DNA from: Actinomycetota bacterium
Lineage (GTDB): Bacteria > Actinomycetota > Actinomycetes > Nanopelagicales > Nanopelagicaceae
Length of the DNA: 38,392 nt
Reading direction: 5' to 3'
Assembly: GCA_009698845.1 (NCBI GenBank)
Contig: WLPI01000005.1
Location: 1-38,392 of the forward strand
Under the pieces are notes generated by a model. It worked only from the letters and a program-made list of their open reading frames with translations. It had not been told where the DNA came from and searched no databases. Shown piece by piece: positions 1-38,392 of the stretch (positions within the stretch are counted from its first letter, which is position 1; each line of letters opens with the position of its first letter). A program made the translations under genes and the position numbers.

Positions 1-1058
1 AGAGTTAAATCTGTACTTGGTGCATACCCGCGCCCTGCTTTGTAATAAGTTCCACTTCCATCGGCTGCGGTATTCCAGTTCATAAATCTCTTCGAACCTT
101 TAAGGCCCGAATATGTTGCAAGATTTAGAATTTCGCCCGAAGTGCTTTGGCTCTGACTTGATGGTGCTGCTGCATCACCACCATTTTCATCATAAGTAAC
201 GGTTACTGGCGGAATTGGAGTTGTGTAACGAATGATTACAACTCCTGATCCTCCAGGCAGGCCATTAAATGCACTTGGTCCGCCGTTTGCTCCTCCACCA
301 CCACGGTTTGCCAAAGCAGGAGTGTTGTAAGTGGCTCCTCCACCGGTCGCGGTTCCAATGGCAGTGCCTCCGTTGTAACCGCCGCCGCCACCACCGTATT
401 CAACTGACGTTCCTGTAATACTTGAACTAATTCCTGCTCCACCGGTGCTACCACTTCCTGCAGCACCCGCTCCGCCTCCACCATTTCCGTATGTACCACC
501 GGCTCCAGTGCCACCAGCTTTATTTGTTCCGCTAACTCCACCAACTCCGCTGGTCCAGACAGGAGAGAAACCTCCTGGAGCGGTTGCACTGTCGCTTACT
601 GAAACAACTACTGAAGAACTTCTTCCGTTATTTGCTGATGTAGATGCGGTGTTGTAATTTGGAGAGTCACCACCAGCACCAACCGAGATTGCAATTGTGG
701 CACCAGCGTTTACGGTGAAATTCTTTTCAACTACGGCGCCACCGCCACCACCTTGTCCATAAAAAACACTGCTCTTTCCGCCACCGCCAGAACCGCCCCC
801 GCCAACAACTAATGTTTGGATGCTTGATACTCCTGTTGGAACAGTCCAATCACAATTTCCAGTCGAAGTAAATGACTCTACGGTGTACGCGCCACTTGTC
901 GAAGAAGTTGGTGCACAAGCAGCAGCACTTGCGACACTTGAAAGCGCTACTTGGCTAGGAAGTCCAACAAAGAGTGTAAGAACTAACACCCATGAAATTG
1001 TTGACGGCAAGGATTGCTGAACGGCCGTAAAATTACGGCGCAGAATCTGCCAAAACAC
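1..1058 (-). CDS. Secreted glycine-rich protein with InlB-type repeat (C-terminus outside window)
   Basis: This reading frame is open to the window edge (352 codons seen), so the C-terminus is missing. I chose the GTG at 1058 because GAGAGG lies 5 bases upstream and a signal peptide follows: basic n-region with RR, hydrophobic core WVLVLTLFVGL (about residues 28-38), and an AxA-type cleavage site near SVASAAACA. Residues 55-85 contain WTVPTGVSSIQTLVV, followed by a very glycine-rich stretch (about 86-278) with runs such as GQGGGGGAVVE and a beta-like FTVNAGATIAISVGAGG. This is the layout of the glycine-rich domains of surface adhesins and phage-tail proteins. Residues about 285-350 (VTVTYDENGG ... 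FMNWNTAADGSGTYYKAG) match a Listeria-Bacteroides/InlB B repeat, an extracellular module. Role by inference: cell-surface or secreted adhesin-like protein. Short ORFs in other frames here are low-complexity shadows. Confidence 0.85.
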   Translation of the reverse strand, partial: MFWQILRRNFTAVQQSLPSTISWVLVLTLFVGLPSQVALSSVASAAACAPTSSTSGAYTVESFTSTGNCDWTVPTGVSSIQTLVVGGGGSGGGGKSSVFYGQGGGGGAVVEKNFTVNAGATIAISVGAGGDSPNYNTASTSANNGRSSSVVVSVSDSATAPGGFSPVWTSGVGGVSGTNKAGGTGAGGTYGNGGGGAGAAGSGSTGGAGISSSITGTSVEYGGGGGGYNGGTAIGTATGGGATYNTPALANRGGGGANGGPSAFNGLPGGSGVVIIRYTTPIPPVTVTYDENGGDAAAPSSQSQSTSGEILNLATYSGLKGSKRFMNWNTAADGSGTYYKAGRGYAPSTDLT

Positions 1059-1063
1059 TTTTA

Positions 1064-1069
1064 CCTCTC
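1064..1069 (-). promoter_or_regulatory. Ribosome binding site deciding the GTG start at 1058
   Basis: GAGAGG on the minus strand sits 5 bases before GTG (1058). It decides the start, because no in-frame ATG exists upstream of the signal peptide. Confidence 0.65.
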
Positions 1070-1133
1070 AACTAGGCTCTATTTTCAAATAGGGCTAAGC
1101 GTAAAAGTGAGGTGATTCCATTAACAGTGGGAA

Positions 1134-1171
1134 GGGGTGAATCAACCTATTCTCACCCCGTTAATTCACCC
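1134..1171. repeat. Two mutually exclusive hairpins sharing one arm
   Basis: GGGGTGA (1134-1140) can pair with TCACCCC (1153-1159). The overlapping arm GGGTGAAT (1135-1142) can instead pair with ATTCACCC (1164-1171). Both pairings are perfect and cannot coexist. They lie between the tRNA-Arg terminator and the start of the glycine-rich protein gene. The function is unknown; a switch or protein-binding site is possible. Confidence 0.4.
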
Positions 1172-1177
1172 TGATAA

Positions 1178-1228
1178 ACCAAAAAATGAAAAAGAAAAGC
1201 CTTCCGGTGTGAAAGGCACCGAAAGGCT
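1178..1228 (-). terminator. Rho-independent terminator of tRNA-Arg
   Basis: Arms 1198-1209 and 1217-1228 form a 12-bp stem with one mismatch (1204/1222) and a 7-base loop. On the minus strand this is followed by a T-rich tail (1197 down to 1178). It begins 8 bases past the tRNA 3' end. Confidence 0.8.
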
Positions 1229-1235
1229 CATCTCG

Positions 1236-1308
1236 TGCGCGCGAAGGGATTCGAACCCCTAACCTTCTGATCCGTAGTCAGATGCTCTATCCGTTGAGCT
1301 ACGCACGC
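1236..1308 (-). tRNA. tRNA-Arg(ACG)
   Basis: A full cloverleaf of 73 bases is present. The acceptor stem is GCGTGCG/CGCGCGC, the T-loop is TTCGAAT, and the anticodon stem TCTGA/TCAGA holds loop CTACGGA, giving anticodon ACG (read as ICG). CCA is not encoded. A terminator follows directly. Confidence 0.95.
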
Positions 1309-1391
1309 CTATTAAATTGTGTATTGCGAAAACGAATACTACAGGCTTTTCTCGCTACTGAAAAACGCTTAAAACGAGCAGAAATTAATGC

Positions 1392-2831
<1,440 letters not shown>

Positions 2832-4106
2832 CTAAAGCCTACCGAGTTTTAACAGCTCTGAGCGAGTCACTGCCTTGCGACGCGGCTTTCCGAGCGGCTC
2901 TCCCGCGGCAATTTCTGCATCGTTGATGCTCTGCCAATGCTGCTGTGTAACCACCTTGTCATGAGCAATAACATCGCTTACATCACCCGCGTTCTTTGGG
3001 GCACCAAGGTTTTCTGCCAGTAATTTCATGACATCTGCAGCATCAGATTTGTTTGTGCCAATCACACCTGACGGACCGCGCTTAGCCCAACCGACAACGT
3101 ACAGATTTTCACTTACATGCCCATCATTGTTTACGACTTTACCTTTTTGATATGGAATTCCCTCAAGAGATGCAGCTTCATAACCAATGGCGGTAATGAC
3201 TAATCCACACTTAAGGCTGAAAGTTTCATCGATGCCGGTCTTCTGAAATACAACTTCTTCGACTTTGCCGTTTCCTTTAATTTCAATTGGTGTCGCAAGG
3301 AATTGGAATTTCATCGTGCGCGCATGGGTAGTTGGTTCTTTATCGGCAATCAACAACATTGCATCAAGATTGTTCTTCACATCTTTTTCGGGAGCATCGC
3401 CAGCACGCACAATTGCAGCTTGGATATCTGATTTATTCATGACAACGTTGGTGTGCTCAAGCTTGGGCAACTCGCGTAGCTCTGGCGATGTGAAGGCTGC
3501 ATGCTCTGGTCCACGGCGCGCACTGAGAATCACTGTACGAACCGAACTATCTTTCAATTCCGTAATTGCATGGTCTGCAGTATCTGTTGGATCCAACTCG
3601 GCTGGCTCTAACGCCAGCATGCGAGCAACATCCATTGCAACGTTTCCGGCACCGATTACAACAGCCGTCTCGCAACTTAAATCAACGCTCTCATCTTTGA
3701 AATCTGGATGCGCGTTATACCAAGGTACAAAAGTTGCAGCAGACATAGAACCTGCGAGTTCCTCCCCTGGGATTCCAAGTTTTTTGCCGAGTGCGGTTCC
3801 TGTGGCAATGACGACGGCGTCATACATCTCTTTTAGCTGCTCGACAGTTACATCCGAACCAAGTTCAACGTTGGCAAATAGTCGAAAGTTTTCTTCGTTT
3901 GCAACCTTCTCAAATACTTTTGAAACTGTTTTTATCTTTGGGTGATCTGGGGCCACGCCACTTCGCACAAGGCCCCAGGGAGTGGGCAGACGTTCAATCA
4001 TGTCGATTGAGAATTGCAGTTCCGTATTCTGAAGATTCTGCAGCGCCATCGCAGCGAAGTAGCCAGCAGGACCAGCACCGACAATCGCTATCTTATACTG
4101 AGGCAT
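2832..4106 (-). CDS. fprA: Ferredoxin/adrenodoxin-type NADP reductase
   Basis: This 424-residue flavoprotein belongs to the adrenodoxin reductase-like FprA family, which moves electrons between NADPH and ferredoxin. The FAD motif is GAGPAG at 10-15. The NADPH-binding site is VVIGAGNVAMDVARM at about 149-163. A C-terminal FAD-contact segment reads GWAKRGPSGVIGTNKSDA. The length is close to that of mycobacterial FprA (about 450). It is first in a two-gene unit with guaB1. No Shine-Dalgarno precedes ATG 4106; instead TAAAGT ends 6 bases upstream, pointing to a leaderless transcript. Confidence 0.92.
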   Translation of the reverse strand: MPQYKIAIVGAGPAGYFAAMALQNLQNTELQFSIDMIERLPTPWGLVRSGVAPDHPKIKTVSKVFEKVANEENFRLFANVELGSDVTVEQLKEMYDAVVIATGTALGKKLGIPGEELAGSMSAATFVPWYNAHPDFKDESVDLSCETAVVIGAGNVAMDVARMLALEPAELDPTDTADHAITELKDSSVRTVILSARRGPEHAAFTSPELRELPKLEHTNVVMNKSDIQAAIVRAGDAPEKDVKNNLDAMLLIADKEPTTHARTMKFQFLATPIEIKGNGKVEEVVFQKTGIDETFSLKCGLVITAIGYEAASLEGIPYQKGKVVNNDGHVSENLYVVGWAKRGPSGVIGTNKSDAADVMKLLAENLGAPKNAGDVSDVIAHDKVVTQQHWQSINDAEIAAGEPLGKPRRKAVTRSELLKLGRL

Positions 4107-4112
4107 ATGCGA

Positions 4113-4118
4113 ACTTTA
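4113..4118 (-). promoter_or_regulatory. Putative -10 element of fprA (leaderless)
   Basis: TAAAGT on the minus strand is separated by 6 bases from ATG 4106, so transcription would begin at the A of the start codon. No convincing -35 is seen. Confidence 0.4.
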
Positions 4119-4148
4119 CAGGAGATTAGGAATTTAGAATCTCGCACA

Positions 4149-5240
4149 TTACTTAATAAGTAACTTCTTAACACGCCTACGTAATTCAATTACCAACACG
4201 CGTGCGCTCTGACGACGTAGAGTTCTGTTGTCTAGACCAATTAGTGCTTGAGCAGCCGTATCTAGTGAAACATGAGTAATCTCGGAATTGTTACCGGTAG
4301 GAATCTGTGCGGCAGCGAAACTATCTAAATTCCCAATGACTTCAACGCCTGAAGACTGAATCTGTCTCACTGATTCGACGCCTATTTCGCGAGCCTTCTC
4401 GAAGGCCCATTCTGGGGTAAGTAATTTCTCTGCATCTTTGGGTGCTTTGACTTTATCTGTAAGGTGTTTGATAGCCCCTTCACGAATATATATTTCATAT
4501 TCAGACCATTCGCGATTTTTTGGAAAAATCTTATTCACATGAAGTAGCAAGGTAACTTCTTCAAGAGTTAAGGAGCGATTACTTGCTACATCTTCGATTT
4601 GGGTTAACGTGCCAGCTGGAATACCGAGAATTGAGTTAAACGCTTCAAATATTGCTGTTGGCTCTTTCTCATCTGCCACAACAACAACAATATTTTCTGG
4701 TCCTAAAACTTTAGCCCATTCTGTTATCACTCGCCCATGTTCGTGGCGCTTCCAAAAAGTGGGAGTAGTTTTCGATACTCCAGGTTGATCAAGCACTGAG
4801 TGCAACCACTCTTCATAAGTTGGCTTCAAGCCATATTTCAAATACTGCTGATATGAAGATGCGAGTAACTTTACTAGGGGTCGGATTGTGAAAACGATAG
4901 TGAAATCAACGCCTTTGTTATCATCTTTAAATTTCTGAATCTGAGCTTCGCTTAGTTCGCAGAAGAATTCACTACTAATTAGGGTTGTGTGTTTGTATTT
5001 CTTAACCGCCTTAACGGCCTTCTTCCATTCTGCAATTGGAAAAGTTATTCCACCTTTATTTTTCCACCCCCAGGTGCGCCCAGTGAGCGCCCAAGCAGCG
5101 CGGTGATGAGCTTTTAAGCCAAAATCTGGGTATTGAATTCCTAGTTCTTTTAAAATCTCCCTATTTTCCGAGAAACTTTCTTGCAGGGCAGTGGTGCCGG
5201 TTTTGTGAAAACCAACATGAGCAACGAGACGTTTACTCAC
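4149..5240 (-). CDS. PAPS-dependent sulfotransferase-family protein
   Basis: This 363-residue protein begins with HVGFHKTGTTALQ (residues 8-20), the P-loop-like 5'-phosphosulfate binding motif of sulfotransferases. A strand-loop-helix with IRPLVKLLASSYQQY (Arg120, Ser128/129) matches the 3'-phosphate binding motif for PAPS. No signal peptide or membrane segment is seen, so it probably acts in the cytoplasm, perhaps on a nascent glycan or lipid-linked precursor. The start is GTG at 5240, overlapping the stop of the TSUP transporter by one base (TAGTG). It is therefore translationally coupled to the cysD-cysNC-transporter genes that make its sulfate donor. The acceptor cannot be told from sequence. 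It is the last gene of the operon. Confidence 0.85.
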   Translation of the reverse strand: MSKRLVAHVGFHKTGTTALQESFSENREILKELGIQYPDFGLKAHHRAAWALTGRTWGWKNKGGITFPIAEWKKAVKAVKKYKHTTLISSEFFCELSEAQIQKFKDDNKGVDFTIVFTIRPLVKLLASSYQQYLKYGLKPTYEEWLHSVLDQPGVSKTTPTFWKRHEHGRVITEWAKVLGPENIVVVVADEKEPTAIFEAFNSILGIPAGTLTQIEDVASNRSLTLEEVTLLLHVNKIFPKNREWSEYEIYIREGAIKHLTDKVKAPKDAEKLLTPEWAFEKAREIGVESVRQIQSSGVEVIGNLDSFAAAQIPTGNNSEITHVSLDTAAQALIGLDNRTLRRQSARVLVIELRRRVKKLLIK

Positions 5241-5995
5241 TATGAGCTTAACAATCTAAATCCATTGATCACAATAATTGCAATCGCTACAAATATTCCT
5301 AATTGCTTTCTTGGAAGCCAGCTAACGAGTTTGGCGGCGATGGGCGCTACTAAAACTCCACCGAGTGCTAAACCTCCCACTGCTGACCAATCAATATCTA
5401 ACTTACTTATATTAAGCAGGAAGCCCACGCTTGCACATACCGCCACAATGAACTCAGCGGCAGAGACTGTTCCGATAACTTTTCGTGGTTCGGTCTGCGT
5501 GGTTGCAAGAAGTGTTGGGGTGACGACGGGTCCCCAGCCACCACCTCCGGAAGCATCAATAAATCCACCAGAGAACCCAAGAAATGTTAAATACTTAGGA
5601 TTTGAAATATCAGCAACGTTAACTTGCTGGACCTGAACAAATAGATTGCGATACAGCAGAAGGAAGCCAAGAAGTAACAAGATAGTTGAGATAAAAACTT
5701 TTCCGGAGGAAAGATCTATATTTGATAGGAACGTTGCACCTAGCAGTGCGCCAACTCCACCCGGAATTGCAAGTCGGATGAGAATCTTTTTATCCACATT
5801 GTCGAGGTGCCAATGAGAAGCTCCCGAAGCCAAGGTTGTTCCAATTTCCGCAGCATGAACCGCGGCAGATGCAACCGCGGCAGATGTGCCGAGAGTGAGA
5901 AGGAGTGTTGAGCTTGTTAAGCCAAATCCCATACCAAGTGAACCATCGACTAACTGTGCCACTGAACCGGCAAGTGCGAAGAGGATCCAATTCAT
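5240..5995 (-). CDS. TSUP (TauE/SafE) family membrane transporter
   Basis: This 251-residue, highly hydrophobic protein has about seven to eight membrane segments and the duplicated TSUP layout: GSVAQLVDGSLGMGFGLTSS at the N-terminus and FSGGFIDASGGGGWGPVVT in the second half. Members move sulfur-containing anions (sulfate, sulfite, sulfoacetate, taurine-derived compounds). Its ATG overlaps the cysNC stop by 4 bases (ATGA), and its stop overlaps the sulfotransferase GTG. Given these partners, sulfate uptake feeding PAPS synthesis is the most likely job. Sulfite export is the alternative. The substrate is inferred from context only. Confidence 0.85.
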   Translation of the reverse strand: MNWILFALAGSVAQLVDGSLGMGFGLTSSTLLLTLGTSAAVASAAVHAAEIGTTLASGASHWHLDNVDKKILIRLAIPGGVGALLGATFLSNIDLSSGKVFISTILLLLGFLLLYRNLFVQVQQVNVADISNPKYLTFLGFSGGFIDASGGGGWGPVVTPTLLATTQTEPRKVIGTVSAAEFIVAVCASVGFLLNISKLDIDWSAVGGLALGGVLVAPIAAKLVSWLPRKQLGIFVAIAIIVINGFRLLSS

Positions 5996-7815
5996 AGCAA
6001 CTCTCTCATGATGCTCTCTACGTTGACTGAAATTTCTTCAGTTCCATCGAGAACTAATTCTGCATTAGTTGGTGGTTCGTACTCCTGTCCGACACCGCTG
6101 AGATTTGGCAAACTTCCATCTGCTGCCTTCTTATACAATCCTTTTGGATCACGCGCTGTGCAGACCTCAAGTGGAGTTTTGACCCACACTTCTGAAAATT
6201 TCCCTTTTTCGAATCTAGCGCGCGCATTATCGCGATCTTCTGCAAATGGACTTACCAAAGCAACGATGACAATTAGTCCTGCATCAGCCATGAGATGGGC
6301 AATTTCAGAAATGCGCCTTACATTTTCAGCTCGATCAGCACGAGTAAAACCAAGATCCTTATTTAGACCTAATCGCAAATTATCTCCGTCAAGCACATAG
6401 CTGTGCATACCAGCAGCAAATAGTCGCTTCTCTAATTCATTGGCGATAGTTGATTTACCCGATCCGGAGAGCCCCGTCAGCCAAATAACTTTTGCTCTTT
6501 GATTTTTTTGTGTCGCACGAGCTAGCGAATCTACTTCGTATTTGTGCTCAGAAATATTCTCTGATCTGCGTAGAACATGATTTACCATGCCTGCAGCCAC
6601 AGTATTTAGGGTTACTCGGTCTACGAGGATGAAACTGCCGCTATTTCTATCTTTTTTGTAGGGAGATAAAGCAATTGGCGAATCTGATGCAATTTCAACT
6701 GTGCCTATTTCATTCATAGCTAAAGCTTCTGCAGCTTCGTGATCGCCAGAAACAATTTCGATTCTATGGCGAATCTTTGTAACAATTGCTGGAACTTGCG
6801 TTGAACCAGAAATCAAATAATAGGAACGACTATGCACTAACTCTGTCTCTCCAAGCCAGACAAGTGTTGCATTAAAGCGATCTGCCGGAACAGTGAAGTT
6901 ACTAGCTAGCTCGACGCTATCTCCTCGAGTAGCATCAACATCTGGCTCGAGTACAAGGATTACTGCCTCTGAATCTCCAGCGCTATTTCGATCTTCGCCA
7001 TAAGAGACAATTTGCGAAATCTTGGCTTTGCGTTTGCTTGGTAGAACTACAACTTCATCACCTTTTGTAAATGTTCCGTTAAAGATGGTCCCAGAGAGCC
7101 CACGGAAGTTCTCTGCTCTTGCAATGAGCTGAACTCCAAGGTGCGGTTTTACAAGAAGCTCTACCTTCTTATTCCAGCTCTGAATGTATTCAAGAAGAGT
7201 CGGCCCTTTATACCAGGACATATTTGTACTTCGATGTACAACGTTATCTCCAGCAAGGGCGCTGACAGGCACTGCTTGGTAATCCAATATTCCTAAACGT
7301 GTAGCGACACTTGATAACTCTTTAACAATTCCTTGATATACATCTTCTGAGTATCCAACTGCATCAAGTTTGTTAACAACAACTGCAACTCTTGTGACAC
7401 CCATAAGAGAACATATTGTTAAGTGGCGCAATGTTTGTGTACGAATTCCACGAGCAGCATCGACAAGTACAAGTGCCACATCAGCGCGAGAAGCTGCAAC
7501 TGCCATGTTTCTTGTGTATTGCTCGTGGCCTGGCGCATCGGCGATGATTAATCGGCGGCCGTTTAGCAAGGACATAGAGCGATATGCAACATCAATTGTG
7601 ATCCCTTGTTCGCGCTCTGCTTCAAGGCCATCTGTTAGGAGACTGAAATCAACTTCTCCGGCGACGATTGTTGATCCGCTACGTCGAATATTTCGTGCTG
7701 CTGCCACGGTGTCGTGAGGAACGCTATCTGTTTCTACGAGCAAACGACCAATTAAAGTGCTTTTTCCATCGTCAACGCTGCCACAAGTAACAAGCCGAAT
7801 TATCGGTTGGGTCAT
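5992..7815 (-). CDS. cysNC: Bifunctional sulfate adenylyltransferase subunit 1 / APS kinase
   Basis: This 607-residue CysN-CysC (NodQ-type) fusion has an N-terminal GTPase with G1 GSVDDGKST (12-20), G3 DAPGH (93-97) and G4 NKLD (148-151), then the EF-Tu-like beta domains to about residue 415. The C-terminal APS kinase domain (about 440-607) has P-loop GLSGSGKST (448-456), LDGDNLR (475-481) and RADRAENVRR. With CysD it makes APS from sulfate and ATP and then phosphorylates it to PAPS. It starts at ATG 7815, sharing one base with the cysD stop (TAATG), and ends overlapping the transporter. No cysH or sulfite reductase gene is nearby, so the PAPS may serve sulfation rather than cysteine synthesis. 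Confidence 0.95.
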   Translation of the reverse strand: MTQPIIRLVTCGSVDDGKSTLIGRLLVETDSVPHDTVAAARNIRRSGSTIVAGEVDFSLLTDGLEAEREQGITIDVAYRSMSLLNGRRLIIADAPGHEQYTRNMAVAASRADVALVLVDAARGIRTQTLRHLTICSLMGVTRVAVVVNKLDAVGYSEDVYQGIVKELSSVATRLGILDYQAVPVSALAGDNVVHRSTNMSWYKGPTLLEYIQSWNKKVELLVKPHLGVQLIARAENFRGLSGTIFNGTFTKGDEVVVLPSKRKAKISQIVSYGEDRNSAGDSEAVILVLEPDVDATRGDSVELASNFTVPADRFNATLVWLGETELVHSRSYYLISGSTQVPAIVTKIRHRIEIVSGDHEAAEALAMNEIGTVEIASDSPIALSPYKKDRNSGSFILVDRVTLNTVAAGMVNHVLRRSENISEHKYEVDSLARATQKNQRAKVIWLTGLSGSGKSTIANELEKRLFAAGMHSYVLDGDNLRLGLNKDLGFTRADRAENVRRISEIAHLMADAGLIVIVALVSPFAEDRDNARARFEKGKFSEVWVKTPLEVCTARDPKGLYKKAADGSLPNLSGVGQEYEPPTNAELVLDGTEEISVNVESIMRELL

Positions 7816-8720
7816 TAGAAATACCCTTCCGTCTTTTTCTTCTCCATTGAATCTTCTTTTTCGCCATCAATTAGACGAGTGGCTCGCTCACTAAGCTTTA
7901 CATTCATTACTTCTTCCACAATTTCACTTACAGTCGTGGCATCGGATTCAACCGCTGCAGTAAGTGGATAGCAGCCCAAAGTTCTGAATCTAATTCGCCG
8001 CATCACTGGTTTCTCATTATTAATCAATGGGAATCGTTCATCATCGACCATAATCATTTGTTCGCCTCTGAATACAACTGGGCGTTCCTTTGCAAAGTAC
8101 AAAGGATTAACTGGTACGTCATGCTCTTCGATGTAGTTCCAAATATCTAGTTCAGTCCAATCAGAGATTGGAAAAACACGCATCGATTGTTCATTTGTAA
8201 TCTTCGGATTGTACGTGCGCCAGAGTTCTGGTCTTTGATTTCGTGGATCCCAACGATGCCCTGCTTCTCGGACGCTGAAAATTCTTTCTTTAGCACGACT
8301 TCGCTCTTCATCTCTGCGTGAGCCACCGATTGCAGCATCGAATTGATTTGCATCCAGCGCCTGGCGCAGCGCAACAGTTTTCATTACACGCGTGTACTCA
8401 GAGATTCCAGTATTGAACGGGGTGATGTTATCTGCAACCCCTTGTGCATTTGTATGAGTTATTAAATTTAAATTGTATTTTTTTGCCATTTCCCCTCGGA
8501 ATGAGATCATCTCTCTAAACTTCCAAGTTGTATCTATGTGCAAGACTGGAAATGGTATTGGTGCGGGCCAGAATGCCTTCATCGCAAGGTGCAAAAGCAC
8601 CGCAGAATCTTTTCCTATTGAATAAAGCAGCACTGGTTTGCGAAAAGCAGCCGCTGTCTCTCGAAGTATTTCTATGGATTCATTTTCAAGTGCTTTAAGA
8701 ATCTCAGAAGAACTATTCAC
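7815..8720 (-). CDS. cysD: Sulfate adenylyltransferase subunit 2
   Basis: This 301-residue protein is a PP-loop ATP pyrophosphatase. [16 protein letters not shown] carries the SxGKDS motif (34-39). [15 protein letters not shown] and [15 protein letters not shown] are hallmark CysD segments. It adenylates sulfate using ATP, driven by the GTPase CysN. I chose GTG 8720. An ATG just upstream is out of frame and closes after two codons. A perfect TATAAT ends exactly 6 bases before this GTG, placing the predicted transcript start on it. It is first gene of the cysD-cysNC-TSUP-sulfotransferase operon. Confidence 0.95.
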
Positions 8721-8726
8721 TTCATG

Positions 8727-8755
8727 ATTATAGATAGAGAATCTTGTGAATTCAC
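8727..8755 (-). promoter_or_regulatory. cysD promoter: consensus -10 and upstream palindrome
   Basis: TATAAT (8732 down to 8727) lies 6 bases before the GTG start at 8720, consistent with a leaderless mRNA. A perfect 10-bp palindrome GTGAATTCAC (8746-8755) covers the region where a -35 box would be, so it may be an operator. No standard -35 is visible. Confidence 0.5.
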
Positions 8756-8768
8756 TGTCTATGGCTAG

Positions 8769-9527
8769 CTAATTGGCTAGGAAACCGCCATCAACTGGCA
8801 TCACAACACCGGTGACGTAATCCGAAGCTGGGGAGGCAAGAAAGATAGCCGCACCAGTCATGTCCCCTGGCTTACCCCAGTGCCCTAGTGGAATTCGTGA
8901 ATTAATCGCTGCAGCCCGCTCTGCATCACTATGGACAACTTTATTGATATCTGTCTTAACAAAACCCGGTGCGATTGCGTTGACGCGAACTCCCAGAGGA
9001 GCTAATTCGTTAGAAATACCTCTAGTAATTCCTGCAATTGCTGTTTTTGAAGCGGTGTAACTGATGACATTTGTTCCGCCCAAAAAGCTCCACATTGAAG
9101 CTATGAAAATAATCTTTCCATATTTTCTTTCTACCATTTGCTTGCTCACAGCTTTAGTGATCAAAAATGGTGCCGTTAAATCAGCTTCTATAGTTTCATC
9201 CCATTGCTCGTCACTATGTACTAGGAAGTTAGAGCGATTAACTAGCCCAGAATTGTTTACAAGAATGTCAATTCGCTCCTCCTCAAGTTTTTTGCATAAT
9301 TCAACAGTTTGCTCACGACTCTTGAAGTCACACTTATAACTTTTGAATTTTCGACCTAAACCAATTACCGCGCCTTCAATCTCACTTCCTGGCTCGATAG
9401 CAGAGCTAACTGTGATGATGTCTGCTCCGTGTTCAGCCAAGCCACTTGCAATCGCAAAACCGATACCAGTTCTAGCCCCTGTAACCAAGGCGGTTTTCCC
9501 AGTTAAGTCAAAGAAATTACTAGTCAT
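8769..9527 (-). CDS. SDR-family oxidoreductase (KduD/gluconate dehydrogenase-like)
   Basis: This 252-residue classical short-chain dehydrogenase/reductase has cofactor motif TGARTGIG (16-23), NNSG (91-94), catalytic Ser144, Tyr157 and Lys161 (ISYTASK), and the C-terminal SPASDYVTGVVMPVDGGF typical of NAD(P)-dependent sugar-acid or 3-oxoacyl dehydrogenases. The overall pattern (IPLGHWGKPGDMTGAAIFLA) is closest to KduD or gluconate 5-dehydrogenase types. The exact substrate cannot be assigned. It lies between tRNA-Ser(GCT), 36 bases upstream with no terminator between, and cysD, which has its own promoter. It could provide a sugar precursor for the neighbouring glycan genes, but that is only context. 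Confidence 0.85.
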   Translation of the reverse strand: MTSNFFDLTGKTALVTGARTGIGFAIASGLAEHGADIITVSSAIEPGSEIEGAVIGLGRKFKSYKCDFKSREQTVELCKKLEEERIDILVNNSGLVNRSNFLVHSDEQWDETIEADLTAPFLITKAVSKQMVERKYGKIIFIASMWSFLGGTNVISYTASKTAIAGITRGISNELAPLGVRVNAIAPGFVKTDINKVVHSDAERAAAINSRIPLGHWGKPGDMTGAAIFLASPASDYVTGVVMPVDGGFLAN

Positions 9528-9563
9528 GTATCCCCAACTTTCAAAGGCATTTACGTAATCGAG

Positions 9564-9652
9564 CGGAGACGAGGAGATTTGAACTCCTGAAGGGTTTAAC
9601 CCCTTACCTCGTTAGCAGTGAGGCGCACTCGACCGGGCTATGCGACGTCTCC
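9564..9652 (-). tRNA. tRNA-Ser(GCT)
   Basis: This 89-base class II tRNA has acceptor GGAGACG/CGTCTCC, a long variable arm (AAGGGGTTAAACCCCTT region), T-loop TTCAAAT and anticodon loop with GCT. CCA is not encoded. No terminator is visible before the SDR gene that starts 36 bases downstream. Confidence 0.95.
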
Positions 9653-9729
9653 AAGTGTGTTTGAAGTTTACAGGGAAAAGCCTCGAACTGGTAAATCTCT
9701 AAGGAGTAGCACAAGCGTGTAAAAGTGCC

Positions 9730-10482
9730 TTAACGGCCCAGAATGAATCTCACTGTGAGAAGGAAGCCAAATCTCTTCGATGGTGGCTTAAGGATAAAAA
9801 GTAACCTCATGAATGGTGCCAAAATTCCAAAGACACGTGAAAACACTTTTGATCGAGCTAACGCATCCGCTTTTGTATTACGCAAACTTCCTGAACTCTC
9901 TGAAGGGTGTGTAGCAATAACAATCGGGAGAACACGACCAATTAAACCAGCGCGCAGTGCATCAGCAATAAGTATGTACTCATCACCTAGATAATTCTTT
10001 GCTCCAGCACCAAAATCCTCATCGAAGTAAATTGATTTACTTTTGAAATCTTCCACTCTGATAATCATTTCGTACGTAGCAGCTTTCGCTGAATTTGTGA
10101 GTTTGAGATTATGGGCCTTACTTGGATAACTCTTCCGAAGGACGTTCTTCTCATCTACAGTCTGTAGCAACAGGATTGAGATATCTGAGTGGCTTTCGAG
10201 ATAAGCAATAGCGCTGTTGATTGAATCTTCGTTAAACACAATGTCGTCGTCGCCGAAAAGCAAGTACTTAGTTTCTGTATTCGAAATTGCCGCATTTCTG
10301 CTCTTTGCAACACCCCTACTTGGTAACTCTATTCTTTTGTATGTGCTGCCAGTTTGACTTGTGGCTAATGAGGTTGAACCTTGCACGATTACTAAGTTCT
10401 TGAAGGAGTCTAGAAACTGAATATTCTTCTCGCGTTCGGCCAGTGTTGAGTAGCCAATCGTCAATAAGGAGTTGCTATTCAC
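9730..10482 (-). CDS. Family 2-like glycosyltransferase
   Basis: This 250-residue GT-A fold protein has a nucleotide-sugar pocket with PSRGVAKSRNAAI (54-66), the usual GT2 helix before the DxD, then LLFGDDDIVF (DDD at 78-80). Downstream is FDEDFGAGAKNYLGDEYIL, the acceptor/base region with an ED-type motif. The C-terminal 45 residues are basic and hydrophobic, suggesting peripheral membrane contact. GTG at 10482 overlaps the preceding membrane-protein gene by 8 bases, so it ends a four-gene operon that begins with the large CDP-alcohol phosphotransferase. It probably adds a sugar to the lipid- or glycopolymer-linked product of that operon. Donor and acceptor are unknown. Confidence 0.8.
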   Translation of the reverse strand: MNSNSLLTIGYSTLAEREKNIQFLDSFKNLVIVQGSTSLATSQTGSTYKRIELPSRGVAKSRNAAISNTETKYLLFGDDDIVFNEDSINSAIAYLESHSDISILLLQTVDEKNVLRKSYPSKAHNLKLTNSAKAATYEMIIRVEDFKSKSIYFDEDFGAGAKNYLGDEYILIADALRAGLIGRVLPIVIATHPSESSGSLRNTKADALARSKVFSRVFGILAPFMRLLFILKPPSKRFGFLLTVRFILGR

Positions 10483-11245
10483 TATGTGTTAGCGCCCTTG
10501 CAAATCTCATAAGACCACTTGAGATATTGGATAAGTTGGAGTTCTGCATACGTAATCCAAAGAAGAGAACTATCGTATTGGAAGGGCTTATCTGCCCGTT
10601 GTAACTCAAATAGATTAGAGCGCCTAGGAGTATCAACATCGCTGATCCAGAGATAAGGATTCCGGTCTCTCCAGATTTAATGCGTGTGCCGATTTTTACA
10701 GCATTTGTGACCGGATTCTTATTCTTTTTTGCCTGCACAAAACCTCGCTGCGCTTCAATCTGGCTCTTAAACAAGCGCCCATAAATATGGAATATGAAGA
10801 GCACCACCAGAATGTTTAGAAGTCCAAAGCCCCAGTTGAGATAAGTGAAGAAAAGAATGATGACAAATAACTGAGTGCAAGTACTGAGTAGAGTTGTGAG
10901 TTCAAAAGCTAGCGACCAACGCCAGTTTTCTCTTGAACCCTTAACATCTGATTTCGAAGCCTTAAATGCTTTTTCAAAGACATTTACCCGATAGATGCGT
11001 TGGAAATAATGTCCTGCTCTGGTGGCGCCAAAGAATAAGAAGAATCCAGTGACGAAGATAGCGAGCTTGGTTTGGCTCATCGTTCCTTCATTCAGGATGA
11101 TTCCAGTGAATAACTTCGCTACCGCTAACTCAGATACCGAGATAAATGCTGCAATAAGAACCAAACTGACCAGAATTAACCGATATTTTCTAGTCGTAAA
11201 TAAATCATGAAAAGCCAGTTTGAGTTCGCGAGCGACAACTATCAT
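10475..11245 (-). CDS. ABC-exporter-like transmembrane domain without ATPase
   Basis: This 256-residue polytopic protein has five to six membrane segments (about residues 21-43, 63-82, 116-138, 138-155, 197-220, 222-236). Charged linkers and a closing GLRMQNSNLSNISSGLMRFARA resemble the end of the transmembrane half of type-IV ABC exporters, where the linker to the nucleotide-binding domain would begin. The gene stops there and overlaps the GT2 gene by 8 bases. No Walker A, signature or Walker B motif is present in any frame nearby. It is third in the operon, 3 bases after the CDP-alcohol phosphotransferase. It may be an export or scaffold subunit using an ATPase from elsewhere, or a repurposed membrane domain. 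The family call is by pattern only. Confidence 0.55.
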   Translation of the reverse strand: MIVVARELKLAFHDLFTTRKYRLILVSLVLIAAFISVSELAVAKLFTGIILNEGTMSQTKLAIFVTGFFLFFGATRAGHYFQRIYRVNVFEKAFKASKSDVKGSRENWRWSLAFELTTLLSTCTQLFVIILFFTYLNWGFGLLNILVVLFIFHIYGRLFKSQIEAQRGFVQAKKNKNPVTNAVKIGTRIKSGETGILISGSAMLILLGALIYLSYNGQISPSNTIVLFFGLRMQNSNLSNISSGLMRFARALTHSE

Positions 11246-11248
11246 GGC

Positions 11249-12022
11249 TTAATTATTCCTTAATTTTGAAGAAGTCACGATCGCGGCAATGTGTCCAGCG
11301 GTGACAAATAGCGCTATTGCAAGTGCAATTTCTAGTGAAATCGCATAACTTCCGAAGATTGCCACAAAAATTGTAAATTCGATGGAATGGAACATCCGTT
11401 GAGCGGGCAGGTAATTGAATACCTTGCGAAGAGTTCGCAAAATCCCCTTTATCGGAAGATTCACGCCTTTCTTATCCTGGATTTTACTTAATCCGGAGAA
11501 TGCTCTGGCAACGTGCACAGCATCATTGAGTCCTTTATTGAAGATCACAAGTATTGCAAGAAGCGCTCCAAGGTATGGATAGATAGAACTAGTTACAGGT
11601 TCTTCCGGAAATCCAGCAAGGCGCAGTCCAAAGCAAATCGGAATTAGCGATTCCGCGAGGTAGTGCCCCAACTTATCCAAAAAGATTCCCATAGGAGATT
11701 TCGTATCTCTCCAACGCGCAACTTCGCCATCACAGCAATCAATAAGCATTTGAAGTTGACTTAAGAAGAGAGCGAGCGCGATTCCAACCCATCCTTGAAT
11801 GAGCAGCGCAGGACCAATTGATGCACCAGTGAGAATCATTAACCATGTAACACCATTTGCTGAGATCGATGTGCGTAAAAAAATACGAGTGAGGTATGGA
11901 GAGAGTCGGCGTTGATAAAGATCTGCAATCCAGTGTTCTGACGTTGACCGCCCAGTCACTGAAACGGGCTGCGAAATTTCACGGATTTGCGCGATTGTTG
12001 GCCGAGCCGGTCTCTCTATCAT
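11249..12022 (-). CDS. CDP-alcohol phosphotransferase with altered catalytic motif
   Basis: This 257-residue membrane enzyme belongs to the CDP-alcohol phosphatidyltransferase family, which transfers a phospho-alcohol from CDP. The signature is D95-x2-D98-G99-x2-A102-R103-x8-G112-x3-D116-x3-H120. The last position is His (codon CAC) where the family has the catalytic-base Asp. About five or six membrane helices follow residue 55. It is second in the operon, 2 bases after the larger paralogue, which has the complete motif. Its substrate is unknown. The H120 change may mean altered chemistry, a structural partner role for the paralogue, or a different base. Confidence 0.85.
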   Translation of the reverse strand: MIERPARPTIAQIREISQPVSVTGRSTSEHWIADLYQRRLSPYLTRIFLRTSISANGVTWLMILTGASIGPALLIQGWVGIALALFLSQLQMLIDCCDGEVARWRDTKSPMGIFLDKLGHYLAESLIPICFGLRLAGFPEEPVTSSIYPYLGALLAILVIFNKGLNDAVHVARAFSGLSKIQDKKGVNLPIKGILRTLRKVFNYLPAQRMFHSIEFTIFVAIFGSYAISLEIALAIALFVTAGHIAAIVTSSKLRNN

Positions 12023-12024
12023 CT

Positions 12025-13650
12025 CTACTTCGCCACTACTTTGCGACTAGCAATCCACTGAACTGAAGAGACAATAAAGAATAGGAAAGCTAAGTAATAG
12101 AGAAGTGGTTGGAGCGATAAGCCTGACCACAGAAGAACCGCTACAACCAGAAGGCGACCTGCAATAAAGCCACCAGCAATTGAGAGCCACTTTGGCTTTG
12201 CTTCTGATTGAAGCGCCCGATACATATTGTCATAATGGTTAAAGAGAATTGCAAAAAGTAGTAAGAATAGAACTGATCGATCTAGATCTGTGAAAGCTGC
12301 TAGCCAGATGAATACAGAACCCTCAATCAATCGAAGAAGTGATGGTTGAAGCCAATCAAAGCGATTATTAGATTTCTCATTTCGGAATGTGTCCAGTTGA
12401 TCATCAATCAGATTTCTATTTACTCGATCCTTGGGCCATGTGAGTGTTTTGCGAATGCGCCCTCGGAATACCAATGCGATTGAGAAGAGAGCCAGAATAG
12501 GCATTATTGTGAAAGTGAATGCGGCACCTCCAATTACAGATGAAGCACTAATCACTAGCCAGCGCTCACCAATTGGGAATTGCACAGCTTTCTTCGACCA
12601 GTATTCGAATCGAGACTTCTTCTCGCGTTCGGTACTTACATACCCATCCGATTCGATATCAAAATCAAGTGGCTCAAGGTAGGAACTGCGAATCTTGTTG
12701 ATGCGGGCAAAGTTGTAATCAGAGATATGTCTAAATGTTTGAAAAAGCATCATTCCCATCGCTGGAATCCAGAGATCTCTACCATCCTTTGCAGCTCCAT
12801 ATGCAAGAGCAAAGAAGACTAGATACTCCTTAATTCTGTCTGTAATTGCATCTAACCATGCACCTAGTTGAGAAAATTGTCGGGTATACCTTGCTAGCTC
12901 GCCATCAACGCAGTCGATAATGATGCTCAATTGCAGCAATACCGCACCAGCAAAAATTGACCAGAATGTTCCGCGGCTGAACTCGTATGCAGAAATAAGC
13001 CCTACTGCAAAAGAAATGAGTGTGACTTGGTTTGGTGTCATCTTCAATCGGACGGCAAGCCAAGTAAACAATTTCGAGAATTTACGAAGGAAGAAGACTG
13101 AGAAAAATCCATCATTTGCACGATTGGCAAGCTTTAGACGTAGTCGAGCATCGTTTAGTGAGGAAATTTCTTTTCTCACTTCCTCACGTTCGGCCGGATT
13201 AGCAGAACGAATAAACGGCGCACCGGCAACTGTTGCAGGAGCGACAACAAGAGCGGCACGCACAAGAGCAACCAGTACAAGGTCTAGAGCGCTACCTTGG
13301 TGCTTTGTATCTTTTACTCTTGTTAAAACTTCAATAATCTCAGCCCGCTGAAATTGCGAGAGGCGCATAATTCCCAAAAATGTGTAATTGCCATGGCCAA
13401 CTTCGTGATATCCAGAACTTGCTCCGGTTATTCGACCTTGGCTTATGCGAGTTAAGCCACCTTTAGTTTTGGTAACTAGGGCAGTAGTGACTGTGCGCGG
13501 ATAGTCCGTGAGCAACTCAAGATGGGGTTGCGATACAACTGTATTTTCATCTACTAATAAGAGATCTTGATTGCTGGATTCGAAAGCAGTGAGAATTTCA
13601 GCAATCTTGGTGTCCGGATGAACATCAAAAGTACGAAGATTTCCCGCCAT
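12025..13650 (-). CDS. Large CDP-alcohol phosphotransferase with degenerate nucleotidyltransferase-like N-terminus
   Basis: This 541-residue protein carries the complete CDP-alcohol motif D246-x2-DG-x2-AR-x8-G263-x3-D267-x3-D271 within a membrane domain (about 205-420), plus a further hydrophobic C-terminal region (about 430-540). Residues 1-115 (LLLVDENTVVSQPHLELL, GNYTFLGIMRLS) look like the rear half of a sugar/alcohol-phosphate nucleotidyltransferase but lack the GxGxRL phosphate loop. The layout recalls bifunctional inositol-phosphate cytidylyltransferase/CDP-alcohol transferase proteins, and the large actinobacterial proteins annotated with DUF5941 (from memory, unverified). The missing cytidylyltransferase activity is probably supplied by the divergent gene at 13712. 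It heads the operon; TAGATT lies 7 bases before the ATG. Confidence 0.8.
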   Translation of the reverse strand: MAGNLRTFDVHPDTKIAEILTAFESSNQDLLLVDENTVVSQPHLELLTDYPRTVTTALVTKTKGGLTRISQGRITGASSGYHEVGHGNYTFLGIMRLSQFQRAEIIEVLTRVKDTKHQGSALDLVLVALVRAALVVAPATVAGAPFIRSANPAEREEVRKEISSLNDARLRLKLANRANDGFFSVFFLRKFSKLFTWLAVRLKMTPNQVTLISFAVGLISAYEFSRGTFWSIFAGAVLLQLSIIIDCVDGELARYTRQFSQLGAWLDAITDRIKEYLVFFALAYGAAKDGRDLWIPAMGMMLFQTFRHISDYNFARINKIRSSYLEPLDFDIESDGYVSTEREKKSRFEYWSKKAVQFPIGERWLVISASSVIGGAAFTFTIMPILALFSIALVFRGRIRKTLTWPKDRVNRNLIDDQLDTFRNEKSNNRFDWLQPSLLRLIEGSVFIWLAAFTDLDRSVLFLLLFAILFNHYDNMYRALQSEAKPKWLSIAGGFIAGRLLVVAVLLWSGLSLQPLLYYLAFLFFIVSSVQWIASRKVVAK

Positions 13651-13657
13651 AAGCGGT

Positions 13658-13663
13658 AATCTA
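13658..13663 (-). promoter_or_regulatory. Putative -10 of the CDP-alcohol transferase operon
   Basis: TAGATT lies 7 bases before ATG 13650 with no Shine-Dalgarno. A TTGACC exists further upstream but at 21 bases spacing, too far for a standard -35. Confidence 0.35.
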
Positions 13664-13700
13664 TCGTGCTTAAGTGGAATTTTCGGTCAAAGATAGGTCT

Positions 13701-13706
13701 AGAAGG
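13701..13706 (+). promoter_or_regulatory. Shine-Dalgarno of the nucleotidyltransferase gene
   Basis: AGAAGG lies 5 bases before ATG 13712. This gene therefore has a leadered mRNA, unlike the opposite-facing gene at 13650. Confidence 0.6.
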
Positions 13707-13711
13707 TAGAG

Positions 13712-14407
13712 ATGGCGATTCAAGTAGTAATTCTTGCAGCAGGTATGGGAACTAGGTTGGGAAAACCATGGCCTAAGCCACTTACTGCATTATCTGATGG
13801 CCGATCAATCATGCAGCAGCAAATGGAGAACGTGACAAAAGTTTTCGGCGACAAAGCACGAATAACTGTAGTCGTCGGATTTAAACTGGAAATGATTATT
13901 GAAGCGCATCCAACAGCAAGTTTTGTTTATAACGAAGTTTATGATCAGACAAACACTTCTAAGAGTTTGCTTAAAGCATTAACTGCAAGTCACGAGCCAG
14001 GTGTTCTCTGGCTAAATGGTGACGTTGTTTTTGACTACAAGGTATTAGAAAGAGTGGCATCACGCATTGAAGAAGAGAAATCCTTTGTCTGCGTGAATAC
14101 TTCTGCAACAGCCGAAGAAGAGGTTAAGTACACAGTTGATGCCAATGGTCACATTAAGGAATTATCTAAGACGGTTAAAAATGCACTTGGTGAAGCAGTA
14201 GGTATCAACTTCATTTCTTCCAGTGAGAAGGCAGATGTAATCGCGCAGCTGACTGCATGCGGAGATCAGGATTATTTCGAACGTGGATTAGAACTTGCTA
14301 TTGAAAAGAATGGCATCAAACTCGAACCTGTTGATATCTCTGATCTATTCGCTGTGGAAGTAGATTTTCAAGCAGATTTAGATAGAGCTAACGCAGGTCT
14401 CAAGTAG
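13712..14407 (+). CDS. NTP transferase, probable phospho-alcohol cytidylyltransferase
   Basis: This 231-residue GT-A-like nucleotidyltransferase has phosphate loop AAGMGTRLGKPWPKPL (GxGTRL 11-16, Lys22 catalytic), NGD at 102-104 in VLWLNGDVVFD, and a late acidic residue in FAVEVDFQADL that would bind the second metal. The short length and the segment YNEVYDQTNTSKSLLKAL resemble LicC-type choline-phosphate and inositol-phosphate cytidylyltransferases rather than longer glucose-phosphate enzymes. It is divergent from the CDP-alcohol transferases, separated by 61 bases, and so likely makes their CDP-activated donor. The nature of the alcohol (inositol, choline, glycerol, sugar alcohol) is not readable. 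Its stop abuts the stop of the convergent gene with no gap. Confidence 0.85.
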   Translation: MAIQVVILAAGMGTRLGKPWPKPLTALSDGRSIMQQQMENVTKVFGDKARITVVVGFKLEMIIEAHPTASFVYNEVYDQTNTSKSLLKALTASHEPGVLWLNGDVVFDYKVLERVASRIEEEKSFVCVNTSATAEEEVKYTVDANGHIKELSKTVKNALGEAVGINFISSSEKADVIAQLTACGDQDYFERGLELAIEKNGIKLEPVDISDLFAVEVDFQADLDRANAGLK

Positions 14408-16249
14408 TTACAGCGCCACTCTACGCAATCCTTCTTTGATTGCCATTTCTACTTCTGAAATCTTCAGATCAGAAATCTTAATTGTTTCAATCAGAGGTTC
14501 AATCTCACTCCAATTAATCTTCGGATTAATGGGTGTTGGGCTAATGACTTTCACATCAGCTCCAAGTGCGTAATCTATGTATTTGATTCCATCACCATGG
14601 ACGTATTCTTCAAATCCTTTAAAGACAACCAAAGCGCAAGGAACTCCGTAGCTTTGGCATGTGATTAGTACGTGCATGGCGCTTGTTACGACATAATCGT
14701 ATTGAAGAAGCTTCTCGATGAATTCAACAATGTCATTTGGGTGTGAAACCTGAACTGACAGCTCATCGAAGTTATCTGGAAGCTTTACTGGCGCTTGCAG
14801 GTGAGTATGGTGACGGATCAGTGCAACGCGGCCATTGGTGGCACCGCGCGTTAAAGGAAGAATTCTCGAAAGAACGACCCCTGGATCGCCAAAAGTTTCA
14901 ACTTTAGGGCCTCCCGATTGAATAAGTAGCTCCGCAGTATGTGGCCCTCGAACTGAAACAAAGTCCGCCTTTGGATTTATTGCGTGTTTGAAAGAACTGA
15001 CACCTGTTCCAACAACGACTGAATTGCTCTTAATGAATCGTCCGACTGAGCCAAGACTTACCAAGTGCTTTTTAGGCGCGCGAGTTGTTAATCCTTGAAA
15101 AATAATTTTGTTCTCTGTGTAGTGATTAAAAATAAAAGGCGTTAACCAATCCCCGAAATTTCCAGGATATGGATTCTCCCACCACGCTAAGGTGATTTTA
15201 CTTCTCGCAGGTTTTGAAGAATATGCCAAGAAACTAGAAGCTACTCGTATCGCAGCACTTTCATATCTATTTGGTAACACCTTACGTTTAAAAATCGTTA
15301 GATTTTCATTGTACTTATCTACATCCCCCGCTTTAGCTGCAAAAACCAATTCGCGAACGGCTTCGCTACTGAGGTTATTGTGTTTCTTCCCTGTTAAGAA
15401 TCCGGTAATACCCGATGCATCGACTAGTAGGCGCAATTTAGTCGAGAGATTTTCAGGTAATTTTTCTTCAATTAACTTGGCAAGCTGAAGGACTTCTCGC
15501 TTTGGATTGAACTTTTTCTTAGCTTTACTGCCTTTATGTTGCTCAACTTTGTTTTTGAAGTTTTCAACCTGGCCACTCGACCCGAATCGGAAGAAAACTT
15601 CGTGGCTTTCTAGAGTTCCAGCACCTTTATCTACCGCGCAATTTGAAGGAATGATCTGGAATGTCATGTTTGGTGAAACGGCTCGCCATGCTTCTTCAAA
15701 AAAGAAATCATCGGTTGCTCGCACTGTTGCAGCAGCTTCGAAATCTGCAGCTGCTCTCACCATTTTTCTTGCTTGCGCGGTGGTGTTGATTCCCCAGAAA
15801 CATGGCTCCCAAAAACGGCCTCTATTTTCATAACCAATTTTTGCTGGAGTACTGAATCCTCGCTGGAAGCCAATAATGTCAGCAGTTGAATGGAGAATAA
15901 AATCGGGAATTGAAAAAATCTCGCAATCTACGTCGATCCAGAAGACTTTCTTTCCTGGGTTTGCTTCACACACTTCAGCGATAAAACCGACTTTTTTGCG
16001 GCATATATCGGCCCAATCTTCGCCTTGATGCTTTGAAATTTGTCGCAAATCATAAGCAATTCCAAGTTCTTCAAGGTTTGCTTGAAGGCGCAATGCATGA
16101 CTTCTGTAATAGTCATCGCCAGTAAAGAAGGAGCAGACAAGTGCATTTTCAATCTTTAATTGCTTACCATTTTTGAGTGAGACCGGAGGGGTGAATTGCT
16201 CTTCTAGGGCAGCAAGGATGTTCTTGCCTTCGAAGTCAAGGGCGCTCAT
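14408..16249 (-). CDS. Glycosyltransferase-like / polysaccharide pyruvyl transferase fusion
   Basis: This 613-residue protein has two parts. Residues about 34-230 look like a GT-A-type nucleotide-diphospho-sugar transferase, with KKVFWIDVDCEIF (D106-x-D108), FWEPCFWGIN and TDDFFFEEAW. Residues about 350-580 are a polysaccharide pyruvyl transferase domain (WcaK/CsaB type): GNFGDWLTPF (363-372), VRGPHTAELL (433-442), TFGDPGVVL (452-460) and TSAMHVLITCQSYGVPC (522-538). It would add a sugar and a pyruvate ketal (from PEP) to a surface glycan, giving negative charge. A linker (about 240-345) joins the two. It is convergent with the nucleotidyltransferase, stop to stop, and has its own probable leaderless promoter. 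The first domain's assignment is weaker. Confidence 0.75.
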   Translation of the reverse strand: MSALDFEGKNILAALEEQFTPPVSLKNGKQLKIENALVCSFFTGDDYYRSHALRLQANLEELGIAYDLRQISKHQGEDWADICRKKVGFIAEVCEANPGKKVFWIDVDCEIFSIPDFILHSTADIIGFQRGFSTPAKIGYENRGRFWEPCFWGINTTAQARKMVRAAADFEAAATVRATDDFFFEEAWRAVSPNMTFQIIPSNCAVDKGAGTLESHEVFFRFGSSGQVENFKNKVEQHKGSKAKKKFNPKREVLQLAKLIEEKLPENLSTKLRLLVDASGITGFLTGKKHNNLSSEAVRELVFAAKAGDVDKYNENLTIFKRKVLPNRYESAAIRVASSFLAYSSKPARSKITLAWWENPYPGNFGDWLTPFIFNHYTENKIIFQGLTTRAPKKHLVSLGSVGRFIKSNSVVVGTGVSSFKHAINPKADFVSVRGPHTAELLIQSGGPKVETFGDPGVVLSRILPLTRGATNGRVALIRHHTHLQAPVKLPDNFDELSVQVSHPNDIVEFIEKLLQYDYVVTSAMHVLITCQSYGVPCALVVFKGFEEYVHGDGIKYIDYALGADVKVISPTPINPKINWSEIEPLIETIKISDLKISEVEMAIKEGLRRVAL

Positions 16250-16256
16250 GAAAGTT

Positions 16257-16262
16257 AAGGTA
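16257..16262 (-). promoter_or_regulatory. Putative -10 of the pyruvyl transferase gene
   Basis: TACCTT lies 7 bases before ATG 16249 with no Shine-Dalgarno, matching the leaderless pattern seen elsewhere in the window. Confidence 0.35.
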
Positions 16263-16343
16263 AGTGAGAGAGTTGAATAGTCACCGTTCTCACGGCAAAT
16301 AGAAGTAATACTTTAGGTGAACAAAAGGTTGCGAGTTATCTAC

Positions 16344-17633
16344 CTAACGGCGGATTCTGCGCACTACGCGCCACACAATAAAAGCAACAAACAAGCCGCC
16401 GAAACCTTGCCAGAACGAAATTGGGAATCGGTTATGTTTATCTAGTGCTGGGCTGATGAATGAGCCTTCAGCGGAGAAATTCAGTGAAGTAACTACGCCC
16501 GCGTGATCGGTCCCATATGGCGGCTTTTGGCCAATGATTTTACTTGTCAGAACCTGCACGCCATTTTTTACAAATATGTAATCAAGGCGATCGGTAAATC
16601 CATTTGAGTTGCCCATCTTTTTTGCGGCAGATTCACGAACTGGGTCCGGACCTGTCAATAGAGCGTTCATCCCCCAGGTAAATGTTGTGGGTTCACTTGA
16701 ATCAGGACCTACATCCTCAAAACCAGCTTCTTCCATCACTCTGTATGCACTACATATCGATGATCCTGTTGGGCATTTTTCACTTTCAACCGGTTGTTCT
16801 CCAGGGTTAGCCGAACTTTTTGGTCGCGGATCTCTTGGGTCAGAATTAAAATCTCCGATAATCACGATAGGAGATTTTGTATTCTTTAAATCTTCTACAA
16901 GTTGGCGAGCTTGTTCGGCTGCTTTGGGAATTTTGTTCTCATCCCATAGTGATTCTAAATGGGTAGTAACAAAGCGCACATTTCTGCCCTGGACGGTGAT
17001 ATCTGCCCATGTATACCCTCGATAAATCTCCATCAGCGTAGGGACCACTTTGTAGATTGATTTGTACTCAGAATTTCCGACCTGATTTATATACTCACGC
17101 AATTCCTTTTTTACTAAGAGAACATCACCGATTTGAAAACCACACGCTGCTGAATCTTGGCCATAGAGTGGTTGGAAGACATCCGGATCATTAACCTTTG
17201 TAAGAAAAGGGATTGGCCCGATTGAATAACCTGGGTTATTGGCTTCCTGACCATTTTTTGTCGCGATAATGTAATCGTCATTTAACTCTGCGAGCAATTC
17301 TCTAGTGAAGTTGTAAATTTCAGTTTTCTTGCTCCAGGGTTTAGCTTTGCAATACCAAATTGTTGCCTCTTGGATTCCAATTACATCTGGAGACTCACTT
17401 CTAATTTCCCTAGCCAGTATTGATTTCCGCAGTGAAAAGTCAGTCTCTTTCATCTGCTTCCACATAAATTGTGCAGCAGCTGGCAAGTTGGGGATTTTTT
17501 CAAGTGCAACACCAACATCAGCTCCAAGGTAAAGATTTCGTGACATCACCTTTACCGGAGCTTCTTCTGCCGATGCAGGAAGTGATGGTAGAAAAAGTAT
17601 TCCAGTGATAGCCAACAGAAATATCTTTTTCAT
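16344..17633 (-). CDS. Secreted, membrane-anchored endonuclease/exonuclease/phosphatase-family enzyme
   Basis: I start at ATG 17633, ten codons inside the longest frame, because GGGGGAG lies just upstream and a signal peptide follows (KK, then IFLLAITGILFLPSLPASA, cleavage near residue 22). This gives 429 residues. EEP-fold active-site motifs are SRNLYLG (31-37), IGIQEA with Glu89, THLESL, IIGDFNSDPRDP, LDYIFV and GTDHAGV. The fold hydrolyses phosphodiesters or phosphomonoesters (DNA, sphingomyelin, inositol phosphates) with metal. The C-terminus ends with a membrane helix (FWQGFGGLFVAFIVWRVV) and RRIRR, so the domain would sit outside the cell, tethered. It starts 8 bases after the putA stop and is likely co-transcribed. 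The substrate is unknown; phosphate scavenging is one option. Confidence 0.85.
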   Translation of the reverse strand: MKKIFLLAITGILFLPSLPASAEEAPVKVMSRNLYLGADVGVALEKIPNLPAAAQFMWKQMKETDFSLRKSILAREIRSESPDVIGIQEATIWYCKAKPWSKKTEIYNFTRELLAELNDDYIIATKNGQEANNPGYSIGPIPFLTKVNDPDVFQPLYGQDSAACGFQIGDVLLVKKELREYINQVGNSEYKSIYKVVPTLMEIYRGYTWADITVQGRNVRFVTTHLESLWDENKIPKAAEQARQLVEDLKNTKSPIVIIGDFNSDPRDPRPKSSANPGEQPVESEKCPTGSSICSAYRVMEEAGFEDVGPDSSEPTTFTWGMNALLTGPDPVRESAAKKMGNSNGFTDRLDYIFVKNGVQVLTSKIIGQKPPYGTDHAGVVTSLNFSAEGSFISPALDKHNRFPISFWQGFGGLFVAFIVWRVVRRIRR

Positions 17634-17641
17634 ATCTCCCC

Positions 17642-20600
17642 CTACGCTTCTAAACCAGAACAACGTGGCTTAGGTCCACCATTTGGGTTCCCATAGCGAT
17701 GATAAGTAATCGCCACTGATTGCTCAATCAACCAGCGAGGGGTTTCAATATCCCCGCGCTGAGCAATAGGGCGATGATCAACCGAGATTCCTTTTTGTAA
17801 TTCTTCATAAATTGGAGGTTTACTTGATGCGAGCCAACGTACTCTCGAATACGTCTCACGCACATCACTGAGATCTGTTGTAAAAATTACTTTTGCGCCA
17901 GTGGTTTCGGAGATGTGATGTATTAATGACTTCTCCTCCTGAGTACTTGATTCGTCAACAACGATGACAATCGGTGCGAGGTAATGTCGGTAGCGTTGGA
18001 AGTTCTTTTCAACCAACAAACCTGATCTATCGATTGCTTGTGAGCCAACTTTCGCCCACCAAGTATTTACTCCGTATATTGCGGCTTCTAAGTTAGTAAC
18101 ACGAGGCCAATTTCGAAGGGTGTTTACATAATTTAGACCACCTGCCTTCGCATTAGGTCCGACTGCGGAACGTTTCCATCCACCGAAAGGTTGCCGATTT
18201 ACAATTGCTCCAGTAATTCCTCGGTTGACGTAAAGGTTTCCAGCTTCAATGCGATTTAACCACTCTTCGCATTCCTGTTCATCAAGTGATTGAATTCCTG
18301 CAGTAAGTCCAAAATCGGTTTCATTTTGCCAATCAAGCGCGGTATCAAAATCTGGTGCTTCAATAATTGCAAGCACGGGTCCAAACCATTCATTCCTGTG
18401 TGACCAAGATTTGGCTTTCACTCCCAATTTAACTCCTGGGCGCCACATTAAACCTGCCTGATCTAATTGTTGTGGCTGTACAAGCCAACTCTCTCCATCG
18501 TCTAACTGGGTAAGCGCGCGCGTAAGTGCGTTCTCTGATGGACGAATGATTGGACCTACAGTTGTTGAAAAGCTCCAGCCGGCTCCAACATGCAGAGATT
18601 CAACTGCGTCTTTTAGTTGACGAATGAATGCTGGGTCTTGATAAATGTTTGTATCAACAATCGCAATTGATGCAGCTGAGCACTTCTGTCCAGCATGACC
18701 GAATGCTGATTGAACCAAGTCTTTTACTGCAGCATCAATATCTGCACAGGCAGATATAAGTACAGCATTTTTGCCGCTTGTCTCTGCCATTAAATTGATC
18801 TCTGGTCGCCAAGAAGTAAACATTGATGCGGTATCAAATGATCCAGTAAGAATCAGGCCATCGATATCTGGGTGAGTAATCAAATACTTTCCATTGTCAT
18901 CATCTCGCATCGGCAAAAATTGCAATACATCTTGAGGAACTCCACCTGCCCACAGGTGGCTTGCAACTTCCCACGCAGTTGCAACACTCTCGGGTGCTGG
19001 TTTGAGAATGACAGAATTTCCTGCAGCAAGTGCGGCGCACACGCCACCCATTGGAATTGCATATGGAAAGTTCCAGGGTGGAACAACAAGAATTGTCCCT
19101 AGTGGTGTTGATTCACCAAAATTTTGTGCAGTAGTTGCATAGAAGCGAGCAAAGTCAATGGCTTCTGCTACCTCGGGATCAGCCTCTGCAACAGTCTTTC
19201 CGGCATCTCGAGACATCACTGCAATAGTTTCTACTATGGATTTTTGCATCACCGAAGCAGCACTGAAGAGAATAGATGTTCGTTCTTCTATAGAAAGCGT
19301 GCCCCAATTATTCTGGGCGCGCTTTGCTGCTTGAACCGCTTTATCTACCTCCTTTGTTGAGCCTACGCTGTAGTGATACCAAACTTTTCCATTATCTGAT
19401 GGGTCAGTTCCTTCTTCTTGCTCTTTTGTGAAAACTTCTTTTCCATCAATTACTAGTGGAATTTCTTGATCTTTAATGTCTCGAGCTTTCTTTATTGCTT
19501 TGCTAACGGCCTTAATGAATTCGGGCTCAGTCGGATCAGCATTTCGTTCATTCTCAAAATTAGTACCAGTTGCAATCTCATGCTCAATATGGCGAAGTGA
19601 TTGAGTTGTAACTGAATGACGCTCTGAAATTGATAAACGGAATCTCGCTTCTTGTTCTTTAAACTTCAATGGGTTTTTAGAGATTTCAAAGGCTGCCTTC
19701 AAATAATTTTCATCTGATGTATTTTCATCTAATCGGCGAACTAGGTATGCAACTGCAGCTGCAAAATCATCTTTACGAGTTACCGGTGCATACAGCAGAA
19801 CCGGTTGGCCTGCGCGCGTTACAGCAAGTGCTTCGGCATTTGCCATGCCTTCAAGCATTTCAATATCTATTTGATCAACAACGCCTCGAGATTTCGCTAC
19901 CTCTAGTGCCCATGTCATGTGAAATAGATTGTGAGACGCAATTCCGATGCGTACGGCTTGTGAATGTTCAGGGCGAAGTGCAGCATCTATCAGCCTTACA
20001 TACGAAGCATCCACATCCGATTTTGATCGGTAAGGCGCAGAATCCCATCCATGAAGTTCTGCCTCCGCACGCTCCATTGCAAGGTTGGCACCCTTTACAA
20101 GGCGAACTTTGATGCTTCCACCATTGCGAGCAAATCTTGACTTCGACCATTGCACTAATTCTGCAAAGAACTTATGCGACTCTGGAAGATACGCCTGTAG
20201 AACGATTCCAGCCTTCATGCCTTCAAATTCTGGTTCATCTAGAACGCGCATGAATGCGGCAACTGTCATAGGCAGATCGCGGTATTCCTCCATATCAAGG
20301 TTTACAAATACACCGTGTTGTTGCGCTTCGCGATACAGAGTTCTCATCTTCTCTGAAACTCTATTAATCGAACCTTCGACATCAATAATTATCAGCTGAG
20401 CAACTATCGAAGAGAGTTTGACTGAAATGTAATTCACCTCTGGACGACGCATCATCTCTAGAATTGACTGGAAACGAAGTTCCGCTTCGTGATCTCCAAG
20501 CACAGCTTCACCTAACACATTGATGTTTAGAGATATTCCCTTGGCTGTTCGCTTGGATAGATGCTTAGCGAGCTTTTCATTTTCTGATGCAAGAATCAAA

Positions 20601-20992
20601 TCTTTAGACAAAGCGCGAACGCGTTGGTGGACTGCTGCCACAACAGGGGCAGGTAAAGCGTGAGAAAGAATTCCGATTGCATGCAATCCAATCCCATTAA
20701 TTGGGCCGAATCCAGTGATGCTGGCTTTCTTAGCAGCGCGCCTAAAAATACGAGATGAGGATTTCACAGATGAAATACGCATGACTTCATCGGTCAAAGT
20801 AATTGTTGCCTCAATTGCTTTAGGATCTTTAAAGAGCCGTGCCACGCGCTTTCGATTAGCTTTTTCGCGGCGGTCACGCAATTTATCCGATTGATCCATC
20901 AGCTCTTTGGTCCGCAAAACTGCAGTGTCTGCCAGTTGATCAGCTTTAGAATCTGTCTCAAAAATTGACGACATAATTGCAAGGAGCTCCAT
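17642..20992 (-). CDS. putA: Bifunctional proline dehydrogenase / delta-1-pyrroline-5-carboxylate dehydrogenase
   Basis: This 1116-residue fusion oxidises proline to glutamate. The FAD-dependent proline dehydrogenase barrel spans about 150-460, with SVKLSSI (190-196), YLPES (268-272), RLVKGANLAMERAE (297-310) and IASHNLFH (351-358). The NAD-dependent P5C dehydrogenase domain spans about 530-990, with Asn641 (PPWNFPYAIP), Glu737 (AETSGKN) and catalytic Cys771 (GHAGQKCSAAS). A C-terminal 110-residue domain follows. No N-terminal DNA-binding domain is present, so it is not a PutA repressor. ATG 20992 is used here; ATG at residue 7 (MSSIFETD) is a possible alternative, since neither has a clear Shine-Dalgarno. 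It shares a 94-base intergenic region with divergent pepP. Confidence 0.95.
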   Translation of the reverse strand: MELLAIMSSIFETDSKADQLADTAVLRTKELMDQSDKLRDRREKANRKRVARLFKDPKAIEATITLTDEVMRISSVKSSSRIFRRAAKKASITGFGPINGIGLHAIGILSHALPAPVVAAVHQRVRALSKDLILASENEKLAKHLSKRTAKGISLNINVLGEAVLGDHEAELRFQSILEMMRRPEVNYISVKLSSIVAQLIIIDVEGSINRVSEKMRTLYREAQQHGVFVNLDMEEYRDLPMTVAAFMRVLDEPEFEGMKAGIVLQAYLPESHKFFAELVQWSKSRFARNGGSIKVRLVKGANLAMERAEAELHGWDSAPYRSKSDVDASYVRLIDAALRPEHSQAVRIGIASHNLFHMTWALEVAKSRGVVDQIDIEMLEGMANAEALAVTRAGQPVLLYAPVTRKDDFAAAVAYLVRRLDENTSDENYLKAAFEISKNPLKFKEQEARFRLSISERHSVTTQSLRHIEHEIATGTNFENERNADPTEPEFIKAVSKAIKKARDIKDQEIPLVIDGKEVFTKEQEEGTDPSDNGKVWYHYSVGSTKEVDKAVQAAKRAQNNWGTLSIEERTSILFSAASVMQKSIVETIAVMSRDAGKTVAEADPEVAEAIDFARFYATTAQNFGESTPLGTILVVPPWNFPYAIPMGGVCAALAAGNSVILKPAPESVATAWEVASHLWAGGVPQDVLQFLPMRDDDNGKYLITHPDIDGLILTGSFDTASMFTSWRPEINLMAETSGKNAVLISACADIDAAVKDLVQSAFGHAGQKCSAASIAIVDTNIYQDPAFIRQLKDAVESLHVGAGWSFSTTVGPIIRPSENALTRALTQLDDGESWLVQPQQLDQAGLMWRPGVKLGVKAKSWSHRNEWFGPVLAIIEAPDFDTALDWQNETDFGLTAGIQSLDEQECEEWLNRIEAGNLYVNRGITGAIVNRQPFGGWKRSAVGPNAKAGGLNYVNTLRNWPRVTNLEAAIYGVNTWWAKVGSQAIDRSGLLVEKNFQRYRHYLAPIVIVVDESSTQEEKSLIHHISETTGAKVIFTTDLSDVRETYSRVRWLASSKPPIYEELQKGISVDHRPIAQRGDIETPRWLIEQSVAITYHRYGNPNGGPKPRCSGLEA

Positions 20993-21074
20993 ATTCTTAA
21001 CAAAACATTCTTCCGCAAGGCTATCAAGGGTTAATCAACTCTGCTCAACCTAGGTAAAACAAGGCTATTAGGCT

Positions 21075-21080
21075 TAAGAT
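21075..21080 (+). promoter_or_regulatory. Putative -10 of pepP (leaderless)
   Basis: TAAGAT is followed by 6 bases and ATG 21087, with no Shine-Dalgarno. The predicted transcript would start at the start codon. Confidence 0.4.
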
Positions 21081-21086
21081 TCAAAT

Positions 21087-22496
21087 ATGAATAACGAAAG
21101 TACAGAGCTTTCTGCTGATTCAGTACGTCGGCCTCACGATCAAGAGCCATCAGAGCTCTACGCAAGTTTTATGAAGTCTGGCTGGCTACCAACCGAGAGA
21201 GAAGATTTAGCACCTCTGGAAGTCGTTACATACGCATATTCACGTAGACAGATTTTATCTTCGCAATTTAAAGGAGTCCGTTTACTCATTCATGCTGGTG
21301 GCTTGAAAGTTCGTGCATTCGATACTGATTACAACTACAGGCCAGATAGCGCTTTCGCTTACTACAGCGGAGTCCAAGGCGCAGATTCAACAGCAGATGC
21401 TGTCTTGGTTCTAGAACCGAACGGCGATTCGCATTTGACTTATTTGTACATGAATCCTCGATCAACTCGAGATACCGAAGCTTTTTACCGAGATTCAAGA
21501 TATGGCGAACTATGGGTCGGCCGTCGTTTCACACTCAAAGAAGCAAAAGATACCTACCAAATTGATACGCGCCACTTGAACGAACTTAAGACATTGTTAA
21601 GTGATAGCACAAAGACTTTAACCCTTGAAGATGAAGTGCTTGCTGTTTTTGCTTCAGAACAAAGGTTATGTAAAGACGAATACGAAATAAGAGAAATGCA
21701 GCGCGCGGTAGATGCTACTGCTCTCGGTTTCTGCGATGTCATTAGTGCAATTCCTGCTGCGATAGAAACACCGCGAGGTGAGCGAGTACTTGATGCTGCT
21801 TTCTACGGCCGCGCCAGAATTCTTGGAAATGATCTTGGCTACAACACAATTGTTGGTGCGGGTTCTCATGCCTGTGTGCTGCACTGGATACGCAATGATG
21901 GTGATGTCCGGCGCGGAGATTTGGTACTTATTGATGCAGGTGTTGAGCTTGAATCTTTTTACACAGCAGATATCACTCGAACATTTCCTGTCGACGGTAA
22001 ATTCTCGCCTTCACAACGAGCTCTCTACATGTTGGTCTACGAAGCACAACTAGCAGGCTTTGCCGCCATTAAACCAGGAGCTCTCTTTTCAGATATCAAT
22101 AAGGCTTCTCAAGAGGTTCTTGCAAAAGGTTTAGCCGATATGGGCGTGCTTACAGTTTCTGCCGAAGAATCACTGCGTCCAGAAGTTGGTTTACACCGCC
22201 GATGGACTCTGCACGGCGTAAGTCATCATCTGGGATTAGATGTCCACGACTGCGGGAAGGCTCGTGCTGAGAATTACCGAGATGCGGTCCTGCGAGAAGG
22301 AATGGTTCTGACTGTCGAGCCTGGGCTTTACATCCAGCCGGATGACGAGTTGTTTGCTCCTGAATATCGCGGAATCGGAATTCGCATCGAAGATGATGTT
22401 TTGGTCACTGCCGATGGATACCTAAATTTGAGTGAAAACATTCCACGGCATCCAGATGACATTGAAAAATGGATGAAGCGAATTTTAGGAAACTAA
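21087..22496 (+). CDS. pepP: Xaa-Pro aminopeptidase (M24B)
   Basis: This 469-residue protein has an N-terminal aminopeptidase P domain (about 45-175) and a C-terminal pita-bread metallopeptidase domain. Predicted Mn ligands are Asp283 (LIDAGVE), Asp295 (YTADITRTF), His380 (HGVSHHLGLDVHD), Glu411 (VEPGLY) and Glu435 (RIEDD). It removes N-terminal residues before proline, in the cytosol. It is divergent from putA, so peptide-derived proline release and proline oxidation sit back to back, a plausible functional link. Its last 12 bases overlap the convergent crcB2 stop. Confidence 0.95.
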   Translation: MNNESTELSADSVRRPHDQEPSELYASFMKSGWLPTEREDLAPLEVVTYAYSRRQILSSQFKGVRLLIHAGGLKVRAFDTDYNYRPDSAFAYYSGVQGADSTADAVLVLEPNGDSHLTYLYMNPRSTRDTEAFYRDSRYGELWVGRRFTLKEAKDTYQIDTRHLNELKTLLSDSTKTLTLEDEVLAVFASEQRLCKDEYEIREMQRAVDATALGFCDVISAIPAAIETPRGERVLDAAFYGRARILGNDLGYNTIVGAGSHACVLHWIRNDGDVRRGDLVLIDAGVELESFYTADITRTFPVDGKFSPSQRALYMLVYEAQLAGFAAIKPGALFSDINKASQEVLAKGLADMGVLTVSAEESLRPEVGLHRRWTLHGVSHHLGLDVHDCGKARAENYRDAVLREGMVLTVEPGLYIQPDDELFAPEYRGIGIRIEDDVLVTADGYLNLSENIPRHPDDIEKWMKRILGN

Positions 22497-22823
22497 AGAG
22501 TAACCAAAGTAAGCGGCAAGTAGTCCTAGCGCAATTGAGCCAACAAGATTGATTGCAACTGCTTTGTAGTGCTTTAACTCATACCCAAGATATAGATCAA
22601 GAATAAAAGTTGACCAAGTAGTAAATGATCCAGCGAAACCTATGGCTAAGAAGTCATGCCACCGTTCGGTTGTAGCAAATGTAACTCCAATGAGGAATGA
22701 CCCCAAGATGTTTACAACAAATGTTCCTACTGGCTTGTTAGTGAACTTTCTAAAGTATTGATCAACGAGAAAACGAGATGGAGCGCCAATGGCAGCTCCG
22801 AGAATGACCATTAACGTATTCAT
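22485..22823 (-). CDS. crcB2: Fluoride channel FluC/CrcB, second subunit
   Basis: This 112-residue protein has four membrane helices. Family motifs are GAAIGAPSRF (9-18), PVGTFVVNILGSF and GFAGSFTTWSTF, which carry the Asn and the Thr/Ser-Thr lining of the fluoride pore and the central Na site. Trp replaces the common Phe in TTFST. The start ATG 22823 overlaps the crcB1 stop by 4 bases. Tandem crcB genes normally make opposite-orientation partners of one channel that exports fluoride. It overlaps the convergent pepP by 12 bases. Confidence 0.9.
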   Translation of the reverse strand: MNTLMVILGAAIGAPSRFLVDQYFRKFTNKPVGTFVVNILGSFLIGVTFATTERWHDFLAIGFAGSFTTWSTFILDLYLGYELKHYKAVAINLVGSIALGLLAAYFGYSLVS

Positions 22824-23173
22824 GGACGCACCTTCACTAGTGCACGGGAAATTTTGAGTGCAAAATGTGCGGTGATAAGGGATGAGACAATCGTGATAAC
22901 TAGATATAAAAAGCCTGCTTCTTCGGGAGCAATCGCTTCAAAAGTTACAGCGGAGAAAGTTGAAAGCCCTCCACAGAATCCTGGAAGCAAGAAGTATCTT
23001 AGTTCAGTTATACCTTTTCGCTCCATGAGCACAAGAAAATACATTGCGAGAGCAACTCCCAATAGATTTGCAACTAGCGTGCCATTTCCGCTCTGAGGAA
23101 TTACAAGTGAGAGTCCCCACCGAGTGAGCGATCCAAGAACACCACCAAGTGAGACAAGCCAAACTGCTTTCAG
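22820..23173 (-). CDS. crcB1: Fluoride channel FluC/CrcB, first subunit, with apparent CTG start
   Basis: The full family domain needs the segment before the first usual start codon. In frame, LKAVWLVSLGGVLGSLTRW and GTLVANLLGVALAM precede the only TTG (23062). An in-frame stop lies at 23180-23182, so translation must begin between 23179 and 23062. No ATG, GTG or upstream TTG exists there. CTG at 23173, 2 bases after the sdhB stop, gives 117 residues, the usual CrcB length, with motifs GGVLGSLTR and GFCGGLSTFSAVTF. I propose CTG initiation coupled to sdhB termination. The alternative is a truncated 80-residue product from TTG 23062, missing the first helix, or a sequence error. Confidence 0.75.
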   Translation of the reverse strand: MKAVWLVSLGGVLGSLTRWGLSLVIPQSGNGTLVANLLGVALAMYFLVLMERKGITELRYFLLPGFCGGLSTFSAVTFEAIAPEEAGFLYLVITIVSSLITAHFALKISRALVKVRP

Positions 23174-23175
23174 AG

Positions 23176-23934
23176 CTAGCTACGCTTTTCTCGCTTGAGA
23201 AGTCCAGCAAACATGCGAGCCGGATCGTACTTAATATCAACGACACGTTCTTTCATTGGAATAATTGCGTTGTCGGTAATTTTGATGTGCTCTGGACAAA
23301 CTTCTGTACAGCACTTTGTAATGTTGCACATCCCAAGTCCATGCTCTTCTTGCGCGGTGCGCTTGCGATTCTTCAACATATCAAGCGGGTGCATATCAAG
23401 TTCTGCAATGCGGATGAAGAATCGAGGGCCAGCAAATGACTTCTTATTTTCTTCGTGATCACGGATTACGTGACAAGTATCCTGGCATAAGAAGCACTCG
23501 ATGCATTTACGGAATTCTTGGCTACGCTCAACATCGATTTGTTCCATGCGTGCTTCACCAGGCGCAAGCTCTTTTGGTGGTTCGTACGCTGGGATTTCCA
23601 TTGCTTTCTTATAGTTGAAAGAAACATCAGTAACGAGATCCTTAATTACAGGAAAAGCGCGAAGTGGAGTTACCGTGATTGTTTCATCCTCACCAAATGA
23701 GGCGACCTGTGTCATGCAAGCAAGACGTGGCTTACCGTTGATCTCCATTGAACAAGATCCGCACTTACCGGCTTTGCAATTCCAGCGAACCGCAAGATCA
23801 CCCATTTGAGTTGCTTGGACACGGTGAATCACATCCAGGACAACTTCGCCTTCGTTGACATCTACTTGAACATCTTTTAGGCCACCGTCTGTCGAGTCCC
23901 CTCGCCAGATGCGAAGATTTAGTTTGCGCGCCAT
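23176..23934 (-). CDS. sdhB: Succinate dehydrogenase iron-sulfur subunit
   Basis: This 252-residue protein has the [2Fe-2S] motif CKAGKCGSCSMEINGKPRLAC in its N-terminal ferredoxin domain. Cysteine sets of the C-terminal domain are CIECFLCQDTC and CNITKCCTEVCP, for [4Fe-4S] and [3Fe-4S]. It passes electrons from the SdhA flavin to quinone through SdhC. ATG 23934 overlaps the sdhA stop by one base (TAATG). It ends 2 bases before the proposed start of crcB1. Confidence 0.95.
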   Translation of the reverse strand: MARKLNLRIWRGDSTDGGLKDVQVDVNEGEVVLDVIHRVQATQMGDLAVRWNCKAGKCGSCSMEINGKPRLACMTQVASFGEDETITVTPLRAFPVIKDLVTDVSFNYKKAMEIPAYEPPKELAPGEARMEQIDVERSQEFRKCIECFLCQDTCHVIRDHEENKKSFAGPRFFIRIAELDMHPLDMLKNRKRTAQEEHGLGMCNITKCCTEVCPEHIKITDNAIIPMKERVVDIKYDPARMFAGLLKREKRS

Positions 23935-25826
23935 TAGTTGGATCCGCCTTTCGCAATTTCTTCTGGTGTCATATATTTCTCGAGTTCGTGTATATCAAAT
24001 AGGTCAAAGAGTTCTTTACGAATCGCAGGCAAAGCTTGTGACTTGATGTTGACCTTATCTCCATCGAAGGATGCAATCTGGTTGAGTTGGCGCCAGGTTG
24101 GGTTCATGCCAGGGAAATCTTCACGTGTATGACCACCACGTGACTCTTCACGAAGTAGCGCAGACTTTGCAGTGGATTCAGCAACCAACAACATATTGTC
24201 GAGATCGAATGCTAAGTGGAACCCTGGGTTGAACTTACGTCCACCAGAAACCGCAACGTTCTTACTGCGAGTGCGAATGTCAGCAATCATTTCAATTGCT
24301 TTCTCAATTTCGACTCGCGTACGGATGATTCCAACCAAGTTATGTGTAACTTCCTGAAGTTCAGCGTGCAGTGAATATGAATTCTCTCCACCTGCGCGAC
24401 TAAACGGAGCCTCAATACGGTCTGCTGCCGACTTAATTGCAGCATCCGAAACAGGATTTGCGCCACTGCTCTTCACATATTCAGCGGCGCCTGCACCTGC
24501 ACGGCGACCGAAGACTAAAAGATCTGTCAGCGAGTTTCCACCAAGGCGATTTGAGCCGTGCATTCCGCCGGCAACTTCACCTGCAGCAAAGAGTCCTGGT
24601 ACACCGATAGCAGCTGCCGAATCTGGATCAACTTCAACGCCACCCATTACGTAGTGACATGTTGGTCCCACTTCCATAGCTTCCTTCGTAATATCTACAC
24701 CGGCTAGTTCATAGAACTGGTGCCACATAGATGGAAGGCGCTTTTTTATAACTTCCGCTGGGATTCGCTTTGAAACATCCAGGAATACCCCACCATGCTC
24801 AGTTCCGCGCCCTGCCTTAACTTCGGTATTAATTGCGCGAGCCACTTCATCACGTGGAAGAAGTTCTGGCGGACGTCGGTTGTTGTCCTGGTCTTCATAC
24901 CAGCGATCTGCTTCTGCTTCGTTATCTGCATACTTATCTTTAAACACATCTGGGATGTACTTAAACATAAAGCGTTCGCCATCTGAGTTGGTGAGGATTC
25001 CACCTTCGCCTCGCACAGATTCTGTTACAAGAATTCCACGTACTGATGGAGGCCAGACCATCCCTGTTGGGTGGAACTGCAAGAACTCCATATCAACAAG
25101 ATTCGCTCCAGCTTTTAATGCAAGTGCATGTCCATCGCCAGTGCCTTCCCACGAGTTGGAAGTAATCTTAAAAGTTTTTCCTACGCCACCAGTAGCAATA
25201 ACAACTGCTGGTGCTTCAAAGAGAACTTCTGCTCCACTTTCGCGCCAATAACCATATGCTCCTGAAATCTTTCCATTCTCTTTAAGAATTTCAGTGATGG
25301 TGCACTCTGCAAAAACTTTGATCTTGGCTTCCATGTCACCGAATTCGCGACCATCTTTCTGCTGCAACTGAACAATTTTCTGCTGCATCGTGCGAATGAT
25401 TTCAAGTCCAGTACGGTCACCTACGTGTGCAAGGCGTGGGTACTCGTGCCCACCAAAGTTTCGCTGTGAAATCTTTCCTTCTTTTGTGCGATCAAAGAGC
25501 GCGCCCCACATTTCAAGCTCCCAAATGCGATCCGGGGCTTCCTTCGCATGAAGTTCTGCCATGCGATAGTGATTGAGGAATTTTCCTCCACGCATTGTGT
25601 CGCGGAAGTGAACCATCCAACTATCGTTGTCATTCACATTTCCCATTGATGCCGCAGCGCCACCTTCAGCCATAACGGTGTGAGCTTTTCCAAAAAGTGA
25701 TTTACAAATAATGGCGACGCTCAAACCTGCTTCGCGCGCTTCTACTGCAGCACGTAATCCAGCTCCACCTGCGCCAATAATAAGGACGTCGTACTTATGT
25801 CGTTCGAGAGTCACTGAAGAGGTCAT
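23934..25826 (-). CDS. sdhA: Succinate dehydrogenase flavoprotein subunit
   Basis: I choose ATG 25826 (630 residues; MTSSVTLERHKYDVLIIGAG), not the longer frame to 25925, because AAAGGA sits 7 bases upstream and the extra 33 residues have no family counterpart. Motifs are dinucleotide site IIGAGGAGLRAA, HTVMAEGGAAASMGN (His for covalent FAD), FHPTGMVWPP, GSNRLGGNSLTDLLVFGRRA, and the active-site Arg in GGHTREDFP. It oxidises succinate to fumarate in the cytoplasm. It lies 11 bases after sdhC in sdhCAB order. Confidence 0.95.
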   Translation of the reverse strand: MTSSVTLERHKYDVLIIGAGGAGLRAAVEAREAGLSVAIICKSLFGKAHTVMAEGGAAASMGNVNDNDSWMVHFRDTMRGGKFLNHYRMAELHAKEAPDRIWELEMWGALFDRTKEGKISQRNFGGHEYPRLAHVGDRTGLEIIRTMQQKIVQLQQKDGREFGDMEAKIKVFAECTITEILKENGKISGAYGYWRESGAEVLFEAPAVVIATGGVGKTFKITSNSWEGTGDGHALALKAGANLVDMEFLQFHPTGMVWPPSVRGILVTESVRGEGGILTNSDGERFMFKYIPDVFKDKYADNEAEADRWYEDQDNNRRPPELLPRDEVARAINTEVKAGRGTEHGGVFLDVSKRIPAEVIKKRLPSMWHQFYELAGVDITKEAMEVGPTCHYVMGGVEVDPDSAAAIGVPGLFAAGEVAGGMHGSNRLGGNSLTDLLVFGRRAGAGAAEYVKSSGANPVSDAAIKSAADRIEAPFSRAGGENSYSLHAELQEVTHNLVGIIRTRVEIEKAIEMIADIRTRSKNVAVSGGRKFNPGFHLAFDLDNMLLVAESTAKSALLREESRGGHTREDFPGMNPTWRQLNQIASFDGDKVNIKSQALPAIRKELFDLFDIHELEKYMTPEEIAKGGSN

Positions 25827-25837
25827 CGGGGCATCCT

Positions 25838-26638
25838 TTAGAAGAAGTAGAAATTGGTCCAGGCGCCAGTTGCAACTTGGCGAACGTAAATATCTGCAAA
25901 CGCAACTCCTGCAAGTGAGTACCACGCAAATTGTTGATGCTTGTGGTTAAGGGCTGAGACCCAAGTCCAAAGTTTGTAACGCACTGGATGTGCAGAGAAG
26001 TGCTTCAATCTTCCACCGATTGTGTGGCGACATGTATGACACGAGAGCGAGTAAAACCAGAGCAGCGTCGAACTTACAACTAGCACAAGAGATCCAACGC
26101 TCATATGTCCCCATTGGCCTTCAGGATTCTTAAATGAGATAACAGCGTCATAAGTAAGAATTACGTTTAAGAGTAAACCTGCGTAGAAGAACCAGCGATG
26201 AGCATTCTGTAAAATTAGTGGCGCCCGTGTTTCACCTGTGTACTTGGTATGAGGTTCTGCAACAGCACAAGCAGGTGGCGATAACCAGAATGCGCGGTAG
26301 TACGCCTTGCGATAGTAATAACAAGTCATTCGGAAACCAAGTGGGAAAATCAAAATTATGAGGGCAGGAGAGAGAGCAAAATTAAAAATTTCTGCACTTA
26401 CTGGTGTCCACCCGAACAGAGTTGCTCCAGGTACGCATGCTTCAGAGAGACATGGGGAATAGAAAGGTGAAATCAAATGATCCTTGTAGTAATTCGCACC
26501 CTCGAATGCTCGGAAGGTTGCGTAAATAACAAATGAGAAAAGAACTCCAAAAGTAATCGCAGGCTCGAGCCACCATTTATCGGTGCGAAGTGTGCGCTCT
26601 TTAATCTTGGCGCGTGTTGGAGAAAAGACTCCGGACAT
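25838..26638 (-). CDS. sdhC: Succinate dehydrogenase membrane anchor
   Basis: This 266-residue membrane protein has about five helices (near 29-48, 85-108, 150-170, 178-200, 243-258) and conserved histidines (NAHRWFFY, CHTCRHTIGG, NHKHQQFAWY) suited to haem or quinone sites. A single five-helix anchor with no sdhD matches the actinobacterial Sdh1 type. GTP-, signal- or cofactor-type motifs are absent. A strong Shine-Dalgarno (AAGGGGAG) precedes ATG 26638 by 5 bases. It is first gene of sdhCAB. The 158-base region upstream, to tRNA-Ser(TGA), must hold its promoter, but I see no clear consensus. Confidence 0.88.
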   Translation of the reverse strand: MSGVFSPTRAKIKERTLRTDKWWLEPAITFGVLFSFVIYATFRAFEGANYYKDHLISPFYSPCLSEACVPGATLFGWTPVSAEIFNFALSPALIILIFPLGFRMTCYYYRKAYYRAFWLSPPACAVAEPHTKYTGETRAPLILQNAHRWFFYAGLLLNVILTYDAVISFKNPEGQWGHMSVGSLVLVVSSTLLWFYSLSCHTCRHTIGGRLKHFSAHPVRYKLWTWVSALNHKHQQFAWYSLAGVAFADIYVRQVATGAWTNFYFF

Positions 26639-26643
26639 TTGTT

Positions 26644-26651
26644 CTCCCCTT
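26644..26651 (-). promoter_or_regulatory. Strong ribosome binding site of sdhC
   Basis: AAGGGGAG on the minus strand lies 5 bases before ATG 26638. It is the strongest Shine-Dalgarno in the window and shows that highly expressed genes here can be leadered. Confidence 0.75.
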
Positions 26652-26744
26652 GGATGTGAGACTAATGAGAGAAGTGTGCGCTTACCTGCGCAAAGTCGCT
26701 AGGCAGTAAGCCTCGTAAAGCTTATGAAGTCAGCCACAAGGCAG

Positions 26745-26785
26745 GGCAGAAATGCAAAACCCGCCACAGTAAATGAGGCGGGTTT
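26745..26785 (-). terminator. Probable terminator downstream of tRNA-Ser(TGA)
   Basis: A perfect 9-bp stem AAACCCGCC (26757-26765, minus-strand arm GGCGGGTTT) pairs with 26777-26785, with an 11-base loop. A T-rich tail (TTTTGCATTTC) follows on the minus strand, just past the tRNA 3' end. Confidence 0.7.
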
Positions 26786-26796
26786 CGACTTCAGCG

Positions 26797-26879
26797 CGGA
26801 GGACGTGGGATTTGAACCCACGAAGGTTTCCCTTGCCGGTTTTCAAGACCGGTGCACTCGGCCGCTATGCGAGTCCTCC
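26797..26879 (-). tRNA. tRNA-Ser(TGA)
   Basis: This 83-base class II tRNA has acceptor GGAGGAC/GTCCTCC, anticodon stem CCGGT/ACCGG with loop CTTGAAA (anticodon TGA), a 14-base variable arm and T-arm GTGGG-TTCAAAT-CCCAC. CCA is not encoded. It lies 48 bases after the HAD phosphatase gene on the same strand. Confidence 0.95.
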
Positions 26880-26927
26880 GTGGGAGAGATTACCCGAAAG
26901 TGGCCTGCTTCAAAAATCGCAGATTAA

Positions 26928-27758
26928 TTACGCTGGAAGTTCTAGTAGTTGCTCGATGATGATTGCTACACCATCTTCTTCGCAAGGTCCTGCAATTCCT
27001 TTTGCATGCTTAGGACCTTCTGGATGTCCATCGACCATCGCAAAAGATCTTCCACACCATTCAAGCATTGAAAAATCATTTGGGTTATCTCCGAATGACA
27101 CACAATCGGATGCATCAATACCTAAACGCGCCGCAATCTTTGCAAGTGTCATTCCTTTTGAAACACCGAGTGCTGAAATCTCAAGAAGTGAATCATTTGG
27201 ATTGGAATGCGTGACAGTTGTCAATCCATCTAACTCAACTTTTGCAATTGCTAGCATTTCATCAGAAGTATGTTCTTGTTGGGAACAGCGCGCTAAGACC
27301 TTAAGAGCGGGTGAAGTAATCACTTCTTCAATTTTTTCAACACCAACATTGTCCAGGCCTACATCCCAGCGTGGAATATAACTCTTTTCACGGTGGAAAT
27401 AATTATGCGACTCAACAGCAAATGAAATTTCAGGAATTGCTTTACGTAGACGCTTTACAGCCTCGAGCTGAGCATCAACAGGGATTAGCCATTCCTCTAA
27501 AACTTTATCGTTGTGCAAGTCATAGAGCATTGCCCCATTTCCGCAAATGGCACCACCAATACCAAAAGCTTCTTTTATTTCTGGCATCCAACGTGGTGGT
27601 CTACCGGTTACAAAAAATATCTCAACGCCCATCGAGTGTGCTTTACGGAATGCATCAATTGTTCTTTGGGTGACATTGCCGTAGTGAGCGACAATAGTTC
27701 CATCAAGATCTGACGCAATTAACTTAGGGCGTCGCTCAAAATTTTGGTGAACGCTCAC
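26928..27758 (-). CDS. Cof/HAD-IIB family hydrolase
   Basis: This 276-residue HAD phosphatase has motif [10 protein letters not shown] (Asp17, Asp19), motif II in [10 protein letters not shown], the large type-IIB cap (about 85-190), and motif [12 protein letters not shown]. Substrates of this class are usually sugar phosphates or other small phosphates; the specific one is not readable. It starts with GTG 27758, overlapping the serS stop by 4 bases (GTGA), and is the last gene of the GDPD-pheA-serS-HAD operon. Confidence 0.9.
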
Positions 27759-29023
27759 GCAAGCTCAAATTTCTTCATGCCAAGAAATGGCTGTAACGCA
27801 GCAGGGACATTGACAGTTCCATCAGAATTTTGATGGTTCTCTAGAATCGCAACAATCATGCGAGGAATTGCGACCAAAGTTCCGTTGAGTGTCGCCAGAG
27901 CCTTCGTTCCTTCAGAATCTTTGTAACGAATATTTAAGCGGCGGGCCTGGAACTCGGTGCAATTAGAAGTACTTGTTACTTCGCGATATGCACCTTGTGT
28001 AGGAATCCAAGCTTCGATATCAAATTTGCGATTTGCAGAAGAACCTAAATCACCCGAGGCGACATCAATAACTCTAAATGGAATTTCCATTGCAGTGAGA
28101 AAGTCTTTCTCCCATTGCAGAAGTCGGGCATGTTCTGCCTTTGCATCCTCAGGTTTGCAGAATGTAAACATCTCTACCTTGTCGAATTGATGTACGCGAA
28201 TGATTCCACGAGTATCTTTCCCGTAGGTTCCTGCCTCGCGACGGAAGCAAGTTGAATACCCTGCATAACGTAATGGCAATTTTTCAGCAGGAAGTATTTC
28301 ATCCATGTGCATTGCAGCTAGTGGAACTTCAGATGTTCCTACTAAATACACATCGTCTTTCTCAATGCGATATACATTCTCTGCTGCTTGGCCAAGAAAA
28401 CCAGTACCTTCCATTGCAGCTGGGTTTACAAGCACTGGCGGGATAACAGGAGTAAAACCATTCTTTACTGCACTTTGAATCGCATAATTAACGAGTGCAA
28501 ATTCAAGAAGTGCACCGACTCCGGTGAGATAGTAAGAACGAGATCCGGCAACTTTAGCGCCGCGCTCCGTATCGATTGCTCCTAGTAATTTCCCAAGTTC
28601 GACATGGTCTTTAGGCTCGAATCCATCGTTAGCGAAATCACGAGGAGTGCCAACATGTTCAATGGTGACGAAATCTTCTTCGCTACCGATCGGTGCATCG
28701 ACATCAAGCACATTTGAAAGCTGGAGTAGCAGAACCTTCGCCGCTTCCTCTACCTCAGCTCGTTTAGCATCTGCAGCTTTGACTTTATCTGCCAGGGTTT
28801 TTGAATTTGCAAGCAGAGCAGTCTTCTCATCACCTTTTGCAGAACCAACGCTCTTGGAGAGCACGTTCTGCTCCTGTCGAAGTGCTTCAAATTCTGAAAT
28901 AGCTGCTCTCTTTTTTTCATCGATTGCCAGAATTTGATCGACTAAGTCAACGCTCTCACCGCGTCCTTTTTGGGATGCGCGAACAACATCAGGATTCTCA
29001 CGAAGAAACTTGATATCAATCAT
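27755..29023 (-). CDS. serS: Seryl-tRNA synthetase
   Basis: This 422-residue class II synthetase has an N-terminal coiled-coil arm (about 30-105, rich in Glu, Lys and Ala) that grips the long variable arm of tRNA-Ser. Catalytic motifs follow: motif 2 [25 protein letters not shown] and motif 3 near [21 protein letters not shown]. It overlaps pheA by 4 bases and the HAD gene by 4. Two of its tRNA substrates are encoded in this window. Confidence 0.97.
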
Positions 29024-29862
29024 GCTCGCACCTCTCTTGGGTAAGAACCTAGGAATCTAATGTCGTCACAAATCGTACGAAGCTCATCGACCGATTTTCC
29101 AACTGGAGCATCTTTGATATGGCCTTCAACATCAATAATGAAATGGTAGTGACCAAGTTCGCGACCTGTTGGACGTGACTGAATAAATGTCAGGTTTACA
29201 TCATTTTTTGCAAAAACCTGCAAGATTTCAAGGAGTGCGCCCGCATGATCGATGCCAATAAAAATTGCCATTGACGTCCGGTCGTGCCCGGTGGGTTCTG
29301 GCATCCAGCCAGGTTTCTGAGCCGCGATAAATCGCGTTACTGCTCCAGAGTTATCGCCAATATTTTCTGAAATCACTTTCAGCTTGAAATGTTCGGCGGC
29401 TGCACTAGATGCAATCGCTGCATCAAGTTGGCCATTACTTACTAATTCTGCGGCTGCTGATGTGGAGCTTGTGGGAACGATTTCAGCATGTGGATAATTT
29501 CTTGCAATAAACGCTCGGCATTGTGACTCGGCATGTGGGTGAGTGCCAATTCGCACAATCTCTGTCGTACCTGGTTTGACCATTAAAGTGAATGTGACGG
29601 GCAAAGTGACCTCTTGCGCGATGGTGAGTGGGTCGCCTGTTGCAAGTTCATCAAGTGTGCGTGCAACAACACCTTCAACTGAATTCTCAATCGGTACAAG
29701 TGCGTAATCTGCTTGACCAGATCGAACTGCATCAAGTGCTGCGGTTACATTTGCAAATGGGATTGTGATATCGGTATCGCACGTTAACTTCTTAAGGGCT
29801 GCCTGTGTAAATGTGCCAACTGGCCCTAGGTAGGCGAATGTATGGCTCTCCGTGTTGCTCAC
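29020..29862 (-). CDS. pheA: Prephenate dehydratase
   Basis: This 280-residue protein has the prephenate dehydratase domain (1-185: [24 protein letters not shown], and [11 protein letters not shown] with the catalytic TRF motif) and a C-terminal ACT domain (about 200-270; [22 protein letters not shown]) for phenylalanine feedback. No chorismate mutase domain is fused, as usual in Actinobacteria. It starts with GTG 29862, 3 bases after the GDPD stop, and overlaps serS. Confidence 0.95.
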
Positions 29863-29865
29863 TGA

Positions 29866-30561
29866 CTAAGGATACCGGAGTACTTCGCGTGCATGTGCCG
29901 GCTTATTTGTGATGAGAATATCGACCCCTAATCGCTCGCATAATTTGATATCTGCATCATCATCAACGGTCCATACATTCACTGATCGGCCCGAATCTTT
30001 GATTCTCTGAACTTTCATTGGCTCCGAACGGATTTCATCAATTTCAGGTCCTATCGAACTCGCCGATGAATACCTTACTTGAAACCATGGTGTGAACTTA
30101 TAGAGCAACAGTGTCGATGACAGCTCAGGATTCAATCTCTTGAGTTTTTCAATTGCGCTCCAACTAAACGACATCACAGTGACAGGAATGTGTTGTAACA
30201 CTTTTTTTCCCTCAAGCATTTTAACAATCAACTCTTCAACTCTATTACCTGAAATCACTGGGTGCTTAGTTTCAAGAAGAACACCTTTTTTGTTTTTGAT
30301 TGCAAAATCAAGAATGACATCTAGGGTCAGAACCTGAGGGTATGCACGAGACACTTCTTCAAAGGTCATTTCTGCAATAAGCCCACGATTCCCTGCTCGC
30401 TCTAACATTGATGAGTTATGCCATAAAACTGGGATTTCATCTTTTGTTATCCGGACATCGCACTCGAATCCATCGGCACCTTGTGCCAATGCGCCTTCGT
30501 AGGCGGCCAAGGTGTGCTCGGGGAAATCAGCACTTGCCCCACGGTGTGCGTAAATGAGCAT
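29866..30561 (-). CDS. Glycerophosphodiester phosphodiesterase family protein
   Basis: I use ATG 30561, giving 231 residues beginning MLIYAHRGASADFPEHT. The longer frame adds 53 residues of non-homologous sequence that would overlap divergent pstP. Catalytic residues of the GDPD barrel are visible: H6-R7 (HRGAS), Glu15 (FPEHT), ECDVRITKDEIPVLWHN with the Glu/Asp pair and second His. It hydrolyses glycerophosphodiesters to glycerol-3-phosphate and an alcohol. No signal peptide is seen, so it is cytoplasmic. It heads the operon with pheA, serS and HAD. TAGTCT lies 7 bases before the ATG. Confidence 0.9.
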   Translation of the reverse strand: MLIYAHRGASADFPEHTLAAYEGALAQGADGFECDVRITKDEIPVLWHNSSMLERAGNRGLIAEMTFEEVSRAYPQVLTLDVILDFAIKNKKGVLLETKHPVISGNRVEELIVKMLEGKKVLQHIPVTVMSFSWSAIEKLKRLNPELSSTLLLYKFTPWFQVRYSSASSIGPEIDEIRSEPMKVQRIKDSGRSVNVWTVDDDADIKLCERLGVDILITNKPAHAREVLRYP

Positions 30562-30568
30562 GAGAGTG

Positions 30569-30590
30569 AGACTAGCAAAGAGATTACTCT
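30569..30590. promoter_or_regulatory. Back-to-back leaderless promoters for GDPD operon and pstP-pknB
   Basis: Only 36 bases separate the start codons at 30561 (minus) and 30598 (plus). TAGTCT on the minus strand (30574-30569) and TACTCT on the plus strand (30585-30590) each lie exactly 7 bases before their start codon. Neither gene has a Shine-Dalgarno. The two RNA polymerase footprints would overlap. Confidence 0.5.
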
Positions 30591-30597
30591 TAGCCCT

Positions 30598-31374
30598 ATG
30601 AGTCAGCTCTTCTTCGAAACCTCGGCGCGGTCTGCTGTCGGTTTGGTTCGAAAAGGAAACGAAGACAGTGCATTCACTTCTTCTCGCGTTATTGCAGTTG
30701 CAGATGGAATGGGCGGACATGCGGCCGGTGAAGTTGCATCACGGATTGCAATCTCAAAACTGGCAGAAATTACCGAAGTGATTACCAACCCAGAGATTGA
30801 TTCAGAATCCGCTGAAGATCTCTTTAGCGGTGCGCTCCATACTATTGACTTGGAAATCAAAGAAGAGACTGAAGAGAATTCTCAACTTTCAGGAATGGGC
30901 ACAACCCTTACATCTCTCTTTATCATTGATGAAAAGGTCTCTCTGATGCATATTGGTGATTCCCGGGCATATCGATTACGTGGAAACACTCTCGAACAAC
31001 TTTCGCATGACCATACAGTTATTCAGGAATTATTGAGTCAAGGTGCAATCTCTGAGGCCGATATTGCAACTCATCCTCAACGTTCTGTACTGACACAAGT
31101 CTTGATGGGAGAGGGCGCTCATAGCGCTCCTCTACTTATTGTGGATGGAAAGGTCAATGACAGATATTTGTTATGCAGCGATGGGTTAAGTTCTGTTCTC
31201 ACTGAGAAAGAAATTAAGAGTTTGATAAAAGGTAAGAATCGCCAGCAAGCAGTTGATGGCCTCATTGATGCGACTTACATCAATGGAGCACCGGATAACG
31301 TCACTGTCATCATTGCTGATGTAGTTGAAGAAGTAAGTGAAAATGTTTCGCAGAAAATTGGTGCTGCGCAATGA
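30598..31374 (+). CDS. pstP: PP2C-family Ser/Thr protein phosphatase
   Basis: The start is ATG 30598 (258 residues, MSQLFFETSARSAVGLVRKGNEDSAF), since the longer frame upstream has no homology and lies over the GDPD gene. Metal-binding motifs are RKGNEDSAF, AVADGMGGHAAGE, MHIGDSRAYRLR, LLCSDGLSSVL and GAPDNVTVI. It dephosphorylates PknB substrates. Unlike mycobacterial PstP it has only the catalytic domain, with no membrane helix or extracellular tail. Its stop overlaps the pknB start (ATGA), so kinase and phosphatase are translationally coupled. Confidence 0.93.
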   Translation: MSQLFFETSARSAVGLVRKGNEDSAFTSSRVIAVADGMGGHAAGEVASRIAISKLAEITEVITNPEIDSESAEDLFSGALHTIDLEIKEETEENSQLSGMGTTLTSLFIIDEKVSLMHIGDSRAYRLRGNTLEQLSHDHTVIQELLSQGAISEADIATHPQRSVLTQVLMGEGAHSAPLLIVDGKVNDRYLLCSDGLSSVLTEKEIKSLIKGKNRQQAVDGLIDATYINGAPDNVTVIIADVVEEVSENVSQKIGAAQ

Positions 31375-32930
31375 TGAATTCACTCCTTGGCGGTCGCTAC
31401 CTACTGGGCCAAATGATTGGCACAGGCGGTATGGCAGATGTTTATATTGCCCAAGACCAAAGATTGTCTCGCGAAGTTGCCATCAAGATTTTAAGAAGCG
31501 ATCTGGCAAAGGACCCTTCTTTCGTAGCCCGATTTAGAAAAGAAGCTAAAGCGGCAGCTGGTCTGAATCATCCAGGAATTGTTGCTGTGTACGACTCTGG
31601 TGAAGACCCAGCTCCATACATTGTGATGGAACTAGTTAATGGCGAAACTCTCCGCGAATACATTCGTGAGTTAAAAGCTCAAAACTCCAAACTTCCACTG
31701 CAGCGCGCACTAGAAATTGCAGAGGGCATCCTTGCAGGACTTGAATATTCACATGCTCGCGGAATTATTCATCGCGATATAAAACCAGCGAACGTCATGA
31801 TCACAAATAAAGGCGATGTGAAGGTGATGGACTTTGGAATCGCACGCGCTATGGATGATCTGGGCGCAACTTTGACGAGCACATGGAATGTTGTTGGAAC
31901 GGCGCAGTATTTATCGCCAGAACAAGCTGTGGGAGAACTTGCAGATTTGCGCAGTGACATTTACTCAACTGGTTGCTTAGTATTCGAACTCCTTACTGGA
32001 ATCCCACCGTTTACTGGCGAAACGCCGGTATCGATTGCGTTCCAACACGCATCAACAACTGCGCCACTCATTCGCAGTATCAGCCCAGATTTACCAGAAG
32101 GAATAGAGACTGTTCTTGCTGTTGCTTTAGCAAAAAAACCAGAAGATAGATACCAGAGTGCGCAGGCTATGCTCGATGATATTGCGCGCGTACGTGCTGG
32201 TGAGAAGGTGCTTACTAAAGTTGCTTCAGCGCCAATCTTTACTCGAAAGGCTGCACTCGCTTACGGCGGCTCTTTCCTTGCTGCAATCGCACTCGCATTT
32301 ACAGGATTTCTCATGAGCGGCAATCCAGATAACGATCTTCCACAACTTCCAAGTGTTGTTGGATTAACTGAAGACAGGGCTCGCGAGCTACTTGCTGATT
32401 ATGCAGTAACCGTTAAGCGCGCACACGACGGTGCTATCCCACGAGACCGAGTCGCCAGTCAGTTACCACTTGCTACTACTAGAGTAAAAATGGGCTCTAC
32501 GATTGTTCTTACAGTCTCAGATGGTCCTGGAGAAGCAATCGTTCCTGATAACTTAATTGGAATGTCGCTTATTGATGCACGTTCTGCGCTCACTTCTGTG
32601 GGTCTGCTTGTCTCTCAAACTATTGCCGCGCCATCTGATCAGCCACAAGGAACAGTTTTGGATGTATCGCCATCGGTTGGTTCTGTTATTGAAGCTGGAA
32701 GTTCTGTGATCTTAACAATCGCAAGTGGTGAAATCACGGTTCCGAATTTGATTGGTGTTGAAGCAATTCAAGCCAAAACTTTACTTATACAGGCTGGGTT
32801 CCTTGTTAAAGAATTCTATGATTTAGATACTGAACAGCCAGCAGGTGTCGTGATTAGGCAAGCGCCAGAAGCTGGATCAACACAAACTATTGGCAAGTCA
32901 GTAACAATTACAATTAATGAGCAGCCGTAA
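31371..32930 (+). CDS. pknB: PknB-type Ser/Thr kinase with three PASTA domains
   Basis: This 519-residue receptor kinase has glycine loop GTGGMADVY (17-25), Lys39, HRDIKPAN (134-141), DFG 154-156, an activation segment with TLTSTW and GTAQYLSPEQ, and one membrane helix (about 297-315). Three extracellular PASTA repeats follow (about 322-388, 389-453, 454-519). PASTA kinases sense muropeptides or lipid II and control growth and division; mycobacterial PknB has four PASTA units. Two adjacent ATGs (31371, 31374) are both possible starts. It ends one base before the convergent pabA stop. Confidence 0.95.
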   Translation: MMNSLLGGRYLLGQMIGTGGMADVYIAQDQRLSREVAIKILRSDLAKDPSFVARFRKEAKAAAGLNHPGIVAVYDSGEDPAPYIVMELVNGETLREYIRELKAQNSKLPLQRALEIAEGILAGLEYSHARGIIHRDIKPANVMITNKGDVKVMDFGIARAMDDLGATLTSTWNVVGTAQYLSPEQAVGELADLRSDIYSTGCLVFELLTGIPPFTGETPVSIAFQHASTTAPLIRSISPDLPEGIETVLAVALAKKPEDRYQSAQAMLDDIARVRAGEKVLTKVASAPIFTRKAALAYGGSFLAAIALAFTGFLMSGNPDNDLPQLPSVVGLTEDRARELLADYAVTVKRAHDGAIPRDRVASQLPLATTRVKMGSTIVLTVSDGPGEAIVPDNLIGMSLIDARSALTSVGLLVSQTIAAPSDQPQGTVLDVSPSVGSVIEAGSSVILTIASGEITVPNLIGVEAIQAKTLLIQAGFLVKEFYDLDTEQPAGVVIRQAPEAGSTQTIGKSVTITINEQP

Positions 32931-32931
32931 T

Positions 32932-33561
32932 TTACTTGGAACTTCCTACGACTGGCGAAAGACCCACTGAACGTTTAACTGCACCAGCATCACCGCATTG
33001 CGTTAACCAATTGGCAAGCATGTGATGTCCATGTTCTGTGAGTACAGATTCTGGATGGAATTGCACACCTTCGATAGGCAAGGTCTTATGTCGAATTGAC
33101 ATGACGACACCTGACTCGGTTGTTCCGGTTACTTCCAAAACTACTGGGACTGTGTCACGTTCAACTGCAAGTGAGTGATATCTAGTTGCAGTAAATGGTG
33201 ATGGCACATTTGCAAGAACGCCTTTAGCGGTATGTATAACTTGAGATGTTTTTCCATGTAATAACTCAGGTGCACGAGAAACTGTTGCTCCGAAAGCTTC
33301 AGCAATTGCTTGATGGCCAAGACAAACGCCAAATAATGGAATTGAATGTTCAGCGCAATATTTGATCATCTCAATACTTACGCCAGCCTTATCTGGAGTG
33401 CCCGGTCCTGGAGAGATCAATACCCCGTCATAGTGTGAAGCTTCATCTGCGCGGACCTCGTCATTGCGGACGACGGTGCATTCGGCCCCTAATTGCGCCA
33501 AATACTGAACGAGATTAAAGACGAAGGAGTCATAGTTATCGATAACCAGGATTCGAGCCAT
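32932..33561 (-). CDS. pabA: Aminodeoxychorismate/anthranilate synthase glutamine amidotransferase
   Basis: I start at ATG 33561 (209 residues, MARILVIDNYDSF), the family's usual N-terminus; the longer frame would overlap crgA. Class I glutamine amidotransferase triad: Cys80 in GVCLGHQ, His169 and Glu171 in FHPES. The oxyanion strand is ISPGPGTP. It supplies ammonia to PabB or TrpE for folate or tryptophan; the synthase partner is not in this window. A gene of this type beside pknB and crgA is the conserved actinobacterial arrangement. Only 28 bases separate it from divergent crgA. Confidence 0.93.
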   Translation of the reverse strand: MARILVIDNYDSFVFNLVQYLAQLGAECTVVRNDEVRADEASHYDGVLISPGPGTPDKAGVSIEMIKYCAEHSIPLFGVCLGHQAIAEAFGATVSRAPELLHGKTSQVIHTAKGVLANVPSPFTATRYHSLAVERDTVPVVLEVTGTTESGVVMSIRHKTLPIEGVQFHPESVLTEHGHHMLANWLTQCGDAGAVKRSVGLSPVVGSSK

Positions 33562-33576
33562 GCCGATATTGTGCTG

Positions 33577-33582
33577 TAACCT
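33577..33582 (+). promoter_or_regulatory. Putative -10 of crgA
   Basis: TAACCT lies 7 bases before ATG 33590 with no Shine-Dalgarno. It is inside the 28-base gap to divergent pabA. Confidence 0.35.
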
Positions 33583-33589
33583 TGGCCCC

Positions 33590-33856
33590 ATGCCAAAGTC
33601 GAAATTGCGTAAAAAGGTTCAGGAGCAACACGCTCACGAAGAACAACACCATATAGAAGAGGTATCACCGCTTCTTGAGAGCCCAAGCTGGTTAGCGCCA
33701 GTTATGGTCGCCAATTTCCTTATTGGCCTGTTCTGGATCGTTGTTTTTTATGTAAGTCAGACAAGTTATCCAATCCCAGGCATTGGCGCATGGAACATGA
33801 TCATTGGATTTAGCTTTATCGCAGTTGGATTCTCTCTAGCAACCAAGTGGCGCTAA
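33590..33856 (+). CDS. crgA: Cell division protein CrgA
   Basis: ATG 33590 gives 88 residues; the longer frame from 33560 overlaps pabA and adds non-family sequence. The protein starts MPKSKLRKKV, has a charged His/Glu-rich cytoplasmic N-terminus, then two membrane helices (about 34-54, 66-84) with the conserved NFLIGLFWIVVFYVS and WNMIIGFSFIAVGF, ending TKWR. CrgA is an actinobacterial divisome membrane protein that interacts with FtsZ and PBPs. Its place beside pabA and pknB is the usual one. Confidence 0.92.
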   Translation: MPKSKLRKKVQEQHAHEEQHHIEEVSPLLESPSWLAPVMVANFLIGLFWIVVFYVSQTSYPIPGIGAWNMIIGFSFIAVGFSLATKWR

Positions 33857-33884
33857 CTAAGCAGTTTCTGAAACACTTTCATCC

Positions 33885-35114
33885 ATGAGCAAAAACGTAA
33901 GGCGTCAATTCCCTAAACCTTCTGAGCTCGCACCACTTCTGAAATTTTCTCTTCCTACTCTTCGGCGCAAGAAACGCCGTCTAGAGAATGCATACACAAT
34001 TTGGGATCTGCGTGAAATCGCGAAGAAAAGAACTCCTAAGGGGCCATTTGATTACACCGATGGTTCTGCAGAGAGTGAGGCAAGTCTTGAACGTGCCCGC
34101 CAGGCGTATAGGGATCTTGAATTCATCCCAAGTATTTTAAAAGATGTCTCTACCGCAGATCTAACTCGCAAAAGTTTAGGTGAAACATTCTCAATGCCGG
34201 TTGGAATTGCTCCGACTGGATTTACTCGAATGATGCAGACAGAAGGCGAAATCGCCGGTGCGCGTGCAGCAGAAAAATTCGGAATTCCCTTTACTCTCTC
34301 CACACTCGGCACTAGCACCATTGAAGATGTTGTTGCCGCAGCGCCCGGTGGCCGTAATTGGTTCCAGCTATATATGTGGAAAGACCGCGAAGGAAGTATG
34401 GCTTTAGTAGAAAGAGCTAAGCGCGCGGGTGTAAAGAATTTAATGCTCACCGTCGATGTTCCGGCTGCCGGACAGCGAATTAGAGATTATAGAAATGGCT
34501 TAACCGTTCCCCCACGTTTAACCGCAGGAACAGTAATTAATGCACTCCCAAGACCAGCGTGGTGGATTAATTTCTTAACTACCCCTTCCATTGAATTTGC
34601 TTCAATGAAGAATTGGGAAGGAACTGTTGGCGAACTGTTGGATTACATGTTTGACCCAACAATGACATGGGAAGATCTCAAGTGGATTCGCGAACAATGG
34701 GATGGAACTCTCTCTGTAAAGGGTATTCAAAACCTGGAAGATGCAAAGAAGGCCGCAGAACTTGGCGCGGACTCGATATTGCTCTCCAACCACGGTGGGC
34801 GTCAGCTAGATCGTGCCCCTGTGATGCTCCACTTGTTGAGTGATATCAAGAAAGAATTTAAGAAAGATTATGAGATCCACATCGATACAGGAATCATGCA
34901 TGGTGCTGATGTTCTTGCAGCAATCGCACTTGGTGCCCAATTCACATATGTTGGAAGAGCCTATTTATACGGGTTAATGGCCGGTGGCCAAGACGGTGTC
35001 GAACGCGCTTTGGAAATTATGCGCACTCAAATGGTGAGAAATATGAAGTTGCTCGGCGTTAATTCATTAGATGAACTAACGCCCCAGCATGTGCGCTTCC
35101 TAAATCGCCAGTAA
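33885..35114 (+). CDS. lldD: FMN-dependent L-lactate dehydrogenase, LldD2-like
   Basis: This 409-residue alpha-hydroxy-acid dehydrogenase has FMN-binding PVGIAPTGFTRMM (105-117), TLSTLGTSTIEDV, FQLYMWKDR, Lys279 in VKGIQNLEDA, catalytic His303 with Arg306 in SNHGGRQLDRAP, and DTGIMHGADVLAAIALGA near the C-terminus. The DTGIMxGAD form and the N-terminus (RRLENAYTIWDLREIAKKRTP) match mycobacterial LldD2 better than enterobacterial LldD. It oxidises L-lactate (or a related 2-hydroxy acid) to pyruvate. It lies 17 bases upstream of a membrane Fe-S oxidoreductase that could accept its electrons. Confidence 0.92.
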   Translation: MSKNVRRQFPKPSELAPLLKFSLPTLRRKKRRLENAYTIWDLREIAKKRTPKGPFDYTDGSAESEASLERARQAYRDLEFIPSILKDVSTADLTRKSLGETFSMPVGIAPTGFTRMMQTEGEIAGARAAEKFGIPFTLSTLGTSTIEDVVAAAPGGRNWFQLYMWKDREGSMALVERAKRAGVKNLMLTVDVPAAGQRIRDYRNGLTVPPRLTAGTVINALPRPAWWINFLTTPSIEFASMKNWEGTVGELLDYMFDPTMTWEDLKWIREQWDGTLSVKGIQNLEDAKKAAELGADSILLSNHGGRQLDRAPVMLHLLSDIKKEFKKDYEIHIDTGIMHGADVLAAIALGAQFTYVGRAYLYGLMAGGQDGVERALEIMRTQMVRNMKLLGVNSLDELTPQHVRFLNRQ

Positions 35115-35118
35115 CGAT

Positions 35119-35124
35119 TACCCT
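35119..35124 (+). promoter_or_regulatory. Putative -10 of the Fe-S oxidoreductase gene
   Basis: TACCCT, inside the 17-base gap after lldD, lies 7 bases before ATG 35132; no Shine-Dalgarno is present. It suggests this gene can be transcribed independently of lldD. Confidence 0.3.
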
Positions 35125-35131
35125 TGCGCCT

Positions 35132-37171
35132 ATGAAGTTTGCGTTAGCTGGAATCTCATACCTGATCACAGTAATTGCATTGGTGCTGCTATTTGTCAGA
35201 GTGCGCCAGCTGATTGCTATCTATAAGAGACAGCAGCCCGACCCAACTCGCAATAACGATAAGCCTGCACGCTTTAAAAACATGTTAAAAGAAGTTTTAG
35301 GGCATACAAAAATGCTCAACTTCACAGGAACTGGTATCGCTCACTGGTTTGTTATGGTCGGATTTGGTGCACTCTTTGGAACCCTTGTCACCGCTTACGG
35401 TCAAGTCATAAAACCTGATTTTGCTCTTCCAATTATTGGTCACTTCGTTGGCTACGAGTTGTTTTCAGAATTGATTGCAGCACTCACTGGTATTGGAATT
35501 GTCACGCTAATTGGAATTCGCCAAGTAACTAGATTCCGAATGCTCAACAGATTTAGCGGTTCTGGGATGGGTAAGGCTTATTACATAGAGGCGACTATTT
35601 TGGCAATTGTCTTCTGTGTCTTCGCTCTTCGCGGATTAGAAGGAGCTCTCGCTGGTAAAGAGGAGTGGAATTGGCACTACGCAATTTCATGGCCAGCAGT
35701 TCTTGCGTTTAACTCCATGTCAGTCTCTTCTCTTGAGAGTGCAATTGTTATCGTCGCGACACTGAAAATTGTTGTATCCATGGCATGGTTTATCGTCATT
35801 GCATCGAACTTCACTATGGGTATTGCGTGGCACCGCTTCTTAGCATTCTTTAATATTTTTTATAGTCGTAATATAGATAAGCCGGCACTCGGCGCTCTTC
35901 CCGAAATGCTTTCAAAAGGCAAGCCAATTAACTTTGAAGACCCTGCAGAAGACGATGTCTTCGGTTTAGGAACCCGCGGAGATATCTCCTGGAAGGGTTT
36001 ATTGGATATGACTTCATGCACCGAGTGCGGCCGTTGCCAATCTCAGTGTCCTGCGTGGCATACAGATAAACCGTTATCTCCAAAGTTATTAATCATGGCA
36101 ATGCGCGATCACGCGATGGCGAAGGTCGTTGATACGGAAAATTTAGTTGGTGAAAACGCACCAATTGATCTCGATGTCTTGTGGTCATGTACCTCTTGTG
36201 GTGCGTGCGTTGAGGAGTGTCCTGTCGATATCGAACACGTTGATCACATCGTTAATATGCGCCGATTCCAAGTACTTGTCGAGTCAGAGTTCCCTGCAGA
36301 ACTTGGTGGAACATTTAGAAATCTTGAGAAAGCAGGCAATCCTTGGGGTGCGAATAAACAGGACCGCGAAAGCTGGATTGCTGAGTGCGACTTCCCTGTC
36401 CGTGTTGTCAGCGGTGAGCTTCCTGAAGAAGTTGAATATTTGTTCTGGGTAGGGTGCGCTGGCGCATATGAAGATCGCGCAAAGAAGACAACGAAAGCTG
36501 TTGCAGAGTTACTTCATATGGCTGGCGTGAATTTTGCAGTACTTGGCAAGAAAGAAACATGTACTGGAGATCCTGCGCGTCGTTCTGGCAATGAATTCTT
36601 GTATCAAATTCTTTCGCAGGAAAATATCGAAACTTTTAAGGAGACATTCGGTAATCGCGGTGTCAAGAAAGTTGTCGTAACCTGCCCTCATTGCTTTACA
36701 ACGATTGGTAAAGATTACGCACAGAGTGGTTATGAATTACAAATGCTTCACCACACACAACTTCTCAATACTTTGGTTAAAGAGGGGAAGTTAAAGACCT
36801 CGCCACACAAGGCAGATCAAAAGATTACTTTCCATGATCCTTGTTATTTAGGCCGTCATAATCAAATCTACGCACCCCCTCGCGAACTTCTTGAAGCATC
36901 TGGTTGCGATATCGAGGAGATGCCACGAAATAAGGAGCGTTCATTCTGTTGCGGTGGTGGCGGTGGACGCATGTGGATGGAAGAGAAGATTGGAACCCGC
37001 ATCAATCTCAATCGCGTTGACGAAGCAATTGATACAGGTGTCGCAGAAGTTGCGGTTGCATGCCCCTTCTGCAGAATCATGGTTGGTGACGGAATGGTCG
37101 CGCGCCAATCTGATGTTGAAGTACTAGATGTTGCGCAGATATTACTTAGAAGCGTGAAGGCTTCAGAGTAA
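35132..37171 (+). CDS. Membrane Fe-S oxidoreductase (HdrD/GlpC-like with CCG domains)
   Basis: This 679-residue protein has about five or six N-terminal membrane helices (about 3-24, 68-90, 107-130, 153-168, 186-205, 208-232) with histidines that could bind haem b, as in NarI- or HdrE-like anchors. Two 4Fe-4S motifs follow: CTECGRCQSQCP (296-307) and CTSCGACVEECP (353-364). Two cysteine-rich CCG domains complete it (about 435-530, and 565-665 with DPCYLGRH and CCGGGGG). The fusion carries electrons from a soluble dehydrogenase or ETF to quinone. Beside lldD it may serve lactate oxidation. Its last 26 bases overlap the convergent rhomboid gene. Confidence 0.9.
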   Translation: MKFALAGISYLITVIALVLLFVRVRQLIAIYKRQQPDPTRNNDKPARFKNMLKEVLGHTKMLNFTGTGIAHWFVMVGFGALFGTLVTAYGQVIKPDFALPIIGHFVGYELFSELIAALTGIGIVTLIGIRQVTRFRMLNRFSGSGMGKAYYIEATILAIVFCVFALRGLEGALAGKEEWNWHYAISWPAVLAFNSMSVSSLESAIVIVATLKIVVSMAWFIVIASNFTMGIAWHRFLAFFNIFYSRNIDKPALGALPEMLSKGKPINFEDPAEDDVFGLGTRGDISWKGLLDMTSCTECGRCQSQCPAWHTDKPLSPKLLIMAMRDHAMAKVVDTENLVGENAPIDLDVLWSCTSCGACVEECPVDIEHVDHIVNMRRFQVLVESEFPAELGGTFRNLEKAGNPWGANKQDRESWIAECDFPVRVVSGELPEEVEYLFWVGCAGAYEDRAKKTTKAVAELLHMAGVNFAVLGKKETCTGDPARRSGNEFLYQILSQENIETFKETFGNRGVKKVVVTCPHCFTTIGKDYAQSGYELQMLHHTQLLNTLVKEGKLKTSPHKADQKITFHDPCYLGRHNQIYAPPRELLEASGCDIEEMPRNKERSFCCGGGGGRMWMEEKIGTRINLNRVDEAIDTGVAEVAVACPFCRIMVGDGMVARQSDVEVLDVAQILLRSVKASE

Positions 37172-37703
37172 GCAAAAGCTTGGTAATCACCGCTCCACCA
37201 ATTAACCCACCAAGGTGTGCGCGCCAATCGACTCCACCAATAGTAAAACCAAGTGCAAAGTTTAGAGCGATCAATATAAACATGCTCTTCAGGTCAGCGC
37301 CCATGCGCTTTCCGATAACTACAAAGGCGCCGAATAGACCAAAGACTGCGCCAGATACACCAATTGAATAACCGTTATATCCAAGATTGAAAGCTGACGA
37401 CAGCGACCCTGTGATGAGTGAGCCAAAGAAAATAATTAGGAATTTGCTACGGCCCAAGTAACGTTCAACTGGAGTGCCCAATGAATACAACGCCAACATG
37501 TTGAAAGCTAGATGTATCGGAATTGTGCTCGAGTTATCGTGTACCAGCGCCACGGTAACTAATCGGTACCACTGATTCGTAGATTGAAGAAGCTCGATTC
37601 CGTAAAGCCCAAAAGTTCCAATGAGCCCTGAATCAACTAGTTCCCACAGATAAAATCCACAAATGATTGTGACAATTGTAATTACTGTTGAGCGCTGCTT
37701 CAT
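37146..37703 (-). CDS. Rhomboid-family intramembrane serine protease
   Basis: This protein (185 residues from ATG 37703; TTG 37709 adds two) has about six membrane helices. The catalytic Ser lies in GVSGAVFG and the catalytic His in RAHLGGLIGG. The HDNSSTIPIHLAFNML segment is the usual oxyanion/His-x3-Asn helix. It cleaves membrane helices of unknown substrates. It lies 12 bases after ppiA, in the conserved actinobacterial ppiA-rhomboid-crgA region, and overlaps the preceding plus-strand gene by 26 bases. Confidence 0.9.
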   Translation of the reverse strand: MKQRSTVITIVTIICGFYLWELVDSGLIGTFGLYGIELLQSTNQWYRLVTVALVHDNSSTIPIHLAFNMLALYSLGTPVERYLGRSKFLIIFFGSLITGSLSSAFNLGYNGYSIGVSGAVFGLFGAFVVIGKRMGADLKSMFILIALNFALGFTIGGVDWRAHLGGLIGGAVITKLLLTLKPSRF

Positions 37704-37715
37704 GAGCAAAGCAAT

Positions 37716-38228
37716 TTAGGCGATAGTCACGCTATTGATTACAACAGGTGTAATAGGCTTATCTTGCGCACCCGTTGGTGTTGAACCAATCTTGTCGACC
37801 ACAGCTTGTGACGCTGCATCTTTTACTTCGCCGAAAATTGTGTGCTTACGGTTTAGCCATGTTGTCGGTGCGACGGTAATAAAGAACTGAGAACCATTTG
37901 TTCCAGGTCCAGAGTTTGCCATTGCAAGAATGTATGGACGATCAAATTGAAGTTCTCCATGGAATTCATCAGCAAACTGATAACCAGGTCCGCCGAATCC
38001 CTGACCAAGTGGGTCTCCACCTTGAAGCATAAATCCGCTAATTACACGGTGGAAAATTGTTCCGTCATACAACTTCTCGTTTGATTTCTTTCCAGTGCGG
38101 GGATCAGTCCACTCTTTTGCACCCGTTGCAAGACCAACAAAATTTTCTACAGTCTTTGGTGCATGATTTGGAAAAAGTTCAATGACGATATCGCCAAGTG
38201 TTGTATGAAGGGTTGCAGTCTGTGACAC
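37716..38228 (-). CDS. ppiA: Cyclophilin-type peptidyl-prolyl cis-trans isomerase
   Basis: This 170-residue cytoplasmic cyclophilin has FHRVISGFMLQGGDP (active-site Arg), MANSGPGTNGSQFFI and the WLNRKHTIFGEV segment with the usual Trp and His. No signal peptide is seen. The start is GTG 38228, just one base after the mature 3' end of tRNA-Ala, with the tRNA's T-arm where a Shine-Dalgarno would be. No other start is in a suitable place, since homologous sequence (TATLHTTLGDIVIELF) begins immediately. The mRNA is probably freed by tRNA 3' processing. Confidence 0.93.
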   Translation of the reverse strand: MSQTATLHTTLGDIVIELFPNHAPKTVENFVGLATGAKEWTDPRTGKKSNEKLYDGTIFHRVISGFMLQGGDPLGQGFGGPGYQFADEFHGELQFDRPYILAMANSGPGTNGSQFFITVAPTTWLNRKHTIFGEVKDAASQAVVDKIGSTPTGAQDKPITPVVINSVTIA

Positions 38229-38229
38229 G

Positions 38230-38302
38230 TGGAGACCAGGGGAATCGAACCCCTAACCCCCGCCTTGCAAAGGCGGTGCTCTACCAATTGAGCTAGGTCC
38301 CC
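38230..38302 (-). tRNA. tRNA-Ala(TGC)
   Basis: This 73-base cloverleaf has acceptor GGGGACC/GGTCTCC with the G3:U70 identity pair, and anticodon loop TTTGCAA (anticodon TGC). CCA is not encoded. It follows tRNA-Ile by 13 bases, so both are likely one transcript that runs on into ppiA. Confidence 0.96.
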
Positions 38303-38315
38303 GTATTAGAACGGG

Positions 38316-38390
38316 TGGGCCCAGGTGGACTTGAACCACCGACCTCTTCCTTATCAGGGAAGCGCTCTAACCAGGCTGAGCTATGGGCCC
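38316..38390 (-). tRNA. tRNA-Ile(GAT)
   Basis: This 75-base cloverleaf has acceptor GGGCCCA/TGGGCCC, anticodon stem CTTCC/GGAAG with loop CTGATAA (anticodon GAT) and T-loop TTCAAGT. It is complete, ending two bases from the window edge. The tRNA-Ile/tRNA-Ala pair usually lies just downstream of gyrA in Actinobacteria. Confidence 0.96.
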
Positions 38391-38392
38391 GC

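Follow-up and report, generated by a model that had tools for sequence, protein, structure and literature searches.

A conserved Nanopelagicaceae locus with two CDP-alcohol phosphotransferases is a candidate for a teichoic-acid-like pathway

What is made by a gene block that pairs one small nucleotidyltransferase with two CDP-alcohol phosphotransferases (CDPT1 and CDPT2) in a freshwater Nanopelagicaceae genome, here only about 80% complete? The freshwater Nanopelagicales rank with the most abundant bacteria of lakes; in the literature searched, we found no match for Nanopelagicales and teichoic acid together, and no biochemistry for any member of this gene set. A sequence-only reading of the stretch of DNA analysed here (38,392 nucleotides, the window) had listed six genes and proposed that they make a CDP-activated alcohol, transfer its phosphate to a membrane acceptor and add sugar and pyruvate. 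We find this mechanism largely right. We propose, with a probability of roughly 0.58, that these genes specify a teichoic-acid-like pathway of a non-canonical type, whose product is an envelope glycolipid or glycopolymer containing glycerophosphate. A CDP-glycerol-type pathway of this kind is testable and would offer a handle on the Nanopelagicales envelope.

All six open reading frames lie where the sequence-only reading had placed them (Table 1), and Pfam bears out the naming of the nucleotidyltransferase, the two CDPTs, the GT2 glycosyltransferase and the pyruvyl transferase. The nucleotidyltransferase gene is divergent from a tightly packed operon, CDPT1-CDPT2-ABC membrane domain-GT2, in which gaps of 2 nt and 3 nt are followed by an 8-nt overlap. 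This block is found in about 33 of 121 Nanopelagicaceae genomes, and its gene order, for which a test of conservation had been suggested, is kept in dozens of relatives, far beyond what chance would give. GT2 adjoins the ABC membrane domain in the cluster members, except in L064, where CDPT1 lies in between, and in at least 12 relatives the nucleotidyltransferase has the 613-aa pyruvyl transferase protein as its neighbour. It should be noted that sulfate-activation genes, absent from the sequence-only reading, neighbour the block; CysNC-type and CysD genes both adjoin it in loci L062 and L064, as do homologues of a possible sulfotransferase in many relatives.

Table 1. Features of the locus and of its associated genes, with positions in the window.
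Feature	Coordinates	Strand	Evidence
Possible sulfotransferase (associated, not core)	4149..5240	-	HKTGTT P-loop by eye; PF00685 E 0.09, below cut-off
CysNC-type and CysD sulfate-activation genes (associated, not core)	5992..8720	-	CysD PF01507 195 bits; CysNC named from sequence
GT2 glycosyltransferase, last operon gene	9730..10482	-	PF00535 30 bits
ABC-exporter (MsbA-type) transmembrane domain lacking a nucleotide-binding domain, 256 aa	10475..11245	-	AlphaFold model, structure match
CDPT2, member of the CDP-alcohol phosphotransferase family with His in place of the fourth signature Asp	11249..12022	-	PF01066 33.1 bits (cut-off 22)
CDPT1, CDP-alcohol phosphotransferase with a DUF5941 membrane tail and, as N-domain, a possible nucleotidyltransferase-like relic	12025..13650	-	Pfam
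MobA/LicC-type nucleotidyltransferase	13712..14407	+	PF12804 63 bits; 61-bp gap to divergent operon
613-aa protein, N-terminal half GT-A-like by eye, polysaccharide pyruvyl transferase	14408..16249	-	PF04230 48.5 bits, residues 394-540

The nucleotidyltransferase is 66-94% identical across the Nanopelagicaceae. In a profile search its only sequence match in the PDB was the cytidylyltransferase PntC (38.9 bits), consistent with the predicted use of CTP, and PntC was also the best match of its AlphaFold model, whose pLDDT of 57 is too low for a comparison of pockets. Comparison with the pocket of TagD would be uninformative, as TagD belongs to a different fold family (PF01467). NCBIfam gives weak hits to GlmU and to UTP-glucose enzymes, as would suit an ordinary sugar-nucleotide locus with an NDP-hexose synthase as its nucleotidyltransferase and with CDPTs that serve as spare phospholipid synthases. 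However, no hexose enzyme in the PDB was matched by its profile at E 0.001, and the NDP-hexose synthase identity was dropped; given also the kinship of the CDPTs described below, we regard a sugar-nucleotide locus as most improbable.

The matches to PntC, by sequence and by the low-confidence model, raise another explanation, namely a nucleotidyltransferase of the PntC/LicC kind and a product bearing aminoethylphosphonate or phosphocholine. A 51%-identical orthologue does lie beside PEP mutase and LicD genes in L192; this neighbourhood, and a phosphonate enzyme being the sole PDB match, both count against glycerol as the alcohol. However, no PEP mutase (PF13714) match was seen in the window's genome (G000) or in the locus-positive genomes G303 (98% complete), G322 (94%), G333 and G341, and a phosphonate pathway is thus not required. 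The PEP mutase of L192 moreover has its own PF01467 cytidylyltransferase domain, and Pfam detected no LicD in the window's block. Phosphonate or phosphocholine tailoring is accordingly very unlikely here.

CDPT1 combines a CDP-alcohol phosphotransferase domain (PF01066, 47.5 bits, residues 205-323) with a DUF5941 tail (PF19365, 39.4 bits against a gathering score of 27, residues 429-523). Its signature, D1xxD2GxxAR..G..xD3xxxD4, is complete (DCVDGELARYTRQFSQLGAWLDAITD), the four Asp being invariant in 27 rows. No paper naming DUF5941 was found in the literature searched; a CDP-glycerol-type pathway would give this domain an enzymatic meaning. The N-domain bears a weak likeness to the nucleotidyltransferase (profile comparison, E 0.004, probability 8%) and is missing from CDPT1 of L113-L115; we therefore dropped it as a true nucleotidyltransferase and keep it as a possible relic.

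The identification of both proteins as CDP-alcohol phosphotransferases distinct from PgsA and Cls held up. Two outcomes had been named as refuting the sequence-only reading, a firm placement of the nucleotidyltransferase with NDP-hexose synthases or of the CDPTs with PgsA/Cls housekeeping enzymes, and we observed neither. CDPT1 stays well under the NCBIfam equivalog cut-offs for pgsA (26.6 vs. 109.1 bits), PIP synthase (58.2 vs. 170) and ClsA (27 vs. 240), and CDPT2 under that for PIP synthase (24.2 vs. 170). The genome encodes its own PgsA (120.1 bits) and PIP synthase (210.3 bits) elsewhere, both above their cut-offs, and the two CDPTs are separate from these and from Cls-like enzymes in a tree with long branches. 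A role as housekeeping phospholipid synthases was dropped because of these scores and the separate enzymes of the genome itself. The CDPT1 and CDPT2 profiles match AF2299 at 1e-22 and 1e-15, respectively, which also speaks against spare phospholipid synthases in a sugar-nucleotide locus.

The nearest PDB entries of CDPT1 are AF2299 (4o6m, 83 bits) and DIPP synthase (4mnd, 72.5 bits) by profile search. The latter, with a match to the IPCT/DIPP synthase family (NF041135, 76.9 bits) and an inositol phosphate synthase in the genome, would suit a DIP-like pathway, in which CDP-inositol, formed from inositol 1-phosphate by the nucleotidyltransferase, is used by CDPT1 and CDPT2 to make an inositol-phosphodiester lipid or solute. 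However, inositol phosphate synthase is already accounted for by the genome's own PIP synthase, the scores (31.4 bits for the nucleotidyltransferase) lie far under the equivalog cut-off of 580, and the TagF-like, AraM-like and GDPD neighbours seen in relatives suit glycerol rather than inositol. We consider a DIP-like pathway improbable.

In CDPT2, whose profile likewise has AF2299 as its nearest PDB entry, the fourth Asp is His (residue 120, bases 11663-11665). The motif D..DG..AR.8.G...D...H is invariant in 22 of 22 aligned orthologues, and in the fetched loci this position is His or Ala in every CDPT2 copy (Ala in Streptomyces) and Asp in 141 other signatures. The CDPT2 clade (support 100/99) is the only one that we trust in the CDP-alcohol phosphotransferase tree, because of its long branches and short alignment. 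In PIP synthase, a D-to-N change at this Asp, the proposed base, nearly abolished activity (PMC4634129). CDPT2 could therefore be a non-catalytic pseudo-enzyme, with a donor-binding or regulatory function that aids other glycerophosphate transferases, an idea that we hold tentatively; it concerns the role of CDPT2 alone and is compatible with the teichoic-acid-like reading. The preserved metal ligands D1-D3 and the otherwise intact signature argue against it, as does the presence of CDPT2 beside GT2 and a TagF-like gene, with no detectable CDPT1, in L155, L156 and L186; the latter indicates that CDPT2 is more than the partner of CDPT1. A bolder and rather unlikely suggestion is that CDPT2 represents a phylum-wide subfamily active without the supposedly essential Asp, through a new catalytic arrangement, and that its AraM-linked forms use sn-glycerol 1-phosphate, the stereoisomer of archaea, as the basis of a bacterial surface polymer. 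The subfamily puts in question the indispensability of the fourth Asp in a very large family of membrane enzymes.

The neighbourhoods of relatives point to glycerol phosphate. In seven Nanopelagicaceae loci (L110-L115, L121), as well as L190 and L191, a PF04464 CDP-glycerol glycerophosphotransferase-like (TagF-like) gene is the immediate neighbour of the nucleotidyltransferase orthologue, and in L186, L187 and L188 one lies no more than about 6 kb away; a more distant, Streptomyces-type nucleotidyltransferase also abuts one in L106. GDPD glycerophosphodiesterase genes come after GT2 in many relatives and, in L190, after the TagF-like/nucleotidyltransferase pair. In Streptomyces, and likewise in several further lineages, the DUF5941-CDPT1, nucleotidyltransferase, CDPT2 and GT2 genes surround an Fe-ADH_2 protein that is matched best by glycerol-1-phosphate dehydrogenase (248 bits, under the cut-off of 413), together with TagGH-like ABC exporters. 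The Streptomyces region is in print as teichoic-acid-associated synteny, with genes named araM, tagG and tagH (PMC13118837). We found it described only as synteny; a CDP-glycerol-type pathway would give this cluster, too, an enzymatic meaning.

Because TagF-like, AraM-like and TagGH-like genes accompany these enzymes in relatives, the locus is best read as a CDP-glycerol teichoic-acid-like variant. The earlier statement that it matches no standard teichoic acid, phosphatidylinositol or DIP pathway thus needs amending in its teichoic-acid part. The gene set probably makes CDP-glycerol, the donor of AF2299 (PMC4634129). This choice of alcohol is favoured by these neighbours, by the nearest PDB relatives of both CDPTs, AF2299 and IPCT/DIPP synthase, which have a small hydrophilic donor pocket, and by the separate PgsA and PIP synthase of the genome. 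Against it, neither a TagF-like gene (PF04464) nor AraM was found in the roughly 80% complete genome, where the only above-cut-off Fe-ADH_2 match, first a candidate for AraM, turned out to be AroB; the nucleotidyltransferase of AraM-bearing clusters is a distant relative (about 27-30% identity to the window's in L105-L107), and PF04464 enzymes can use CDP-ribitol too.

Pfam gave no match for the ABC-type protein, but its AlphaFold model (pLDDT 81.4) vindicates the name: it fits ABC-exporter transmembrane domains over nearly its whole length (top Z 18.5, rmsd 2.8, 244 of 256 residues aligned), nearly all top rows being ABC exporters. The gene ends at residue 256 with no ATPase domain, its orthologues are all 256-262 aa long, and no open reading frame in the window has both a Walker A and an ABC signature motif. 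Judged by the model, the protein is a complete MsbA-type membrane domain without ATPase. Genes for decoration with sugar and pyruvate are borne out by PF00535 and PF04230; of the predicted glycosyltransferase-pyruvyltransferase fusion, the pyruvyl transferase stands, while the glycosyltransferase half, having no Pfam match, is a reading by eye.

The analysis establishes which genes are present, their conserved order, the classes of the enzymes, the missing fourth Asp of CDPT2 and the ABC-exporter fold. In the scheme that we propose, glycerol as the alcohol, the acceptor, the product and the sequence of the steps are inferred. The nucleotidyltransferase would convert CTP and glycerol phosphate to CDP-glycerol, from which CDPT1, as an AF2299/DIPP-synthase-type membrane enzyme, would pass a glycerophosphate unit on to an acceptor, either in the membrane or soluble. 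Without the usual catalytic Asp, CDPT2 may make a second linkage or help with that of CDPT1. GT2 and the glycosyl/pyruvyl-transferase protein would add sugar and pyruvate, neighbouring genes may contribute sulfate, and the ABC-type membrane domain would flip or export the product in its lipid-linked form, possibly together with an ATPase encoded elsewhere.

The locus resembles several known systems in part. With the canonical wall teichoic acid pathway (TagABDFGH) it shares the proposed chemistry of CDP-glycerol, phosphodiester linkages and export, whereas its nucleotidyltransferase is not of the TagD type and its genome yielded no TagF-like gene. The ABC-type protein has the transmembrane fold of MsbA/PglK exporters across all 256 aa, yet no nucleotide-binding domain in its gene or the window. 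PntC and LicC share the PF12804 fold, CTP-dependent relatives and the logic of cell-surface tailoring; here, however, several locus-positive genomes lack PEP mutase, and the nucleotidyltransferase is paired with CDP-alcohol phosphotransferases or TagF-like genes rather than LicD. Like IPCT/DIPP synthase, the locus would combine a cytidylyltransferase with a CDP-alcohol phosphotransferase acting on a soluble polyol, but the nucleotidyltransferase is a separate gene, scores are far under the cut-off and the neighbours are those of a surface polymer. The Streptomyces araM-tagGH region (PMC13118837) likewise groups DUF5941-CDPT1, a sugar-phosphate-type nucleotidyltransferase, CDPT2 and GT2; it differs in its distant nucleotidyltransferase and in Ala instead of His at the fourth Asp of CDPT2, while the window's locus, without AraM and TagGH-like genes, has an ATPase-less ABC membrane domain and a pyruvyl transferase fusion. 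The closest solved relative of both CDPTs is AF2299 (4o6m), from which CDPT2 differs by the loss of the fourth Asp, and CDPT1 by its extra DUF5941 tail and an N-domain that is at best a relic; AF2299 has a cytidylyltransferase-like domain fused to its CDP-alcohol phosphotransferase, an arrangement that CDPT1 possibly echoes.

The six genes that the sequence-only reading placed at this locus are all present where it put them, and Pfam backs their assignments except for the ABC-type gene and the N-terminal half of the 613-aa protein, for which no family was found.

Genes of the locus, with positions in the window
Gene	Position	Arrangement
CDPT1 (CDP-alcohol phosphotransferase)	12025-13650	first gene of operon
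CDPT2 (CDP-alcohol phosphotransferase)	11249-12022	second gene of operon
ABC-type membrane domain	10475-11245	third gene of operon
GT2	9730-10482	fourth gene of operon
Nucleotidyltransferase	13712-14407	divergent from operon, 61 bp between
GT-pyruvyltransferase (613-aa protein)	14408-16249	convergent with, and abutting, nucleotidyltransferase

The operon genes follow one another with a 2-nt gap, a 3-nt gap and an 8-nt overlap and, with the nucleotidyltransferase, form a block that is patchy in occurrence yet well conserved. By our own tally of strong matches, CDPT1 is present in about 33 of 121 Nanopelagicaceae genomes and 6 of 17 sampled genera, and in the window's genus in 1 of 15 genomes, namely this one. 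The locus-bearing relatives are MAGs of freshwater actinobacteria; some have titles that name Candidatus Planktophila or Nanopelagicales. Compared with the window, aligned relatives show 66-94% identity in the nucleotidyltransferase and 38-86% in the ABC-type membrane domain and, in a wider sample, 35-93% in CDPT2 and 31-88% in CDPT1. Three freshwater MAG records titled Bifidobacterium breve (fetched loci L057, L062 and L069) hold the Nanopelagicales locus at 70-82% identity; their titles look wrong. The order is altered in L064:7601-12388, with CDPT2 and the ABC-type membrane domain before CDPT1 and GT2 last. CDPT1 is split into two ORFs in L070:7424-9219, through frameshift, sequencing error or real gene splitting, and is likewise in pieces on G344:C102. 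An endonuclease/exonuclease/phosphatase-family protein with a signal-like N-terminus, a C-terminal membrane helix and an Arg tail is encoded at 16344-17663, and the same gene adjoins the block in L051 and L052.

In PDB searches, the CDPT1 and CDPT2 profiles matched AF2299 (83 and 61 bits, respectively) and IPCT/DIPP synthase (72.5 and 33 bits) well above any other solved structure. In these enzymes the pocket for the donor is small and hydrophilic, and AF2299 takes CDP-glycerol (PMC4634129), so a soluble, polar CDP-alcohol is the likely donor. Neither protein comes near the cut-offs for PgsA, PIP synthase, ClsA or DIPP synthase, and the scores speak against a DIP pathway; the genome encodes a separate PgsA and PIP synthase, which do exceed their cut-offs and are found on contigs other than C45, the contig that is the window. 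The C-terminal half of PgsA is present twice in almost identical form (L001 and L006, contigs C29 and C71), probably through assembly redundancy.

Of the four signature Asp residues of this family, D1-D3 have been assigned a metal-binding role and D4 that of catalytic base; a D-to-N change at D4 nearly abolished PIP synthase activity (PMC4634129). CDPT1 keeps all four. CDPT2, a single clade in our tree (support 100/99), keeps D1-D3, with D4 replaced by His in 22/22 aligned orthologues. Across all fetched loci, which overlap, so that counts are of copies and not independent events, CDPT2-type signatures (Trp after AR) end in His in 88 copies and in Ala in 16, the latter from Streptomyces loci, and other signatures end in Asp in 141/141. 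CDPT2 may thus be a pseudo-enzyme or may rely on a different base.

The AlphaFold model of the ABC-type product (pLDDT 81) has six long transmembrane-type helices, and its top PDB structural matches, aligned across nearly the entire protein, are ABC exporter transmembrane domains. Orthologues end at 256-262 aa (16/16 aligned) and no ORF of the window has ATPase motifs; this is a conserved membrane domain without a motor.

The sole PDB sequence match of the nucleotidyltransferase profile was PntC, a CTP-dependent enzyme (PMC6697681), which also ranked first with a poor structure prediction (pLDDT 57). Clear orthologues outside Nanopelagicaceae were found in 8 genomes (51-67% identity to the window). 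A TagF-like PF04464 gene abuts the orthologue in L190, which has GDPD as well, and L191, and lies within about 6 kb in L186, L187 and L188, L187 also having a strong PF04464 protein (277.6 bits); none was seen within the stretch read of L189. A TagF-like gene also directly adjoins the nucleotidyltransferase in Nanopelagicaceae loci L110-L115 and L121, and a PF04464 protein abuts a more distant, Streptomyces-type enzyme in L106. The exception is L192:9572-14687, where a 51%-identical orthologue sits beside a LicD-like gene and a PEP mutase fused to its own PF01467 cytidylyltransferase domain, likely a phosphonate surface-tailoring locus of another actinobacterial family. Phosphonate tailoring is unlikely for our locus, as no PEP mutase was found in several locus-positive genomes.

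Streptomyces-type relatives have the order DUF5941-CDPT1, nucleotidyltransferase, Fe-ADH_2 protein, CDPT2, GT2, ABC2-membrane permease and ABC ATPase. The best NCBIfam match of the Fe-ADH_2 protein is glycerol-1-phosphate dehydrogenase (248 bits, under the cut-off of 413), and the AraM-bearing form recurs in L105, L107, L157-L160 and L163. A 2026 synteny study tied a like region (araM, tagG, tagH, CDP-alcohol phosphatidyltransferase, GT2 and sugar-phosphate nucleotidyltransferase) to teichoic acid biosynthesis (PMC13118837). A squalene/phytoene synthase gene adjoining the Streptomyces cluster (L102:751-1677) is possibly part of a hopanoid cluster.

We propose that CTP and glycerol phosphate would yield CDP-glycerol, from which CDPT1, perhaps also CDPT2, would transfer glycerophosphate onto an acceptor; the product would be elaborated by GT2 and the pyruvyl transferase and then flipped or exported by the ABC-type membrane domain. 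At 4149-8720, beside the block, lie CysD and CysNC-type sulfate-activation genes, a possible sulfotransferase (PF00685, E 0.09 only) and a TauE-type exporter, so the product may be sulfated, perhaps through these activation genes. Genes of this set also adjoin the block in some relatives (L062, L064, L065), including sulfate-activation genes in L062 and L064. In the window lineage no TagF, AraM or TagGH was seen at the locus, so the product of this branch may be a short glycolipid and not a long polymer. Canonical wall teichoic acid synthesis uses a TagD-type nucleotidyltransferase, whereas the window's is not of this type; with no TagF-like gene found in the source genome (1.2 Mb, about 80% complete), we do not assign the locus to the canonical pathway. 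The name that fits best is a variant of the CDP-glycerol, teichoic-acid-like pathway, with moderate confidence in glycerol as the alcohol.
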